64,000 nt of DNA from Sporodiniella umbellata. Its lineage: Eukaryota; Mucoromycota; Mucoromycetes; Mucorales; Rhizopodaceae. How positions within the stretch are numbered: the first letter of the stretch is position 1; every line of letters starts with the position of its first letter. Where the stretch lies: positions 51,803 to 115,802 of the forward strand of contig JAIXMR010000090.1 in the NCBI GenBank assembly GCA_025677835.1. The letters are read 5' to 3'. The position numbers were made by a program, and so were the translations under genes. The notes under the pieces were generated by a model. That model saw only the letters and a program-made list of their open reading frames with translations. It was not told the origin of the DNA and did no database searches. Shown piece by piece: positions 1 to 64,000 of this stretch.

Positions 1-1945
1 TAGAAAGGCCTGGCGCGGTCTGGTTACGGCTCTCGGCGCCTGTCGAAGGTTCTTCAATCGCAATCCCGCGCGCCACACGACGGGCAAGGTTGTTGTCGAC
101 CTTGTTCAAAATATCCACCATGTTTTGACGTACGGTCTTGCTAAGACATTTGCCCAGCTCGAAACGAAAGTTATCCACCACCTGTTGCTGCTCAGGGGTG
201 GTCAGACTGTGATAGAACAGTTGGGCCTGTGTAAAGTGGTCGGCGTACTTGCCATGTTTTCCACGTTGCTTACGGCCACCCACTTTTTCAGGGTACTCGA
301 GATAGCCTCCGTCTTGACCGTCCACCATGGCTGGCGTGTTCTTTTGTAACGCGTTGGGGTAGTAAGCCACACTGCCATGATGGATCTGGGTCTGCATAAA
401 ACCGTCACGCTGGTTGTTATGGACCGGGTTCAAGGGCCGGTTGATGGGCAGCTGCATATAGTTGGCACTGCTCATACGATTGATCTGCGTGTCTGTATAG
501 CTGAACAGACGACCTTGGAGTAAAGGATCGTTGGTGAAAGTAATACCACGCACAATGTGGCCTGGATGGAATGTGACTTGCTCGGTTTCTGCAAAGTAAT
601 TGGCTGGGTTGCGGTTCAGTGTCATCTTGCCCAGCATTTTCACAGGCACCAGGTCTTCAGGAATAATCTTGGTAGAATCCAGAAGATCAAAATCAAACTT
701 GTGTTCGTCTTCTTCTGGTACAATCTGTACACCCAATTCAAATTCAGGATAATCCCCCTTTTCAATCGCCGTATAAAGATCGTTACGATGATAATCAATA
801 TCTTTGCCTGCAATCTTGGATGCTTCGTCCTTATATATATAAAAAAAAAACGGGGTTGGTCTTCAGAAAAGTAGTGTGATGTGCTTTTTCTTTAATTACC
901 CAAACCAAGTTGGATAAACCTTGAACAGGTTTCCAGTGGAACTTGACAAACACAGCTTTTCGATCTTCGTTAATCAAGCGATAGCTAAAAGTACAAGTTA
1001 GCTTGGTTTGTAATGCACGCATGTTTCTTACGTATGAACGCCAAAACCTTCTACTTGACGTAAACTTCGAGGGGTACCACGACCTGAGATCGCCCAGAGA
1101 ACGGTGTGGATAGTCTCGGTATGTTGAGAAAAGAAATCGTAGGCGGTGTTGTGAGCAGTGCCTGCCTGAGGTACTTCTTTATCAGGCTCACCTTTACCAG
1201 CATGGATCAAGTCAGGAAATTTGATGGCATCTAAAAAGCAATCAGTCTCTGTTATGTTTTTTTTTTTCTTTAAAAAAAAAAACATTTACCTTGGATAAAG
1301 AAAGGTGCAATAGCGTTACCAACTAAGCAAAAGGTCAGATAGGGTACGTGTGTTTTAACTCTAACACTTACCAAGATCCCAAAGACCTTCATTTGTATAG
1401 AAACGCGTAGCAAACCCACGAACATCACGTACAGTATCAGGCGAGCCACGCGATCCAAGTACGGTAGAGAAACGAACAAAGACAGGCGTCTTTGCGCTAG
1501 GATCACGAAGAAAAGAGGCAGCGGTGATATTAGACCAGTCTTGGTAGGATTGAAAGTAACCATGAACACCTACGCCACGAGCGTGAACGACACGTTCAGG
1601 AATTCTATAAAAGAGGTGAGTTTGGTCCTAGGCAAGGTATTGGGTTTACCTTTCATGGTCTATTGAGTGGAATGGTTAGTTTATCAGGAAAAAAAAAAAA
1701 ATAAGTAAAAGCTTACCAAAGTGAAAGATTTTTTCACGAAGCATAAAGTCCTCGAGAAGGGCAGCGCCTCGATCGCCAGCCGTCAAAGAGTCTGTGTTGT
1801 TGATTTTGGCACCAAACTGGGTGGTTTCTTGGGTGCCAGCATCGTTGACATTCACGTCCACTTTAGAGACGGGAGCAGTTAATTCAGCATAAGCAAATGG
1901 ACAACTCATCAATGCAAGTAGTAAAAAGGGAGTGGTTTTTTTCAT
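1..1945 (-). CDS. secreted catalase, clade-2 (large-subunit) type, 3' end outside window
   Basis: Haem catalase that breaks down hydrogen peroxide. Exons read from the right: 1945-1717, 1659-1650 (only 10 nt), 1604-1372, 1322-1290, 1230-1032, 984-900, 829-1; all phases agree, giving at least 539 residues with no stop before the left edge. Visible: an N-terminal signal peptide ([10 protein letters not shown], ending near FAYA), the catalytic His in VVHARG, the distal Asn in [18 protein letters not shown], and the haem-ligand Tyr in RLFSYTDTQ. The protein is still open at NQTAPGLS, where the long fungal and HPII-type catalases continue into a flavodoxin-like C-terminal domain, so that type is inferred. 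The signal peptide suggests an extracellular or secretory-pathway enzyme. The 10-nt exon restores FDHERIPERVV across two introns. Family assignment is very sure; the long form is likely. Confidence 0.95.
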
Positions 1946-3679
1946 CAGAACAAAAGAAAGGCGTTCACCAAAGCTACTATTTATGTAGATTCAGGATAGA
2001 AAAAAATAGAACAAAAAAAAAAAAGAGATGTCTTGGTCTTACTTTCTATTTATATTCTAGACACAACATGGGCTTGTTCTATCATCTTCACCAAGACAGC
2101 GTCCTTTTTCGGAGAAAACTTTCATGCCGACCTTAGCCCTCCAATCGTCTGGTCTATTAGTCAACCGTCTTCCAATCGTTTGGCCCATTAATAAACAGTA
2201 GCTTAGTCATACAGCCATCGTCGGATTGACATCGTGTTTCCGATCTATTCAGATTTTTAAATCCCACACAGAATCCTTGCCATGGCCTGTGGATTTTATC
2301 ATTGCTTTCGCTGCTACCCGGCAAAAAGTTTTGTAGCATTCGCTGATAATGACAGCATTCAAACGCAGAAGGTCTTGCATTGTCCTTCACGAGCTAACCA
2401 CTACTTGAGCATATACACACACATGGCAATACGCCATTTCAATTTTCTTTTTTTCTTTTTATTGGAAAGTTGCTTGGAATCGTTGATAAGCGTCATACAT
2501 ACGATGTCGTATCACTGCTTTTTTTTTTTTTTTTTTTTTTTTTTCAATCTATCTGCATTTAGTGGACAGTCAATGTTTCTTTTTGGGATAAATGCAGAAA
2601 AATAAGAATGAATGTGCTGGGGTGAGTGAAAGTCTCAGGGGTGAATTCTAAAGTCATGATTCGATCATATTGTGTAAAATCAGTCTATCGTAACGTGTCC
2701 CAGATTCTTGGATCGCATATTGAGTTTCAAAAAAAAAAAAAAAAAAGGGAGCAAACTCCAATATCGAAAACTGCCTTAAGCTTTAGTGCCTTGAAGCAAG
2801 CTATCTTGGGTAGGTCTTCAAATCGCAAACTATAGGTCACTGGTTAAATATCTCCATCTTTTTCTGGCGTGCAAAGACAGTTGCTTTGTACTGACTCTCA
2901 ATAGTAAATAGCCCGCAGTAGCCAGACAGTTGTGTAACCACTGCGTTATGAAAGTCATCCTAAATCCCATTCGGCCTGTATCATCCAGCAACTGTTTTCT
3001 TACAGTAAAAGCATCGATGGTTGAAGATTAGCTCATTCTAGGCCAAATTATTGAAATATCCCTTGTAAAAAGAGTCACCTTACCTAGATTAGTGTGTATG
3101 TGTTGAAGGCGGCTCATGAAACAAATGTTGAACCACCATATCAGGTTTTTATTAAATCGGATATTACTTCATCTTTGCGGTGAATATAATAAGAAAACCT
3201 TGTCAGAATCTAATTCTCTCAGCTCAAAACAGCAGTGAGAAACGATAGGCATACACGTACCCTTTTGAAAAACGAAATGCAGTGCTAGGTTTGAAGATGG
3301 TTTTCTTTGAAAGTCGAGGCATTTTTTGTTGTTTCATTTACTTTAGGGTTTCAATCTTGGTCTGAAAAAGAGCATTACACACAATGACACCATAATCACC
3401 GCCTTTCCTACATCAGTAAGCTTTTCGCACGGCCTGCCTAACACACTGCAAGTCTTTGGCACAATTCTCTGCCTGTTCTCTATTTCAGAGATATTTATAT
3501 ATCGTCTTTATTAAAACAAGTTTTTTTTTTTTTTTTTTTTTTTTTTGGGAAATGACTTCCCCAATGTATGTCTTTTCGGGTTGACTTTGATCCACTTTAC
3601 AGCAGCCTATTTTCTGCGTAGTCGTATATATCTAGAGACAATATACATACAGAGAGAAGACTGCTTTCCAGCCATTTAT
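1946..3679. other. intergenic, no supported gene
   Basis: Spacer between the catalase start and the end of the Obg gene. It holds long T tracts (2519-2544, 3522-3546) and an A tract near 2730-2745, probably including catalase promoter DNA on the left. A 77-codon minus-strand reading frame at 2157-2390 contains several cysteines (for example ECCHYQ and DDGCMTK), but it has no clear ATG or signal peptide, so I do not call it as a gene. Confidence 0.6.
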
Positions 3680-5089
3680 TTAAAAGATTTCTTCTTCCTC
3701 TATGGCTTTTTGTATAGCTTTCTTGGCTTCTATTTCTTCCATTCGAATACGTTCCACCTCTTTACGTAAAAAGGAAGTAAGTTTCAGTACGTTTTTTTCA
3801 TATCGAGCAGACACGGGTATAATGGGGATATTCTTGACTTGTGATACCAACTGCTGTAGGTTTTCTTTGGCCAGAGCTACTTTATCGGCCTTGTTGGCCA
3901 CAATCAGCGATTGCCGTTCGGTCAAACCCGGTTTGTAAGCTTCTAATTCATCTTGCAGTGTTCTCAGATCATCCCAAGGGGCAGGGCCACTGACATCAAT
4001 CACGTATACCAAAAGCTTGGCCCGCTCTACATGACGAAGAAAAGCATGTCCCAGACCAATGTTCATATGAGCTCCTTTGATCAGTCCTGGAATATCGGCG
4101 ACTGTAAGCTGGTATTGATCTGCATAGTCCACAGTGCCCACAAAAGGATGTAACGTGGTGAATGCATAGTTGGCCTGTTTAGGATGTGCATTGGAGATAG
4201 AGCCCAGGAGAGTGGATTTACCAGCGTTGGGCAATCCTACCAGTCCAATGTCAGCAATCGTCTTTAACTCAAGTTCGATCTGTTTTTGCTCTCCTTTTCG
4301 ACCGCGCGTAGCCCACTTGGGAGATCGGTTTTCAGTGGTTAGGAAATATGGGTTACCATAACCTCCAGTCGCTCCTCGACAGACAATCACCTCCTGGCCT
4401 TCCTCTGCCAAGTCGATTTCCACAGTATCACGTTTCTCTTGATGCAATCGCCAACGGTTGTATCGATCCTCTTCATCCAATAACTTCTCTGCCTGTCGAA
4501 AGAAATTCACTTTGCCTTCAGGCACGACCTGATCTTCCGACCGTGGATAATAAACCCATCTTGCTTCACGCCGTCTTGCTTTTTCTTCAGGATCCAATTC
4601 TCCCTCTTCCTCTTCCTCTATCCATGCATTGCGTACAATAGTACCCACAGGCACTTTAATAACCAAAGGGTCCCCTTTTTGCCCTTGCCGACCGCCTCCC
4701 AAACCGTTCTGTCCTCGCTGGCCTGAGCATAGCTTACCCATCCGACGAAGGGACCCTTCATCTGCACACGCTCGAATAATCACATCCCCACCGCGTCCTC
4801 CATTGCCACCATTGGGTGGGCCTTTAGGTAAAAACTTTTCTCGTTGAAACGAAATACAACCATCCCCTCCATCACCACCCTTGGCTTTGAATCGAATGAA
4901 ATCAACAAAATTACGATGCTGTCTGTCATTACTAAAAAAAAAAAAAAAAACGGTATCATCCTCAGGTCATACCTTGCTTGTCATTTTAGGATCATAGTAA
5001 CGATTGGAACTACTCGTTGAAAAATTTGCAGCTGAAGATCGGCTGAGCGATCGTAACGGGAAAATGACTTGCTTTGTAATGACTTGCAT
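3680..5089 (-). CDS. MTG2: mitochondrial Obg-family GTPase
   Basis: GTPase expected to act in assembly of the large mitochondrial ribosomal subunit. Two exons, 5089-4973 and 4918-3680, give 451 residues. The first about 35 residues are rich in Arg, Ser and aliphatic residues with few acids (MQVITKQVIFPLRSLSRSS), as in a mitochondrial targeting sequence. A glycine-rich Obg fold follows (KAKGGDGGDG, GGNGGRGGDV), then the G domain: G1 GLPNAGKST, G3 DIPGLI, G4 NKAD. The acceptor is a choice: the first AG after the polypyrimidine tract (at 4934) would put a stop in frame, while an AG 15 nt further on (CAG just before 4918) keeps the frame, so I use the latter. The C-terminus is a charged helix. 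Family is certain; the mitochondrial role follows from eukaryotic homologues and the leader. Confidence 0.93.
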
Positions 5090-5159
5090 TGATATAAATA
5101 GAAAATAAAAAAGTCAAAATAAACTCGAGCCGAAAAAAAAATAAAAGGCTTTTACAGTG

Positions 5160-5896
5160 CTTCTACTGCCATTTGGACACGATGTGACATTATTGGTCAA
5201 GATTTAAAAGCCATTTGGTCGCTTTTTAATATTTATTTGGTCACTTTTTATTTTTATTTGGTCACTTTTTATTTTCATTTGGTCGCTTTTTTATTTTCAT
5301 TTGGTCATTTTATTATTTTCATTTGGTCGTTACTGAGATCTTTATTTTGCTTTTGTAACGAGTCACAATGCGAACACTGATTTTTTCCATGAAAAAGGAG
5401 CAAGCTCAAGAAGTATCGAGTTACTTTGAGGAATCATTTTCCTTAACCGGCTTGACAGATCTTCAAAAGCATATTAAAAAGCCTGGACATTCAGGTTAAA
5501 GCAAGATCTTCAGCCGACACGGAGATGGAAGAGGCTAAAATCAAGAAGGGAAGAGTTTCTCAATATAATTTCTATACACTCGAAGATTGTGAGCGTTAGT
5601 TTTATTTTTTGAAGATCTGTCAAACCGATGCTTCTTGAACTTGCTTATCAATAATAGCGCCAACACCTTTTTCATGGAAAAAATCAGTGTTCGCATTGTG
5701 ACTCGTTACAAAAGCAAAATAAAGATCTCAGTAACGACCAAATGAAAATAATAAAATGACCAAATGAAAATAAAAAAGCGACCAAATGAAAATAAAAAGT
5801 GACCAAATAAAAATAAAAAGTGACCAAATAAATATTAAAAAGCGACCAAATGGCTTTTAAATCTTGACCAATAATGTCACATCGTGGCAGTAGAAG
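5160..5896. mobile_element. foldback-like element with tandem-repeat inverted arms
   Basis: The left arm (about 5160-5400) reappears in reverse complement at about 5665-5896; both outer ends carry the same CTTCTACTGCC / GGCAGTAGAAG terminus. Each arm holds about six tandem units of roughly 21 bp, each with TTTGGTC followed by a T-rich stretch, then TTACTGAGATC, ACGAGTCACAATGCG and TTTTTCCATG. A more diverged inverted repeat continues inward (GACAGATCTTCAAAA at about 5456 against TTTTTTGAAGATCTGTC at about 5607). The only internal frame is 43 codons (5368-5499), with no recognisable transposase. Arms made of short tandem repeats are typical of foldback elements. I saw no convincing target-site duplication, so mobility is inferred; the element is probably non-autonomous. 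Confidence 0.7.
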
Positions 5897-6305
5897 TACG
5901 ATACTTTTTCTTCGTTCCAAAAAAAAAAAAAGAAAAAGAATCAGTAGCTTCAAACCTAAAACAAATTTCACTTTTTTTTTTCTTTTTGTAAAACAACAGT
6001 TTCTTTGTACAGGACAAACTTGATTTTATGCTAAGACAAATGTTTTGATTTGCCTAGTGTTATCAATGGCAGTGAAATTTTTTTTTTTTTTTTTTTCAAA
6101 GAAAATTTTGCCGGAGCGTTTGAGAAAGACCGGATCGGAAAAAAAAAATGGCGTCCTTATAAGGATGTCTGTGGTGCAAACTCAATGATCTTTCTCTTAC
6201 TTGCCAGGTAAACAAAAAGAAGACTATTAAGTTTAGGCATCCATCCATCCTAATTGATATAATGTATAGTTCTTTAAAAAGTTCCTCGAACAGTAAATCT
6301 TAAAC
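5897..6305. other. promoter region of the uL10 gene
   Basis: AT-rich spacer of 409 bp between the foldback element and the uL10 start codon, with poly-T tracts (for example near 6077-6096) of the kind found upstream of strongly expressed fungal genes. The CCTTATAAGG site within it is listed separately. Confidence 0.5.
6155..6164 (+). promoter_or_regulatory. CArG-box-like palindrome upstream of uL10
   Basis: CCTTATAAGG, 141 bp before the uL10 ATG, matches the CC(A/T)6GG consensus bound by MADS-box factors (SRF/Mcm1 type). It could equally serve as a TATA element. Only the sequence match is seen. Confidence 0.35.
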
Positions 6306-7235
6306 ATGTCGAAGAGAGAAAACAAGGCCGTCTACTTCCAAAAGCTCACTGAATACTTGAACGAGTATCAATCCATCTTCATTGTCAATGTTGACAATGT
6401 CAGCTCCAACCAAATGCACCAAATCCGTGTATCTCTCCGTGGTGAAGCTGTCGTTCTCATGGGTAAGAACACCATGGTCCGTCGTTGTTTGAAGGGTTTG
6501 ATCACTGAGCGTCCTGAATTGGAAAAGCTTTTGAACTTTGTCCGTGGTAACATTGGTTTCGTTTTCACCAACGCTGATCTCAAGGACATCCGTACCAAGG
6601 TTGTTTCCAACCGTGTTGCTGCCCCCGCTCGTGCCAACGCTGTTGCCCCTGCTGAGGTTATTGTCCCTGCTGGTAACACTGGTATGGAACCCGGAAAGAC
6701 CTCTTTCTTCCAAGCTTTGGGTATCCCCACCAAGATTGCTCGTGGTACCATTGAAATCGTCTCTGATATCACTTTGGTCCAAACTGGTGAAAAGGTTGGT
6801 GCTTCCGAAGCTGTTTTGTTGAACATGTTGAACATCTCTCCCTTCACCTACGGTATGTCCGTCGAACAAGTTTTCGACAAGGGTACCATCTTCTCTCCTG
6901 CCGTTTTGGATGTTGAAGAAGATGCTTTGGTTGCCAACTTGATGAGCGCCATCCGTGAAATCGCCTCCATCTCTTTGGCTGTCGGTTACCCCACTTTGGC
7001 TTCCGTTCCTCACTCCCTCATCAACGGTTACAAGAACTTGTTGGCTGTCTCTGTCGCTTCCGACTACACCTTCCCTGGTTCTGAACAAATCAAGGAATTC
7101 ATCGCTAACCCCGATGCTTTCGCCGTTGCTGCCCCTGTTGCTGCTGCCGCTTCTGAATCTGCTGCCCCCGCCGCTGCTGCTGCTGAGGCTGAAGAATCTG
7201 AAGATGAAGATATGGGTTTCGGTCTCTTCGATTAA
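6306..7235 (+). CDS. RPP0: 60S ribosomal protein uL10 (P0), ribosomal stalk base
   Basis: Single uninterrupted exon of 309 residues. P0 binds 28S rRNA and anchors the P1/P2 stalk dimers that recruit translation GTPases. The N-terminal rRNA-binding region is clear ([32 protein letters not shown]). An Ala-rich hinge follows, then the acidic stalk tail ending [10 protein letters not shown], the signature of eukaryotic P0/P1/P2. Length is as expected (about 310-315). The codons are strongly biased to a small set (GTT/GTC, AAG, TTG, CGT), unlike neighbouring genes, in keeping with very high expression. Confidence 0.98.
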
Positions 7236-7328
7236 ATGCATTGCAATAAACTCTAAAAAGATCACTTTTGATTTTTTGAATGTAATTTTAAACTAGCTGT
7301 TTTTTTTATTATTATTGAATCTACTTTT

Positions 7329-9647
7329 TCAAGACGGGTAGTGCAATTCTTCCAATTTGACATCTTGATCTAACGTGACTTGGTCCGGGCTGATAAAAGG
7401 CCACGGGTGCCAAGCAGTCAAAGTACGTGCGTCGTACTCGTTAGGGTAATCTACAAATTGTGGCGTCCATGAAGATAACGCTGAGTCCGTTGTGCCTGAC
7501 CTTGTGTGGGGCATAAATTCTTGTTTGAATTCTTCTTTTCCAGGTTCAAAAAAATCCTCAGTTGACAGCTGAGCATAAGGTGGTAAGGCCGGTTCGTCAA
7601 GCCTGATGTTGTATACAAGCATAAGGGCCGAGACTGTTTGATACGCGCGCTGTGTTTTTTGTTTGTGTTTTAAAAGAACGAGAGCATGCGCCAGTCGTTG
7701 AAGACGAAACGTGTCGCGAGTTTGTAATACAAGGGCGAGATGTACAAGGCATGACTGAAATATGGCATAGACAAAGAAGGCTGGCAACGGGAAGTGAGAC
7801 TCGCTCGTGTTTTTATCTACAATAACCAAGATGTTATAGGCGGCTGTCTCGCATGTTCTACGCGACGCTTCAGCAAGTGATGATGATTCTGTACTTTCTA
7901 CAAAGGGTCTATGTAATAATAGTAACGCTGTGTAATAGTACACAAGCAAGTTCTCTTGTGAAAATTTAGTAAAAATTAAAAGTGTCCACCAATCATGGCG
8001 TAAATAAATATTTCTAAAATTATATAAATTTACCCTTTTGAGCGTAGGACAGCGTATCAAGTGCAAACGTTTCCGATTTCCAGTGTCTCAAGTAACTGTC
8101 TAATACATTTATTTTTGCAGAGTCTTTGCAAGACGAATCTATGCAATTCAGATCGCCTCTGGGAGAATAAATTGAACCAAGGATATTACCTAATAAGCTA
8201 CAGATTTGGATCAGAGAAAGAAAACCTTGGTGAGTGGGCAGTTGATTATTTGTTTCATAAGCTAGGGGTAGGTCAGTATCAAAGTCTACGTCGAGTATCA
8301 TCAGGGGCTTTCCAGTACGGGAGCTGATCAAGCGATCCAAAACGTAGCATACGTAAAACGTTCTGTGTCTATTTTCTCTTTCTTCGATAGGCAAATCCCA
8401 ATGAGTACACGATCGATGTAGTCCAATATCCTGCGCCATTCGAATAGCTTCTCCCAGTATGGTCCACTGTACAGAGTCATTATCCTCATCACCCATATCT
8501 AAATAGACTACCATCAACAATGCAGCTTGTATATGACTCATATGCGCACGAGTAAGGCCTTGCAAATGTCGCATCACCTTTCTAAAGTAAATTCTGGCAT
8601 AAACCTCTTGTTTTCTAAATAGCTCAGGAAAATGACGTATAGCAAATTGAAAAGAAACAGCTAAAACGGCATGTACTAGAATATCTTGGTTGTTCGGGTC
8701 AAACTTTAGTTTGTTGACAATAGGAAAAAAGGAATCAAAGTAGTCGAAATATCTATCAGATAACATCAGTGTTTTTGCTTTACTTGGTTTTGTTTTGCTT
8801 ACAAGCCACAAGCCTTTCGTATCAATGACAACGAAGGTAACGGCTCACTTTTTGTGGCAATATCATAAGCATGAGGCTTATTTTTAAAAATAGTACTTGT
8901 GAACGAAAACCCAATATCTAATTTTGAATAATTATTGTCGAACACAGAGTTATTCAATTGGGCAAAAAGTAGCTCTTTGCGTGGTAATAATTGAATTTCA
9001 ATATTTTGATGTTCTGGACACCTTAGAGCAGACTGTGCTTTCAGAAGGCTGTGATCCAAATAAATGCCTGCTGATCTGCCAGAATACTTGATTCTATCAT
9101 AGTCCAAACTGCACAGGTTCTCTAAAGTGTTTGCTGTAGGTTGTTTACTATTTCTTTTTGGCCTTGGGAGCAACTTGGCTATCTTCTCTTCGGGTATTAC
9201 GTTTGAAAAGTCATTGTCTTGTACGTCTTTGATTGATTGATTTGTTAACTCGGCAATCAACGTCTCCATTTTTCTACATCGTTTCTCAAGGCCCTCGATA
9301 TAGCTATTGTTTTGATGGTTTCAATTAATAAGCGTTTGTTGTATTTCTATACATAAAAAAAAACTACTTTACACATTGGGTGGGCCTCTTTTTTTACGTA
9401 CAGTAACAAATTCGCAATTGAGACCCCACTAAAGATATATTTAGCTGATACTTGGCTACGTATATCTAACTATATGTCTATAATCATTTACTGCTCTACA
9501 GTTGGAACAGGGTATGGTATGGTCCGCGTTGCAACGAGACTTTCGCCTTCTACAAAAATCGCAACTTCGTTTTGCTCTTGTACGTTTAAGAGGCGCCTCA
9601 CGATCTAATTCAATCGGATTGCCTTTTCCAGGTGTGACAGTATTCAT
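7329..9647 (-). CDS. Zn2Cys6 fungal-specific transcription factor
   Basis: Five exons: 9647-9492, 9428-9373, 9303-8803, 8752-8034, 7954-7329; 685 residues. The binuclear zinc cluster is complete across two exons: CDFCRRRKSRC, then CSNC, with the sixth Cys in WGLNC from exon 2. It is followed by a basic linker (VRKKRGPPNVYIEGLEKRC) and a short coiled coil (KMETLIAELTN). The C-terminal half has the fungal-specific regulatory domain, including YFDYFDSFFPIVNK, a region of conserved Arg/His/Asp helices around the ILGEAIRMAQDIGLHR segment, and LLLLHRPFV. The 50-nt intron before YFDYF was chosen because it removes an in-frame stop, has a CTGAT branch site, and restores the family pattern. The target genes cannot be told from sequence. 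Confidence 0.9.
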
Positions 9648-11196
9648 GAAAAAAAAAAAAACGGAAAAAAGGAAAGAAAGAAAGAAATGTGCGGTAATTT
9701 TACAATAATTAGAGTTTTTATTTTCTTCTTTTTTTCGTTTTGTATTATGTTTTGTATAAGCGTATATTCACGTGAGCTATGAGCCCGTCGCCGTTTTCCT
9801 CAATGTGCACTCTCTATATTATGCCTACGTATTGTTTTTTGCTTCAAATTTAATGTAAGTCGAGCATTACTTTTTAGCTGATATGGACTTTTTTTATAAG
9901 CATTAAATATTGGGAAATATTTTTCGGTACAACTTAACAAAGCCTTTAGCTTTTTGAGCTTTCATATCAGGCGCTTGACAAAAAAGAAAACCTGATCCCT
10001 CATTGACTTTTTTGTATTTTTATTGTTTCTTTTGTTTTGGAGAGATGCCCCATGGCTTGAATCAATTGCTCTGTTCGGGTAAGACAAGGTTTTTCTTCAA
10101 AAAAAAAGGAAAGAAAGGAAAGAAATATGTAATAAATAAGGTTTGTACGGTCTTGTCTAAATGTACAACTCTTTATTAAAAAGCCGCCGAAGCATCACAG
10201 CTATGTACTTAGTTTCTCAAGTGAGATAGAGCTATACAAACGTTTTGGTTGTGTATTGCCCTTACAGATCAGATTTTCCAGAGAGCTAGACATTCCAAAC
10301 TCATGAGCTTTTTTTTTTTTTTTTTTTTTTTGCCCAACTACAAATGATATGAATTAAAGAGTGTTGCAGTGTGTAAAACATTGTTCTTTGTTTTTTTTTA
10401 AAAAAAAATCCGAGAGACAAAAAGTATACTCTCAGGCTAATAAAAAACTTGACGCAAGCCTAAATATCATAGTGCGTAATGTTGTAAATTGACGGATACT
10501 TAGAAACTTTTCTGATTTGGTTTTCTTTCAACATATACGTAGGCTCTAACATAAGCGCCGAATTGCTCCCGGTCCTTTTATGAAGAACTAAAAGCTTTAC
10601 GTATCTTCTACTCTCGACCTAAAATTGATTGGAATACAATATCTAGAAGATTGACAAATGTAACTTGCTTTTGCAACTATAGCCAAGATGGCTGTTGTTA
10701 TATATTTATATTTGACAGTTTGTTTACTCTTTTTTTTCTTTTCGTAAAATATAGAATGAAGGCTTTGTCAAAATGCAGCTGTTTTGATCCACGGTAAACC
10801 TCTTTTAAAACTTGGTTAAATATCAAGCCTTTTGATTGACTGTTCTCCTTAGCTTCCGGTGGACCCTGCATATTGATATGTCGGCATATCAACTCTGCAG
10901 AATTTAGATGTTTCATAGTACGCGTGTCACTTAGTAATTTTCAACCAGGCAAGGTTTCAGATGACTATGACATGCTACTGTCAGTCTTTGAATTCCAGTT
11001 CCATAGCTACAAAACAGCTTCCCAACAAACCACGCATTGAACATTCTTTTTCAGTTTTTTTTTATACCCGCTTTGGTATTAGGCTACCAGTAATGGTTTT
11101 TTTTTTTTTTTTTTTTTTTTTTTGGCATGCAAGGTACCGTTGCATCTTCAGTATTTGTAAAACCATCGTATTTAAAAACTCTTATTACATCTTTCC

Positions 11197-11227
<31 letters not shown>

Positions 11228-11506
11228 AAAGTATACTATACTAGAACGTATATGAATAGTAAAAACAAAAAGGACAAGCCTATAAAGTGCAAATATAGAA
11301 AAAGGTTTCATATTTAGAGAAACACAGTAATTTGCCGTATACAACTTTGCTATGATTAAAAAAAAGAGCTAATGATTTCCGTTCACTTAAAACGAAAATA
11401 GCTCAAGACGTCAACAAAAACTTAGGATACTGCAAACGTTACATATATCTAGTAAACAAACATATATTTCTGTATATATTCATATGAACAATATGTTATT
11501 AGGGGA
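9648..11506. other. intergenic, no gene seen
   Basis: 1.86 kb between two minus-strand genes. It contains several A/T homopolymers (10310-10331, 11096-11123, 11196-11225) and only short, low-complexity frames. The left part should carry the promoter of the Zn2Cys6 gene and the right part the 3' flank of the coiled-coil gene. I see nothing else that I can support. Confidence 0.6.
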
Positions 11507-14500
11507 TTAATTTTGTATTTCATCTTGAAGCTGATGGATCAACCTATAAACAGAATAAGATTAGGGGCTTTTTTTTTCTTTATTTTATTTTATTTTTTTT
11601 GGCAAGAAAGCTTTGTAGTGTTTTTCCGTACCTCAAAAGTTGAGCATTTTCCTCTTTAGTTTCATCTAATGCTTGTTTAAGTCCCTGGTTATCGTTTTTT
11701 ACACTCTGTAGTGTAGTATTTTGGTCTTTCAGTTTTGTCTGTTTAAGGTCAGTCTCTCTATTTTTCTTTTTATTTTCGTTGTTTACTTACTTCTGAGCCT
11801 TCAAACATGGCAGCCATTGATTCTATTTGTTGTGCTTTTGCTTTTATAGACTCTTCTTTTGCTTTGCAATCAACCTCTAACGCCTTCAGCTTTTGTCTAA
11901 AGTCGTCATTTACTTTTTCCATATCTTTTTGTTGAGACGCAGTAACTGTTTTGAGACGGTAGGCAAATCCTTCAATTTCTTTATCTTTTTGGTCAAGGAG
12001 CTGCTGGAAAGTAGCTTGAAGTATTTTGACCTCCTTTTGGTGTTGAACCACTACGGATTGAATCTTGAAGCACCCTCGTTTAATAAAGTTTCCCCTTTCG
12101 TTATTGAATTTGTATATGTACCTTTACTGAAGAAAATTCGCTGTCTTGTAAATCTCTTTCTTCGGATGCCTCTTTAATCTCTTGATCTTTAGCTTTAATC
12201 ATCTTGTCATACGCTAGTTTGAACGTACGCAGCTCTTCTTGTGCATCGTGATCGTGATTTATTTGCGACTTCAATTGGGCAATTTCTTCGTCGCGTTTCT
12301 TGATTTCTTCATCCTTCAAACCACATACATTAATCATTTTTCCGCACACTTCCCAGTTTACCTTTGAGGCAATTGGTTGATGACGGGCTTCTTCTTTAGA
12401 AGCCTGTAATTTTTGCTCATAATAATCCTTGAGTCCTATTATCTCTTGCTCATGTTTTGACTTGAGCATTTCTGTATCATCGTTAGAAGAGACATTTCTC
12501 ATACTTTGCTCTTTTTCTTGATAACGCGCTTCTAGCGCAGCTAGATCTAGTTCTGATTTTTTCCGCGTTTCTTCTACCAAAGCTACAGAAGCACTGAGCT
12601 GTGTTTGAAGTTGCTCTGTAAGTTGAATATGCTCTTGTATTTGTTTTTCATTGCGCATTTCAAATTCTCGGGTAAGCTTGGCCTAAAAATACATAGTAGA
12701 AATAATGGTTAACTCTTTTTTCTAAATGAAAAAAAAGAGGGGCAAGGCCCGTTTACCTCAAGCTCTGTCCGAATGGCTTCTGATTGAAGTTCAAACTTAG
12801 ATAACAAGTTGTTATGAGCTTCTTTGCTATCTCCTTCTAACTCGCGGACCTTGGCTTCATGACCCTTGTTCATTTGATCGATCAACAAGGCATGCTTGGT
12901 TTCAATTTCGCTCTAGAAAAAAAGTCAATTAGTAAAAACATTAAATATACAAAAGGCTACCATACTTTAATTTTTTCAACGTGTTCTGCTGTAGTAGAGT
13001 TTTGCTTTATTTGATCAAGCTCTTGACGGTGTATATTCTTTATATTCTGAACAAATGTTTGATGATCTAGAACGAGTTTTTCGATAGAGGATTTATGCTC
13101 TTGTTTCAAATCTTGTATTTGCTTCTCATGACTCTTTAAGACCTCATGATGTGACTGTGTCAACGACTGCAACTCTGAGCTACTAGATATCTTGAATTCA
13201 GATTCAATGTTTTCCAATCGTTTTTTATGTTGCTCTTCCATAGCTGATATTGCTGCAGCATGTTCTTCCCGCAGTTTGGTGGTAATGGATTCGTGTGACT
13301 CTTGCTTCTGAGCCTCCCAGTTTTGATTGAGATTATGAATTTCTTTAAGATGGAGATCGGCGAGAGACTGAATATGGGATTCATGCTCCTCTATCAATAG
13401 CTGTTCCTTTTTCTCCCATTCTTGCCTCCATTGATCCCATTCTATTTCTTTGCTGTTTTCTTTTATTTCTAAAGATTGAATGACTTTTGAATGGGATTCG
13501 CTGAGCTCCTGGCGCATCCTTTCAAACCTCTCTTTTTCTTGATCCAGTAAACGCTTTTCAGCTGTTTCCAGGGCCAATTTCTGCTCTGTTTTCAATTTTT
13601 CTATGTCTTGAGCCTGGGTTGCCTTGAGTTTCTCAATTTCCTTCTCGTAGGCTGTAACAACATCAGCTAGTTCACTACTGCCACTATTTTTCAAGGTCTC
13701 AATTTGTTGCGCAGAATTTTCCAACTTCTCTTTATGCTCCTTTTTAATATCTAACAATAATTGCTGATACTGGTCGGCGGCTTGTTTTTTTTCTTTTTCG
13801 TGCCTTTCTTCAGCTTCCTCAAATGCCTTTTGGTTTTGCAAATCGATATCGTTCAGTTTTTTAGCGTGACGCTGATCAATAGCACTGACTTCGTTTTCAT
13901 ATTCTGTGTGTTTGTTGCTCAATTGTAAAGTGTGTTGATCCTTCAGTTTTTGCATAGATTCTTCATGCGATTTTGAAAGAACATCAATGCTTTGTTGGCC
14001 TTGTTCATGACCCTGATGTAATAGGACAATTTCTTGAGCATGCAAGCTTTTGATCTCTTCTATTTCTTTTTCAAAGCGTTTTTCGGTTTCTGATTGTTGT
14101 AATTGAATCTGTTCGAGCTTCTTGATGTGGGAAGTTTTTAGTTGCTCGGTTTCGGTTTGCAATTGCTCTTTAAGCTCAGCTATTTCATTGATCTGAGACT
14201 CGACTCGTTCAAGCTGCTGCTTGTGTAGTTCCTGTAAAGAATGAATGGTTGATGCATGACTTTCTTCTAGAGATTTATGTTGCATTTGAATATTTTGAAG
14301 CTCTTGAGCATGATTATCTTTGATCAGTTGCAATTCTTTTTCAAAGCCCTGTTTGGTACTAGAAAAGCTATTCTCACTTTGCTGCTTCAAACTCAATTCG
14401 GCCGCAGTAATAGCTTTCACCAATTCCTCCTCATGCTCCTTTTTTAGCAAATCGTACTTCGATCGTTCTTGTTGGAGAGACTCCTCGTGGCTCTTCTGGA

Positions 14501-17500
14501 GGGCCTCTAACTCAGAAGTGTGTTTCAGCATCCTCTGGTCGTTTTCTGATTTGAGCTGAGTTTGTAGTACATCTAATTGCTTTTTGTATGAATCCTCGAG
14601 TGATTGAAGAGCAGATGTATGATTTTCTTGAGTAGAGCTATGGTTCAAATGAGTTTCAGCAAGCTCTTTAGCATGCAACAACTTCATTTTCTCGATCTCC
14701 TGCTCCCACTTTTGTTGAATATCTACTATATTACTTTCGGCCTTGGCGTTCATATGCTGAGCATTTTTAGCATGAGCAGCTTTCAGTTCTTCAATTTCTT
14801 TTTCGAGAGCAGATTTTAATTCTAAAGCGTCACTGTCGCTCTGAGACTTGATATGCTCTTCAATAGATGTCATTTGCTTCTGGTGCAATTCTCGTAAAGA
14901 TTGAATGGCTAAATCATGCTCCTTTTCAAGGCCTTCGTAGTGTATCTGGGCAGACCCTAATTCCTCAATATGCTGTTTTTTAAGCATTTCGATCTCTTTT
15001 TTATGAGAAGTTTCCAGCTTATCGATATCGTTGTCATTTTTACTACTCAAACGCTCTTCAACGGCGGCTATTGCTTCTTCTACTTGCTTCTGATGAAGCG
15101 CTTCAATTGATTTAATAGCAGATTCGTGATTGCCCTTTAGGTCTTTGTGATGTAATTGTATAGCATCTATATCTTCAGTGTGTGCTTTTTTTAGAGCTTC
15201 TATCTCTTTCTGGAGAGTTGTTTTTAATTCAAAAATTTCACTACTGAGCTTGCTATTGAAAATTTCTTCGGCCTCTTTGGACTGCTTTTTGTGTATTTCC
15301 TCCAATGAATGAATAGCAGCTTGGTGTTCCTTTTTTAAAGCATCTTGTTGAACTTTGGCGGCTTCAAGCTCTTCAGCATGAGTTTTTTTGAGCTGTGACA
15401 GTTCTTTTTCAAGGCTATTTCTCAACTCTGAAACATCGCTACTACTTTGGGAATTGAAGCGTTCTTCAGCATCCTCAAGTTGCTTTTGATGGCTTTCTTT
15501 AAGTAGCATAACACTGGATCTATGCTCCTCTTGCAAAGACCTATGTTTCTCTTGAGCAGAGCCTAACTCAACTTTATGTAAAGCTTTAAGCCTTTCGATT
15601 TCGCTCTCAAGACTCGATTTTAGTTCTGATAGCTCACTGTTGTTTTGAGAGCATAGTTTTTCCTCTGCTTCTTTCAAAGCTTCGTTCAAATGCGTAAGAT
15701 GCGAATCTTGAAGCGACTGAGTAGCAGATTCGTGCTCCTTTCGTGTTTTTTCATGCTGTAACTCGAGCCTTTGAAGCTCTTCAGTGTGTATCAGTTTGAG
15801 CTGTTCAATCTCTGCTTGCAAGCCGTCTCTTAATGCTAAAGTGCTAGTGTCGTTCTCAGATCGGATACGCTCTTCGGCTTGTTCAACAGCTTTTTTAATC
15901 TGCTGCTCATGTGTAACTGCAAGGGACTTAAGTACTGACTCTTGTTCTTCTTTTAGGTTATCATACTGTGCTCCAGCTGTTTCAAATTCTTGTTGGTGAG
16001 CTTTTTTAAGTTTTTCGAGGTCTGCTTCAAAATCTGCTGCAGAACCAGAAATATGACGGCTATGCTCTGACCTCAAGTGCTCCTCAGCAGCGGCAACAGC
16101 TTCTTTTAACTGTTGCAAATGCGATTTCTCAAGTAACTGAGTGGCGACTTCATGCTCGCTACGTGTTTTCTCCTGATCTGATTGAATCCTAGCTAACTCC
16201 TTTGTATGGCGTTCTTCTAGTTGGCTTATATTATCAGCCAATTGCTTTTCAAGTGCTTTTATTTTTGTTTCTGCTTCCTCTTGACTTGACTGAGCAATGT
16301 TTGCTTGACGTATCTGAGAGGTGTGTTTTTCTGTAAGATCATCTAATGTGCTTTTGTGTTCTATCTTCATCTCTTCAACAATTGTTGTATGTGCTTTTTC
16401 CAAGGCTTCCCGTTCTCGTTCGCGCTCAAGAAGAGCTTCGTTTCTGAGTTCTTCCAACTCAGTCGCATGTGCTTGGTTCATTTTTTCCACCTCCTGTTGA
16501 TGTATTTTCTGAAGAGCCTCTTCTGTTTCCTGACGAACAAGAGCCAGCTGTTCATCACGTTCACGGAGCAAAAAATCCACTTTTTTTTTATGTTCATTTA
16601 GAAGATGCGTTTGTTTCTCAGCTTCTGCTTTCAGCTCAGACTGAAGCCCTTTCATACGATCAGTATGTTCTGTTTGAAGATCTTCGACTGTTTTTTGGTG
16701 AGCTTTTGACATGGTGTCTAGTTTCAGTTCAAACTCTTCGCGGAGTACGCGCTCTCTTTCAGAGCTTTCGTCTTGACTGCTTTTAAGGGTAGCGGTATGA
16801 GAAACCTCAAGCTCTTTAATAACAAGAGCATGTGATTCCTCAAGCTCTTTGACTGTGTGTGCATGTTTTTTATAAAGCTCCTCCACATCCGCATTATGTG
16901 TACTTTTGTCAGATAGCTCTTTTGCATGCAGTTCCTTTAATGCCTCCAGTCTTTGCTGAAACTCGGTATCCAAAAGTGCCTATTACCCAAAGCAAAAGTT
17001 ACAAACAGTACTAGCTTTTGATTGTATCTGTAAAACTTACTTTTTCCTTCCCTTTTGCTTCTTCGATAAGCTTGTCGAACTCTTCCTTCAGCTTTTCCTT
17101 TTCGCTCTGGTGATCTTTGCCCTGTTTTTCTAGCTCTTCTTGAATACTCTTTTGTTGCTCATGCAAGGACTGCACGAGTTGATCATGCTGAGACTTTGTT
17201 TCAGCAATTTGTGCTTCAAATTCAGTGCGGATAGATACCTTTTTGCACAAAAAACATCAGGGCTGTATTTTGCAAATAAAAAGTGTTTACCTCAGCCTCT
17301 TGCTTTATTTTTCTAATCTCAGCCTCATTAATTGCAGCCTGTACTTGGTCAATTTCAGCCTGATGATTTTCTTTAAGCAAGGACATCTCTTGTTTATAAT
17401 TTTCTTCAATCAGACTCATTTCGGCCTACAGTACAAGGGAAGGGATTAATATGTCTTGGCCTATTCCTTTCTTTAGTTTATTATTTACTTTGAGGTCTTT

Positions 17501-19015
17501 AGTTATTTTATCGATTTCTTCTTGATGATGCACACTCATTTCTTCAATTTGAGCCGTAGACTGTGTTTTGAGCGTTTCCAGCTCATTTTGTTGCGAATTT
17601 CTAGAATCCAGCGCTGCATGTTCAAATTCAGCAATCTTTTCCAGAAGCTTATTCTTTTCCTCGCTCGGATCTGTATTGGATTCCTGTAGCGCTTTTAGGG
17701 TATCGTTTAAGGTCTGCATTTGGTCCTCATAGTCCTTTCTCATAGACTCTATTTCAATGGTATGTTGCTCATTCAACTGCTGATTCAATTCCGTCAATCT
17801 AGATTGATTTGAGCCTTGTGTATCCTAGCAACAGCGATAAAAAAAATAAGCACCATGTTTCTGCCTCTGATCTTCTCTTACTTTAGCACCTTCAAGAAGC
17901 ACCTCCATCTCTTTTTTAACTTGTGCCACATCAGCCTCTTTTTGCTCTATACAAGCTAAAAGTTCGGCTTTTTCTTCTCTCCAGGCCTCTTCAGCATCTT
18001 GAATTAGTGTATTTTTTTTTTCTTCTAGAGCAGCCGAGATGGCCTGGTCACGATCTGCCTCCAGTTTGCTTATCTTTCCTTGAAGCTCTTCTAAGCTCTC
18101 TTTTCCAACAAACTTTGACTCGATTTGATCTTCTGAGATACTTAAATCCTGCTCTGGAGTAGCGAGACCCGTTTCAAGCTGAACTAATCTTTCTTTTAAT
18201 GAGCTTAAATCGCTTTCTTTACTGTCTATCAAAGCTTGTTTTTCAGATAACTGAATTTCCATCTCCTCATTCTAACGTATAAAAGATAAGAGGGAGCTTT
18301 TTTCTGAGAAATTATTGAAATTTACTTTTTCTTTGAGAGTCTTTAGTTCTGCTAGAAGCTCACTCGGTCTTGTGGAAGCTGTTGCAGTAGGCGAACGTGT
18401 AGTGTTCATCGAAGTAACAGACGGGGCTCTTCTAGCAGTAGAAAGAACACCAGTTCGAGCACTAGTAGTAGATTCAGTTGGCGATAAGACCCTTCGGGTG
18501 GCTGTAGAAGCGGTGGAGCTGGGCCTAGATGGTACAATCGACTTTCGAACAGATGGCGTAGAGCCAACCGACGATCTTGAAGTAGCTGATGCAGTAGTAC
18601 TCGTAGTACTTGGCTTAAGAGGAGGCGCTCGTGTAGCAGGTGTTTTAGAGGCACGTACAGAAGTGGCCGTCTTGGAAGCTGGGGCTGAGGCTGTTACTGG
18701 TGTTTTAGAGGCAGACGTTGCAACAGAAGGGGTCCGAGGTGTTTTAGAGGCCGTAGTTGAAGGAGCTCTTGTTAGTGTTGAGTTAGGTGTTTTTGAAGCC
18801 GTAACAGAGGGTGTTCTAGAAACCAGTGGCGTTTTGGAAGCACGTACACTGGAGGTTGCGGTGCTTGTGGGTGCTTTACTAGGCCGGACTGTCCGTGCGG
18901 TAGAGGCAGTGGGAGTTGGAGAGGTTGGACTACCTGCTGGTTTTTTATTGACGGCAGTCAACCCGGCCGCTGCCAAAGAAGAAATACGGTTTTTCACACT
19001 CGGGCTGTCACTCAT
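11507..19015 (-). CDS. giant coiled-coil protein with SKTP-rich head (2298 aa)
   Basis: Eleven exons: 19015-18326, 18271-17882, 17824-17489, 17425-17291, 17238-17041, 16979-12966 (4014 nt), 12912-12757, 12682-12122, 12063-11791, 11738-11632, 11543-11507; the sum is 6897 nt, in frame throughout. Residues 1 to about 220 form a disordered, basic Ser/Thr/Pro/Ala head with many (A)SKTP or SRTP motifs. From about residue 225 to the end the chain is almost pure Glu/Lys/Gln/His/Leu heptads. The long exon carries tandem 70-residue repeats (separate entry). No enzyme, CAP-Gly, GRIP or membrane segment is visible. Such a basic SKTP head on a long rod suggests a cytoskeletal, septal or golgin-like tether; the S/T-P sites could be targets of proline-directed kinases. 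Function is unknown; the gene model is strong. Confidence 0.85.
14590..16124 (-). repeat. tandem 70-residue (about 210-bp) coding repeats in the coiled-coil gene
   Basis: About seven consecutive units inside the long exon, each opening with a (S/T/L)H-x-x-Q motif (SHLQQLKEA, THEQQIKKA, SHLTHLNEA, SHQKQLEDA, IHKKQSKEA, LHQKQVEEA, LHQKQMTSI) and containing EELQ/EELE and KEHE-like blocks at fixed positions. The first two units are each exactly 70 residues, that is ten heptads; the eighth and later units decay. The DNA copies have diverged clearly, so the array is old and kept as protein. Confidence 0.85.
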
Positions 19016-21606
19016 ATTTTGCACGAAACAAAGAAAAAAAAAAGAAAAAAAGCAACAGGAACAGGAACCGAAAAAATATATTCTGAGTTTCAACTTGCTT
19101 TCAACTCATTTTGACATTTAACGCATTTGTAAAAATAGAGAGCAAATTATTTACAGCAAGTTTATTAAACAAATTCCAGTATTTATGTAGTCCTAAAATG
19201 TCTAACGCCTTATAAGATTAAAAATAGGAGTAGAATCGCCACTTTCAATTCTCAACAGCGAAACGAGAATATAACTTGAAAGACAGAAGTAATGATGTTT
19301 GGTTACAGCCCAAATACTCAATAAATCTGCGTAATTATTATTATCGTCCAAGCATATACTTTTACGCAAATTCAAAAGATGCTAACGAACTTCTAATGTA
19401 TCGGCTTTCTGTACTTAATTTTAGACACAATCCAGATTTTATATAGCAGCTTTGACCATATGCGGAAAAACGATCACTTGAATACAGACGGCCGCAGTTT
19501 CATTGTTTTTTGTTTAATAGATATGCCGCCTGACTTATGTTAGGTTTCGGTGGATATGGATGCTTTACTATCCAGCCGTCATATAGTATTCAATGATATA
19601 TCGGCTTCAGGATAACCTAGAGATAATTAAATGCTTTGTACACTTTAGTTCCCACTGTAACGTTTTCAAGGTTTAAACCTTATTAACATCTAATTATTCG
19701 GGTTTTATTTGCGCTATTTATTTCACTTCGAAAAGTGCTGGATTGTTAGCGCAAGGGTCTAAACCAGGATGACTGCTTTCAAAAATAAAAGTTTTAATCC
19801 CGTTATACAATTTTTCTAAGAAATATTGCGTTATTAATATTGAAGAAGGTTTATTGTCACAAGCATTTGTGTATGACCATGAACATTTCTGTTGAAAACG
19901 ACATAAAGATTGATATGTTTTTTCCTACAAACCTTTGTATATTTTTACAGGTATTTTTTAGTGTCGTTTTTTTTATGTGTTTTGAAAAAAATTTCCTTCT
20001 CTGTAGCGACTTTGCTTTTGTAGCTGTCAAGATTTTACGTTAAGAATAGGTCTTCAGATATTAAGTAAGCAAAGCTTGTTGCTAACGTCGAACCTATTTT
20101 AGTCATTATATCACTTAGCTTATAATCAATATGAATTGCAGCTTTGAGAAGTTCACAGTAAATTTGAATATACATTAAACTATTCTCTTACCCCCAATTT
20201 CCATAGCTTGTTCAAGTAAAGTAAATTCGGTGCAAGATATTCTTCAAAAAAGATACATCCTGTGCATCTACTTTGATCACATATAATTCAGTAAAAACAC
20301 AGCTCATATAGCTTTCGATGCACAGAGAAAGGTATGCGCAAGTTTACTCGTTGTGCACCGTAGAGATATCTACGAAAGATAGATTTACCTTTTTCTAATA
20401 GTGGAAAAATTACCTCCAGAATAAAGATAGAACTAAACGCTTGATTTTCTCTAACAAAGTATTAGAATTGACTTTTATATCGCTGCGCAAGCAATACAAT
20501 CGAACAATAACTATAAGGCCAGGGTTGATAAAAAGTCTTTTAAAAAATAGAGTATTCAGTATACTGGAATATGGCGTCATTAATTACTTGTTTATTTCGC
20601 TAAAGCAGGAAACGATCTGCAGTATGTAACGGACACTCTTATTTTCTATATTTTTTATTTAAAAAGCTTTCCACAACACATTACGTTTGCTTCAAAATAT
20701 GTACTTAAGTCCTTGTGCTTCAATCGAGGCTATTGTAAGAGGATAGCATATGTTGCTTTTTTTTTTTAGTGCCAACAAAAAAAAAACTGAAACTTTCTAA
20801 AGTATCGTCTTGTAATAGATAAAATCTTTTGTAACAATCGGCTGTGTTCATGTGTTTTACTGACGTACTGTGCAGTGAAAAATGTTGTTTCAGATTGAAG
20901 TCAGAGTAGCCAAGACTTTTGCCTTTTTTTATTTCTGTAACAATACGAATAAATACAATACAGATTATCTCTGTAGCACTCTGATAGTCCATATATAGCT
21001 TTTCTACAAAAAGAAAAAAGGCTGTGCAATTTAAAACCAAATTTCTTCATACTTTATATTAATTAAACTAAAGAAAAGACGATTTTACCATAAAAAAGAA
21101 AAACAGACAAAGAGGCTACTTGGTTGCTGTGGAGAACGTATATGAAGTCTGTATATATAACAGTTCCCTCTCATACAACAAAACATTGTTTCTGTCTTAG
21201 TGTGTTGTATACCAGATTGAAAACCACTATTTGTTTAAAGTCTAAACAGCGATAAAACCGAGCTTTGTACGCACTTCAGGCATTATATAAGCCTTTGCTG
21301 TTAAAAAAACCCCCCCGGTAAGCCCCAGAACTCTACGTCAAACCGCAGAATATTCAATCTTATTAGGAAATGCAAAACAAAAAATAAAACGGAAAAAGAG
21401 ATCTGTTTTGTCGTGACAAGAGAAAAATGGATTTGAGAACGTAAATCTTGCTATAGGCCATAGCGTGTCCTAAGAGCGACACAAGGCATACACCGGCATA
21501 CTCTATGCATGCTAAAAAACGGTTTACTATGAAAGTTTTGGAGTATCTGTTTTAAAGGCCGCAAAGACACTTAGAGTGTCTACCTAAAGAGTAAATGGAT
21601 GACTAA
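19016..21606. other. gene-poor AT-rich region
   Basis: 2.6 kb without a convincing gene. The left few hundred bases should be the promoter of the coiled-coil gene. Frames are short and have no protein-like composition. No remnant of the permease gene is visible just outside the left inverted arm, although that arm copies the permease upstream region. Confidence 0.6.
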
Positions 21607-23158
21607 AAGAAGACTTTGGATTGAGAAACCGAATGAGTGGGGTAACTCAAAGTCTAGAAAAGTGCGAACGACTGAGTTTTGAATGGATAATAAATTAAAT
21701 GAGCAGTTGATTGGTGCGTGGGTTCCTACCAGAAGAAGAATGAGTTTTTTTTTTTTTTCACCACGGTAGTGTAGTACAGCGTATTTTGAATTCTTGGTGT
21801 GAGAGGAACAGTGACTGAGGGTCATGTGAACATCAAAAGAACCAGAGACGTTTATGGTCAAGTTCCGATATAACGTCTTTTTTACAACTTTCCTTTTGAG
21901 TGTGTGTTGTATTTCCCTTATAGAGTAAATCGATGATTTGTGATTCAATCCAAAATGAAATTCATTAGCCTTTTTGAACATACGCATTTGTTTGTTTATG
22001 TCTCCTTTCTTGCCCCTTCTAGGAAAACCACAATAAATACAGGGGGTCAGAGCGAGATAGGGTTTCTTTATCTCAGATACAATTAGATTTGAGTAACAAA
22101 GATAGAGTTCCTATCACTCGCTTTCTATAAAAGAAACAAGAGAAAACCAGTTAGGCTGGGTGAAGCGGAAAAATAATAATAATACCAAATACATACAAAA
22201 AAAAAATCAGTTCACTTTCAAAACCGACCTACCTCATACGCGTCGCTCCATCTATTCTTATCTATAAAAGATAATGAAACATACAATCAGTAATAGTTTT
22301 TTTTTTCTTTGGTCTCTCTTTTTTTTTTTTTTTTATCAACACTCGTTCTGCACACGTATCCCTTACAGGTTCTAGATTTCTCAAAACTAGGACGCGTTTT
22401 TTGACCCAAATTAAACCGTGTTTTACCCATTTACGCCCAAATACACACACACACACACCATTTATTTTCCTTGTGTGGGAATTGTGTTGCTTTTTTTTTT
22501 TTTGGTATCTTTTGATTAGTCAAGCTTATTTGTGTTACCTTAGTACTATGCCAGAATCGGTTGAGAAACAAAAGTTTATCTTTGTGTTTGGTCCTGTTTT
22601 CTGCCAACAAAGGTCATGTGCACCAAATTTCTACCATTCATTATTACTGTGCCTTGCACCGTGAAAACAGGTAAAGTAGAGCCAAAAAAAAAAAAAAAAC
22701 AAAGAGGAAAAAAAAAAAAAAGAGGACGGAGATTAACAGCCGGAGTTTTGCTAAAGGTAGGACTTTTTAAGCTATTTTGGTAAGAAAAGTTACCAAAACC
22801 AATGGAAAAAGATCGTCGACTTAACCAGCCTCTGGAAAAATAAAATAAAACAAATGAAAAGCCGATTTGAACCAGTAAAAAATCTTCGGGGATATTCCAT
22901 ATATAACGTTTCACAGTGAAGAAAAACTACAGCCAACCCTATGGAAATTGGCGTTTTCATAAAAATAGTTGTCACCTTTATAGAAATAATTGTCGACAAT
23001 TGAAAAGATAAATGTCACAAACTCAATTGTTTTTTGTCGTTCTGGTCAAGAGTATTTGTTCATGCCAGCTAATTAAATTTGGCGCTTAAGTTGATCATAG
23101 ATATTTGTCGTTTTAAAAATAATCATTCAAGATATATATTCATATATTAGAATAATGT
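21607..23158 (-). repeat. left arm of a 1552-bp inverted repeat
   Basis: Reverse complement of 25084-26635, nearly base for base. The differences I noticed are single-base changes in homopolymer length (16 against 17 in the tract at 22684, 13 against 12 in the tract at 22491). Arm length is the same on both sides. The outer end starts AAGAAGACTTTGG and the inner end finishes AATAATGT. The frames within it translate identically in both arms but look like chance frames rich in Phe and Lys homopolymers. Confidence 0.95.
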
Positions 23159-23194
23159 CAATATTTAATAATGTATACACATATACAACACAAT

Positions 23195-24345
23195 TCATTC
23201 GAAAATATCCGTATTTTCAAATTGATAACGAACCGTATCTTTATCCCCAACATGGTCCAGAAAGTTGTTCTCTTGACATAACTTTTTCAACACATCCTTT
23301 TGATTGTCATATTCATTATAAGATAAATAAGTAAAAATGCCAATGATTTTACAAAGTTAAAGGCATTTACCTGCAGCGTAGCCAACAAATCAAAGACCGA
23401 GATCGTATTTGCCCTTGCACTTCTTAATTCAATAACTTGCCATTTCGTTGTACTAAAGAGACTACATTTTGTCAATGTAATTTTGTCGCAGATAAACTGA
23501 ATTCCATAAGATGCCAAATTTTTAGCGGTATCAGAAGAAACATTCTGGTACTTTAAAATTTCATTACGTAAGGAGTTGCTAGTCATGATTATGAGTTTCC
23601 AGGTATCTTGCAGGGAATGGTCAGTATATTCAGTAGAAAAGGAACCAGACGATTCCATGATTACTACTTTGAACCCATTCTTGCACCCGACACCATCTGC
23701 AAACAGCCTTTCGGTACTGCTATTCCAGACATTTGGAATGACTTGGCTGTTGGCATGAGAAAGCGTTTTTGATTTGCACCTTATGCATAATATTAACAAT
23801 ATCAGTATATTTCAATCGTATTCCAATTAACGTGTTAGCTACTTACCAGCTAAATATGAACCCTTTGTTCATGATACAGAAATGCTCAAAGATAGTTATA
23901 ACGTATTCTGTTCAGAAGGTCCTCTCATGGCCTATGTTGAAATCAAGCCTCTGGAATAATCCCAAAAATCGGTCAAAATAATAGTAATTGCCGAAAAAAA
24001 GTTGATACACAACGAGCCCCAAACCAAAGCTTTATTCTTGAAATGCCACACATTCAGAGAAAAGTTTTCGAATTGCACATCATCAGCCATCAAATCTTTC
24101 AACAGCTTAAGTACGTTTGGAAACTTTCCTAAACATTGCAAAGCCTTTTGATCAGCACAATTGTTATTTAAAACACCTCGCAAAGAGAGTGGCATCGATG
24201 ACAAAAGCATATTTTATAAGGCGATATGGCACTTGTCTTGTACGCTTTCAATATCTGTAGTTAATAAGTTTGGTAAATTAGGGTTATGGTTTATTAATCT
24301 TGACAGCCCCATCAATTTAGTTTCGCCTGCATCTGACAAGACTGA
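23195..24345 (-). pseudogene. decayed gene of an uncharacterised fungal repeat family, in the inverted-repeat spacer
   Basis: A minus-strand coding remnant can be followed from about 24345 to a stop at 23195. Clear exons: (about 23929)-23847, 23779-23371, 23296-23195, joined by good GT-AG introns. The best part contains VVIMESSGSFSTEYTDHSL, WKLIIMTSNSLRNEI and KWQVIELRSA. Breaks: a TGA at 23914-23912 where the reading HERTF-x-TEYV probably needs Trp, a TAA between the first two segments near 24216, and a frame change near 23930. From memory, such met-glu-ser-ser-gly/leu-arg-ser-ala proteins form large unnamed families in Mucorales; I could not check this. Probably non-functional. Confidence 0.65.
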
Positions 24346-24468
24346 AAAAATAAACAAGAAAATATTGATAAATAACATATTAAGCATGGTAATGAACAGC
24401 TTTATTACGTGAAACGACCTGATAAAAGAAAAATAACTTTACTTTGGTATATACAGAAAGGAGACCGG

Positions 24469-24496
<28 letters not shown>
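24469..24496 (+). repeat. (GA)14 microsatellite
   Basis: Uninterrupted GA dinucleotide run in the spacer of the large inverted repeat, followed by a short purine-rich stretch. Confidence 0.95.
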
Positions 24497-24502
<6 letters not shown>

Positions 24503-25083
24503 GGAGGGGAGCGCCATGGGGGGAAGCGGAAAAGGTGAGTGGCTTCATCAAGACAGTCTTTATAAATGAGCACATTCCTTACTTATCAAACTTATTCTAA
24601 CAATAACTAAAAAGCAAAGCCAAGGTAGAGACGGAGAAGAAGAGGCGCGCACTACATATCTTGTTGTTCAATATATCTTCTTTATTGCTTTACAATAGAC
24701 ACCCACCTTATTATGAAGCAATAAATATCTCCCAAAAGGAAAAAGATTACACAAAATTTGTTAGTTGACCACATCGTGATGAGAGGTGTAACTAGATGAA
24801 ACGGATAATGATAAGAGCTAGGGCAATTTCGTATATGTGAGACAGCGTTTGGGTTATTGTTCCCATGTTACCAATATAGGGTCCACAATTGCCAGCGGAC
24901 CGTACTGACGATAGAGAAGAAAGTGGATAGGGAGACAAATTCTTTAGGAACATGGAGATATCTGAGAGCACTGTATATAAATTCGGGTTGAATTAATGAT
25001 GCCTGCAACGATGTGCTCATCAGCGACCTCTATGGTTTCTGTAACCACTCAAAGCGCCAGATTGTTAAATGTTACAAAAAAAC
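24497..25083. other. right part of the inverted-repeat spacer, no gene seen
   Basis: About 590 bp between the GA repeat and the right arm. It contains no protein-like reading frame and no recognised element. Confidence 0.5.
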
Positions 25084-26635
25084 ACATTATTCTAATATAT
25101 GAATATATATCTTGAATGATTATTTTTAAAACGACAAATATCTATGATCAACTTAAGCGCCAAATTTAATTAGCTGGCATGAACAAATACTCTTGACCAG
25201 AACGACAAAAAACAATTGAGTTTGTGACATTTATCTTTTCAATTGTCGACAATTATTTCTATAAAGGTGACAACTATTTTTATGAAAACGCCAATTTCCA
25301 TAGGGTTGGCTGTAGTTTTTCTTCACTGTGAAACGTTATATATGGAATATCCCCGAAGATTTTTTACTGGTTCAAATCGGCTTTTCATTTGTTTTATTTT
25401 ATTTTTCCAGAGGCTGGTTAAGTCGACGATCTTTTTCCATTGGTTTTGGTAACTTTTCTTACCAAAATAGCTTAAAAAGTCCTACCTTTAGCAAAACTCC
25501 GGCTGTTAATCTCCGTCCTCTTTTTTTTTTTTTTCCTCTTTGTTTTTTTTTTTTTTTTTGGCTCTACTTTACCTGTTTTCACGGTGCAAGGCACAGTAAT
25601 AATGAATGGTAGAAATTTGGTGCACATGACCTTTGTTGGCAGAAAACAGGACCAAACACAAAGATAAACTTTTGTTTCTCAACCGATTCTGGCATAGTAC
25701 TAAGGTAACACAAATAAGCTTGACTAATCAAAAGATACCAAAAAAAAAAAAGCAACACAATTCCCACACAAGGAAAATAAATGGTGTGTGTGTGTGTGTA
25801 TTTGGGCGTAAATGGGTAAAACACGGTTTAATTTGGGTCAAAAAACGCGTCCTAGTTTTGAGAAATCTAGAACCTGTAAGGGATACGTGTGCAGAACGAG
25901 TGTTGATAAAAAAAAAAAAAAAAGAGAGACCAAAGAAAAAAAAAACTATTACTGATTGTATGTTTCATTATCTTTTATAGATAAGAATAGATGGAGCGAC
26001 GCGTATGAGGTAGGTCGGTTTTGAAAGTGAACTGATTTTTTTTTTGTATGTATTTGGTATTATTATTATTTTTCCGCTTCACCCAGCCTAACTGGTTTTC
26101 TCTTGTTTCTTTTATAGAAAGCGAGTGATAGGAACTCTATCTTTGTTACTCAAATCTAATTGTATCTGAGATAAAGAAACCCTATCTCGCTCTGACCCCC
26201 TGTATTTATTGTGGTTTTCCTAGAAGGGGCAAGAAAGGAGACATAAACAAACAAATGCGTATGTTCAAAAAGGCTAATGAATTTCATTTTGGATTGAATC
26301 ACAAATCATCGATTTACTCTATAAGGGAAATACAACACACACTCAAAAGGAAAGTTGTAAAAAAGACGTTATATCGGAACTTGACCATAAACGTCTCTGG
26401 TTCTTTTGATGTTCACATGACCCTCAGTCACTGTTCCTCTCACACCAAGAATTCAAAATACGCTGTACTACACTACCGTGGTGAAAAAAAAAAAAAACTC
26501 ATTCTTCTTCTGGTAGGAACCCACGCACCAATCAACTGCTCATTTAATTTATTATCCATTCAAAACTCAGTCGTTCGCACTTTTCTAGACTTTGAGTTAC
26601 CCCACTCATTCGGTTTCTCAATCCAAAGTCTTCTT
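25084..26635 (+). repeat. right arm of the 1552-bp inverted repeat, distal promoter of the permease
   Basis: Mirror copy of 21607-23158. It ends 133 bp before the permease start codon and 13 bp before that gene's TATA-like box, so the unique sequence left between arm and gene is just the core promoter and leader. Homology stops sharply at GTCTTCTT; the bases beyond (GGTTGTGG) do not match the flank of the left arm. Confidence 0.95.
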
Positions 26636-26648
26636 GGTTGTGGACGGA

Positions 26649-26656
26649 TATAAAAG
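26649..26656 (+). promoter_or_regulatory. TATA-like box of the permease gene
   Basis: TATAAAAG, 113 bp upstream of the permease ATG and just outside the inverted-repeat arm. A long A tract (26674-26694) and a T-rich stretch lie between it and the start codon. Assigned by sequence and position only. Confidence 0.55.
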
Positions 26657-26768
26657 GCGAGCAAGAATAAGATGAAAAAAAAAAAAAAAAAAAAATTTGT
26701 CTTTATCTAACACGAAAAAAAAAAACGCCTATTTTTTTATATATTTCCTTTCATCTTTAAACAAATAA

Positions 26769-28085
26769 ATGAAATTAGAGAATTATACACCTTCCATAGC
26801 AAGTTCTGACAAACACAGTAAGGTCGAACAAATAACCATTGATCGCGTTGAGGAGGACAATGGAATCATTCAGAATGAATTTGGTCATGGCAATGGAAGC
26901 TTTCTTACTGCCTATTTTAACATTGTTTGCGTGGTTGCTGGTACGGGTACACTGGGTCTTCCAAAAGCCTTTGCCCAAGGTGGTTGGCTGGGTATCCTGA
27001 TTTTGATTCTCGCTTATGCTATGGCAGTTTACTCTGGCATTGTTCTCATTCGTTGTCTTTACTATAAACCCGGTCAACGCCTTCACGATTTCAAAGCCAT
27101 TGGTACCGCTGCATTTGGAAAAGTAGGCTACATTGTTGCCTCTATTCTTCATCTGCTTAATCTCTTTGGCTGCCCTGCACTCTATATTGTACTGGCCTCT
27201 AACAACATGACCTATCTCTTGCAAGGCACTCGTGGTGAATTGACTTACAAAACTTGGGCCATCATCTGGGGTGTCTTTTTGCTTATTCCTTCCTTAGTCA
27301 TGCGAACTTTGAAAGAAGTCACTGCTATTGCTGCTATCGGTGCTATTTGTACTATGATAGCTGTCTTTGTGGTTGTGATTCAAGGCCCCATGTATCGCTT
27401 TGCACACCCCGAAATCGTAGTCGAACACAACTCGGTCATTTGGGAAGGTTTCCCTATGGCTCTTTCTACTATTGCTTTCTCTTTTGGCGGTAACAACACT
27501 TACCCTCATGCTGAGCATGCTCTTAAGAAGCCCCACCAATGGAAATGGGCTGTTACCACGGGCCTTACCACTTGTGTCTGTCTTTACTTCTTGGCTGCCG
27601 TGCCTGGTTACTGGTCTTTCGGTACTGCTACCAAATCCCCTATCTACAACTCTTTGCCCGATGGCACTGGCAAGCTCCTCTCTATGATCGTCATGACAAT
27701 TCACGTCATCTTGGCTGTACCTATCTACAGTACCTCTTTCTCACTCGAGTTTGAAAAGTTTATTAACTGTACTGACGAGAGATTTGGTAAGTTTGGTTCT
27801 TGGGTTGGACGCTCCATCATCCGTGCTTGTACTATGGTCATTCTTGTGATTCTTGCTTGTTTTATTCCTTTCTTTGATGATTTCATGGGTTTAATTGGTG
27901 CCTTGGCTAACTGTGGTCTTGTATTTCTTTTGCCTATTCTCTGTTACCTCAAACTCACAGGTGTACGTAATAAGCCTTGGTATGAACTGGCTTTCTGCGC
28001 TCTTACTCTTTTCTTGGGTATCATCGGTTGTGTCTTTGGTACTATCGATTCTATCAAGTCTCTTATTGCCGACTTTAAGGCTTAG
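26769..28085 (+). CDS. AAAP-family amino-acid permease, copy 1
   Basis: Single exon, 438 residues, about eleven hydrophobic segments. A short acidic cytoplasmic N-terminus leads to the first membrane segment with the AAAP-type motif AGTGTLGLPKAF; later motifs include FSFGGNNTYPHAEHALKKP and GYWSFG. This places it in the amino acid/auxin permease family, proton-coupled transporters in the plasma or vacuolar membrane; the substrate cannot be told. It is strikingly like the gene at 38328-39635 along its whole length, with most differences near the N-terminus. Its upstream DNA lies inside the large inverted repeat. A (TC)n run begins 4 bp after the stop codon. Confidence 0.93.
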   Translation: MKLENYTPSIASSDKHSKVEQITIDRVEEDNGIIQNEFGHGNGSFLTAYFNIVCVVAGTGTLGLPKAFAQGGWLGILILILAYAMAVYSGIVLIRCLYYKPGQRLHDFKAIGTAAFGKVGYIVASILHLLNLFGCPALYIVLASNNMTYLLQGTRGELTYKTWAIIWGVFLLIPSLVMRTLKEVTAIAAIGAICTMIAVFVVVIQGPMYRFAHPEIVVEHNSVIWEGFPMALSTIAFSFGGNNTYPHAEHALKKPHQWKWAVTTGLTTCVCLYFLAAVPGYWSFGTATKSPIYNSLPDGTGKLLSMIVMTIHVILAVPIYSTSFSLEFEKFINCTDERFGKFGSWVGRSIIRACTMVILVILACFIPFFDDFMGLIGALANCGLVFLLPILCYLKLTGVRNKPWYELAFCALTLFLGIIGCVFGTIDSIKSLIADFKA

Positions 28086-28086
28086 G

Positions 28087-28088
<2 letters not shown>

Positions 28089-28121
<33 letters not shown>
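28089..28121 (+). repeat. (TC)n microsatellite in the permease 3' UTR
   Basis: About 16 TC units starting just after the permease stop codon. Confidence 0.95.
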
Positions 28122-28125
<4 letters not shown>

Positions 28126-28991
28126 ATAGAAAACAAACAAAAAGCAACAACCTCAGATACTCTTCTATTTTCCTTACGTGTATATAATACCCCCCCTTTT
28201 CTATTCTATTATCCCCCCTTTTTTTTTCTCCTCAAAAAGAGTATATACAATAAAATTCCTTTTTTTCCTCAAAAAGAACATGAAACAACCTTATCTGTTT
28301 GTATTACACTATGAGTTCTCACACATCGCCTTTTGTATTGAAATATCAAGAAAATAAAAATGGCTCCATTAATTTTTTATAAACAATAAATGACATATTT
28401 TTTCCCACCAGGGCAAATATATTAATCTATTTGTACTCAAAATAAAGAGCTTTTAATAAAAGTAAAACCACGCAAAATGAAAGCATGTGTGTTTACTCTG
28501 TTTTTTTTTCTCTGGCAAACAGATGTCTTGCCGAGAAAATGAGAGTGAGGTGGGGCATTTGAAGTGTAAAAAATTCAAAAGCCATTACAAACCTCTGGAC
28601 TTGAACTGCTTTTATCTAGTGTTCACTCTTTTCTTTAGTGCATGTAGATTAAATACCCAACTCAAAAAGCAACCAAACCACTCACTAACCTCCTATAGAT
28701 AAAAGAAGTATCAAAAACAGTAGAGACTATTGATTGCAAAAAAAAAAAAAAAAAAAAATACTCTTTTCAAGTTTCGCCATAGTAAACGGTGGCTGTTATC
28801 AAGCTGCACTTTACTTTGTGTGCTATGGCTGAGCATGGCTACAAATATGTCCCTGATATGTGTTCACGTGATCTTTTGAAGCGCGCATAAACGCTGTAAT
28901 TGAAAACTCGTCTACTCTGCAATGAGAGGCATAGATACTTTTTTTTTTTAGTGAAAAAAATAAATAAAAAAAACCAACGACAATAATAATC
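28122..28991. other. intergenic, permease 3' flank and FYV10 promoter
   Basis: 870 bp, AT-rich, with AATAAA-like signals near 28250 and 28380 and an A tract at 28739-28759. No coding potential that I can support. Confidence 0.55.
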
Positions 28992-30542
28992 ATGAATGGC
29001 CTTAAAACAGAAAAAATCATTGAGCTTGAACCTTCTTTTATGAAAGTAAAGCTGACCTCTTTTTCTTTTTGCAAAAGCTGACTGAATTGCTTTAGGTGCC
29101 TTATGAACAACTTCGCAAGACATTCAAAAATGAGTACAAGTACTTGGAAAAAGAACTTTTAAATCTCCAAGATATTATTGAGCGCTGTTTGAGGTCTAAT
29201 GCACCTATTGAAAAAACGCAAGAAACCGTAGAGATTCTGATGAGACAGATTGAGAAAATAATTGAAAGAGTAACTATATAGACTTTTACTGTCCCCCTAA
29301 CGTTTTGTTTAGATGAATTTGTATAGAGCCGAGGGCGAGCTGGATAGTCGGAGAGTAGAGAAGAGAGTAGACAACTTGGGTGAGATTGACCAGGTAACAT
29401 CCTCTAGAACACCTGAATTTGTGGCCTGGTCCAAAACACGACTGAATCGAGGTATAGTAGACTATCTCTTGAGAGAAGGTCTATCCAACACAGCCAAAGA
29501 AGTAGCGGAGGAAGAAGGGATTGTGGTAATCTTGTGATTTCATAGTGATCGTCCGAAATACTTTGTGAGATTAAACCTTTTTTCTAATAGGACTTGGTCG
29601 ATATCGATTTATTTTCACAGGCAGAAAAAATCGAGCAAGCTTTGCAAAACCAAAATTGCAAAGAGTGTCTAGTATGGTGTGCAGAAAACCGATCTAGTTT
29701 GAAAAAAACAAAAGTAGGGTTTTTTATCAGCATATATATATGCATGTGTATGTTGTATGCTTACCTCTTTTATTGTTGGCATTGAAGAGTACGTTAGAAT
29801 TCAATCTAAGATTACAAGAGCATATTGAACTTGCCAGAGCTTCCAAAGGAATAGAGGCTATTGGCTATGCTCAAAAGCATCTGACACCTTGGAAAACGAC
29901 AGAGGGTCTAAGAATTGGTCAAGCCATGGCTTTGTTAGCTTACAAAAGTAATACCCAATGTCAACCTTATAAGGTAAGGTTGGGAAAGGCTCAAAATCAT
30001 ATCGCCTTTTAACACACTCAACATCCACCATCAATATAGGCTTTCTATGACCCAAGACGATGGTCGGAACTTATTGAACAGTTTAGAGCAGATTATTACG
30101 CGCTTTGTTCGCTCACGCCCCATCCTATGATGTCCATTACACTTCAAGCAGGACTCTCTGCTCTCAAAACTCAACAATGCTACGAGCACGATAATAAGAA
30201 TGTGAATTGTCCCGTATGTGATGAAAATACCCTCGGCAAATTAGCTGAAAAACTACCACTGAGCCACCATGTCAATTCAACTTTGGTCTGTCGCCTGAGC
30301 GGAAAAATAATGAATGAGGACAATCCTCCGATGTTGTTACCTAACGGGAGAGTCTATAGCCAGACGGTAAATAAAATCACTTTCTAGGTATATTCTGCTC
30401 ACTTTTCTTACCTTTTTTTTTTTTTAAAAAAAAAAAATAGGCTCTAGGCGAGTTAGCAGCTAAAAACGACGGAAAGATCATTTGTCCTCGAACTGGGGAT
30501 GTATTTACACCCAAAGATCTGCGAAAAGTGTTCATCTCTTAA
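28992..30542 (+). CDS. FYV10: GID/CTLH E3 ubiquitin-ligase subunit (MAEA / Gid9 type)
   Basis: Seven exons: 28992-29045, 29096-29269, 29313-29525, 29591-29713, 29788-29973, 30040-30366, 30441-30542; 392 residues, matching human MAEA (about 396). The GID/CTLH complex ubiquitinates substrates such as gluconeogenic enzymes in yeast. Visible: an N-terminal helical region (VPYEQLRKTFKNEYKYLEKE), a LisH/CTLH part with LLREGLSNTAKEVAEEEGI, a CRA region (STLEFNLRLQEHIELARA, GIEAIGYAQKHL), and a degenerate C-terminal RING (CPVCDENTLGKLAEKLP, CRLSGKIM, CPRTGDVFTPKDLRKVFI). The start was chosen because the first exon joins in phase 0 to VPYEQL and lengthens the protein to family size. Confidence 0.93.
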
Positions 30543-30660
30543 GAGCAATAAAAGATGTTTAAAGAAATAGGAAAAGCATTTTCTAGTTGATTATTAACAA
30601 AAGAACTGTTCTTTTTTGTGTGTGTTTATTATTATTGTTTTGATGCTTAAATGTGTTTGT

Positions 30661-33092
<2,432 letters not shown>

Positions 33093-35849
33093 TTAATAGT
33101 CGAACGACTCCAACATTTTAACCATGGCATTCAAAATATCCTGATTGTAGTCAGTGAGATCAATTTTGGGATTTTTCATCTTTTCAGAAAACCAGTGGGT
33201 CAACTCAGCTCTAAAGAATTTAAGTATGACAGAGGTTCTTGCAAAACAGTCAAATGAGAGCCAGCCATCGATAGCAAGCCTTCTTTGCTTATGTTTGATT
33301 TCTATATCTGTTGCCAGTAACATGACTATGGCAGGAGAAATGGAGGCTGCTTCCCAGATAACAGCTTTATCATTTTGATAGTCGCTGCTGCTCATCACCA
33401 CTGTATTGTAAACATAGAGTTCAGACATCAAATCTTTTTGGCGTCGGAAAAGCATTGAAGAAGGATGTAGCTTGAGGTCAATCACTTTGTTCGCCATCAT
33501 ATCAGTTTCTCGCACATACTCTGCTATTTTGGGATAAAGCCCTGCCGAGAGAGCCGCGTTGATCACAGCTAATGACTCTTTATATTTGTCATATGCAGAG
33601 GGCACATCACAAAGTCGGACAGTTCGTTTGATATCATATCGATTAATAGAAATATCCATTTTGTTTGTTTTGACAAATCCACTATTTATCAATAGCCCCA
33701 AGAATTGACGCTTCATTTCCTCAATTGTCTCCAAGTTTTGCTGACTCAAAAAGTTTTCTTTACAAAACTCTTGCATATGACGCGTTGATCCAGGTTTTCC
33801 TCTAATTGAGATCAGCTTTTCGCGCCATGCACTATAAGCCATATACAGAGTCAAGAAATCTGAATCTCCGCATTGAAATTGAGACCGAGCCATATCCGCT
33901 TCAAGCTCTTTCCCAAAGGGTCGAACAAAGGGTCCCTTGAAACTCAGGCAGGCCGCGATAGTCAAAATAGGGTCTAGACATCGAAAGATGGCGCCAAATA
34001 GAATCATTTTGCCAACATGCATATCTACAGGCAAGTTGACCAAATGTGTTCCCAAAGGTGTCAGTGTTTCATTCTTTGTGAGCGCATTGACTTCTTGTAA
34101 ACTCTGAATGGCGTTTTCAATAGCCTTTCGAGAAGGTGCATCCAATGCGCTACCCAAGACATCCACAATGGATCCCAATTTGTATACTTTGATTCTCAAA
34201 CACAACTCTTCCAGAGGCAGTCGAAGTATCTCGGGTGTTTCATAGTCCGACATCTAACCCATCTTAATATTTTGATCGCAAATTCTTGAAAGATTACCTG
34301 TTCAAAACGGTCCTGTGTAAACAGATGAAAACAAACGCCTTCTTGTACTCGGCCTGCTCGACCTCTTCTTTGTTTTGCATTTGCTTTTGCGATATGTTTT
34401 TGTAAAAGTCTTGATACCTTTCGTTTGTCGTCATAACTACTCACTCTTAGTTTTCTTGCAAGTGTCAACGTTAGTTTACCTAATGGTTCTCGACATGCCT
34501 GTGTCGATCACAACCGTGACATCGCTAATAGTAACACCTGTTTCGGCAATATTTGTTGAAAACACTATTTTGCGAACACCTTCTGGAGGAACTTCGAAGG
34601 CTTTTTCTTGATGGTCGGATGAGAGTGTAGAGTGTAAAGGAATCAACAAAAACTTGTCTGTTCCAAACTGAGGATGGCTTGAAGCCAAGTCGTATAAAGA
34701 CCGAATTTCATTCATACCCGGTAAAAAAACCAAAATAGCACCATGGGCTGGAATATCGGTATGTGGCTTGCAAATGTATTCTAATAACTCAAGGATCAAG
34801 TCATAATTAACCTTTCTATCATCCATTCTTTTAATCATTTTAAGTGTTTGTTTGCTGTAGCCTGTACTTTCTATCTCTTCTCCTGATACTGCTAGCTTGG
34901 AGTAGGTTTTTGTAGGAACATAGTCTTCTTCGTCTGAATCTTGGAACATTTCATAATGAACGCGTTTTTGGGTGCCGTTTTGGCCAGAGACAATAAGGTT
35001 ACCCTCATCTACACAATAAAAAGCAAAAAGATAAGAAACTAGCAACTTGCATATACGGTTACCCTTTTTTGCTTTGTGTTTCTTTATAGAAAATTTTGAG
35101 TCTTCTTCAAGCACATAACCTTTTCAAACGAAAAATCATCAAGTGTACTGTACGCACGTAAATGTTTACCTATTCTTTCTACTACATCCTCTAAAAAGTG
35201 AACCTGAACAGGGTAAGTTCGTCCTGGCACAGCTATCACAGGGCAATGGTCAAAGTAAGCCGAGAATCTCTGTGCTTCTACAGTGGCACTCATCAGTATA
35301 ATCCTAAACAAGTGTTAGACTCTAGTACCAAGGATGTCTTTGGTGTCTTACTTGAGATCTGGACGTAACTGGCATAACTGTCGAAGCATAATGAGCAGAA
35401 AGTCGCTTTCAATAGTACGTTCGTGAACCTCGTCAATGATTACATGGGTTACGTCTTTCAGCGTCAGATCACTTTGTAAACGTTGTAAAAGAATACCCTA
35501 TGGATTTTCTATTGAGCATTCTCCTTTTGTTGGGAATAAAAGCCTTACAGTAGTACAGTACATCAAAACATTTCCTTCAGAGAACTTGCTTTCTAAACGG
35601 ATTTGGTAGCCAACTAAAGAGTCTTTAAATCCAACAGATCTTTGAGCATCGCCCATTTCAAGAGAAACCCTGCTAGCAATGGATAAAGCAGAAATACGAC
35701 GCGGCTATAGTTTTGTAAGAATAAAGAAAATAAACCTATACATCATAGACTTTACTTGTGTACATATAACAAGTCCTTTCTTATTGGTATTGGTCATTAA
35801 AAGGTCTTCAGCCAAAAACTGAGGTACTTGAGTACTTTTGCCACTATTC

Positions 35850-35880
<31 letters not shown>

Positions 35881-38100
35881 TTAAAAATTAAAGCTTTACA
35901 TTATCCATTTTTCTTTCTTACCAACCGGTTTCACCAGAAATAATTACGACCTGGTTGTTCTTGACTAATCCCAAGATATCATCTCTATATGCTGTGACTG
36001 GAAGACTGGCTCTGTTTGCTTTCATATCGAGGTATTCCTTTGTATCCAAGCGCTGCAAGAATTTTTTTTGTGATGAATTGAATATAGCCGTTTTTTTTGT
36101 TTCTTGTTTTTCATTTGCTGTATTAGTATGATTGTGTTTCTCTTTTTGGTCGGTATTTCTGTCTGACGCTTCATTAGACTATTAAAAAAAAAAAAAAAAG
36201 CTAGTATCAAACATAGAAACTTTTTTTTTTTTTTCGATAGCTAAGCTTACCTTGCTTTTATTTTTGCAGCTCTCATACGATTTGATCACTAGGTCTTTAA
36301 GTACAGCAAGTCTGTTTTTGTCGTTTTCAATACGTGGACCGTCAACTTTTAATATCTAATACGACCTGAGTCAACATTAAAACTGTTCATTCACTTACCT
36401 TATCTTCTAACCACTCTGCCCACAAGTCTTTATAGGATATGTGCATTAGCTGATAGACAGATGAGTTAGATTCAAGACCAAACAAGCCATGAGCAGCCAC
36501 TAGATTTTCTGCAGATAAGCGACTTTCCGCTACTGTACCCTCTGGTAACTCGAACGATAAATTTCCAATAGTTAGAGCCGACCGCCACATACCAGGGCTT
36601 ACTTCTTTGCTTGCAAAATTCTGTTTATTTAGATTTTGTTTTTTACAGTAGTCAAAAAGTATGTCCTTTGGTTGTTTCCCTTTCCATGACAGTGCTTTAG
36701 ATAGGTCAATACAAGTCCAGCTGACAACTATGTTGCTTGGCGTCGTAGCTACGCCTAGCTCTTCTTCTGCCATCATTAGGCCATCAAAAAGGCCTCCTTC
36801 ATCGCTGGAAACATCCTCTATAGTCTCTTCTATTTTTTCTTGCTTCCTGAGCTCTTCCTCTCGTTGTCTTTTCTCTTCTCTTTTCTTTTTCACGTCTTTT
36901 TCACGTTTCTTTCGATCAATTTCTGCCAAATCCTTCAGATACTTTGCATAAAAGTCATGTGCTATTCTTTTATCAAACTCCCAGTCGCCTTCTAGACTCC
37001 TCATAGTGTCTTTAGAACGCTTAATATCTTTTGCAACTTTTGCAGTTATTTGCTCCGGTGTATCCTCTTGCTTTTCAAACGAAGATAGGGTTTCTTCTAG
37101 TTCTTGTACACGAATTTTCAAGGCAGCATACTTTTCATTCACATTCTCAGGCTCTTCTTCTTGCATATATTTCTCAGCGGCCTGTAAAACCTGTGCTTTG
37201 ATTGCTTCTAACTTATCCTCTGTTTGATCTTTCTGTATAGATACCAACTCTTCCAATTCTTCCGTCTGCTGAATACCCTGTTGGGGCGTTTCATTGTGTA
37301 AAAGTGTAATATGACCGCTATCCTCTACAGAGAAAAGCGATATACGGAATCAATATGCAAGTAAATCCAAACATCAATTTTCGACCTACCTTCTTCATTA
37401 AAGTACTTGTCGAAATATCCGATGGGCATTCTATCGTAAGGCACATGAATACAAAGCTATTCATACACGAAAAAGAAGCATATAAGTTGATAGAATAAAC
37501 TACGCCTCCAGAGAAAAAAAAAAAAAAATACCCAATCTAGGTGTTCCTCTAAAGACTTTGACATAGTAGCTTGTAAAGAGGCTAAAACGTCCTGTTCGTG
37601 AAATCCAAGCTTTATAAGGACTCTGTACAAAAGGTCTAAGTGGGCGATTGTCTTTTCTATCTCGCTTTCTTTTAAAATCTCCTGAGGTTCTAGATATTGT
37701 AAATAGATAGCTTAGCTATACGTGTATATACGTATTTTTGATTCATGTATTTTCAAACTACCAAACAGGCTACTGCGACTTTGTTTAATGACAGCAATCA
37801 GATCACTATCAAGATCAGGAGACATTCGAAAAGATCGCGTTTTCCGTACTTTAAATGAGCAAGGCTCTTCTTTAGAGAGTCGTTCAATCATAACTTCTGC
37901 TTTGTGGTTATGTAACGAATGATATTTCTGTACAAGTGCTAAAGCCTCATCCTGAATCGATTCAACTTTCAAAACCGGTTCTATTACTTTTTCCTCCACA
38001 ACCTTTTCTTCCTCAATTTTTTTGGGCTCTATTTTTTTGAAGGTAAAGAAGTAGTGGCAAAACCACGATTGGAAACAACTTTTGACTTTTTTTTAGCCAT
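33093..38100 (-). CDS. DEAH-box RNA helicase, DHX29-like, with a one-base frame break near the start
   Basis: Fourteen exons: 38100-37762, 37710-37532, 37456-37390, 37324-36399, 36355-36251, 36178-35922, 35843-35756, 35704-35549, 35497-35352, 35303-35170, 35119-35063, 35008-34480, 34436-34298, 34253-33093. Motifs: I GETGCGKST, Ia TQPRR, II DEVH, III SAT, VI QRRGRAGR, then HA2 and OB-type C-terminal domains. The N-terminal part has a Lys-rich start, a conserved LDWLCIHVP block, and a Glu/Lys coiled coil. This order resembles DHX29, which helps 40S ribosomes scan structured leaders, and yeast YLR419W. From the ATG at 38100 the frame hits TAG after 23 codons; one extra A in the seven-base run at 38038-38032 would open all 1427 codons, so this is either a sequence error or a real lesion. 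Confidence 0.85.
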
Positions 38101-38327
38101 GATCCTCAAATTATGCTAAAAGACTCGAGTTTTCCTTTTTTTTTTTTTACTTTTTTTTTTTTTTTTTTTTTGGAATACCGAAGGTAAAGAAAAAACGATA
38201 GAACAAGTTGTTTTTGATAAATGAAATTATGTACAGGAAAGTTTATTATTGCTTTTTCTTTTTCTTTTCTTTTTTTGGTCTTGTAAATGTGTATATGTAT
38301 AATGAGATTTTGAACAGAGTTGGTTCC

Positions 38328-39635
38328 TTAAGCTCTGAAGTCTCTTACTAAAGATCTAATTGAATCGATAGTACCAAAGACGCAGCCCACAATACCCAAG
38401 AAAAGAGTGAATGCACAGAAAGCCAATTCGTACCATGGCTTGTTACGGACACCAGTAAGTCTCAGGTAGGAGAGAATAGGCAGTAAAAATACAAGACCGC
38501 ATGTTGAGATGGCGCCAATAAGACTCATGAAATCATCAAAGTAAGGGACGAAACAAGCCAAGACAGCCAAGATAACCATAACGATGGAACGGATGGTGGC
38601 TCGGATAGCCCAAGCGCCCAATTTACCAAAACGTTCTTCAGTAGAGCCGATGCTTTTTTCGAGCTCAAGAGAGAAGGAGGTACTGAAGATGGGAATGGCC
38701 AGTACCACATGGATTGTCATTACAATGGTAGATAAAAGTTTAGCAGTGCCTTCAGGCAGCGATCTGTAGACAGGAGATTGAACCGCATCACCAAAAGACC
38801 AATATCCAGTGACAGCAGTCAAGACATAGAGACAGACACAGGTACTCAAACCGGCAAAGAGAGCCCATTTCCATTGATGAGGCTTTTTAAGGGCGTGTTC
38901 AACGTGAGGGTATGTGTTGTTACCGCCAAAAGAAAAAGCAATGGTCGAGAGGGCCAGCGGAAATCCGTCCCAAATAACAGAGCTACGGTTCACGACAATT
39001 TCTGGGTGGGCGTGGAAATGCATAGGGCCTTGGATAACCACCACAAAGACGGCTATCATGGTAGATATAGCACCCACTGCTGAAAAAGCAGTGACTTCTT
39101 TCAGTGTTTTCATAACCAAGCCTGGGATAAGCAAAAACGAACTCCAGATGATGACCCAGGTCTTGTAAGTGAGCTCAGCACGAGTGCCTTGTAAAAGAAA
39201 AGACATATTGGCTGAGGCCAAGACGAGATAAAGTGCAGGACATCCAAAAATGTTGACTATATGAAGAATCGAGGCAACCCAATACCCTACTTTACCAAAA
39301 GCAGCAGTACCTATTTCTTTAAAGTCGTGCAGACGGTGACCAGGTTTATAGTATAGGCATCGAATGAGCACAATACCCGAGTATATAGACATGATATAGG
39401 CAAGGAAAAGAATCAATAAGCCAAGCCACCCTCCCATAGCAAACGCTTTGGGAAGACCCAAGGTTCCGGTACCAGCAACCACACAAACAATGTTGAAATA
39501 AGCGGTGGAAAAGTTGCCGTTGCCGTGACCAAAATCAGTTGTATGCGATGTATTGTCTTCTTCAATATACTGGCAAGAAAACTGATCTTTCTTTTCTTGT
39601 GTATTTCCATCTTCAGATAAGTTGTTTTGATCCAT
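38328..39635 (-). CDS. AAAP-family amino-acid permease, copy 2
   Basis: Single exon, 435 residues, in the opposite direction to its close relative at 26769-28085. The same segments recur nearly unchanged (AGTGTLGLPKAFAMGGWLG, FSFGGNNTYPHVEHALKKP, GYWSFGDAVQSP), as does the C-terminal region, while the acidic N-terminus differs more. Proton-coupled amino-acid transport is inferred from the family; the substrate is unknown. Unlike copy 1, its promoter is not part of an inverted repeat. A 26-29-bp A/T tract (39670-39697) lies in its leader. The pair looks like a local duplication. Confidence 0.93.
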   Translation of the reverse strand: MDQNNLSEDGNTQEKKDQFSCQYIEEDNTSHTTDFGHGNGNFSTAYFNIVCVVAGTGTLGLPKAFAMGGWLGLLILFLAYIMSIYSGIVLIRCLYYKPGHRLHDFKEIGTAAFGKVGYWVASILHIVNIFGCPALYLVLASANMSFLLQGTRAELTYKTWVIIWSSFLLIPGLVMKTLKEVTAFSAVGAISTMIAVFVVVIQGPMHFHAHPEIVVNRSSVIWDGFPLALSTIAFSFGGNNTYPHVEHALKKPHQWKWALFAGLSTCVCLYVLTAVTGYWSFGDAVQSPVYRSLPEGTAKLLSTIVMTIHVVLAIPIFSTSFSLELEKSIGSTEERFGKLGAWAIRATIRSIVMVILAVLACFVPYFDDFMSLIGAISTCGLVFLLPILSYLRLTGVRNKPWYELAFCAFTLFLGIVGCVFGTIDSIRSLVRDFRA

Positions 39636-39666
39636 TGTATGTTAAAGGGGGGGAGAAAGGATAAAA

Positions 39667-39697
<31 letters not shown>

Positions 39698-42600
39698 GAA
39701 AGAGTAAAGTAATTGAGCAAAACGAAAAACAGCAGTTCTTTTATACCTGTCAAATTCAAGGTGGCACAATAGAAGATGTTTCTCTCTCTCTCCCTCTCTT
39801 GTTTTCTCTTTTTATAACGGCGAAACCCCAGAACAAAATGAAACGCGTCAAGTGGTTCAAACACAGGCGATCCGATATGATTGGCGCTTGTGTCAGCGAC
39901 CAAACGTCTTTTTTTTTTTTTTACCAAAAGTGGTACGCTGAAGGGATCGAGCTTCTCAATAGATCTATTATTAAACTCAACTCTCCTTAGAAAATAGCGA
40001 ATAGTGTGTAAAGCAGGGCTCAAGAACATACATAAAGTATTTTTAATTCAGACTACTCGAGGCTCTATATCTCGTCTTAATCCATGGTTTCCCTTTTTTT
40101 TTTTTTTTTCCCAATTGTTCTGACTGCGTACAATCATATGAAAACAGACATAAAAAAAATAGTAAACAAAATCAGCCTTCGTAATATACAAAGGAACTAC
40201 CAGACTATGTTGGCTTAGTTATACGGAACCGCTCTATTAAGAATAGAGCTAAACATGAGAATTTTGGTCGTTTTTTTTTTTTTTTTTTTTTTTTGAAGCT
40301 GTCAAAATAGGTTTTACTTTTTTTTTTTCTTACCAAAAAAAGACAGTTCCTTTAATTTGAAACAAAGTTTTAATGCAAGATGTCGATCCTATAGTAAAGT
40401 CACCAAGGGCTTGTCTTGAGCTTTATAATTTCAATATCATTAAAATCAAGTATTCATTAGAAGCGACGTTTGAAAGCGCTGAGTAAATTATAGAAAATTC
40501 GGGAAGAAAAGGAACAGTAGCTAGTCCGCAGAAGAAACTCTAACCGCGTTTCATTTGCAGAATGGATTATTAAGAAATTTGAAGTGTGGCAATGTTTTTT
40601 TTGTTTTGTTTTTTGAAATGGAGCCAGAAAAGCGTTAAATAGCAATTTTCATTTTTGTGAACCCTGATTTTGACAGGTTGACGGGTACAAACTCTATTGT
40701 TTACAAGGGACAGAAATAAGGTGTGAGCCTGAACCCATGACTAGTCTTGTATTTTTAACAGAACCCTCTCCGAGAAAGGTGTGAAAGATCAAAATTAAGT
40801 CTAGAGTCTTTGTTGGGCAAACTAAAGCTTTATACAATAGCCTACAGTGGAATTCTAAATAGGTGCTGATTCAAAAAAAACTTTTCAAGTCCACCGGTTT
40901 TCCAATCTTTTTTGCGATTTGTACTCCGAATATAGCTCTATATGTTTACAAATCAAAATAACCAATCAAAGCTACGCAACTTGGTGCTAGGTGGTTACAG
41001 AGTAGAATGAAACATTTGATATACTTTTGAAAAATAAGCTTAAATCTGCCATATACAAAAGACAGACAAGCCTAATTGTCACTAAAGATACCATTGGTCT
41101 TTGGACCCCCTCATCCGTTAACACGTTCTAGATTCCATTAATTTAAAGGCCACAAGACATGCCTTAGTCCTGAAAAGCACCTCCTAGTTTAAATTTAACA
41201 AGGTTTGTCTTGTAAAAGTTGTTGCACCGTCTAAATTTAGTCGCAAAACCGATACAGATTACGTTTCAAAAACAGTAGACAGATACAATCAGTGCTGACT
41301 TTTATTCAGTTTAGTCAATCCCTTCGTTAACACCCATAGACATAAATTGGGTTTTACTTGCAGTGTTAACGTAACTAATGTTTTTTTTTTTTTTTTTTTT
41401 GTAAAGCCTTGCATTTTATCAAATATACAGACACTTGTGTTAATAATTCATTATACAAAGAAGCTACTGCTACTCGCCTATAATATGGTTTGACATATAG
41501 GTAGATGAGTGCTTGTGCATTCAAAAAACTAAAATCTCTGCTGACCTTGCTGATACTCAAGACAATCCACTGAAAGTTTTTAATTGAGCGCATCCTAAAG
41601 CACAAAGTCTGTTCTCAAGCTTGGGTTATTAATTGCACTAGTTTTACACTCTACGTGTTTAGAGAGATCCTGCTATTGAGTTGTCCAACGTGGCTACTGT
41701 AAGCTATCTAAAAAACGCTCTACAGAGTAAGTATAGAGTTTTGCAATTTTTGGCGTCTTTTTTTTTTTTTTTTTTTTTTTTTTGCTAGATAGGCCACATG
41801 ACCTTTGTAAATATATTTCTTTTTACGGTAGAGTAATTCAAGTCAAGAGTAGCTACTATGTATTTTTTAGTCGTTAAAGTAGATAAGATTCAAGCGGCCG
41901 AAAAACTTGGCCTATCAAAAACAATATAAACTACTGCCAAACCATAATAACACACCTTACCAAAAGCTTCCCAAAAAAAAAAAAGTTGTGACACCTTGCG
42001 CACGTACGGTTATACACAATATCATAAAGTTTGGATATAATTTTTCTTCTTTTGGGTTGTGAATTTTCATTGGCGACAGGCCATTTTGGGAATTTAAAAC
42101 TTGTTTTTGTTAATACAGCAAGTCCCTTCAAACAGAGGCTATGTGGTTTGTTTTTTTCTTAAAAAAAGAAAAAAAAAAGGGGGGATTTGAGCAACAAAAA
42201 TAAAAAAAGTATTGTAAAAGTAAATGTTTGAGACTATGGGCTACGTTCTACTTTGGCACGGGAGGAAATGAAGAACTAAGCTCCGATACCTGAACAATAA
42301 AGTCTACAAGAATCCTAGCTCTTCAATGAATAATATATGGTAAACAATAACCAAAAAAGGTTCATTTTAATACGTTGGAATCTTGCAAGCCAGAGCTTTT
42401 TGATCTGTTAAATAAGGTAAGGCCATTTGTTGTTATCAAGGGGAGTAGTAACAAATACAGGCTACATTTAATACTAAGATCGTTTGGCTAAGATTTTACG
42501 GATACTAATATGAGAAACACTTAGGAATAAACAAGGTTTTTTTTTCTTTTCTGAAAGCACAAAATAACTAGTGTATTCCATTGCATACTTGAGGCTGCAG

Positions 42601-42756
42601 AGTTGGGGGCAAGTTATTTTTTATATTCTGGAAACAGGTGGTGAATTGTGACTGGACGAAGATGATTATTTTTTGATTTCCGCTCATTATTGACATAATT
42701 AAAACCTCCAGAGTCTCACAAAGAGCTTTTCTTTCTTTCTTTCTGTTCCTTTAAAC
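39636..42756. other. long intergenic region, no gene seen
   Basis: 3.1 kb between divergent genes. It is AT-rich with long T tracts (40095-40110, 40272-40294, 41380-41400, 41758-41783). Left end is the promoter and leader of permease copy 2, right end the promoter of the DnaJ-domain gene. All frames are short and lack protein character, and I found no repeat or RNA structure that I can support. Confidence 0.6.
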
Positions 42757-44529
42757 ATGAGACCTTCAAAAAGTCTACTCTTTGTTCTTGCCTTACCGAT
42801 TTTTGTCAATCACCATGTGGATGCATTAGAGAAAGATGCTAGATTCTATCTTGATGAAGGGAATCAGTTTTTATCCAGTGGAAAGTTCAATGATGCCATC
42901 TTAAGTTTTGATTCAGCTATTGGTATGTTCTATAAAACATCAGGGATGTATACTAAGCCATTTAGAGCATAACCCCGAAGACTATCTGTCTTATTACAAA
43001 AGAGCCACTGCTTATATGTCGCTTGGCAAAACCAACTATGCAATCGAAGATTTTTCCAAAATCCTGGACCTGAAGCCAGGCTTCCGCCAAGCTCTATTGC
43101 AGCGAGCAAAGCTTTACCTTTCTGATGGTGAATTTTCTCTGGCCAAAAAGGATTTGGAAAATCATCCACCCGATGACAAGAGCAAGCTATTGGTAAATAT
43201 ACATACATTCTGTTTATTTGATGCTGACTGTATTTATATGTAGTTGGAGTCTATTGAAGAAGCAGAGAAATCTAGCAAATCTGCGCAGGACTCTTTTTCT
43301 GCTAAAAAATATGAGCAATGTATACACCATGCTTCCAAAGTAATCAGAATCTCTCCTCAGAAACCTCAATGGCGAACATTGCGCGCTCAATGTCATTTAG
43401 GCAAAGGAGAGTTCGAAGAAGCAGTAAATGATTTGACGTAAGTTAAGCTAGACATATTAAACTCTGTATATATATATATATATTTATGTTCTCGGCTTAC
43501 ATTCTTTTTCCAGTCGAGTCAGTTTGCTCAATCCCTCAGATCAAACACTTGTTATGCAACTGGCCAGACTCAACTTTTATTCACTGTATGAACCAGATAG
43601 AGCACTTGCCCAAGTGAAACAATGTCTGCATTATGATCCAGAACAGAAGCAGTGCAAGGCTCTCTTCCGTCAATTGAAACGATTCCAAAAAGACATGCAA
43701 AAGGTTTCTGATTCTAAACAACAACAACGATTCGTTACTGCTCTCAATACCCTCATTGGCACTAACGCAAAGAAAGGATTAGTATCTGAACTCGATGAAC
43801 CTTTTGATGCGCTAGAAAAAGACATGGGTGTGACCGGATTACCCAAGAAATTGCACCTGAAATGCTATGAGCTAGCTTGCCAGCTTGCATCAGAGCAAAA
43901 AGATACCACTAAACTGAATACTTGGTGTTCAGCCACACTTAAAGTAGACCCTAATAATGCTGATGCGCTAGCTAGTATCGGTGAAAACAAACTCAACAAC
44001 AACGACTTTGAAGGAGCTGTACGAGACCTGGAAAAAGCCTACGAAATGACTGGCCAAGAAAACCAAAAGATAAGACAACTACTACACAAAGCGCAGCAGC
44101 TGCTACGACAGAGCAAAAAGAGAGACTACTACAAGATACTGGATATCTCAAGAGACGCCGATCAAAGAGCAATAAAAAAAGCATACCGTAAGAAAGCACA
44201 AGAGTGGCATCCTGATAAATACAGCGGAGATCTCAATCGAGCCCAGGTTGAGAGCAAGATGGCTGAGATTAACCAAGCTTATGAGGTTTTGGGTGACTCA
44301 GGTAATAAAACCAGAAGGTTGTACAAACAAAAATTGATTGACATATACTATGATTGTAGAAAAAAAAGAGCAGTTTGACAATGGATTCGATCCCTACGAC
44401 CCTGAGGCAGGATCACAACAACAGCATAACCCATTTAACTTCCATAGTGGAGGAGATAACCCATTTGCCCATTTTGCCAGTGGTGGCTTCCCATTCGGTT
44501 CCTCAGGGGGATTTTCTTTTCAGTTTTAA
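42757..44529 (+). CDS. DNAJC3: ER co-chaperone with TPR repeats and J domain (P58IPK/DNAJC3 type)
   Basis: Five exons: 42757-42922, 42966-43192, 43244-43437, 43514-44301, 44360-44529; 514 residues (human DNAJC3 504). It starts with a signal peptide (MRPSKSLLFVLALPIFV) and carries about nine tetratricopeptide repeats (for example AIEDFSKILDLKPGFRQAL). A C-terminal J domain follows (RDYYKILDISRDADQRAIKKAYRK, with HPD in EWHPDKY), then a Gly/Phe-rich tail (FHSGGDNPFAHF). In animals this protein binds misfolded ER clients through the TPRs and stimulates the Hsp70 BiP. The exon joins AIEHNPEDY and LGDSEKKEQFDNG match family expectation. No HDEL-type retention signal is present, as in homologues. 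Confidence 0.93.
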
Positions 44530-44592
44530 ATGATTTTTCCCTCTAAACCCTTATTTTTTTTTTTTTTTTTTTAATATCCCTTTTTTCTTTCT

Positions 44593-46260
44593 ATGACTTT
44601 TTTTTCTTCTAATAAAAACAATGAAGAAGAAACAGAACCACTGCATGCAGAAACGATCGAAATGAGTGAGGCCAGTTCTCATCAGAATCCACCTCTTTAC
44701 CGACAAATTGGTCGCATGGCTGAGGAAGGCTGGACTTCCGTGGCCAATTTGGTTTCTCATCCTATTGACCCAGACCCTGCGATGCCCGAAATAAAGAACG
44801 ATCTGAAGCGAAAGCTATATTTGCTTCTGGAGGAGCCGTCAAGCAGCCATAGCGCTTTTTGGACTAATGTGTTTGTTTCTTTGTTGATTGTTTTTAGTGC
44901 AGTAACCACAACCATCGAAACAATACCTGCCTTTCGTTCGGCCAAGAGTAATCGCGTTTGGTAATTTAAACAGTTATTTTGGAATTAGTCCGTTAGCAAT
45001 AACACATATTAGGTTTCAACTCGAATCTGCCATGGTAGCCTTGTTTACTTTAGAGTACTTGTTGAGAATGTTTGCTCATTCAGATAGTTTTCGTTTGTTG
45101 AAAAGCTTTTTTTTGTGTAAGGAGACAAAAGAATTAAAAAAAAGAAAAAGAGAGCAAACTATATAACACACTATGGAAATAGCACCTCTCTCTATCATAG
45201 ACTTTATCTCTATTATTCCCTTCTATATTGAAGTAATAGCTAAACATGACACAGTAAGTTACACATACATGCAACATAATTATACACACAAATCGGTTTT
45301 TCTAGACATATGAGTTCAGATTTACTATTTTACGACTATTTCGTCTGTTGCGACTATTCAAATCTTACAAGTACTCAAATACAATTGTAATGACAATTGA
45401 AGTAATGATGATGGCTTTCAGACGTTCAGGAGATGCTCTTTCTGCTTTGTTTTTTTTTACAGTGACTTGTGTCGTTCTGTTTTCAACGCTATTGTACTTT
45501 GCCGAGCGTGGCATTTGGGATGAGACTCTGGAAACGTTTGTGGATTCTGAAGGTGTACCTAGGTATAATTGAGTTATACAAGTTGAGTCAAATATTTACT
45601 TTTTTTATATGTATATAGCTCATTTGATAGTATCCCCGCTGCATTTTGGTTTGTCCTAGTAACTATTACAACAACAGGATACGGTAACACCATGGTTTTA
45701 TTTGGAGGTTTTATTTATTCAACTTTTTGTTAGGTGATATGGTACCAACAACATTTGTTGGCAAATTAATTACTTTTCCTGCAATGATTTTTGGTGTTTT
45801 GGTAAACTATAAAGAGATACTAGTAATGTTTGGAGGTTTTGTTGATCAATTGTTTAGCTTATTGCGTTGCCATCAATTATTGTCGGAAGAAACTTCACAA
45901 TTGTATGGGAAAGTATGCGTCAACAGCAGTTTTCTAACAGCAGTAGTGGCCCAGATTTTTCTGAAGGCCGACCTTCAAGTAAGATATACAAAAAAAAAAA
46001 AAAAAAAGACAAGGAGCTCATGTGTTTGCTTATCAGTGATGATGGATGTTGACGCTTTTGGTCTCAGCTCTCGAACTGGGGATAGCGATACTTCGAGAAA
46101 GTTACAAACATTGATGGAATTGAGTATACAAAATCAGGAAAACATCCTCAGGATAATGGAGATTCTTGAAAAACAGGGTATGAAATCAGATAGCAAAGGA
46201 AAAGGAAAGGCGACGTCGCTAAAAATGAGTAACCCGTTTGGTGATGGCGATGATCAATAA
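44593..46260 (+). CDS. voltage-gated potassium channel (Kv type)
   Basis: Eight exons: 44593-44960, 45013-45116, 45183-45253, 45306-45562, 45619-45683, 45734-45801, 45858-45978, 46037-46260; 425 residues. Six membrane segments can be assigned: S1 (SLLIVFSAVTTTIE), S2 (LFTLEYLLRMF), S3 (PLSIIDFISIIPFYI), S4 with basic residues every third place (RFTILRLFRLLRLFKSYK), S5, the pore helix and TTTGYGD selectivity filter, and S6 (GVLLIALPSIIVGRNF). This makes a classical depolarisation-activated K+ channel of the plasma membrane. There is no N-terminal T1 tetramerisation domain that I can recognise. A short C-terminal helix (SRKLQTLMELSIQNQENILRIM) may form a tetramerising coiled coil. The pore sequence GYG|D spans an intron. 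Confidence 0.92.
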
Positions 46261-47346
46261 TACACTGATTCAAATCTACATTTTTCTGTATTGAAGGGTT
46301 TATAGATCAAAAAGACTAAACATAGAATAAAAAGCCTCGTGTATATAGTAGCAGTGCCTTGGATTTGTTATCGTGGTTGTTTAAAATAATACTATATTTC
46401 AAAGCTTGTAGCAGTATACCGCTGAGTACTACTGAAGTTGTTTCGATTTAAAGGTATTTAGCTTCGTCTTATGCTTTTGATTGTTTATGTACAAGTGTTA
46501 TAAGATTACTGCAAAGCTTGCTCTCTCTTAGGGAGGCCTCACTTTATTTTAAGCCAGTTAAAAATCAACATATGATGAAGTGTAAAGACATATACATAAC
46601 TATACGTTAATTGACTTACAAAGCTCGTGTGATGTACAGAAATACAGTGCTACATAGTTACATAAAGCTCAGAGGTCAATTGTTCGTTCATGGGAATGTA
46701 ATAGGAGCAATAAATATTTCTTGCTCGGGCTCTTTTTTGCCTGCTCTTTTCAGCTGGTAATCATTTTTATAGAAAACAGTTTTTTATTGTTATCAGTATT
46801 ACTATTTACCTAGCAGTCCCATCTACTGCATAGTGTTTGAAAACACAGAAAGCTAAATAATCCTTGATTTATCTTTGTTGGAATATTTTAATATACAAAA
46901 AAGGAAAATGAAATGCAGCTCTTTGGATCAATTACTGCATTAAGACAAACAGCTAACCATATGTATTAAGGAATACTACAGTTAAGCGAGCTATTCTATT
47001 TTTTTAATGGCATTTTCTTGTATAAATATAGAGCCTTTTTGTTTACACTCTGTACTCAAAATTCTTTGTAATTGATTTTCAGTTTTGGAACAAAATGTAT
47101 GTGTCATGGCACGTTTGCGTTGTCTAAAATTAGATTAAAAGACAAAGATTTTATATGTGTTGTGTAACTAACCCAATTCATAGTAGAGTAGCCTTTTTGT
47201 TCCTGAGGACCTTTTTTTTCATTTTATTTCTTATTTACTTATTTATTAAAAAGCTTCAATGACTGGGTAAGGTTTTCTCTTGAAAAAAAAAAAAATAAAG
47301 AAAAAAAACTTAAAGATGAGCTTTGACGTATAAAACTAGATCTCGA
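46261..47346. other. intergenic, no gene seen
   Basis: 1.09 kb, AT-rich, between two plus-strand genes. It contains the 3' flank of the K+ channel gene (AATAAA-like at about 46326) and the STT4 promoter. No reading frame or element that I can support. Confidence 0.6.
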
Positions 47347-50300
47347 ATGGATCTACATTCGAAAATTTTGCTCGGACTCGCAGAAGTACTGGCTGACTCT
47401 CGAGCTAAGGGTACCGAAGATGAAATTGAAAAGCTCCTTTCAAAGTGTCCCGATGTGCCTATCAACGGAGGAACAGATATCTTGACTAGAAAAGAAGCAC
47501 CTGGGTTAGGCGCTATGACTCGTAGACGCCAACAGACAATGGCTGCTTTGGTTAGATATGCTCAAAAATCCAGTCCCGAAAAGAAATTAGAGTTGGCACC
47601 TCGCTTGATATCTTACATGAGACATCTACCTGCTTTTGATTGGGAGCCTGTCCATTTAAACAGTAAGCAAAATGATATGGATTTTAGTTCAAAACGATTG
47701 AATCTTATTTTTACCACTATTATTAGATGCACCGCCATCCGATAAGGTGACCTATTTTTTAGTCTCTGGACTGTTGGAGATTGGAGACGCATGCCCAGAA
47801 TTTTACGAAACCATCATTGACACTTTGTGGGCTTATGTGAGGTTCATTGTTCAAATGATTTCTGAAAACGGTAAGTAAAAGATAAGCTCTGTTAAGTTTT
47901 TGACACGCTCTTAGTGGAATTCACTGTCACATTCATTCTTCCTTCAATGACCGGCTTTTTTCGTGCTGTTCAAACCTCTCCGTTTTTATATCGACCACCT
48001 CAGTTACTGGCTTTATGTAAAAATATCCGCAACCTACTAAATGACGATACATTGGATATGATACGTGTTTCAATTGCTACTTGTTTAAAGAGCGATGGCT
48101 ACAGTCTTCAAGTTTTGAATTGGTATGCTGAGCAAGAAAATCCTCTTAGCTCAAATCGTGTAGTGTACGATCTTTTGATCTCTTTTCGGAATGTTCTTTC
48201 CCGGGTCCTTACTCAGAATAGTAACCCCCAGCCTACTTCACGTTTTACTTGGCCTTGTGAATCGCTTTTGATGGAACATGCCATCAAGCCCCAAACCGAC
48301 CCAGAGCTGCATAAAAATATTAAGCATTTATTTGTTATGAGCTTGGGCTATCACGAGGATATCAAAAAATTTGCTGAAAAGAGTATACAGGAGCAAACTT
48401 CATGGTCTCCCGAAGCCTATATGCAAGAGATTATGGGCACTAGCTTGGTATAAAAAGAAAAAAAAAGCTCTAGTCATCTCGATTGACACATTGTTATAGC
48501 AAGTAGCCGCCTTGTCTTCTATATATTTACACGAAGTGGACCATGTCTTGACAGAGCATATTACAGAGTGTTTATTCGATACTTTAAAAGTACCCGATTC
48601 TTGGATTCATATTGCTTCTCTAGATGCTGCGGTTCTAATCGCTATCAAGTAAGCCCAAACATAGCTCTAAAGAAACAAACAAGTTGACCAAAACGCATTT
48701 CTCTTTCCAAAAAAAAAAAAATTAGTTTTGCTCATTTAAATCAAACAATGACGGATACTATTTGCAGATTTCTTGCCACACCTTCTCCTATATTTGACAT
48801 AAGAGAGAAAGGCGTGATATGTGTACAGGATCATGCTATTGTTCGTTTGTCTCAATGTGTACAAACTAGATTTGAATCACATGGTACACAACCCGCTATT
48901 TCTACAGTGTATGCTTTGTTGAATGAAATCACACGGTATTCTGATAGTGGACATAAGCCCAGAGATAGCATTATCTCTGGTGCACCTGCTCTTGAAAAAT
49001 TAAGCGACGAACAAAGACAACAAGTCTGTGCAAATGTACTGTCTGCCATTGTAGGAATTGCTGTTCATTTAAAAGATGAAGAGGTGAGACGACATACCAA
49101 TTAGAAGCGAGTTACATACTCAACCTTTTTTTTTTAGATCATTTCACAGGCCTTTTCCATGTTGGCTCTTCGTCGAAAACTACTTTCACCTGATGCAATT
49201 GCTTCTTTAACAATGAAGTTGGTTGATCTAGCTCTTGTCAGCTCTCAAAGTGTTTTTGGGGAGATCATTACTTTACTATCTACTATGTGGCATGAAGCGT
49301 TATATTTAGAAGGCAATCTCCATCAATCTGTAAATCGCTTTTTTTTTCTTTTTCTTTAAAAAAAAAACGATGAAGCTGATTTTTTTTGTTTTCTATTCGT
49401 TTGTTTAGATTTTGGCTGCTCAGTTGGAAATGGCTAAAAAACTTAAATCGCGTCCAGAACTGTATATGATTTATTTGCAAAATATACTTGTTCTCTTCAT
49501 TGAAATGGGCAATTCTGTACAGCGTACTATCAGTAAATCCAAGAAAGAAGATCCTATTCTAGTGTCCAAAGTGGGGTCTCTCTTGAAAGTACTCAGTCAA
49601 CTTCTGACCCACCACGATTTCCAGCCTCATAAATCGCCTACCGCAGAAACAGTATCTTTATTCCGAAACCTTTGGTTTCACTGTGTTCTTTTTGGATTTG
49701 TGACAGAGTCAGTATGGATTCGCGAATGGCATAAATGTATGCTTTGCATTGCTCAATACACGCCTGTACTCGTTCTAGAAAGTAACACCAACTACCTCGA
49801 AAGTGATTTGGAGCATAACTCTGTTTTGTGTAATAGCGCTGTAGCTGACCGTAGCTCGACTATGCGCCAAAAGCTCATTCAGTGTCTTCCCACATTGTCA
49901 TATGAAATTAAGCACTTTAGTTTTGCTCAAATTGTGTTTGCTCAAGCAGTGTATCATGTAGAAATGATGCGTAGTCGTATGGGCGATTGCTCTCATATTC
50001 TTCACTACTTTATGAACGACGGAGTAAATAACAGCCCATTAGGACATTGCCTGGAAACAATTGCAGATCGTGTTTCGCAAGCGTTCATGAAAGACGCTTC
50101 TGGAAAAGCGCAAGAACAACACTTAAATGCTCGATCTCAACTATCTGCTTTACTGAAACTATGCTGTCATAAAAGAGAAAAAGTTCATTTAGTAGCTGTC
50201 AAAACAGTAGAAAGAATTGTTCTCTCATTTCCTCAAGTCTTTACTGACGGGGTTTTAGTACAATTACTTCTAGAGTTAGTTCAGTTGACATGGTTGAGTT

Positions 50301-53300
50301 GTGAGGCCGAATATCGTGATGAAGTATGAATAGTCAAGAGAAATGAGGAAAAACACAAAACTTAATTTTTTTTTAGTATTCTCCAGTTTTTCATTTTACT
50401 TCTAGTCTCGCTCAGGTAACAATCGAGTTGGGCGATTCTTACACATATCGTAAGGAGCTCTGTACTCGGCTTTATCAAAGTGCACGCAAATGGCTTCAAA
50501 TGGCTTTAGTACGTTCACCAAGCGAAATATCTGCCCATTTACAGGATTACCTTTCTGAATTCAACAAATATGCAACAGGCACTTATAACGACGTAGTACA
50601 TATGGGTCGGTCATTGGCTCTAGAGATCGGAAAAGCCTCACCCAAGAACGAGTTGACTATTGGTAAGTTTATTTTTTTTGGTAGAAAAAGTGAATTGATA
50701 AACTTACCCAAACTATTTAGACTTCACACCTAGCGTCCCTTCAGTTTTTCCTGATGAATCTTCCAATTTCCTTCACGGGTTTAGAGATAAAAACATTTAC
50801 TCTGGTGAAGTTAGAGGCATGGAATATCTTATGGCACTCCGTGAGGGACTCTGCGATACCGACCAAGCACGTTTTATGACTCAAGAATTGGAGCGTCTTT
50901 TACAAGATGCAAATGACGAGCGTGAAATTCCTATAGAATATTTGCACAAGGTGATGCATCGCTCGGCAGCGTATGTAATTGCCATCCCCAAATTGAATAT
51001 GGATATTGTTCGCTATTTGGTACGCCTTCCTGTATATATCTTTACGTCTCAATCCATTGAAGTTGGTACTACTGTGTGGAATTGGATGATCGTTGAAAGG
51101 CCGGAAATAGAAACTAAGCTAATGATCGAAATGGCTAATATGTGGTCTTGGACACAAACCCAGCGCAAAGGTCTCTTCTCCCCTTCATTAAAGTATAGTA
51201 TCAGGCCTTTTTTTTTTTAAAAAAAAGAAAAAAACATCTAACAGACAAAAAATAGTGCGAAGCATCCATTTTCTAGTAAAATGACATATGCTCCTTCAGA
51301 TAAAGCCATCCGGGACACAAATCTTCGTAACGCATTTATACTGCTTTCACCTCATTCTACCTGGATTAAGTTTTTAAGTAATCGATTTTATGTGATACGC
51401 CACAAAAGTAAACATTTGGTTTATTTGCTTGTCTCTTTGCTGGAAAAGTGTTTCAAAAATGCACATTTAATGAGTACGCACTCTATGGCTAGATATCCTC
51501 GCTTTTCTTTGCTTCACCTGGGACTCAAAGTACTTCAATCAACACGTATGGAAGCTTTGAAGGAGTACAAGTTTAGATCGTCCGTATACAGTGCAGCCTT
51601 TGACTGGTTTCATCAACCACCTCAGTAAGTAATCTGCTGCTATTGTTATTAAAGTACTCATAAGCATTCTTGTTTTAGGTGGCACTACGGAGCCAGAAAA
51701 AGCTTAGCACTGATGGAATATAAGCTTCTAACCGACTTCTATATGACAGCTATGGGAGACACTCCTTCCTTGAGTCATAGAGTTACGTGTTTCCATGAAG
51801 ACCCTCAGTCGCCCATGAACCACATGTTCCTGCATGATAAGACGAAAGATGAAGTGATAAGACAGCATAAAAACGTTCATAAGCTCCTTTTGTTATTTAT
51901 CGAAAGCGAGCTTGCTAAGCTCTCAGTTTGGTCTAACCCTCTCAATACTGTTGGAGGTACTTCAAATTTCGTTGGTAATACAGAAAAATCGATGGCCTCT
52001 GACGTAAGGAAAAACAAAAAATGATTTAAAACAGTTGTACTTATATACTCTCAAACATTAGGATTCATGGAAAGAAATGGTTCGTGTTGCTTGGAAGGTA
52101 TCTCCTCAGCTTGCAGTTCGAATGAATGCACGTTTTGTCCAGCCTGCTGTACGTCGAGAGCTATACCAACGTATATCTAACAATACATTGGATGTTGTTC
52201 ATGTACCTGAAGCTCTTGAAATTCTATTGGGTGACCAACTTTTGACTTCAAGCCAGATAAATCTTCAACATCTGCACTACTGGGCCCCTGTGGCAGCTAT
52301 CACGGCTGCTCAGTACTTCTTACCAGCCTATAACAATCATCCGCTAGTTCTCCAATATGCTATGCGTACCCTGGAGTACCACCCAGTTGATAACGTCTTT
52401 TTCTATATCCCTCAAATAGTTCAAGCACTTCGTTACGATCAGCTAGGTTACGTTGAAAAATATATTTTGGAGGCTGGCCAAACATCACAGCTATTTGCTC
52501 ATCAAATTATTTGGAATATGCAGGCAAACTTTTTTGTTGATGCAGACAAAGGATGTCAGAAACCAGATGTCTTGAAACCAACACTGGAAAGAATTATTGA
52601 TCGATTGGCGGCATCATTTAAGGGTGAAGACAGAGCCTTTTATGAAAGGGAGTTCAAGTTCTTTGGTGAAGTGACGGCCATTTCTGGGCACTTGAAAGAA
52701 TATATCAAGTTTGGTCAAACTGAAAAGAAACCGTTACAGAAGGTGATTGTCAAATAGAACTTGTGAATATAAACAATTGTTGCTAATCTCTCGCTTTTTC
52801 TTTCTTTTAATAGAAACGTCTAGATGAAGAGTTGGCAAAAATCAATGTGGATGTTGGTGTTTATTTACCGAGTAACCCTGATGGTCACGTGTTGGACATT
52901 GACCGCCAGTCTGGTAGACCACTTCAAAGTCATGCCAAAGCGCCCTTCATGGCGTCTTTCTTGATTGAAAAACAGTTAGAAGGATATATTGAGCGCCGTA
53001 CTACTCAAATATGGCAAGCTGCTATTTTCAAAGTTGGAGACGACTGTCGACAGGATGTGCTGGCACTACAGCTGATTGCAGTCTTCAAGAATATATTTAC
53101 AAATGTTGGGTTGGACTTGTATGTTTATCCTTATCGAGTAGTTGCCACTGCTCCAGGAAGAGGCGTCATTGACGTTATTCCTCGCTCCATTTCTCGCGAT
53201 CAATTGGGCCGGGAAAAAGTGAATAGCTTATACGATTATTTTGTTGCAAAATATGGGGGTCCAGATTCTATTGCCTTCCAGCGTGCTCGTATTAATTTTG

Positions 53301-53791
53301 TTCAAAGTGTGGCGGCTTACTCCGTTATCTCCTATCTACTACAGTTCAAGGATCGCCACAACGGAAACATTATGCTGGACGACGATGGTCATATCATACA
53401 TATTGACTTTGGATTTATTTTTGATATTGCGCCTGGAGGCATCACGTTTGAAAGTTCGCCTTTCAAGCTTACATCTGAGATGATACAGGTGATGGGTGGT
53501 GGATCAGAGGAGCAAGCGTTCAGACAGTTCTCAGAACTAGTTATCAAAGCCTACCTAGCCTCTCGGCCCTATGCTGAGTTGATCATGCAGCTAGTGTCGC
53601 TAATGCTTCAATCAGGTCTTCCTTGTTTCAAGGGAGAGACACTTAAACGCATGCGTACGAGATTTCAAACCGAAAAAACGGACCGAGCAGCTGCTGACTT
53701 TATGCTGATGCGTATCAAAGATTCGTTCGCTAATCAGCGTACGGTGTTGTATGATTACTTCCAAAAATTAACAAACGGAATTCCTTACTAA
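47347..53791 (+). CDS. STT4: phosphatidylinositol 4-kinase, type III alpha
   Basis: Makes PI4P at the plasma membrane. Thirteen exons: 47347-47662, 47727-47870, 47915-48447, 48500-48648, 48726-49083, 49138-49329, 49409-50323, 50377-50662, 50721-51192, 51256-51624, 51679-52003, 52062-52742, 52814-53791; 1905 residues, against about 1900 in yeast Stt4. A long helical solenoid is followed by the PIK accessory domain (about residues 1250-1550; for example LEYHPVDNVFFYIPQIVQALRYD) and the C-terminal kinase: lysine in AAIFKVGDDCRQD, catalytic loop KDRHNGNIM, and HIDFGFIFD with the DFG. The start codon is the first ATG in frame (MDLHSKILLG). For exon 10 two acceptors keep the frame; I took the earlier, which adds NAKHPFSS. 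All motifs look active. Confidence 0.96.
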
Positions 53792-53832
53792 ATAACTACA
53801 CTATAAAAATAAATTTATTGTTTCAAAAAAAA

Positions 53833-54671
53833 TTACTTTCTTTGCTTTTGAGCAAGGAAATCAGAGTATTCTTGATAAGGACCCTTAACGAATTCAGATT
53901 CTTCCCAAAGGTCGGGAGTCAAGAAACCGTAGGTGTTACCAATGGCAGCAAAGGTGGCCTTGACAAAGTTACCGAGAGTACGGGTGGAACCAGTGGAGGA
54001 GGTGTAACAATCAGAGATACCAGCCAATTGCAATACACGCTTAGCGGTGGGAGAGGCGACAATACCAGTACCACGGGGAGCAGGCACTAAACGGGCCATG
54101 ACGGAACCACAGCGACCAGAAACCTTACAGGGAACAGTGTGAGGTTCACCCAAGTTGGTACCCCAATAACCACGACGAACGGGGATAATGGCGAGCTTGG
54201 CAAGGATGATACCACCGCGGATAGCAGTAGCAACTTCCTTAGCGCACTTGACACCTAAACCAACGTGTCCGTTTTCGTCACCAATGACAACAAAGGCCTT
54301 GAAACGGGTACGTTGACCAGCAGTAGTTTGCTTCTGGACAGGCATGATCTTCATGACTTGATCAGTCAATTTAGGAAGGAAGAAATCGACGATTTGATAC
54401 TCCTTGATGGGGAGAGAGAAGAGGTAGATTTCTTCGATAGACTTGATCTTGTTAGCCTTGACGAGACGACCGAGCTTGGTTACAGGAACCCACTCGTTCT
54501 TTTCTTCGCCACGACGTCCGCGAGCAGGACGACCACCACGTCCACGTCCACGTCCAAAACCACCACGTCCTAATTCCTTTTGTCAATTCCCCAATCTCAT
54601 TTGAAGCCGAATCTCTAATTTTTATTCACTTATTTACCACGAGAAGCACCGGCCGTTGCAGAATCAGCCAT
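53833..54671 (-). CDS. RPS2: 40S ribosomal protein uS5 (S2)
   Basis: Two exons, 54671-54638 and 54569-53833; 256 residues. uS5 sits near the mRNA entry channel of the small subunit and affects decoding fidelity. A Gly/Arg-rich N-terminus with RGRGRGG repeats, a likely target of arginine methylation, leads to [15 protein letters not shown]. The S5 double-stranded RNA-binding motif follows ([29 protein letters not shown]), then the C-terminal domain ([34 protein letters not shown]). The first exon has only 34 nt, a usual layout for fungal ribosomal genes. The stop codon is 41 bp from that of STT4 on the other strand. Confidence 0.97.
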
Positions 54672-56060
54672 ACTACAAAAACATCCATCCATCAGTCATC
54701 TATTATGTTGCATAATTTATAGGGTTACTCACTTTAATAAAATTAATGAAGAAAGAATTCATCAGTATACACCTTCTATGTGTTTATAAGAGCTACTCGG
54801 ACTAACGTCGGACATCAATTTTCCGGATCCGGTATTATCCAATCAACTCTAGCAAATGCTTCCTACATAAACCGTTGTATTAAGTAGTCAATTCAGACCG
54901 TTGTTTATGGATTTAGAGCAATCATTATATCAGGTTTGGTCTTTGAGACCCAATAGATATGAAAAAGACAACAAACTTCTTTGCCCACTGTACAATGCTG
55001 AGTATGTCCACTTTGCTCTTTGCATTTCAAACTAGTTACTTTGAAAGTTCCGAGAATTATGGGAAGGTATAATGTAGGTGCCTATTCCCACCATACTTAG
55101 TGCTTATTGGAGTGTGTCTAAGTGCTGCACAAGGATGGTTGAATGATAAAGTCATACCTTAAGACACATGTTTGTTTGTTTAAAACGCTTCCGTAGGCAG
55201 TGAAGCCGCTTTGTATCCACTCTTTCTCTCCCCTGCTCTTATCCACTTTTGAAAAGCTACATGTTTCCTTTTTGCTAGAAAAACAGATATTTAGAGCTCA
55301 TAAAGCTCTCCTGCTGCCCAAACATAATTGGTCGCGCCACCAAACTTGTCACACGACCGGCTGCTTCTAGAATAGGGTGTCTGACAAACATCGATCAGTA
55401 GTCAAACCTGCTGCTTCAATCAGAACTACAACTTTCCTTAAAAATCATTAGGAGCTTTTTTAGTACTTATCAAATGTTATGCTTTGCTGCCCAGTATTAA
55501 AGCTCTTTTCCTACAAGCCTCACAAGACGTGTTCTTCAATAGCCTTGACTTTTTCGAAATGAGTCTAAACGTCAGACCAGCGTTGCTAACTGCCCTGAAA
55601 CTTTCAGTTTATGGTGCATTCCGTTTCTATTTTGAGAAAGACAGTTTGAGGGAATCTTTTGAAAACTCACATACAGATACAGCAAACCAATAGTCGTTGC
55701 AAAGCTTTGGTCTCGTGCGGTTCTGTTTCCAGATTGTATCTGCAGATTTTATTAAAGGCGGTATACAGAGATTCATATGTGTGTGTGTTCTGGTCGTCAG
55801 ATCCAGATACTGAGTAATTCTTGTACAAACATTAGTATGCTTTAGCATCGTCCGTAAGCTTTATGGGAAATAAGAATATTACTTTTTATATAATAACAAG
55901 CTAAAGAAGCTTTATAGTCGCTGTAAGTCTATCCAATACATTTTAAACGTCACTCAAGTATCACAGCGAAAACAATAAAGTTGCTAAATACAAATATTTC
56001 AACTGTTTTTTCTTTGTTCTTTTTTCTCAAAAAAATAAATAAATAAAAAAGGTCTAATAT
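54672..56060. other. intergenic, divergent promoters
   Basis: 1.39 kb between uS5 (leftward) and the DUF202 gene (rightward). Contains a TATTTATA-like A/T region just upstream of the uS5 start; no protein-like frame, and no tRNA fold that I could recognise. Confidence 0.55.
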
Positions 56061-56614
56061 ATGGGTGAGCGCCAACCTCTTCTATCACAAGCCAGTAGTA
56101 GCTATAGCTCGGTGAGCACAAGAACCAAAAGTTGCATCCAAAAAACTTTAGATCGTTTATCGACATCCATCTATTTAGAAAATACTCTAGCAGTAGCTAG
56201 AGATCATTTAGGTACGTTGTTTTCATACAAGAAAAAAGCCCCTCACTAAATTCCTAATGGCACAGCCAATGAGCGAACGTTTTTAGCCTGGGTTAGAACT
56301 AGTTTATCTACAATATCTGTTGGAATCGGTAATAACATTTCTTTTTAATATCAAGAAGCGTATCCTAACACTCTTTTGCAGCCTTAACGCAGCTTTTTCG
56401 ATTGGATAAAGACAATAAAACAGGAAGGCCTCTGGGGATGCTGTTTGTGATAGTGGGAATGATGTATATGCTCTTTGCCTGTACAAGATACTTTCATTCC
56501 CAGTCAGCCTTAATTCGTGGCTACTTTCCTGCCAGCCAAAGCATTATAATCACTACATCACTCGTAACTTTGACATCTCTAATCCTTGTTCTAGCGCTGA
56601 TTCTTTCACATTAA
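56061..56614 (+). CDS. DUF202-family small membrane protein
   Basis: Three exons: 56061-56211, 56266-56328, 56382-56614; 148 residues. A hydrophilic N-terminus of about 50 residues starts MGERQPLLS. The DUF202 signature ANERTFLAWVRTSL leads into a first membrane segment (STISVGIALTQLF), and two more follow (LGMLFVIVGMMYMLFA and SIIITTSLVTLTSLILVLALIL). DUF202 is the membrane module found in yeast vacuolar transporter chaperone Vtc1 and in stand-alone fungal proteins. This one has no SPX or VTC catalytic part. The N-terminal PLLS motif could be a di-leucine sorting signal to the vacuole. Exact function unknown. Confidence 0.88.
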
Positions 56615-56769
56615 CTCTGTGAGATAACAAAGCGTTAAATTAACAAAGTTTATGATATATCATGAAAGAAAGATCTCAGGCGTTTCAGAGTCCATTTGCT
56701 CCTACGAAATTAACAAGTGCTGACTTTAGTTCTCCGCAATTTTTTCTCTTTCTTCCTTAAACTTTCAAA

Positions 56770-57209
56770 ATGAAAAAAGACAATCGCACGGTAAAGCGAA
56801 TTTATACCTATTGTTGGCTCTTTGTTTTGCTTTTTATTTCCTTTTGAATCTTTACTCAGGCCTTTATTTTCTTTTTTTTTTTTTTTTTTGTGTTCAATAG
56901 GATATTACACGTTCTGAAGCTTTAGCAAAAGTCACTTTAGAGATTGGAAATCTATGTAAATTATTGACAAACGCGGTAGAGCATCTTGACCCTCATGTTG
57001 GCGAACAACCAGAATCGTCCAAAAAAAGAGTCCGTAAAGAAAAGCGCGATCCAGAGCTCCCCAAGAAGCCTACTACAAGTTATTTTTACTATTGTAGCTC
57101 CATCCGTTCTTCTTTAAACGAAGAATTGCCGGAAGAGAACATGTTGGCAAAAGCTAAAGTTTTAGGCGAACGATGGAGAAGCCTCTCTGATAAACAAAAA
57201 AAGGTTAGA

Positions 57210-57241
<32 letters not shown>

Positions 57242-57761
57242 GAAAAAAACAAAACAAAACAAAACAAAAACAATAACCAACATTGTGTAGCCTTTCGTCG
57301 AGTTAGCTGCTAAGGACAAGAAGAGGTACGAAAGTGAAATGGATGACTACATGAAGACCCACCCTGCCTCAAAGAAGTTGAAATCAGAGAAAGTCGAAAA
57401 AAAAGAGAGTTCATTGACTGAAAAACTAAGCAACCAGAGTAGTTCCTCTGACAGTAGTAGCGATAGCACCAGCTCTGATGACAGTAGCTCTGATGACAGT
57501 AGTTCTGATGAGGAGGAAGAGCAGCTTGAAAACGGAAAGAGTGTTAAAAATGACCAAGATGGTCCTGGAGATAAGAAAGGTTCCGATAGCTCTGACAGTT
57601 CCGATAGCTCTGATAGTTCTGATAGCTCTGATAGCTCTGATAGCTCTGATAGCTCTGACGAAAGTTCTGATGACGACGAAAAGAAATCAGATAAAGAAAG
57701 TAGCTCTGATGATAGCGATTCCGACAGCAGCAGTAGCAGTAGCTCTTCTGATGAAGAATAA
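56770..57761 (+). CDS. HMG-box protein with acidic Ser/Asp tail
   Basis: Three exons: 56770-56790 (seven codons), 56901-57203, 57291-57761; 264 residues. A helical N-terminal part (SEALAKVTLEIGNLCKLL) precedes a basic stretch (KKRVRKEKRDPELPKKP) and one HMG box (PTTSYFYYCSSIRSSL to KRYESEMDDYMK). The tail of about 120 residues is almost all Ser, Asp, Glu and Lys, with an SDS array encoded by a 9-bp repeat. Single HMG boxes bend DNA or bind nucleosomes; acidic tails often contact histones, and SD repeats are typical casein kinase 2 targets. Nuclear role inferred. The stop is 10 bp from that of the convergent gene at 57772. Confidence 0.88.
57582..57659 (+). repeat. 9-bp coding minisatellite (SDS repeats)
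   Basis: Eight and a half copies of TCYGAYAGY in frame, encoding Ser-Asp-Ser, in the acidic tail of the HMG-box protein. The near-identity of the last four copies suggests recent slippage. Confidence 0.9.
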
Positions 57762-57771
57762 AAAAAAAGTA

Positions 57772-59115
57772 TTATTTCTTTCGTTTATTATTATGTTCTT
57801 CCTCATTCAAAGAACTAGCAGGTCGCTTTTTAGTTTGCTCATCTTCATCCGGTATCTCTGGCATGAGAAGGGAACCATCACCAGGATACTTATAAAGAGA
57901 GGTACTATTTGTGCTCTAAAAAAAGAAAAATGATAATAGTTACTTTCTTTGTTTTGTGGGTTTTTTTCTTGTTTTACTGTATCAAGTGTCGGTGTATCCA
58001 TTGTATCTAATATCATATGAATGAAATCACCCATGTTTTTTTCGAATCGCTCTAACGGAAAGCGCTGTGCCAGTTTTTCAAAATGAGATTGGAGGCTCCC
58101 ATCAACATTTAGGAGCTATATATCATTAGAGTCCGTAAAAAGTTTTTCTTTAAGTGCCAAACGAAAAAAGAAACTTACATCTTTCTCCCGTTCCCTCACT
58201 TGTGTATTGAATAAGTACATAGTTCGAGTTTTCGGAAATAGCAAATGGTGATCTGCTGCACGCACTCCCCATACATCTACCTCTTGTTGCTCGTCATCTT
58301 CGTATTCTTCCTCATCCTCTTCTTCAACATCTCCATATGAAAATATCTCATGTATAGCTTCCAGACCTTCCTGACCGTCGCACAGATAGCTCTCAATTGC
58401 AGCCTGTGTAAGTAACTCTAAAAAGAGATCATACCATTTAGCAGGCATGCCCCCTCCCATCACTTTTTGCCCTGCAAAAATCATTGGCTTAACTTCGCTT
58501 TCACCCTCTAAAATTCGTCGAAGCATATCTGCACTCGTTCTCATAAAAGTAGGGATTGCTTCAATCAACCCTGTAGAAGGTGGGTGGGGTAAAGTTGGTA
58601 AACTACATCCAAAGCAAGATTGCACTCGATGTCGTCTACAAAAAGCTGGCTTAATAGCTCGATTAAAAACGTTGCCCTCGGAAATCGCTTGTGAACGGTG
58701 ACGATGGCGGCGGTGTTGAGCAGGATCCTGTCCATCAAAACGGCCAAAAACCAGGTTTGTCAGTTGACAAACGTGAAGACGCTGCTCGAAATGACAATCG
58801 TGTTTAAACAAAAGCGGCTTTTGACATTGATTCGAAAGGACGCCTAGAAAAACTTTAAGTAATCCAAGTTGCTGCATGTATGCAACCTTTTACGATGGAT
58901 TCAACTGCATTTTTGTCTTGCTCTGCCTTATTTGCTGATTCGATCCATCTTTTTTTTCGTTCTTTTAGTATTTCCTGTTCCTTAGGCAAAGGAGATGAAA
59001 GCTCTAGCAATTCTATGCTAGCCTGCTTTAGTCGAGATTGTATGGAAAGGTAGAGCAAATAATCAAGAATAATCTTGTTTGTTGATGGTCCTTTTTCATT
59101 ACTCAGTTTATTCAT
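57772..59115 (-). CDS. unrecognised protein with acidic segment and basic C-terminus
   Basis: Four exons: 59115-58887, 58843-58179, 58115-57978, 57915-57772; 391 residues. I do not recognise the family. The N-terminal 75 residues are helical and charged. The middle is rich in Cys and His (NQCQKPLLFKHDC, HRRHRHRSQ, FCRRHRVQSCFGC), which could bind metal, and is followed by a long hydrophobic-helical part (PAKWYDLFLELLTQAAIESYL). An acidic run (VEEEDEEEYEDDEQQE) and a C-terminus with KKRP and NNKRKK suggest a nuclear protein. Exon 2 also has a long overlapping frame in another phase; the phase used here is the one that splices cleanly at both ends. Confidence 0.75.
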
Positions 59116-59161
59116 CTTTTTGGGAACACCAAAAAGATAAAAGAAAGAAGGAAAAAATTAA

Positions 59162-59887
59162 TCAAAGTTTTTTTTTACAAAGCCGAGTGAACCATTGGAA
59201 AAGAATAGACATTATACAGGTAATTAAATAATACAGAAAAATAGTCTTGTCTTTGGAAACAGTGTTGGGCTCTTCGTTTTCTACTAAACATTCTTTTACG
59301 GGAAACTCTGGTAAATAATTGACCTGCATAACATTTGGATTAAACCGAACAACTTTGTTTCCTGGGTCAGATGCACACTTTGACCAGAATCGTCTAGATC
59401 CGTACATATTCAATGCAGTTTTTGATTTGGTTGGGGTGATAATTGGTTGCGAATTTATCATGTTGTTCATATACATTGGTCCATATAACCCTACATAATC
59501 AGGGCGTGTTAGCGTGTAATTGTTGGGGATTTTTTTTTTACATATAACATCAGCTCCCTTTTGCCTTATAAACGTTTATTGTTAGATCATATAAAGCTCT
59601 TTTGTTATGAATCAACCTTACCAATTCAATACACATGGGCTTATAAGAGCATTTTTTTGTCCCAAATCCTTACTACAAAGCCTTGTTACTTGTCTCCAAA
59701 TAATATTTTGATATCTTGTCTGTTTCTGTCTTTTTATTGTTAACTTTCTATACACAGACTCTGTCTGTATTTGCGATAGCTCATATATCGTCTTGCTTAT
59801 CTCCTGTTTAGTTTCTTTGTATGTCAACAAAAGCTCAGGTAGAGTCCATTGGTGTGATAAGTAATCAACAGAGATACAATCCACCAT
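59162..59887 (-). CDS. small protein with WLYGP motif and C-terminal membrane anchor
   Basis: Three exons: 59887-59622, 59564-59542 (23-nt micro-exon), 59490-59162; the total of 618 nt gives 205 residues. Without the micro-exon the flanking exons are out of frame; with it they join as LNWQKGADVIWLYGP. The N-terminal half (DYLSHQWTLPELLLTYKET, RYQNIIWRQVTRL) faintly resembles the fungal AreA-N/DUF1752 region, which often has a WLYGP-like motif further on; this is from memory and unverified. A hydrophobic stretch near the end (FLYYLITCIMSILFQWF) followed by Arg/Lys looks like a tail anchor. An upstream ATG at 60040 is in frame but its extension is low complexity, so I start at 59887. Confidence 0.65.
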
Positions 59888-60098
59888 CCCCAAGAAAAAT
59901 TTGAAAGAAAAGTAAAAGTTGTGGGGAGAGTACCTATTTTTCTTTTTCTTTTTAAAGTTTCTATGGTTCATAACGCAATCCTCTGACGCGTTTTTCTCAC
60001 CCTTTTCCTTTTGAAAAGGTTGCAGTTTGATGGTTGCCACATGATTTGAATGTCAGTTGAGCCTTTTTTTTTTTTGAACCTTTTCCCTTTTTTTTATA

Positions 60099-60698
60099 AT
60101 GCCTGCCGATTCACAAAAGCAACCACCACAGCCTCGAGATGCAAGACTTATATCACTTATCTTGCAGTCCTTAGGTGTTGAAGATTACGATCCTAAGGTT
60201 GTTCATCAACTGCTTGAATTTGCTCATAGTAATTTAATCAACTAGGCAATCTTTAAAGACTAATCAATTTCAAGGATATACAACCGATGTATTACAGGAT
60301 TCACTTGTATATGCTGAGCATGCCAACAAAAGCGACATTGACTTGGACGACATCCAGCTTGCCATTCAGGGGCGTGTGAATCATTCCTTCACAGCGCCGC
60401 CACCCAAAGAGTTTTTATTGGGACTGGCACAAGAAAAAAACAAAGCGCCTTTGCCACTTATTCCCGAAAAATATGGTATTCGCTTACCTGCAGAAAAGCA
60501 CTGCTTAACAGGCATTAACTTTTCGATTGTCCCTGATGTAAACAAAAGTAATGCACAACGTATGTATCTGATCCATTTAACTAGGCTCCACCTAAACAAT
60601 CAACACTGGAAACACAACCCACTACGGATACACAAGAAAGTATGGAGATGTCAATTGATAAACGTATCAGAGACGAAGACGATGACTATGACTATTAA
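60099..60698 (+). CDS. TAF9: TFIID/SAGA subunit TAF9
   Basis: Three exons: 60099-60228, 60275-60537, 60585-60698; 168 residues. The N-terminal histone fold of TAF9 is clear: PRDARLISLILQSLGVEDYDP, VVHQLLEFAHRYTTDVLQDSLVYAEHA, DIDLDDIQLAIQGRVNHSFT. Next comes the conserved PPPKEFLLGLAQEKNK and LPLIPEKYGIRLPAEKHCLTG block. TAF9 pairs with TAF6 in TFIID and SAGA. The last exon is read in the frame ending RIRDEDDDYDY, which matches the acidic end of homologues, using a GTAAAC donor at 60538. The stop codon is only 4 bp from that of the convergent RNase T2 gene. Confidence 0.94.
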
Positions 60699-60702
60699 TT
60701 CT

Positions 60703-61616
60703 TTATTTGACTGGGAAATAAACTGCACCACGACATGTACCCTGGCGTGTAGCATCTGTGATAGCATAGGTGTCCTTCCCTTTCACGTAAAAATAAAGGC
60801 TCACTTCAGTAAGAGTACCGGAGCGATCGCAATCAAGTATTGGACGTGCGCCAAGATAAGATTTGATGGCGTCCGCAAAAGTATTAACGTTGTATGTATT
60901 GCCTGGAAGAACACCGTTCAAACTAAGGGCACCGTAAACATCGTATTGATCACGAAGATCGTTCACTTTCTACGTTAAAGATAAGTAGCTGTAGATGAAA
61001 GAGTTCCCTTACGTTAAAGTATTCAATAATTTCCTGGTATTTTACGTAAGATGGCCCATAGCAGGTGGGTCGCAGAGTGCTTACGCACGTGCCGTGCTTG
61101 TTCCACTCATGGGACCAAAACCTAAGAAAAGAGTAGGTGAGCGGGTCTTCTATTGGCTACTGAAAAGGCTTACCAGTTGTTGTTTCGGTTGTTACTAGGC
61201 CAAAATACATTCATACGATTATAAAGTGTGCCATTTTGAGAGCGAATAATTGAGCTAATAGAGTTTGTCATTCGGCTTCGATCACACCCATTTCGTGGAG
61301 CATATCTGCCCTCGCACGTGTCTGGCCAAAGACCTAAAGCATTATAAGAAACATAGCTTAAAATCCAAACATACCATGAATTGTGAATTCGTCAGAAGGT
61401 CCATAGCCAGGACTCCATTGTAAGGTTAGAGCCACTAAGCCATACTTGGGAGAACAACAAGAATCCACTTTTCCTGACCAGTGACAAGATAAGACATTTG
61501 CTGAGGACGTTTCCGTTTAATTAGTATGTAACAATCTTATAAGCCTGTTACTTACGATTGCATACTTGGGCTGTAACAGAAGCTATCAAACTCACTAATA
61601 TTAAGATGTGTTTCAT
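60703..61616 (-). CDS. secreted ribonuclease T2
   Basis: Five exons: 61616-61556, 61500-61375, 61333-61174, 61121-61013, 60969-60703; 240 residues. An N-terminal signal peptide ([17 protein letters not shown]) precedes a mature enzyme with paired cysteines (SCCSPKYG). The two catalytic segments are intact: CAS I FTIHGLWPDTC and [17 protein letters not shown], each with its histidine. The C-terminal part ([25 protein letters not shown]) is like that of Rhizopus RNase Rh, the founding fungal member, as I recall it. Base-nonspecific cleavage of RNA for nutrient scavenging is expected. Intron 2 splits the codon after FTIH. Confidence 0.95.
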
Positions 61617-61882
61617 GAAACTTAAACAGAACTATAGGAAAAAATAAAACAGAATACAGAAAGTGAGAAGAAAAACAAAAAGAATAGATAAGCCAAGATA
61701 AAGATTTTCCTTTATAAACTGAGTTGACACTGAAGATTTATAAATATAAAAAAATTCACACAGTATTCTCTATCGCATCCTGCCTTTTTTTGTTTTGGCG
61801 TTTCCAAAGAATTCATGTGGTTTCATTTATTGTTACGCAAAAAGCATATATTTACATTGAAGTTGGGGGGTGGATCTTTTTC

Positions 61883-62104
61883 TTATTCGACGGTATCTCT
61901 TCTCTTTTTGACAATGACTACTTTTCTTTGCACCTTCTTTTGTTCTTCTAGGAATGCTGATTTATCGTTTTGATCGTAGGCTGGACAAGGCAATAGTGTG
62001 GGGCCGGCCACTGTCAAAACTGCACCAGCGGCAACAGCTGAAAACAGATTTGAAGTAATGCGCTGCTTTTGAGAATGATTGAGATGTCGCACTTTATTCC
62101 ACAT
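61883..62104 (-). CDS. 73-residue protein with one hydrophobic segment
   Basis: Intronless frame of 73 residues. A basic start (MWNKVRHLNHSQKQR) leads to a segment that could cross a membrane once (LFSAVAAGAVLTVAGPTLLP), then a CPAYD motif, and a strongly basic C-terminus (KKVQRKVVIVKKRRD). The layout resembles small mitochondrial inner-membrane assembly factors, but I do not recognise the family. It sits alone between RNase T2 and the SR-type gene. The composition is protein-like, which is the main reason to call it. Confidence 0.55.
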   Translation of the reverse strand: MWNKVRHLNHSQKQRITSNLFSAVAAGAVLTVAGPTLLPCPAYDQNDKSAFLEEQKKVQRKVVIVKKRRDTVE

Positions 62105-62367
62105 TAATGTAACGGCTGTGTAATAAGTCCAAACCCTTCAATGGAGCTTGATGAAAGAAAAAAAATTCGTGAGGATTTCAAAAATTTGACACGCCCCTCC
62201 ATGTTTCAATATAAATTGACCAGAGTGATGACCTCATTATATCGGCCTTTGAATTATACAACGAAGCTCCAAGAGGCTTATAAGGAATGATTTTATTGTA
62301 TTCATATGCAAACACAAATATAAGAAAGAAGAAACGCCATAAAACTGTCTATCGTACAAAACGCCAA

Positions 62368-63416
62368 TTAGAGATCATCGTAAGTAGTCAAGACTCGGGA
62401 AGTTATTGGGTTTGAGGGATAGTTGGCTGGCTTTGACGACGGTCGGTCTTTATCATCATTATGAGCCTCTTTTGCCATCAAGCCATCCTCATCCTGCCAA
62501 GGGATATTGCCAAATCCTACTTTGTTTCTTTCAGGTATCTTTGCTCGATTGACTAATATGGCTTAGATTAACAATAAAAGTTGATGTTTTACCTTTAATT
62601 TGTCTGGCGCCAACCAACGCACCATGCATACTTTGAATAGCCTTCATAGCAGCCTCCTCTTTCACATAAGTTGCAAATGCGTAGCTGTTTAATTGTCAGT
62701 TATGCAAATTTGGTAGGCTGAATAATCGTTTACTCTTTTCCTTCAACCACTCGGATATCCTCTAACTCTCCAAAACGTGAGAAAGCATCCGTTAACTGCT
62801 CTGTTGATACATTTTCTAGGTCTCCAATGTATATTTTGTTGGGGTAAAATTCAGTATCAATGTATTGTGCTGCTTCTGAGTAAGGCTTTTTATGTATAAA
62901 AAAAAACAACGTTCTAAGTGTTCAGTATACTTTCGAAGCATAAAAAAAGACCTACATCTCTACCATTACTACGATGGCTATAGTGAGGTCGATAATGCTT
63001 AGTTGATCTATAATGTCTACGGTCGTAATCGCTATCAGAATCTTCGGAGTAGCGTCTTGTACGAGATCTTCTAGAGGACGAAGAAGATCTATGTCGACGA
63101 CGCTTAGTTCTATCCTCTTTTCTGTCGTGATCACTATCTGATCTTTCGTCGTAGCGATCCTCCGCACGCTCGCTTTTAAACTTTTCTCTACGGCGCTTGA
63201 CTCTTCCAAATTCGTCTAATTCTTCCTCACTTTCTGACGCTATTGAACTTCGTAATTCACGGTAAGCACAGTTGTTTGTATATTTATAACACAGTTCAAA
63301 CCTCCTTCGTCCTTCTGAAGAGTATGTTCTTTTTTTTTCTAGCTACACGAGAAAACAGCTCAATTTTCACATGCGCAATTCTAGACTAAGTAACTTACTG
63401 AATCTCTGTTTGACAT
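62368..63416 (-). CDS. SR-type RNA-binding protein (RS-rich head plus RRM)
   Basis: Five exons: 63416-63399 (six codons), 63342-62956, 62885-62734, 62684-62593, 62552-62368; 277 residues. The N-terminal half is rich in Arg, Ser, Asp and Glu (RRRHRSSSSSRRSRTRR), as in splicing factors. A single RRM follows with RNP2-like KIYIGDL, RNP1-like YAFATYV and the closing strand VNRAKIPER. A nuclear role in pre-mRNA splicing is inferred. Within exon 2 a 54-nt piece (about 63272-63219) begins GT and ends AG, is not RS-like (FELCYKYTNNCAYREL), and keeps the frame whether spliced or not, so it may be a facultative intron; removal gives 259 residues. Confidence 0.85.
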
Positions 63417-63555
63417 TATGCAGTTATTGAACACAACTGGTAAATTTTTTTCGAAAAAAAAATGTTTAAAAATAAAAAGGATTGAAAAATAAAAATGCTA
63501 CGACAAATATGATTGGGTGATACGTGACAGTTCACAAGCTAACTTTTATTCAGTT

Positions 63556-64000
63556 CTACATTTCTTCAAGATCGTCATCGCTCATAAACAAATCTTCTTC
63601 AGGAAAATCACCTATAGTGACTTTTGTTGGACGAACAAAGCCTCCATAGTTTTTAGAGCACGTGAAATAACGCTCTCCTTGTACACTACCATCGTTTTTG
63701 CCTAGAGGCTCATCATATTGAACACCTACCCAAAGACCGGGTTGGAATTTAGTCTCACCCAAGTAACGAACAGTGCCCAGTTTCTTAGCAGCTTGGTCGT
63801 CGCTTGAAACCTCACATCGGTCTCCTAATTTCATTTCGCCAATAGCTTCTTGATAGGCTAATTCAGTAGCTTCTTCTTTAGCTGCTGCTTCATCGGAAAA
63901 TCTCCCCAACTTATTACGTTCTTTAAATGCCCTGACAGTGTCTAAAATAGTTAGCTTTTGGAACAATAAAAAGCTATCTACCTGTTCTTTTTTCGTACTC
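63556..64000 (-). CDS. TBCB: tubulin-folding cofactor B, 5' end outside window
   Basis: The visible part has two exons: one running in from the right edge to 63982, and the last, 63941-63556. They join as EYEKRTDTVRAFKERNKLGRF, the linker region typical of cofactor B. The C-terminal CAP-Gly domain is complete: GDRCEVSS, LGTVRYLGETKFQPGLWVGVQYDEPLGKNDGS, YFTCSKNYGGFVRP. The protein ends DDDLEEM, an acidic end like those of the cofactor B/E family. It binds alpha-tubulin and acts with cofactor E in making tubulin dimers (yeast Alf1). The N-terminal ubiquitin-like domain lies beyond the window. Confidence 0.92.
   Translation of the reverse strand, partial: STKKEQVDSFLLFQKLTILDTVRAFKERNKLGRFSDEAAAKEEATELAYQEAIGEMKLGDRCEVSSDDQAAKKLGTVRYLGETKFQPGLWVGVQYDEPLGKNDGSVQGERYFTCSKNYGGFVRPTKVTIGDFPEEDLFMSDDDLEEM

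Follow-up and report, generated by a model that had tools for sequence, protein, structure and literature searches.

What produces, in a fungal genome, a pair of kilobase-long DNA arms that mirror one another almost base for base? This question is raised by a locus of Sporodiniella umbellata in which a near-perfect 1552-bp inverted repeat around a 1.9-kb spacer had been noticed in the sequence and described as non-coding. We analysed the 64,000-nucleotide stretch of DNA that holds this repeat (the window, which lies on contig C189 and ends at C189:115802), together with the genome from which it comes (25.9 Mb in 198 contigs).

A near-identical inverted repeat that is real in the assembly

Exact alignment bore out the dimensions given in the original prediction. 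The left arm (21607-23158, minus strand) and the right arm (25084-26635, plus strand) are reverse complements of 1552 bp each, separated by a spacer of 1925 bp. When aligned globally, they share 1551 identities with 0 mismatches and 2 one-base gaps, and are 99.87% identical. Both gaps are differences in homopolymer length, as had been claimed: a T run at 22491 (13 versus 12 bases) and an A run at 22683/22684 (16 versus 17). By the rule of three, 0 substitutions at 1551 sites place the divergence of the arms below about 0.2%. When the window was shuffled by single bases (n = 5), exact inverted matches reached no more than 18-20 bases, and a chance origin of the arms is excluded. With thresholds of 150 bp and 80% identity, the whole window contains one further inverted pair (5178-5398/5666-5886, 221 bp, 100% identical). 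The inverted repeat is confirmed as a real feature of the assembly.

Differences confined to homopolymer length are of the type usually left by sequencing error, and would suit an artefact in which the second arm arose from a mis-joined repeat or from a read that was chimeric or folded back. A simple fold-back, however, should run on as the inverted left flank, whereas here the outer sides differ: one is formed by 19200-21606, which matched only itself when compared with the genome, and the other by a transporter gene. In addition, a non-palindromic spacer of 1925 bp stands in the middle, so that two separate false joins would be required, and inverted arms recur elsewhere in the genome, some with real differences (7 mismatches at locus L056 and 51 at L060, see below). 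We consider an artefact of this kind decidedly unlikely.

A transposon end lies inside each arm

The arms turned out to be composite. The inner 229 bp of each (22930-23158 and 25084-25312) correspond to an end of a decayed transposon of Tc1/mariner type, with TA followed by CAGCC. The left end (22930-23158, plus strand) is preceded by TA at 22928-22929, giving TACAGC at 22928, while the right end (25084-25312, minus strand), its mirror, is followed by TA at 25313-25314. The element proper thereby runs from 22930 to 25312, and the inverted repeat extends 1323 bp beyond it on either side. Terminal repeats that begin with a CAGT-like sequence and are flanked by TA are a feature of the Tc1/mariner (IS630-Tc1-mariner) superfamily, and this arrangement is found at 22928/22930 and at the mirror position, where the window reads TA followed by CAGCCAACCCTATGGAAATTGGCGTTTT. 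Because the left TA belongs to the copied arm, a real TA duplication is not established at the locus. The original prediction had seen no evident target-site duplication, which holds for the outer ends of the arms; it had overlooked the TA and CAGCC end inside each of them.

The same kind of end is dispersed through the genome. Left-arm sequence at 22925-23092 and its mirror, or parts of these, gave DNA matches of 67-88% to transposon ends elsewhere. The left end consists of a portion common to other ends (about 22930-23092), followed by 66 bp of the type found on the 3' side of the transposase. The family end (TACAGTCAAACC..) shows TACAGTC in 8 of 14 aligned ends elsewhere, with 2 more one base off; among the others, both ends of L026 carry CAGTC without TA, and L029, like the right end of L030, is too worn to judge. 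A 20-base family pattern, with at most 2 mismatches allowed, occurs at 27 places in the genome, 2 of them the window's own, as against 0 for the reversed control. Among related elements, transposase frames match DDE_3 (2.5e-9 for L022, 2e-17 for L024), and one element (L052) has an HTH domain above cut-off besides. On account of these frames and of the CAGT-like ends, the element is placed in the Tc1/mariner group. None of the DDE_3 profile matches obtained from the genome lies on the window's contig.

Could the whole structure instead be a transposon with giant TIRs, inserted as a unit, whose true ends are 21607 and 26635? Arms of 0.9-2.9 kb that start at a transposon end and include transposase sequence are present at five other loci (L052, L053, L055, L060 and L061), which lends this reading some appeal. 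At the window, however, the outer ends have neither a CAGT-type terminus nor TA, no further full copy of the outer 1.3 kb turned up in the genome search, and the typical TA and CAGCC end lies inside each arm. An insertion as a unit is, on this evidence, very improbable.

The outer arms are host DNA upstream of a transporter gene

The outer 1323 bp of each arm are host DNA. The copy on the right (25313-26635, plus strand), which we judge to be parental, stops 133 bp upstream of the ATG of an amino-acid transporter gene that adjoins the arm (Aa_trans, 438 aa, 26769-28085, plus strand; Pfam PF01490, 2.5e-62). This transporter has homologues in Mucorales, the best other than its own entry being 89% identical. 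The duplicated copy on the left (21607-22929, minus strand) has the same length, TA included. The original prediction had proposed a genome search for further copies of the arm; such a search, the counts of which are lower bounds, found the full arm at the two arms only and no third copy, the other matches being short low-complexity stretches or transposon ends. As for the arms being non-coding, nothing contradicts this for their outer part, since in a Pfam search with seven reading frames of the window (two of them in the arms, four in the spacer) the transporter alone passed the cut-off; the inner part of the arms includes a transposon end. Two Rfam matches within 19000-29000 stayed below the gathering score (GAIT, E 0.57) and were taken as chance.

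The right arm is probably the original

A remnant of the transposase C-terminus (...NDACNDVLISDLYGFCNHSKRQIVKCYKKT) lies at 24992-25090 on the plus strand, reaching 7 bases into the right arm, and is mostly absent on the left. As protein, it is 76% identical to residues 96-128 of the 128-residue transposase frame of L053 (E 1.5e-14) and 91% identical to a frame of L022. This C-terminal piece of about 33 codons is what clearly remains of a transposase in the window; a further weak match lies just upstream (E 0.047). At the DNA level, window positions 24990-25169 form a single alignment with L024 that spans the inner edge of the arm at 25084 (81% identity, 6 gap columns of 183), while L022 aligns over 24990-25091 (89%) and, separately, over 25119-25169 (82%). 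On the left side, similarity to L024 stops within the arm (about 23080-23153), and the 40 bases inward of the two inner edges bear no resemblance to one another. The left end nevertheless carries transposase-3'-side sequence beside its TIR, as the right end does.

Because homology to related elements crosses the inner edge on the right only, and because the transporter gene adjoins the right arm on its outer side, we infer that the left arm is an inverted copy of the native right arm. The right arm would then hold, in parental order, the last codons and 3' side of the transposase, the transposon end and the DNA upstream of the transporter, and both ends of the present transposon would derive from a single one.

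The two arms have 0 substitutions between them while the transposase has been reduced to about 33 clear codons, and for this reason the identity of the arms must be much younger than the element. This supports the earlier suggestion of a very recent event or of continuing gene conversion.

A cargo gene in the spacer

Between the arms lies a cargo gene (23198-24195, minus strand). It corresponds in part to the gene BY458DRAFT_559025, and its homologues in other Mucorales (Parasitella, Mucor and Rhizopus among them) are hypothetical proteins. A spacer frame of 174 aa matches BY458DRAFT_559025 of Sporodiniella umbellata (P0121) at 100% identity along 78% of its length, and P0125 of Parasitella at 82% along 66%. 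Used as a query, the Parasitella parasitica protein P0125 matched the genome piecewise at C189:75000-75997, equivalent to window 23198-24195, with 82% identity over the main stretch; relative to P0125, the N-terminal part of the gene is broken by stops and frame changes. The four spacer frames that were compared with Pfam, a subset of the frames present, had no match above cut-off, and an AlphaFold2 model of the cargo protein (10 sequences) was poor, with a mean pLDDT of 41.5. A likeness of the cargo proteins to PD-(D/E)XK nucleases would be speculative. P0125 gave no alignment with the spacer ORF of L054.

The symmetry of the arms would permit a hairpin or an inversion, and the original prediction had pointed to read-through transcription as a possible trigger of RNA interference. 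One could go further and see in the locus an RNAi trigger under selection, or a programmed switch that works by flipping the spacer. In known flip-flop inverted repeats, such as those of the yeast mating-type loci, a regulatory gene at the edge of an arm or in the spacer is switched by inversion. At the window, the cargo-gene matches lie wholly in the spacer, outside the arms, so inversion would swap no coding parts. The genome does contain one place with a Piwi domain, and RdRP domains on four contigs, and a silencing precedent exists in the maize locus Mu killer, as far as the portions of the reports considered here describe it (PMC3440606, PMC2563033). A trigger is for these reasons possible in principle. 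The case for it at this locus is weak, however: the arms exclude both the coding sequence of the transporter and the cargo gene, which would come to lie in the loop, and siRNAs would mostly reach the transposon end and intergenic DNA. We regard a selected trigger or switch as most improbable.

Inverted arms occur at other transposon loci

We compared 20 other loci of the genome with themselves. Inverted arms were found in 11 (345 to at least 3040 bp long, 95.5-100% identical), a fraction that is no genome-wide rate, the loci having been chosen for opposite-strand DDE_3 or transposon-end matches; by batch, arms were present in 6/10, 3/3, 2/2 and 0/5. The shortest are those of L026 (345 bp, 99.71%), L056 (407 bp, 97.5%, 7 mismatches), L058 (475 bp, 98.7%) and L055 (873 bp, 99.89%), followed by L054 (1157 bp, 99.91%), L052 (1682 bp, 100%), L057 (1700 bp, 96.8%) and L053 (2090 bp, 99.86%). 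The longest belong to L060 (2818 bp, 97.3%, 51 mismatches), L061 (2884 bp, 95.5%) and L059, the arms of which measure 3040 bp or more (99.84%) and reach the edge of the analysed piece. The remaining 9 of the 20 loci (L022, L023, L024, L025, L027, L028, L029, L030 and L031) had no inverted pair of at least 60 bp at E 1e-10, and these count against the reading proposed below. Some of these arm-less loci are pieces around a single transposon end; one contig carries both L022 and L023, two ends that share 98% identity over 162 bp. In the genome as a whole, 101 DDE_3 matches merged into 93 genes, which form 21 opposite-strand and 5 same-strand pairs within 10.5 kb, some genes belonging to several pairs.

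In seven of the 11 loci with arms (L026, L052, L053, L055, L056, L060 and L061), the outer arm edge lies at a CAGT-type end or within 5 bases of one. That of L054 falls inside the transposase gene, and arm edges therefore need not be transposon ends there either; that of L058 (ATACACC) may be the end of another family. Arms that run beyond the transposon end into host DNA, as in the window, were shown in none of the 11.

The sister elements L053 and L060 carry their spacers in opposite orientations at 97.6% identity. As proof of flipping this is ambiguous, given that a symmetric element would look alike if its insertion had simply gone in the reverse direction. At L060, the N-terminal stretch of the two spacer ORFs is encoded by the arms and identical, yet over 124 aligned residues, this stretch included, the ORFs are only 44% identical. 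The identity of the arms ends sharply inside this homologous gene pair, which fits gene conversion at L060 and raises the question of whether the window's arms, too, might be an older inverted pair, kept identical by continuing conversion from arm to arm rather than made by a single recent duplication. The 40 bases just inside the window's arms, however, are dissimilar, and so retain no sign of an older, longer pair. We therefore hold an older, converted pair to be unlikely.

Inverted duplication at one transposon end as the probable origin

Taken together, the locus is probably the result of a recent inverted duplication that set out from one end of a decayed element of Tc1/mariner type. What had been pictured as an anonymous non-coding palindrome, without notice of the transposon, of which way copying went or of similar arms elsewhere in the genome, becomes a directional rearrangement, in which the end of an old transposon, together with the adjacent host DNA, was freshly copied in inverted orientation. 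In the sequence of events that we propose, a break at the left end or close to it would have damaged or removed the left transposon end and its flank. The DNA end on the side of the element would then have been repaired by copying outward from the right end over about 1.55 kb, through a template switch or break-induced copying, perhaps aided by homology between the ends, and the new end attached to the left flank at the 21606/21607 junction. This would leave a cargo gene between two identical transposon ends, both taken from one, and differences that arose later between the arms may have been erased by arm-to-arm gene conversion.

The inner edge lies 66 bp inside of the part common to related ends, and the inner junction has no clear microhomology. 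For these two reasons, invasion driven by homology is not established, and template switching without long homology would account for the locus as well as homology-guided copying. An 8-base repeat (ACATTATT) near the inner junction, at the edge of the spacer, was considered as microhomology and, being a post hoc observation, is not claimed.

In our view the locus came about through transposon-associated repair and does not serve as a device. It would now be inherited as structural DNA, and we expect it to be prone to gene conversion between the arms and to inversion of the spacer. More tentatively, Tc1/mariner-type elements in this genome might have been rebuilt repeatedly by the inverted copying of one end and its adjoining DNA across a gene, yielding new mobile units with two identical ends, and at times transposase sequence in both arms, around a cargo gene; at the window's locus the host flank would have been carried along. 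Inverted duplication of a single transposon end would then be a route of gene capture, but this wider reading is a doubtful one. If the long arms elsewhere do share the origin proposed here, the species would be well suited to studying the acquisition of cargo genes and long terminal repeats by DNA transposons, and would also be informative on how genomes tolerate kilobase palindromes.

Comparison with known systems

A literature search over titles and the openings of abstracts, with subscription journals and preprints mostly outside its reach, returned no such arms in Mucorales among the matches listed. In the part covered of a review of giant eukaryotic transposons, the term Tc1 is absent (PMC6431247).

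Galileo, a member of the P superfamily, and foldback-like elements of Drosophila have long and variable TIRs which, in the sections of the report drawn on here, can grow by recruiting non-TIR sequence (PMC4168063). The growth of Galileo recruits internal sequence, whereas the window's arms appear to have grown outward, past the transposon end and into host DNA; the transposase families also differ. Long-TIR variants of Bari, a Tc1/mariner element of Drosophila, have terminal repeats of roughly 250 bases, identical in one variant according to the excerpt used (PMC4877112). The likeness lies in a Tc1/mariner element with long terminal repeats; judging from their length, however, those of Bari would hold neither a transposase gene nor flanking host DNA.

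A further parallel is Mu killer (Muk) of maize, as described in the passages available of two reports. Muk is a rearranged and internally deleted MuDR in which both TIRs come from one end (PMC3440606, PMC2563033), and its inverted duplication of about 1.3 kb has a host gene on either side (PMC3440606). Whereas in Muk, a Mutator element, transposase gene has been duplicated, the window's element is of Tc1/mariner type and mainly host flank has been duplicated; as a further difference the spacer here holds a cargo gene, and silencing is reported for Muk. The window element, whose relatives carry DDE_3, is not classed as Muk. It may nonetheless be Muk-like in structure, in that both of its ends appear to derive from one element end and to be joined by an inverted duplication.

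A second inverted repeat was observed in the window at 5153-5911, with perfect arms (5178-5398 and 5666-5886; 221 bp each, 100% identity) separated by a spacer of 267 bp. On its left outer side we found TACAGTGCTTC, which resembles the transposon end of L052, another locus of this genome with long inverted arms. The 5153-5911 region is probably a small non-autonomous element carrying internal repeats.

Elsewhere in the genome, L060, a transposon-like locus on contig C125, contains a convergent ORF pair (2966-4403). The arms encode an N-terminal stretch that is the same in both ORFs. Divergence between the two falls in the spacer, and their identity is 44% over 124 aligned residues, including this common stretch. 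The L060 spacer runs in the opposite direction to that of its sister element L053. Long GTCGTA hexamer arrays were observed within the arms of the sister elements L060 (1965-2706) and L061 (1951-2801); depending on frame, these translate as poly-Val, Arg-Ser or Asp-Tyr.

The window also carries two amino-acid transporter paralogues (26769-28085 and 38328-39641) on opposite strands, ~10 kb apart, with 74% DNA identity over 1209 bases.
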